From: Amoebophrya sp. AT5.2
Lineage: Eukaryota > Sar > Dinophyceae > Syndiniales > Amoebophryaceae
Length of the DNA stretch: 13,875 bases
Reading direction: 5' to 3'
Assembly: GCA_005223375.1 (NCBI GenBank)
Contig: RXOD01005476.1
Span: forward strand, 1-13,875
A program made the position numbers and the translations under genes. Below are positions 1 through 13,875 of this stretch, in pieces. The notes under the pieces are model-generated. The model was not told the DNA's origin and searched no databases. It saw nothing but the letters and a program-made list of their open reading frames with translations. Position 1 is the first letter of the stretch. The number at the start of each line of letters is the position of its first letter.

Positions 1-60
1 GCACCGGGAGCGAGTGACGTCCGGTTTTTAAAAGATGTTTCAAAAGATGCATTGTTTTGA

Positions 61-504
61 CCTGTAAATCGTGACGAGCGGGCAGAAATGGAGGCGCTCC
101 GACAGCGCACGCAGCAGACCGCGGAACAGATGAGCGCGACGAAGGACCAGCTGGAAAAGCAAGCGGAGAAGCTGAGCGACATGCAGACGGTGTTTTCCGA
201 GTTTGACGGGTCGCTCGACGGCGCTGCGCGGGCCATGATGGCTTTCAAAGCGAAATCCGCGTCCGACGCGCGCTACGTGTGGGCGGCGTTTTACTTCTTC
301 GTGGTGGTGTGCACACACATAGTTTTACGAAGACTGAAGGTGTACTGGATGATTTGGATGTTTCTGTTCTACCTGGTTCAGCCACTGGTGGAGGCGGTAC
401 TGGAGGTTTTTGGGGTGGCATGGGATGCAGGGAGCACGGGAATGGTGGGAGGACAGCAGCGCGCACGAATACCAAAAGCGCATGGTAGCTTCGGCGAGCT
501 GTAG
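61..504 (+). CDS. Sec20-like Qb-SNARE, C-terminal part (probable last exon)
   Basis: The frame opens just after a TGA at 58-60; the first ATG is at 88 and gives 138 residues. Residues 1-60 are a charged, Gln-rich helix with heptad spacing, like a SNARE core. A membrane segment follows at about 63-80, then a basic RRLK, then a second hydrophobic stretch at about 86-108 and a short polar tail. From memory of the family, order and spacing (helix with a Phe near its middle, an Arg about ten residues on, an Asp before the membrane segment, basic residues after it) match the C-terminal core of Sec20/BNIP1, which works in retrograde Golgi-to-ER fusion. Sec20 proteins normally have another 100-150 residues ahead of this point, so an upstream exon probably lies outside the window. 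The GCAG at 82-85 could be its acceptor, but given the intron found further on, AG need not mark the boundary. Alternatively it is another tail-anchored SNARE or coiled-coil protein. The second hydrophobic stretch is unusual. Confidence 0.5.
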   Translation, partial: PVNRDERAEMEALRQRTQQTAEQMSATKDQLEKQAEKLSDMQTVFSEFDGSLDGAARAMMAFKAKSASDARYVWAAFYFFVVVCTHIVLRRLKVYWMIWMFLFYLVQPLVEAVLEVFGVAWDAGSTGMVGGQQRARIPKAHGSFGEL

Positions 505-1216
505 TTTCATGTAAAGTATGTGACATTCCTTCTACTCTAGGAAAGATCAGATGCACGGGATCGGGACCGGGACGAGTACCTACCATTCCTTTGGCGAATG
601 TTGATGCTTCCAAGAAGTACTACAGAGCAACAAGTATGCGCGCGCTCGCATCATCATTATGAATGACTTTGACTTGCGCAGCCGTAGTACCCGTACTAGC
701 CGTACTACAAGCGCCGTCGAGATGAGACGAAGATCCGTCGACGCAGCGTGCGATCGATGTCCTACTCCCGTGAAGTAAGTTGTTTCACCACAGGCGGATC
801 GTGGCGATCGACGATCTCTCTGAACGGATCTCGACGATCGGATACTGCTAATGGATCCGGTTCAAACTTTTTGATCGAGATCGAACTAACAACTCGAAAC
901 CGACGAACGAGGCTTACGGATTTACCCTTTCTTGTGCCGCCTCTTCTGATTTGGTGTAGATAATTTCAATTGATTCACTGAAATCAATCAACAGCGACAC
1001 AACTACAACAAAGTTGATGATGGAGTGGTAAATGGCAAGAACACGACTTACGCGGGCAAGTACTTACCTTTTTCACCGTACAGCAACAGCATCAAGTTCA
1101 AGACAGAGATAGCACGGACAGCTTATTAATAAAGTTCAAATTGAACAGCGACGAGCTTCCTCGGCATCGACTCCATTCCACTTGTATCTTGATAATCAAG
1201 AAGCTGCTAAACGACG
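505..1216. other. Intergenic region between the Sec20-like and TRMO-like genes
   Basis: I see no convincing gene in these 712 bases; the open frames are short and resemble nothing I know. It holds an inverted repeat (GTAGTAC at 684-690, GTACTAC at 702-708) and a stretch rich in GATC/CGATCG at about 720-880. A GTAAGT followed by CACAG lies within 776-798, too close together for a normal intron. A pyrimidine-rich tract ending in CAG is at 1065-1083. A 13-base palindrome, CTTGAT-A-ATCAAG, lies at 1188-1200, just before the next gene's ATG. Confidence 0.5.
1065..1083 (+). promoter_or_regulatory. Candidate splice acceptor upstream of the TRMO-like gene
   Basis: A pyrimidine-rich run with five consecutive T ends in a CAG at 1081-1083, 133 bases before the ATG at 1217. 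In a dinoflagellate this layout would suit addition of a spliced leader. This rests on base composition alone and no transcript evidence is available here. Confidence 0.25.
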
Positions 1217-2785
1217 ATGAAGCTTGCGGATTTGGATCGGCAGAAACTGCAGAGGGCTGCGGACCTTTCGGCGGACCGCACCGGCCTGACGGGCCTTGCT
1301 GCGGCGATTGTGATTGGTGTTTTGACCGCCTACACGACCAGCATAGCAGCGCAGGAGATCTTCTACCTGATCCTGATATTCTTCATCGCCTACCTGTGGC
1401 AGCAGGGACAGCAGCTTCGGGGCCAACTCTCCCGGGAACAGCAGAAGACGGCGGCCGAACGGAAAGGCAGAACCAACGCCGAACGCCTCCTGTTGGAGCG
1501 CAAGAACGGGGTCGTGCCCTCGGCCACGTCCCCCTGTCCGACTCTGAAAACCAGCGCTAGCACTTCGTCGAAGGTCCCCGATGGAGGTGCACGTGAAGAG
1601 CTTGTAGAAAATGATGACAGTGGTCCGACATCATCATCGACCGACGGCTCCTTCCTGTTTCGCCCGATCGCGATCGCTCGCTCGCCGTACCCGCAGCGGT
1701 GCGGCACCCCGCGGCAATCCGGGATTTGCCCCAGCGCGGTGACGGAGATCAGGCTGGTGCCCTGTCTCAACAGTGCTGCGTGTCTCGACGGCCTGGCCGA
1801 GTACTCACACCTGTGGGTGACCTACGTTTTCCACAAAAATACCAATCTCGCGCGGGAGGAGCGCGCACTGCAAAACCGCAAACGCGGTGGGCAGACGGCA
1901 GCAGGAACTGCGGCGGGACCAGGAGGAGGTAGCGGTATCGCGACGAGCAATCGTCCGGAATTTCTTGACGAAGTAGATCTCGTCGCGTTGGACGACGAGG
2001 ACGCCTTCGAGGATGCGACTCCAACCAGCAGTTGCGCAAGCAGTTCAGGCGCAGCGGGCGGGGGAGCTGCGTCGCCCGTGAGTGCGAGCAGAGCGCGCGG
2101 AATGAACAAGCAGGTGGTCAAGAACGCGCCGAAGCAGCCACCCGCGTTTCAGGGCTTGATCACGAAAATCCTGCCCCCTCGCGGCGACAAGAAGGTGGGC
2201 ATCTTCGCCTGCCGCAGCCCGCATCGCCCCAACCCCATCGGGCTGTCCCTCGGAAAAATCGAAAAAATCGACGCGACAAAGGGGCTGATCTGCGTGTCCG
2301 GGTTGGATCTCGTCGACACCACGCCAGTCCTCGACATCAAGCCGTACCTGCCGCAGACCGAGTGCCACCCGAACGCCAAAGTTCCCAACTGGGTTGTCGA
2401 CAGCTACGCCGTCGAGACCTTCCCGACCGTCTGGCAGGAGGGTGTCAGAAATGCCCTGCCCTCACTAATGCGGGCGCGGAACCGCATGCGAGAAAGACTT
2501 GGGGAAACCCCTAGAGATACGGCGGTAAAGGGAATCAAACCGGCGACAAGTGGCCTACCCGGAGACGACGAGGTGGCCGAGGTCGTGCAAAGCGTCGAAG
2601 AGGTCCTGGCGATGGACATTCGCAGCAAGTACCAGATAGCGAAGCACGCAGGTGCTCGTGAGCTTTTCACGGGCAGTCTTCGGTTCGACGGTTTGTTGTT
2701 TCAGTACCAATTTGACGGCAAAGAAAACGTGCTGCAAGACGTGAGGGTAGACGGACCACCGCTGGACGCGACGGAAGCCTTTTAA
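1217..2785 (+). CDS. TRMO: TRMO-like tRNA (m6t6A37) methyltransferase with N-terminal membrane hairpin
   Basis: Single open frame of 522 residues from ATG 1217 to TAA. Residues 147-206 and 311-400 form the TrmO/UPF0066 fold: an FRPIAIARSPY strand at 148-158, HLWVTYVFH at 198-206, the family signature FACRSPHRPNPIGLS at 330-344, and DLVDTTPVLDIKPYLP at 364-379. A C-terminal region (about 465-510, with IRSKYQ and FQYQFDG) resembles the small C-terminal domain of TrmO. The family uses S-adenosylmethionine to methylate N6 of t6A37 in tRNAs reading ACN codons. Two features are unlike the usual protein. Residues about 24-61 are strongly hydrophobic, probably one or two membrane helices followed by a charged helix. 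Residues 207-310 are a Gly/Ala/Ser/acid-rich insert between the two halves of the fold. The insert stays in frame with no stop, so it is probably coding. Family assignment is strong; membrane attachment is inferred from hydropathy. Confidence 0.92.
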   Translation: MKLADLDRQKLQRAADLSADRTGLTGLAAAIVIGVLTAYTTSIAAQEIFYLILIFFIAYLWQQGQQLRGQLSREQQKTAAERKGRTNAERLLLERKNGVVPSATSPCPTLKTSASTSSKVPDGGAREELVENDDSGPTSSSTDGSFLFRPIAIARSPYPQRCGTPRQSGICPSAVTEIRLVPCLNSAACLDGLAEYSHLWVTYVFHKNTNLAREERALQNRKRGGQTAAGTAAGPGGGSGIATSNRPEFLDEVDLVALDDEDAFEDATPTSSCASSSGAAGGGAASPVSASRARGMNKQVVKNAPKQPPAFQGLITKILPPRGDKKVGIFACRSPHRPNPIGLSLGKIEKIDATKGLICVSGLDLVDTTPVLDIKPYLPQTECHPNAKVPNWVVDSYAVETFPTVWQEGVRNALPSLMRARNRMRERLGETPRDTAVKGIKPATSGLPGDDEVAEVVQSVEEVLAMDIRSKYQIAKHAGARELFTGSLRFDGLLFQYQFDGKENVLQDVRVDGPPLDATEAF

Positions 2786-3640
2786 CAAGACGACCATTTT
2801 TTTCAGTACCTGCACAGCGAACTGCTGTGAATGTGATAGATCTATAGGAATTATCACAATCACTCTGGCTGTGTCTGTGTACGTTCGTCTCGCACATAAG
2901 TACGTTGCCACCTCCCTGCGCTTTCGTCCTCGCGATGAGGTCCCCGGGATGAAAATGCCTTGCGAACAATGAATGTTCTATGTCGACGACGAATCTCATG
3001 ATGACTCGAAGCGTCCTTGTTCTCTTATCTCGTTCTGGATGGAAAAATCTTGATGGAAAAATCTGAAAATATGTATGTGTCTGGTCGAGTTGTTTTTGTG
3101 CCCAATGCCGATCCCCGTGATTCGATGATTCTTCAAGCACCACCGTGAATCACGATCCCGCTCCGTTCAATCTTCGGATCTCAATGAAATATCGAGTGCG
3201 AACTCTTTGATGCCGCTGCCAAATTAAGAAAAAAAATGATTTTTTGTTCACCAGGTCCGGGACTTGATTGCAGGGACGCGGCCTTCGCTCGCGCCGAACT
3301 CGTACGTCGCCGAACTCGTACTGACAACGAACGACGTAGTTTTTTCACATCATCGACGCCTAGTTGTAAGCTTAGTACAAGTCAGTACAGATCAAGAACG
3401 ACATTGTCATCAAGTAGCAGGTCGTACTCGCGGCAGTAGTGCTCGCGATCGCAGCTCGATATTAAAGCCTTCTCTGCTGACGGTTCAAGTCTTCGCTGCC
3501 GTATGATTTTCGTATGTGTACGATTCATGAACATAAAAAAATAAAAGCCCGGTGTGGTGATCCACGTAAATTCTTCGACACGAACACGGACACGGTGTAG
3601 CGGCGTTTGCGAAGAAGAGCGACACCTTAGCTCCAACGCC
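2786..3640. other. Intergenic region / 5' leader of the NSUN-like gene
   Basis: No convincing gene is seen in these 855 bases. Small structures are a tandem repeat of a 13-base unit (3038-3050 and 3052-3064, period 14), a second repeat of the 14-mer CGCCGAACTCGTAC (3292-3305 and 3308-3321, period 16), an A-tract/T-tract inverted pair near 3229-3246 and a pyrimidine-rich CAG at 3239-3254. An ATG at 3503 begins a 13-codon upstream frame ending with TAA at 3542-3544; it could lower translation of the next gene if it is in the mature leader. Confidence 0.45.
3239..3254 (+). promoter_or_regulatory. Candidate splice acceptor upstream of the NSUN-like gene
   Basis: A run of six T followed by GTTCACCAG resembles a 3' splice acceptor. 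It lies 386 bases before the ATG at 3641, with several ATGs between, so a nearer site may be the one used. Shape only; low confidence. Confidence 0.2.
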
Positions 3641-5644
3641 ATGTCTACCTCTGCGCTTCTCCGTGGCGAGCGCGGTTGGCAGGCGACGTACCAGAAGCAG
3701 TTCGGTGTGAAGCGATGGAAAGGCCTGTTGAAGGCGTTGCAAAGGAAGCCGGACCACGTTTGCCTGGTGAATCCTTTCCTCAAGGAAATGCATCATGAAA
3801 TAGTACTGCGTGCCGGTGGCGAGCGGGATCATGACACACCCACATTGGAAGAAGACCCCCGCATTCCCGGGGGACTCTGCTACCGAAAAGCCGAGCGTGG
3901 GAAAAAGGGAAAGGCAAAACCTTCGCCGATGTCCGTGTTGACGAAAACAACAGAATCAGAAGTTGCGTCATCATGTGTGGGCGAAACGGATGCGCCGGCG
4001 TTCACGGTGGAGGCGGGGGTGGACGAAAAAGCACTAGAGGCCCAGGAAACTGTAACTGAAACTGAAAGAAGGAAAATTGCTTTTTCGGCATTTGATGGCA
4101 TACCCTATGAGACTGGAAGGGGTGGTGCGCGCAACGGAAGAACATATTCTTGCGGGGCGGAGCGACTCAAAAAAGAAGGTGAAGAGGACAGGGCCCACGG
4201 TGATTCCGATTCGCAGCCGAAAAACGTAGAAAGTCAAGCAGAAGTCCACCTAACGTCTCGCGGCGACGACCACCCGGCGTCGACTCCCAACCGGCGCACC
4301 AGACCACGGAGGCGGCATTTTGAGCTTCCCGAGAACGTGCTGACTCAGTACTTCTTCGATGGCGCATCGGCGCTTTGCGCCTCGGATGGCATAGAGTTCA
4401 AGGGAAACGAGCGAGTCCTGGATTTGTGTGCAGCGCCCGGCGGCAAGTCGCTCATGCTCGCGTGCCAGCTGTTCGCCTCCTATTTTGACGTTGTACAGAT
4501 GAAGGATCACGATGTAGAGAAGTACTCCGAGCTGGATGAAGCCGATGCGGCTGGGGGTGGCAGCGGTGGCGGACGCCGACGTCGTGGTCGGAGTGATAGT
4601 CGAGATTCGGAAACTTCTACGAGCGAGGACGAGCAGGACATTTCGCATGACAGCTACTGCCTCCGCGAACGCGCCAACGACCCCACCCGCACTCCGGCGA
4701 ACGCGAACCACCAGTTGCCCACTGGCGCCCCCGCGAGGCGTATCGTCACTCCCCGTAGTAGCGCCAAGAAGGCAGCTCCTGCAGGCGGTGGCAGCCGCGT
4801 CTCCAGCAGCAGCTACTACCACAATGAGGGCCCGCTGCTCATTTGCAACGAGTACTCTAAATCGCGGGCCCAGCGGCTGAACACCGTGCTGCAGTCGTTC
4901 CTCCCCCAGGAGCTGTTCGAGGACAACCGCGTGCGCGTGACCAACCTGGACGCCACCGCCCCGAGGACGCTGATGTACCAGGAAGCGCCCTTTGATCTGA
5001 TCCTCGTCGACGCGCCGTGCTCCACCGACCGGCACCTCTTGTCCGACCCGATTGAGATGGCCCGGTGGAGCCCGAAAGTGGTGACCGCGAACGCGCACAG
5101 GCAGCTGCAGCTGCTGTTGCGCTCGATACTGTTGCTGAAAAACGGCGGGAAGCTGGTGTACAGCACCTGCGCACTGTCGGTGAAGGAGAATGAAGGGGTT
5201 GTGGAGGAGCTTTTACGGACGGCGAAAGAATTTTCGGGCAGCGAACTGGAGCTGGTGGACAGCAGCTTTCACCTGCCGGACGAAGAAGACAAATTCGGAC
5301 CCTTGTTCCGCGCCGTGCTGGTGCGGAAATCGGCGCGCATGGGGCAGCCGCCACCGCCGCCGCCGTACCTCGGGGGAGGGCTAAGCACGGCAGCGAACAC
5401 AGCGAAAGCGAGGACCGCAGTTTACACGAGAAACAACAACTCGAAGTCTTCCTGCTCGAATAAACCGCTGTCAAACCCGCTGTCGCTGCCACCACTGCCG
5501 TCTTCGATTGCGGGCCCGGGCACCTCCTCTGTCGGCTCCTGCTCCGGCTCCTCGGCGAATAGCACGAAGGGTAACGCAAAGGATATCACAAAGGCGACAA
5601 TCAGGAGTGGGAGATCCTCAGGAGTGGAAAGCACGGCAGCATAA
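3641..5644 (+). CDS. NSUN3/NSUN4-like RNA 5-methylcytosine methyltransferase
   Basis: The open frame runs back to a GTG at 3554, but the first ATG is 3641, giving 667 residues to TAA. Residues about 9-47 (WQATYQKQFG through VCLVNPF) match the N-terminal block of NSUN3/4 proteins, supporting this start. The methyltransferase core follows: SAM motif I VLDLCAAPGGKSL at 259-271, motif IV DAPCS with Cys460, then the DRHLL typical of NSUN4-like members, and motif VI YSTC with Cys510. In this family the TC cysteine attacks C6 of the cytosine and the PC cysteine releases the product. Three low-complexity stretches interrupt or extend the fold: about 60-220, about 300-395 (Gly/Arg/Ser/acid-rich, between motif I and the next strand) and a Pro/Ser tail from about 565. 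NSUN3 and NSUN4 are mitochondrial in animals (tRNA-Met and 12S rRNA); organelle location here is inference, since no clear presequence is visible. Codon use and reading frame look intact. Confidence 0.88.
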   Translation: MSTSALLRGERGWQATYQKQFGVKRWKGLLKALQRKPDHVCLVNPFLKEMHHEIVLRAGGERDHDTPTLEEDPRIPGGLCYRKAERGKKGKAKPSPMSVLTKTTESEVASSCVGETDAPAFTVEAGVDEKALEAQETVTETERRKIAFSAFDGIPYETGRGGARNGRTYSCGAERLKKEGEEDRAHGDSDSQPKNVESQAEVHLTSRGDDHPASTPNRRTRPRRRHFELPENVLTQYFFDGASALCASDGIEFKGNERVLDLCAAPGGKSLMLACQLFASYFDVVQMKDHDVEKYSELDEADAAGGGSGGGRRRRGRSDSRDSETSTSEDEQDISHDSYCLRERANDPTRTPANANHQLPTGAPARRIVTPRSSAKKAAPAGGGSRVSSSSYYHNEGPLLICNEYSKSRAQRLNTVLQSFLPQELFEDNRVRVTNLDATAPRTLMYQEAPFDLILVDAPCSTDRHLLSDPIEMARWSPKVVTANAHRQLQLLLRSILLLKNGGKLVYSTCALSVKENEGVVEELLRTAKEFSGSELELVDSSFHLPDEEDKFGPLFRAVLVRKSARMGQPPPPPPYLGGGLSTAANTAKARTAVYTRNNNSKSSCSNKPLSNPLSLPPLPSSIAGPGTSSVGSCSGSSANSTKGNAKDITKATIRSGRSSGVESTAA

Positions 5645-5778
5645 TTCGAAGTCTGGCTGTCACCATTTGTCATCGATCTGCCACCCGTTTCTCTACGTCA
5701 GCACCAAGTTCAGAGAACTAGGCGAAAACAATAACAATCGACTGAGTTTCGTTTTTTTTGACCGAAAACAATGGGACG

Positions 5779-5831
5779 ACGCCACGTTTGCTTTCAAAAA
5801 AAATGTCGTGGCGTGCTTACAAAAAAAAAAA
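5779..5831 (+). repeat. Hairpin (8-bp stem) followed by a poly-A tract
   Basis: ACGCCACG at 5779-5786 pairs perfectly with CGTGGCGT at 5807-5814 around a 20-base A-rich loop, and a run of twelve A follows at about 5820-5831. It lies about 135 bases downstream of the NSUN-like stop codon. It could mark a 3' end or be a relic of an inserted element; the sequence does not decide. Confidence 0.4.
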
Positions 5832-6020
5832 TGATTCGTGGTGTTTCAATTTCCGTTTTGCTATTCATTGCGTTGAGGGAGGCATTGAACAAAGACGTAC
5901 AAGACTGACGAATGACGCTCTCGTTTTCGTGCTTCTCTTGTCCAGGTTCGTGAGTGAACTCGTCCTTGCTGTGCCGCCGTCGGGGTCGGGTCGTTCGTGT
6001 GAATGTTCGATTGTGTGTAT

Positions 6021-6044
6021 TCCTCGTTTTTTTTCATCTCGCAG
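6021..6044 (+). promoter_or_regulatory. Candidate (trans-)splice acceptor upstream of the DUF285 gene
   Basis: This is a textbook-shaped acceptor: TCCTCG, eight T, then CATCTCGCAG. It ends 273 bases before the ATG at 6318. A second pyrimidine tract ending in TCTCAG follows at about 6057-6087. With no donor recognised upstream, spliced-leader addition is one reading and a 5'-UTR intron is another. Confidence 0.35.
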
Positions 6045-6317
6045 TAATACTCAATCTACTTCTTCTTGTTCTTGTTTGGATCTCAGCACTACTTTTCTGT
6101 CAGGTTTACGTTTAGGCTTCAAAAGTATAGTAGTACTGTCCCGCTCCGGCTCCGTACTAGCCCACAGCCACACCGGTCCACCGCTGAGCCTGAAGCGAAC
6201 GTGCCCGCCCCCGACGGAGCGCCCCCCTTTGGGAAGCAGTTCAGTCAGTCAATCAAGCGGCTTTGTTCAACATCTCTGTCTGAGCTCGAACAGCTGAATC
6301 TGAAACAAATCGAAATC

Positions 6318-7778
6318 ATGGCTGATCACCAGCAGCGCGAGCGCGGACCTCGTCTGCTGGTCCGTCGCGAACTGGACGGCGCTTTTTTTTCCGTATTCAG
6401 CGAAGACGAGACGGAAGCACTGCGCGGCGCCGCCGATACAATTTTGGTCCGGGACTTGAAGAAGGCGATCGCTAAGCAGTGGCAGGAAATGGGTTGCCGC
6501 GAGCCTTTCGAGTGGGAATGCGTCCAGGTGCTCGCCACGCAGGCCCGGGCGGTTGCCCAGGACATGGGGGCAATTCCGTTGCCTCTAACGCCGGGGCAGA
6601 TCATCGATCCCGAAGATGCAGCAGAAGCAGACCAGAGCGCGACAGTCTACCTCCCGCGAGTTTGCGCCGACATCGAGCGCATTCCACTCAATCACTTCGA
6701 GGCGGACGAGGTCGGGGTCAGCTTCGGCGTCAGGCTGTTCACCCCTTTCACTTCTCGCGCGCAGTTGATTGACGCGTGTCGCATCGCGCTGCAGAGCATG
6801 TGTCCCGATGCAGACGCTGCAGCGCGGCAAGCGATGGAAGAAGTGGAGTCGCTGCATGGCCCGCTCCGCATTTGGGATGTTTCCGCCGTCGCAGATCTGT
6901 CGAGGCTTTTTTGCTGCTTCGACCCCACTACCGCCTTCGACTCCTACCCCGCTGAGTGCGTCCGCTTTCTCGCCGCTGCAGATGGTCATGGTTTTGACCC
7001 CGACTTGTCCGGCTGGAATACTGCCGGGGTCACGAATATGCGAGCCATGTTTGCCGGGTGCTCGAGTTTTACTGGGACGAGCTTGGCCAGTTGGGATGTC
7101 ACGTCCGTGACGACGTTCGTGGACATGTTTACCGATTGTCTCGAAATTTCTGCTCGGCTCGACTGCTGGTCTACGTCGAGCTGCGAAAGTATGGAAGGGA
7201 TGTTTCACGACGCGAGAATCCGCAAACTGAGTTTGCGGGGCTGGGATTGCGCAAGCTGCACGTCTTTCGAAGGAATGTTTTCCAACTGCAGGCTGATGCA
7301 TCCGAAGGCGCTGCAGATCAGTTTCAAGAACACGGGCCGCGTCGAGGACATGTCCCAGATGTTCGCCTACCTCACCTTCCACCCGGAGGACGAGGAGGAC
7401 CCGGAGGACGAGGACGACGAGGGCGACGCATCCGATCCCGGTGGCTGGCTGCTTGCTCTCCTTTCCGACTGGGACATTAGCGCCCTCGAAGTTGCAGATG
7501 ATATGTTTGCGGGTAGAATGCCGGACGAGTTCGGAGCTCATGCCGTGCAGCGTCTGCGCGAGGAGGGTTGGCCGACGGACGAAATGTTTTATGATGGAGG
7601 AGGCGCTAAATCTAAAAGCGGCTCCTCTACTTCCTCCGACAGCAGTGACGACGACGGCAGCGAAGAGGAGGAACAAGAAAGCAGCGCCGGCAGCGACGAC
7701 GGTGCTGAGAATAGCCAAGGGCGCCGGCTGGAAGCAGGAGGCGACGGCGTGGATGACGTCGCTGGCAGTGGCAGCTGA
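6318..7778 (+). CDS. DUF285 / BspA-type repeat protein with acidic tail
   Basis: The open frame extends upstream to a TTG at 6066, but the only usable first ATG is 6318, giving 486 residues to TGA. Residues 1-180 are a mixed globular region of unknown type, with a strand-like LLVRRELDGAFFSVF start and an EALRGAADTILVRDLKKAI helix. From about 184 to 400 the protein carries degenerate repeats of roughly 25 residues with the DUF285 pattern: W-D/N, a small hydrophobic pair, then M and F. Examples are IWDVSAVADLSRLF (185-198), GWNTAGVTNMRAMF (232-245), SWDVTSVTTFVDMF (258-271), CWSTSSCESMEGMF (283-296), GWDCASCTSFEGMF (308-321) and DWDISALEVADDMF (384-397). Residues 356-374 and 430-486 are very acidic and Ser-rich. 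The repeats are leucine-rich-repeat-like surfaces common in mycoplasmas, bacteria and many marine protists. Function is unknown. No signal peptide is visible, so a cytoplasmic or nuclear binding role is possible. Confidence 0.82.
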   Translation: MADHQQRERGPRLLVRRELDGAFFSVFSEDETEALRGAADTILVRDLKKAIAKQWQEMGCREPFEWECVQVLATQARAVAQDMGAIPLPLTPGQIIDPEDAAEADQSATVYLPRVCADIERIPLNHFEADEVGVSFGVRLFTPFTSRAQLIDACRIALQSMCPDADAAARQAMEEVESLHGPLRIWDVSAVADLSRLFCCFDPTTAFDSYPAECVRFLAAADGHGFDPDLSGWNTAGVTNMRAMFAGCSSFTGTSLASWDVTSVTTFVDMFTDCLEISARLDCWSTSSCESMEGMFHDARIRKLSLRGWDCASCTSFEGMFSNCRLMHPKALQISFKNTGRVEDMSQMFAYLTFHPEDEEDPEDEDDEGDASDPGGWLLALLSDWDISALEVADDMFAGRMPDEFGAHAVQRLREEGWPTDEMFYDGGGAKSKSGSSTSSDSSDDDGSEEEEQESSAGSDDGAENSQGRRLEAGGDGVDDVAGSGS

Positions 7779-9292
7779 TTGCGATTGATGCTTTCTGATG
7801 CAACTTGCTTTGAGCGCAGACGCATTCAGGTCTTGCCCGCCCTCAGGTCGCGCAAGCTCCACCAGAGCCACCAACAGTACAACGCGACTCCTTCCTCGCT
7901 CGTCCGTATGAGCGCGGTCCTACAACTTCTACCCGTTCTAGCTGGCGTCCATTCGGTCGAGATTCGCAACCAGAAGCGCACACTGCCGTCTTCAACTTCA
8001 CTGTGCTGTCCTATTAAGATTAATTATATTCTTGAGCCAAATTGTTTCTTTTATTTATATATTCCAGTGCGACAGAATCGATGGATGTTGTTTGTGCTTC
8101 TCTCTCTCTCTCTCGCTCATGCTCGAGAGGCTCCGAAAAGCCATTTATTTGCCTCAACGATCGATGCTCTCTGCGGATCGCAAGGTGCGCACGATGGCGC
8201 CAATCTTGAGCTATCACACAGGCCACACCGTCAGCGCTCTGTGCTCCGAAAAAGACCCCACTTCTGCAAATTCTCAGTCGTGACGGGGGGTTGGAAGTTA
8301 CACGTTTGGACGGCAAAGCTCGCCCAACCAAGAAGCTCAGAACTACTGCGTTCGGAATTTTTTGAAGAAGAAGACCAGTGCTGAGGGCATATACGGTGGA
8401 ACGGCACGCGGTCCAAGAAGGGGCGCCGTACTGAGACCGAAACTGGATTTGCATTTGATGCTGCTACCACGCAGTAAGTAGATGAACCTGGTCCACTTTC
8501 ACGCTTTCGCTTTAAGAAGCACGACCATCCTCTCCATCGACATGATCACCCCGTGAGGAACACGACAACGTCAACGGAACGAAGTGCTCACCTTTCACTT
8601 TCTACGAACAACTACTACAAGGAGCGACACCGACAGGCCGAGGCGCGGCGCCGTAGTGTCATTTTACGTGGTCTATCCCTTGTTGGCCAAGTCACATTTA
8701 ATAAGTAGCCCCGCGTGACTGCGTGTTCCCGTTCGTCCAAATACAACTTGAAGAAATAGAAAAGGAGCGCCAGTGCTCCGGCGATCTGGTTCTTGTTGTC
8801 GGCTTCGTTCGTGGCACCAAATTCGAGGATTCGCCCCGTCTTCTGATCGTGTCCGTGTGTGTGTATAGAGTAAGAATTCTCGGCTGTTAGCTTCCTATAC
8901 CTGCCGTCCACAGCTGCTAACTGCGCCAACGCGAACGCGCTGCAGGGGCACCGGATAGACCATAGAAGACATCATCTGAAACCGTTTGCAAATTGTGAAG
9001 CCAAAACCTATAAAAAAGTCGAAGACCAAGGCGCGCGGCTGGGAGCGAAGCAAGCATACAACACCAGCCACTACTTGTTGTTGTTTTTATAAATCCGCAG
9101 CCCCTTGCCCTTGCCAGCCTCCTGTTGTTCAGTTGTTATTCATCACGGCCATATGATCTTGATCAGATGACTCAGGACGACGGCATATTCGACACTACAG
9201 CTGCACGCATCCGGGGGTGTGAGTCGTTTTAAAGTACCACTGCAGCGTCAGAGTTTTTTGATTGAACTTGATCTTGTTCTTGAAGCACAAGT
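7779..9292. other. 1.5-kb region without a convincing gene
   Basis: This is the longest gene-free stretch here. Open frames exist on both strands, for example a 144-codon minus-strand frame at 8020-8454 and a minus-strand frame at 8615-8929 that encodes a hydrophobic stretch but begins at TTG. None shows a family motif, and reverse-strand genes would break the one-way order. A TC dinucleotide run sits at about 8099-8114. A TATAAAAAAG lies near 9008. TGACGGGGGGTTG at 8281-8293 resembles the end of the intron at 11939-12350. I saw no tRNA, 5S or U6-like motif. It may hold regulatory sequence, a UTR intron or an ncRNA. Confidence 0.45.
8099..8114. repeat. TC dinucleotide microsatellite
   Basis: An uninterrupted run of about eight TC units lies in the gene-free region upstream of the aminotransferase, closely followed by the short palindrome CTCGAG. 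Simple-sequence repeat; no function inferred. Confidence 0.7.
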
Positions 9293-11068
9293 ATGGAAGC
9301 TGCGTGCACCAACTGTAAAAAAGCAGTATCCCAATTCGTGCGGCATCACCTTCACCGCGTCGCCGTCCCGGCGTACCAATCACAATCAGCGCGGCCGTAT
9401 CTACAGACCTTTCGTCCTGGTTTCTTCGTCGGCCGGTCACGACCGATAACCTTCACCACAACCCCCACAACCACGGCAACAGCACGTGCTACTCCTACTC
9501 CTAGTGCAGCACAGCGAAGAAGAACGAAGATGACTGCAGCAGCGACATCGCTGTTGTGCGCGCCTCCGAAGAGCTGCGTCGTGAAGACGCATCAGAAGTC
9601 GATCTACTGTCAGACGCAGGTGGACGCGGACTTCGTAAATTTTACGATAGGTCAACCCACGCCGCGGCTCCTGCCGCTGGAGGAGCTGCGTTCCAGCCTG
9701 AGTGTCCAGCTTGATGCGGAGAACGCGGACCCGCTCATGATTCAGTACGGGGGCACGAGCACGCAGCTGGACGTTTTGGCAAGGTGGCTCGCAAAAAAGC
9801 TGGAGATGGAAGTCGCGTGCAGCGAGCTCATTCTGACGAACGGGAACTCGCACGGGATACAGTTTGCGGCGCGCGCCCTGTGCGCGCCCGGGGATTCGCT
9901 GCTGATGGACGACCCGACGTACTTCCTGGTGGGAGACATATTGCAGAGCCACTGCAAGGTCGCGGTGCTGCCGTGCACAGTGAGTGAAGATTTCACGTCG
10001 GAGTCGGACGAGTCCGTGGTCCAGAGGACAAGTCTAACTGCCGGGATGACTCGATTTGTCGACGCGCTGGAAGCCTACCTGGAGGACGACTCGAAACCGA
10101 AGCCCAAGGCGATCTACACCATTCCGGTGCACCACAATCCGACCGCCGGGTCCTTCTCCGTGGCCGCTGCGAAAAAACTGGTTGCCCTGGCGCAGAAATA
10201 CAACTTCTACATTTTTGCGGACGAGCCGTATGTGTTGCTGAATCACGAGCTCCAGCAGGGGGTCGAGAAGAATAAAAACAGGGAAGTCGGCGGATCATTG
10301 CCAGACGATCTGCAGCCCATCCGCACTTCACTTCGCTACTACGACATAGTCACCGACGAGCAGAACAGGACGACGCCAGGTAGGCACGTGATCAGCATGG
10401 GTTCTTTTTCCAAGATTATCGCGCCTGGATTGCGCCTTGGCTGGCTCCATGCGCACGCGGATGTAGTTGCGAACCACTTCACAAAGGACCCCGTGATTGC
10501 GTCAGGAGGTGGCGTCAACCCGGTCTCCTCCCTTACGGTCTTGCACATGATTCAGGCGGGGACGCTGGACAGCTACCTGAACAAGATTAACAAGATCTAC
10601 ACTGAACGTGCGCGCGCGCTGTGCGCAGCCCTCAGGAGCTGTTTCGGAGAAGGCCGAGTCGAATTCGCGGAGCCAACGGGAGGTTACTTCCTGTGGTTGC
10701 GGTTTTTGGAGCCACGGGATTTCAACACAAAAAAGTTTCACGAATTTGTTATGGCGCGGAAAGAGAAGTACGGGGTGAGTTTCTTACCCGGGAGGAGATG
10801 CGCGGTGCAGTTGAAGATGGGAGCGAACCATGAGGCTGCTTCGATGGTGACGGATTCCGCCGCGGCTCCAGAGGATATCGTATCCATAGCCCGACCCGAT
10901 GAAGGTGAAGGTGGACGACATCGATTTGACTCGCACATACGCATGAGTTGGGCTTTCTTTGAAGTAGAGGAATTAGAGGAAGGCGTTCGCAGACTGTACC
11001 ACGCATATTCGGACTTTAATGAGATGAACACGGACCATGGCCAAGCAACTGCACTACCGCAAGCATAA
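9293..11068 (+). CDS. PLP-dependent aminotransferase, class I/II (fold type I)
   Basis: Single frame of 591 residues from ATG 9293 to TAA. Landmarks of the fold appear in order: DDPTY at 206-210, HNPTAGSF at 281-288 (the Asn that contacts PLP O3'), ADEPY at 309-313 (Asp310 to the PLP ring nitrogen, Tyr313), SMGSFSKIIAPGLRLGW at 368-384 with Lys374 as the PLP lysine, GGGVNP at 405-410, and IRMSWAFFE at 549-557 with Arg550 placed to hold the substrate carboxylate. The set resembles the multi-substrate group that includes 2-aminoadipate/aromatic aminotransferases and fungal YER152C-type proteins; substrate cannot be read from sequence. The first ~80 residues are rich in Arg, Ser and Thr with one acidic residue, like a mitochondrial presequence. 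A second in-frame ATG at 9530 (residue 80) would yield a shorter, possibly cytosolic form. An acidic insert at about 510-545 separates the last strands. Confidence 0.9.
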   Translation: MEAACTNCKKAVSQFVRHHLHRVAVPAYQSQSARPYLQTFRPGFFVGRSRPITFTTTPTTTATARATPTPSAAQRRRTKMTAAATSLLCAPPKSCVVKTHQKSIYCQTQVDADFVNFTIGQPTPRLLPLEELRSSLSVQLDAENADPLMIQYGGTSTQLDVLARWLAKKLEMEVACSELILTNGNSHGIQFAARALCAPGDSLLMDDPTYFLVGDILQSHCKVAVLPCTVSEDFTSESDESVVQRTSLTAGMTRFVDALEAYLEDDSKPKPKAIYTIPVHHNPTAGSFSVAAAKKLVALAQKYNFYIFADEPYVLLNHELQQGVEKNKNREVGGSLPDDLQPIRTSLRYYDIVTDEQNRTTPGRHVISMGSFSKIIAPGLRLGWLHAHADVVANHFTKDPVIASGGGVNPVSSLTVLHMIQAGTLDSYLNKINKIYTERARALCAALRSCFGEGRVEFAEPTGGYFLWLRFLEPRDFNTKKFHEFVMARKEKYGVSFLPGRRCAVQLKMGANHEAASMVTDSAAAPEDIVSIARPDEGEGGRHRFDSHIRMSWAFFEVEELEEGVRRLYHAYSDFNEMNTDHGQATALPQA

Positions 11069-11193
11069 TTCGACTTTCCGTTTCCTCGAAGGAAAGGTAC
11101 GCACTGGCCACAGAAACTTCGTTGCCGTTGTCGCTGTCTTTCTTTACTTGCGCTAGAGGTGGTCGCTCGTGAATAGGGGATGTGACTGTAACA

Positions 11194-11213
11194 ATGAAGA
11201 TGAACATCTTCAT
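11194..11213. repeat. Perfect 9-bp inverted repeat with 2-base spacer
   Basis: ATGAAGATG is followed by AA and then CATCTTCAT, a perfect palindromic arrangement. It lies 126 bases past the aminotransferase stop and 120 bases before the next ATG. It could be a protein-binding operator-like site or an RNA hairpin in a UTR; either is inference. Confidence 0.6.
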
Positions 11214-11228
11214 GCGTTGATGCCGCGA

Positions 11229-11237
11229 CTTTTTCAG
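11229..11237 (+). promoter_or_regulatory. Candidate splice acceptor upstream of the amidotransferase gene
   Basis: CTTTTTCAG after GCGA forms a short pyrimidine-rich acceptor 96 bases before the ATG at 11333. It suits a 5' leader splice or spliced-leader addition, judged on shape only. Confidence 0.25.
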
Positions 11238-11332
11238 GAAGTGTAAACGAACGCGTCGCTGCGCAGCACTCAACAGGCAAAATAATAATAAAAAAAGAAA
11301 AACGCACTGACTTACTAAAACAAAGGGAGAAG

Positions 11333-11938
11333 ATGTGCTCGTTTTGGCTGACTACCGTTTTGCTTGCTCTGCGGACGCAGCTCGAGCATGTGAACTACCA
11401 TGCGGTAACTCGTGGTCCTGATCTCACTGCCGCGCTCGAATTCAATCAGTTCACCCTCGTGCACAACTTGCTCGCGATCACTACGGCCAATTCAGCGTCC
11501 TCTCCTGCGTCCGCGGCGGGAGAAGGGGCAGCGCGCTCTGCTCCCAGCATCGTCGAGGCTGGAGCGAAATATGTGATCGAGCCGCGTAGCAACGAACAGG
11601 TGAACAGCATTGATGCGGGCTCGGCGCTAGCGAACAGCCAGCCGATTTTTTTTGACGATGCGGCGCTTTTGTTCAACGGCGAGATCTACAATTACCGGGA
11701 TCTGCTGTACGAGCACCTTGCGCCTGACGAGGACCACGACAACATCATATCGGACGGAGGAAGCACAAAAAACAACAAGCCGACGTTGAACGAAGGCGAG
11801 GTTCTGATCCGGTTGTACCGACAACTGGGGGCGGAATTCGTGAAGCACCTCGACGGCGAGTTCGCGCTCGCTGTGCTGGATTTCCGGGAGAGAAAGTTGC
11901 TGTTTTCCGCGGACGTGTTCGGCACGAAGCCGCTGTGG
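11333..11938 (+). CDS. Asparagine-synthetase-like amidotransferase, exon 1 (glutaminase domain)
   Basis: Exon 1 encodes 202 residues from ATG 11333; read on without splicing it meets TGA at 11942-11944 after one more codon. It is an N-terminal class-II glutamine amidotransferase (Ntn) domain. Cys2 directly follows the start Met, as needed for the nucleophile that releases ammonia from glutamine. RGPD is at 27-30, FNGEIYNYRDL at 114-124, EGEVLIRLYRQLG at 154-166, DGEFALAVLD at 174-183 and FGTKPLW at 196-202, all in the order found in asparagine synthetase B. The start reads MCSF rather than the usual MCGI, so the conserved Gly after Cys is replaced by Ser. A low-complexity insert occupies about 52-105. 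Splicing to exon 2 gives FGTKPLW-YSLRDG, restoring the family's expected continuation. Coordinates of the 3' end can slide within the GTGGT repeat. Confidence 0.88.
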
Positions 11939-12350
11939 TTATGAACGGGATGCCTGGAGGTCGGTGCTAAGTAGAAAAGCTGAAGCGGAAGCACAACTCT
12001 TAAGAAAGTATTGGGTGGCGGGCGCGGGGGGTTCTGGGAGGTTGACACACCCCGCCTCCGCGCTCTGGCTCTACCCGGCGCGAAGGAGTCTGGGGCAGTT
12101 CAGAGATGCGCCATTTGCAGGAAGGGAACGCGGGATCATGGGCAACCTAGAGATCCTAAAGCGAAGCGTCAACGTCTATCAATCTAGAGAACAGAGGGGT
12201 GCTGTCGAGCTCGAGCCCTAGACTAGAACTCCAAGGACGGCAAAGGGCCGGCCGAAAGTACTGCTTCCGATCGACCAGCTATGCGATGATCAGCTTTCTG
12301 CGTAGTTCTTGACCATAACCTCTTAGCACCAGCAACCCCCGTCATGGTGG
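11939..12350 (+). mobile_element. Non-canonical, introner-like intron with terminal inverted repeats
   Basis: The 412-base intron splits the amidotransferase gene between Trp202 and Tyr203. GTGGT occurs at both boundaries (11935-11939 and 12347-12351), so the exact splice point can slide over six equivalent positions, and none gives GT-AG; the ends possible include GT-TG. One base inside each repeat are inverted ends. ATGAACGGG (11941-11949) matches the complement of CCCGTCAT (12338-12345) with one extra base. GGTGCTAAG (11963-11971) is perfectly complementary to CTTAGCACC (12322-12330), and AAAGCTGA (11976-11983) to TCAGCTTT (12290-12297). The reading frame before and after, and the protein motifs, demand removal. 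Target-site-like repeats plus inverted ends match introner elements described in Amoebophrya and some algae; membership in a family needs other copies. No transposase is encoded, as expected of a non-autonomous element. Confidence 0.85.
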
Positions 12351-13493
12351 TACTCGCTCCGGGATGGTATCCACATTGCTACGTACCGAAGCGTTTTGTC
12401 GCGGCTCGGGATACCGGACGGCGAGATTTTTCATGCGGAGCCGAATAAGTTCACCGTGTGCGACTTGGTGCGGCGGGAGGAAGGAGACCAGGTTCGAAAC
12501 AAGGACAGCACGCCAGACGCGAAATCTGGTGCATGGACGGCTTCGGATTGCGCATTGCACGCACTGCACGAATTCGACCTGCGGCAATGGAAGCGGGACA
12601 CGAACGACTTTGACCATGCATTCGAGCGGGCGGTGCACAAGCGCGTCCATGGCCCACCGGGGTCAAGGTTCATACGCGTCTTCATGGGCCTGAGCACAGG
12701 CTACGACTCTGGCGCGATCCACCTGGCGCTTGGGAAAATGCAGCGCGTGACGGGGATAATAAGTGGCAAAAGTAGAACCAATCATGATGACGCAGAAGAT
12801 GCTCGTTCGGTTGGCGACGAGGACGAGGACGTCACTGTTCAAACCGGCGCTCCTCGGGCGCCGCCTTGCCCCAGGATGCAGCTCACACCGCCATCATCAC
12901 TGCGTGTCTCCCGCTCCCCCAAAGTTGCACATCATCGTGGCAGAAAACGTGACGAACACCAAATGAAGCAGACGCACTTGAAAAATGCACCAGAACCAGA
13001 AGCCCGCGCTGCACTGGAGAAGCTGGATCCAGAGATCTACCCAGATCTCGCTCGGCTTCAATCGGCGGAAAACTCAGTCGGACTCAGGGAAGTTCACGTC
13101 GAGGAGGTGGAGGCACCAGAGGCAGACGGCGAGGGAGCAAAGACCGGCACCGGGAGTGAAGACCCGGCACCGCCCGCCCCCATCTCCACCAATTCTGCCG
13201 GCATTGCCGAGTCGTCCGCTCAGCTCGTTGGACGCGTCTTTCCGAACTCTTTCCGGCACTGCCTCTCTGGTGACGATTTCGTGGCCTACGTCGTCGTGGA
13301 CAGCCGGGACCGCGAGGTTCTCGAAGAGCGCGTCAAGTTCAACAACGTCCGCGTAACGCCAATTCTGAAGTCGTGGCGGAATTTTCGGCAGGAGGTGGCG
13401 GACATCAAAGCTGATACCGAAGCGTACGCGTACTCCGCGGAGAACTGGTACTACAAACAATTGCAGTTGCGTGTCTTTGTGCTTTTGGGTTAA
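12351..13493 (+). CDS. Asparagine-synthetase-like amidotransferase, exon 2 (synthetase domain, probably incomplete)
   Basis: Exon 2 joins in frame at Tyr203 and runs to TAA at 13491-13493, giving 582 residues in all with exon 1. It begins YSLRDGIHIATYRSVLSRLG, the end of the glutaminase domain and linker. AFERAVHKRV follows, then the ATP pyrophosphatase loop GLSTGYDSG at joined residues 315-323, where asparagine synthetases usually have SGGxDS. A charged, low-complexity insert spans about 340-505. The fold resumes with FVAYVVVDSRDREVLEERV. About 200 residues of the usual C-terminal half, including the second pyrophosphate-contacting motif, are missing. The last residues before the TAA look unlike the family, so a second intron probably starts near 13450-13493 and the rest lies beyond. 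It probably transfers glutamine-derived ammonia to an adenylated carboxylate. The product may be asparagine or another amide; the loop resembles a divergent algal/protist subgroup (from memory). Confidence 0.75.
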   Translation, partial: YSLRDGIHIATYRSVLSRLGIPDGEIFHAEPNKFTVCDLVRREEGDQVRNKDSTPDAKSGAWTASDCALHALHEFDLRQWKRDTNDFDHAFERAVHKRVHGPPGSRFIRVFMGLSTGYDSGAIHLALGKMQRVTGIISGKSRTNHDDAEDARSVGDEDEDVTVQTGAPRAPPCPRMQLTPPSSLRVSRSPKVAHHRGRKRDEHQMKQTHLKNAPEPEARAALEKLDPEIYPDLARLQSAENSVGLREVHVEEVEAPEADGEGAKTGTGSEDPAPPAPISTNSAGIAESSAQLVGRVFPNSFRHCLSGDDFVAYVVVDSRDREVLEERVKFNNVRVTPILKSWRNFRQEVADIKADTEAYAYSAENWYYKQLQLRVFVLLG

Positions 13494-13497
13494 TTAT

Positions 13498-13555
13498 CCA
13501 GCGTCTTGTTTCCCAGCGTCTTGTCTCTCGTTAAGTATCCAGCGTTATCCAACGT
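13498..13555. repeat. Degenerate short direct repeats (CCAGCGT units)
   Basis: CCAGCGTCTTGT occurs at 13498-13509 and again at 13513-13524. TATCCAGCGT at 13536-13545 is followed at once by TATCCAACGT at 13546-13555. The cluster starts 5 bases after the in-frame TAA of the amidotransferase frame. It may be the start of a second intron or a 3' UTR. Confidence 0.6.
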
Positions 13556-13579
13556 CGTATTCTTGTTTCTCGGTCGACC

Positions 13580-13875
13580 ATGGTTCTGAGAGCAGTTTTT
13601 CGACTTGTTTCCGCGCAGTCTGTACGGGAGTGCCCATTTTGGTGGTTCTCTTCCGAACGTCCAATGCTCGTCACAAAGTCGGTCAAGGTGCCAACAGACC
13701 TCGCACCATTTGTGCACTGTGTTTCGCCGCCTCGTCGTTCGCCGTTCTTCACGAACCGACACAACTGCCCAGGGCTGGCGGAAGCCTGCAGTTGGACGCG
13801 TCCGCGGCGCCGGGTATGCAGAGGAAATTTGTCCGTGTCCCGAAAAGTAGGCCCAGAAGTCTTCGGAGTCTTTGG
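13580..13875 (+). CDS. Open frame running off the window end, status uncertain
   Basis: An ATG at 13580 opens a frame of 98 codons with no stop before the window edge. It begins MVLRAVFRLVSAQSV, which resembles an amphipathic, Arg-containing organelle presequence, and continues Arg/Pro/Ser-rich with no motif I recognise. It starts only 86 bases after the TAA of the amidotransferase frame. Two minus-strand frames overlap part of the same stretch, so chance openness is a real possibility. It could be the first exon of a further gene, or lie inside an intron of the preceding gene. Confidence 0.2.
   Translation, partial: MVLRAVFRLVSAQSVRECPFWWFSSERPMLVTKSVKVPTDLAPFVHCVSPPRRSPFFTNRHNCPGLAEACSWTRPRRRVCRGNLSVSRKVGPEVFGVF

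Follow-up and report, generated by a model that had tools for sequence, protein, structure and literature searches.

A transposon-like introner family without GT-AG borders, apparently removed exactly in either orientation, interrupts an asparagine-synthetase-type gene of a probable Amoebophrya-lineage genome

In a 13,875-nt stretch of genomic DNA (the window; contig C1680 of an assembly of 50.7 Mb and 2759 contigs), we found an asparagine-synthetase-type gene split by a 407-nt element (11940-12346) that lies between two copies of GTGGT. We propose, with a probability of about 0.86, that this element is a non-autonomous DNA transposon turned introner of the Amoebophrya kind, which would persist through its exact removal from the transcript. 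The coding exon upstream (11333-11939; the ATG at 11333 is assumed to be the start codon, and this gene and its introns are given on the + strand) carries a GATase_7 domain (Pfam PF13537, E 4.8e-15), ends in ..VFGTKPLW plus a T (..GGC ACG AAG CCG CTG TGG T) and includes the 5' GTGGT (11935-11939), after which the element opens with TATGAACGGG. Coding resumes with AC TCG CTC CGG, 3' of CATG and the second GTGGT (12347-12351), in the downstream exon (12352-13461), and protein P0005 of Amoebophrya A25 matches the window at 12423-12758 and 13161-13475. Excision of 412 nt, that is of the element and one GTGGT, joins VFGTKPLW to YSLRDG in frame, as the initial annotation of this DNA had proposed, and the joined frame is free of stops over 1875 nt. 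The same annotation had placed GTGGT at both boundaries and had noted that GT-AG is absent at all six sliding positions; the first point is borne out by the sequence and by a finder that looks for a target-site duplication (TSD) together with element ends, and the second by the sequence, the six positions being GT..TG, TG..GG, GG..GT, GT..TG, TT..GG and TA..GT, and the element thus has neither the GT-AG nor the GC-AG borders of a canonical U2-type intron.

Homologous proteins read straight across this junction. With the same-organism model set aside, 119 were compared of the 120 listed among 210 matches, and 118 of them align over it. Among these listed matches, the K and P of VFGTKPLWYS are present in 118/118 and the F in 117/118, and residues 195-204 are ungapped in 98/118. 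The EukProt protein g3140.t1 (P0003), 100% identical to parts of the locus, spans window positions 9293-11944, fuses an aminotransferase to the asparagine-synthetase-like gene, its last residues being ..KPLWL, just within the element. This truncation and fusion are an annotation artefact for which the introner would account, and they serve as a warning that annotation limited to GT-AG fails on genomes of this type.

The element belongs to a repeat family. A genome search with the segment returned the segment itself and 19 other places, every one through a core of about 60 nt, and the core pattern, allowing up to 3 mismatches, has 97 matches in the genome against 1 for the reversed pattern. Of the 97 cores, 93 were examined: 57 sit in a full element that has TATG...CATA ends and is flanked by a 5-nt duplication (exact in 32, with one mismatch in 25, and with a single solution above the cut-off in each), and among the other 36, 2 lie too near a contig edge and 34, including the window's, gave no full element. 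When similarity between the terminal inverted repeats (TIRs) is ignored, an exact 5-nt duplication and TATG/CATA ends, with at most one mismatch over both ends together, surround 38 of the 93 cores, the window's included, and a control with the 5-mers taken one step further out gave 0. The 57 elements measure 249-615 nt and align over their full length with MAFFT, with a mean pairwise identity of 0.65 and a nearest-neighbour median of 0.75. Their core pattern begins 57-169 nt from one end (93-148 nt in 52 of 57), and this offset gives the elements a direction. The search for other copies, suggested in the initial annotation, therefore found that the inverted ends are not unique and that copies lie in genes with a TSD, the same ends and the core. 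Moreover, the exact TIR pattern has 274 matches in the genome, against 0 for its control. Among the 100 TIR matches listed of these 274, 14 have a contig start less than 400 nt away, and 10 of the 14 carry the variant GGACCAGCTGG; a young, high-copy GGACCAGCTGG subfamily is probably breaking the assembly. At another locus (L032, 545-973) we observed the family's ends and TSD with no match to the core pattern, so that the 97 core matches undercount the family. Searching by inverted ends yielded mostly chance ends until a TSD and TATG ends were required, and in the sampled loci other families with 12-nt near-perfect ends numbered 3, against 2 in the control.

With TIRs, TSDs, internal homology and multiple copies, the family has the make-up of a MITE or other non-autonomous TIR transposon, and it shares with Amoebophrya-type introners its non-GT-AG borders, a direct repeat of 3-5 nt and repetition in many genes. 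MITEs are short and non-coding, have TIRs and a TSD and occur in many copies, and in all of this the present family is like them; it is unlike them in that its removal from coding sequence is apparently exact, whichever way the element points. The comparison with MITEs was made by Farhat et al. (PMC7789003). Within the TIR consensus of the family, TGGTAAGT or a near copy occurs twice per end and resembles a consensus 5' splice site, with the complement ACTTACCA at the opposite end. GGTAAGT within the TIR was considered as the true 5' site and rejected, since it lies at different distances from the border (17 in L010, 19 in L020, 20 in L041 and 22 in L065) whereas exact removal keeps the frame.

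The copy in the window, which starts with TATG and ends with CATG where the family has CATA, is a diverged member of the family, recognised by its core, ends and TSD: its mean identity to the family is 0.55 and its nearest 0.62, and an HMM of the 57 elements finds a single match in the window, at 12060-12125 (E 1.1e-12), over the conserved internal core (GCGCTCTG..ACCCGGCGCGAAG..TTCAGAGATGC; 12060-12116). A stricter finder in which TIR similarity is also scored missed this copy, probably because of its gapped arms. The 5' arm (TATGAACGGG...GGTGCTAAG; 11940-11971) was recognised from inverted blocks, the arm test and the family TIR, and the 3' arm (12320-12346) from inverted blocks and the arm test. 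Three inverted blocks had been claimed initially, of which GGTGCTAAG/CTTAGCACC and AAAGCTGA/TCAGCTTT are exact, whereas the outermost, ATGAACGGG/CCCGTCAT, pairs only if one base is skipped. The exact blocks, of 9 nt and 8 nt, and the gapped TIR of the family agree with the 8-20 nt inverted repeats of introners, at p 0.057 for the arms alone: the two 60-nt arms are marginally better than shuffled ones, and the fold of the whole segment is no better than that of shuffles (z -0.21). What lifts the window element above chance is the family, with an exact 5-nt TSD and TATG/CATA ends around the same core. Rfam reported three microRNA models on the window, with E-values of 0.14 to 0.87, all scoring far under their cut-offs.

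We found further evidence for exact removal in the coding continuity around the copies. To score 180 nt of each flank separately for 58 elements (the 57 and the window's), we used a hexamer coding model from whose training the locus being scored was left out; 57 were scored, one lying at an edge, and with 10 more set apart for a weak flank, 47 were confident on both sides. Once the element and one duplicate are omitted, strand and frame agree in 40 of these 47, the window copy among them, and disagree in 7 (2 on the same strand in another frame, 5 on the other strand), as compared with a mean of 10.5 and a maximum of 23 agreements when flanks were swapped. Random positions in uninterrupted sequence served for comparison: 317 of 951 were confident, and the two sides agreed in 244 of the 317, so that the flanks of the elements behave as continuous DNA. 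Of the 39 other agreeing elements, 20 had their flanks scanned with Pfam; in 5 of these, the two flanks fall in a single family or in adjacent domains of one enzyme, with open frames on both sides. For clathrin (65|68 across L026, core sense) and myosin (481|487 across L088, antisense) the gap is crossed within about one residue, and urocanase (L077, core sense), DUF938 (L034, antisense) and LRR (L044, antisense) domains lie on both sides of their elements. The other 15 scanned copies share no family across the element, having matches on one side or none; L095 has different families on its two sides, one of them below the cut-off. The repeat family, the homologs over the junction and the 40 of 47 copies with coding continuity thus support, at the level of sequence, the transposon-like introner, target duplication and exact removal proposed in the initial annotation.

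Relative to the gene, the core is sense in 22 and antisense in 18 of the 40 agreeing copies. Since the core is asymmetric and marks which way each copy points, copies are apparently removed exactly both ways, and exact removal appears to be independent of orientation. Coding continuity alone is also expected from a recent, unspliced insertion, and we argue for removal from how many insertions lie in coding sequence whose frames are open, and from the age of the window copy. Removal either way round would constrain the mechanism, since strand-specific internal signals, 5' or 3', could not be essential, and symmetric ends or direct repeats would remain as candidates.

Pairing of the ends, which the initial annotation had suggested as an aid to splice-site recognition, gained no support. 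If the ends pair in RNA, differences between arms should show an excess of wobble-compatible changes; in 40 elements we counted 31 wobble-compatible against 39 incompatible differences over 26 nt, 47 against 72 over 45 nt and 74 against 81 over 60 nt, and saw no such excess (47 vs 72). In 38 elements, the two arms of one element resemble each other more than arms drawn from other elements at random (z 1.8 to 5.1, depending on the stretch), and compared with the arms of the three nearest relatives they are slightly but not clearly closer (p 0.08), a near-equality that points to shared descent as the explanation for most of the arm similarity. Over 92 cores, the core hairpin folds strongly (-30 kcal/mol, and -18 on the other strand), with few compensatory changes and many broken pairs. 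An essential RNA role of this hairpin in splicing is unlikely, since 18 of 40 genes have the core in antisense.

Under the reading we favour, a non-autonomous DNA transposon would have entered a coding exon, duplicating its 5-nt target GTGGT, and would have persisted as the transcript loses the element and one duplicate, exactly. Removal would take place on RNA, by a spliceosome that may be modified, and, as removal of such elements does not depend on which strand is transcribed, we infer a machine that reads symmetric ends and repeats with no directional GT...AG pair. We hypothesise, tentatively, an orientation-blind splicing in which inverted ends between short direct repeats are recognised and repeat is joined to repeat. 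If this were true, a transposon copy in either orientation would at once be a removable intron, and its splice sites would be set by the insertion itself, with no directional 5'/3' signals. U6 snRNA is present in the genome; searches for U1, U2 and U5, run without a positive control and with only the best candidates scored, were empty. According to Farhat et al., U2 was missed by BLAST of Amoebophrya genomes and transcripts were needed to find it (PMC7789003).

Among other explanations, we consider unlikely a spliceosome-independent removal guided by end pairing, like that proposed for the nonconventional introns of euglenids. Like the present elements, such introns lack GT-AG and have direct repeats and inverted ends, and for them, too, a MITE-like origin has been proposed (PMC4770533), but this route is at odds with the missing wobble-compatible excess (47 vs 72), with the nearest-relative comparison (p 0.08), and with the window's own arms (p 0.057) and lack of a fold signal. 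The segment could also be an ordinary GT-AG intron with ends nearby, since 8 GT-AG choices near the ends are in frame and stop-free, one of which (11915-12326) is also 412 nt long. That choice would however put other residues in place of VFGTKPLW, a motif with K and P conserved in 118/118 aligned homologs among the matches listed, and would leave the TSD, the TATG ends and the family unexplained, and the seven others cost 2 to 33 additional codons, all of which makes an ordinary intron hardly credible.

Elimination at the DNA level, as with the internal eliminated sequences of ciliates, the assembly then being a germline-like form, would fit the exact removal between short repeats, the symmetric ends and the orientation independence. 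We regard it as very improbable: the elements are present in the assembled genome, and we know of no case in this lineage. Furthermore, the comparable introns of A25 and A120 are supported by RNA-seq in the account of Farhat et al. (PMC7789003). Recent unspliced insertions or assembly artefacts, with the genes broken or heterozygous, are likewise most improbable. Some copies may indeed be young, considering the 14 of 100 listed TIR matches that lie near a contig start, and the EukProt model P0003 of the interrupted gene stops inside the element; but the window copy is diverged and its frame is nonetheless open, and in 5 of the 20 scanned copies the element lies in or between recognisable domains with both sides open.

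The transposon-derived introner is moreover not the only non-canonical intron of this gene. A second one, perhaps of a second kind, occupies 325 nt (13462-13786) between 8-nt direct repeats TGCAGTTG that start at 13462 and 13787; it has no clear inverted ends, GT-AG is found at none of its nine sliding positions, and its removal restores KQLQLDASAAPGISMLTRRG, colinear with A25. A short exon follows (13787-13814), ending in the TSD CCGGG, and then the left end of a third intron (13815-13875), in appearance a TATG introner from a different family, with another TIR (TATGCAnnGGAAATTTGTCC); the HMM of the 57 elements matches neither of its two pieces. Its right end (1-267 of locus L100) and the next exon are on contig C154 (C154:267, TSD CCGGG), to which the match with the A25 protein P0005 runs on from the end of the window; the assembly is broken inside this intron, and it is very likely that C1680 and C154 are neighbours in the genome. 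Excision of 13462-13786 and of 13815 to C154:267 with one CCGGG gives KQLQLDASAAPGISMLTRRGKNDGRRV, compared with KTLQLDYSAAQGISMLTRRGKDDGRRV in A25, and colinearity with Amoebophrya A25 is regained once introns 2 and 3 are removed. Each of the three introns seen in the gene, up to the start of C154, is thus non-canonical and lies between direct repeats.

Protein evidence places the host in the Amoebophrya lineage, the best matches of the neighbouring aminotransferase, after the same-organism model, being Amoebophrya A120 (52% over 96%) and A25 (39% over 94%). The G+C content of the sampled loci, 56.3%, fits none of the four published Amoebophrya genomes, for which the A+T row of a published table gives a G+C of 34.8 to 51.2% (PMC12005148), and the host is probably a further species of this lineage, judging from these sequence comparisons. 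In 2021, Farhat et al. described from A25 and A120 non-canonical introns as well as introners that carry inverted and direct repeats (PMC7789003), and a 2025 genome paper considers such introns to be restricted to part of the genus (PMC12005148). Like those introners, the present family is repeated, lacks GT-AG and a transposase inside, and has direct repeats of 3-5 nt across its borders and inverted ends of 8-20 nt, and the A120 repeats also begin with TAT (PMC7789003). It differs in having its own TIR (approximately TATGRNSGGRCCAGGTGGTAAGTGG, where the A120 repeats consist of TAT, seven less conserved bases and then As), a 5-nt duplication directly outside the TIR and a conserved internal core (PMC7789003), and we regard it as a new family of introners of the Amoebophrya kind.

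Introners of other eukaryotes likewise insert as DNA transposons do, with a TSD and TIRs (Gozashti et al. 2022, PMC9860276). The search for those started from annotated introns, and their splice sites are carried or co-opted, whereas here the border is without GT-AG. Euglenid and diplonemid nonconventional introns are similar in that their borders vary, they have direct repeats and inverted ends, their positions are mobile and an origin from MITEs has been proposed, but they belong to a different lineage and have a stable end-pairing structure, while pairing is unsupported here (PMC4770533, PMC6221363). That introners insert either way round is stated by a review, with reference to Huff et al. 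2016 (PMC10228655). Full-text searches of open-access papers brought up neither an account of this family nor one of non-GT-AG introners being removed independently of orientation, and the relevant passages of a dinoflagellate review (PMC11453091) and of a paper on tunicate splicing (PMC13326754) add nothing on this family. Our results extend the strange introns of A25 and A120 to an apparently further species, and the orientation result sharpens the question of how non-canonical introns are recognised. Elsewhere in the window, at 6318-7778, lies a gene with a DUF285 domain (E 7.2e-29).
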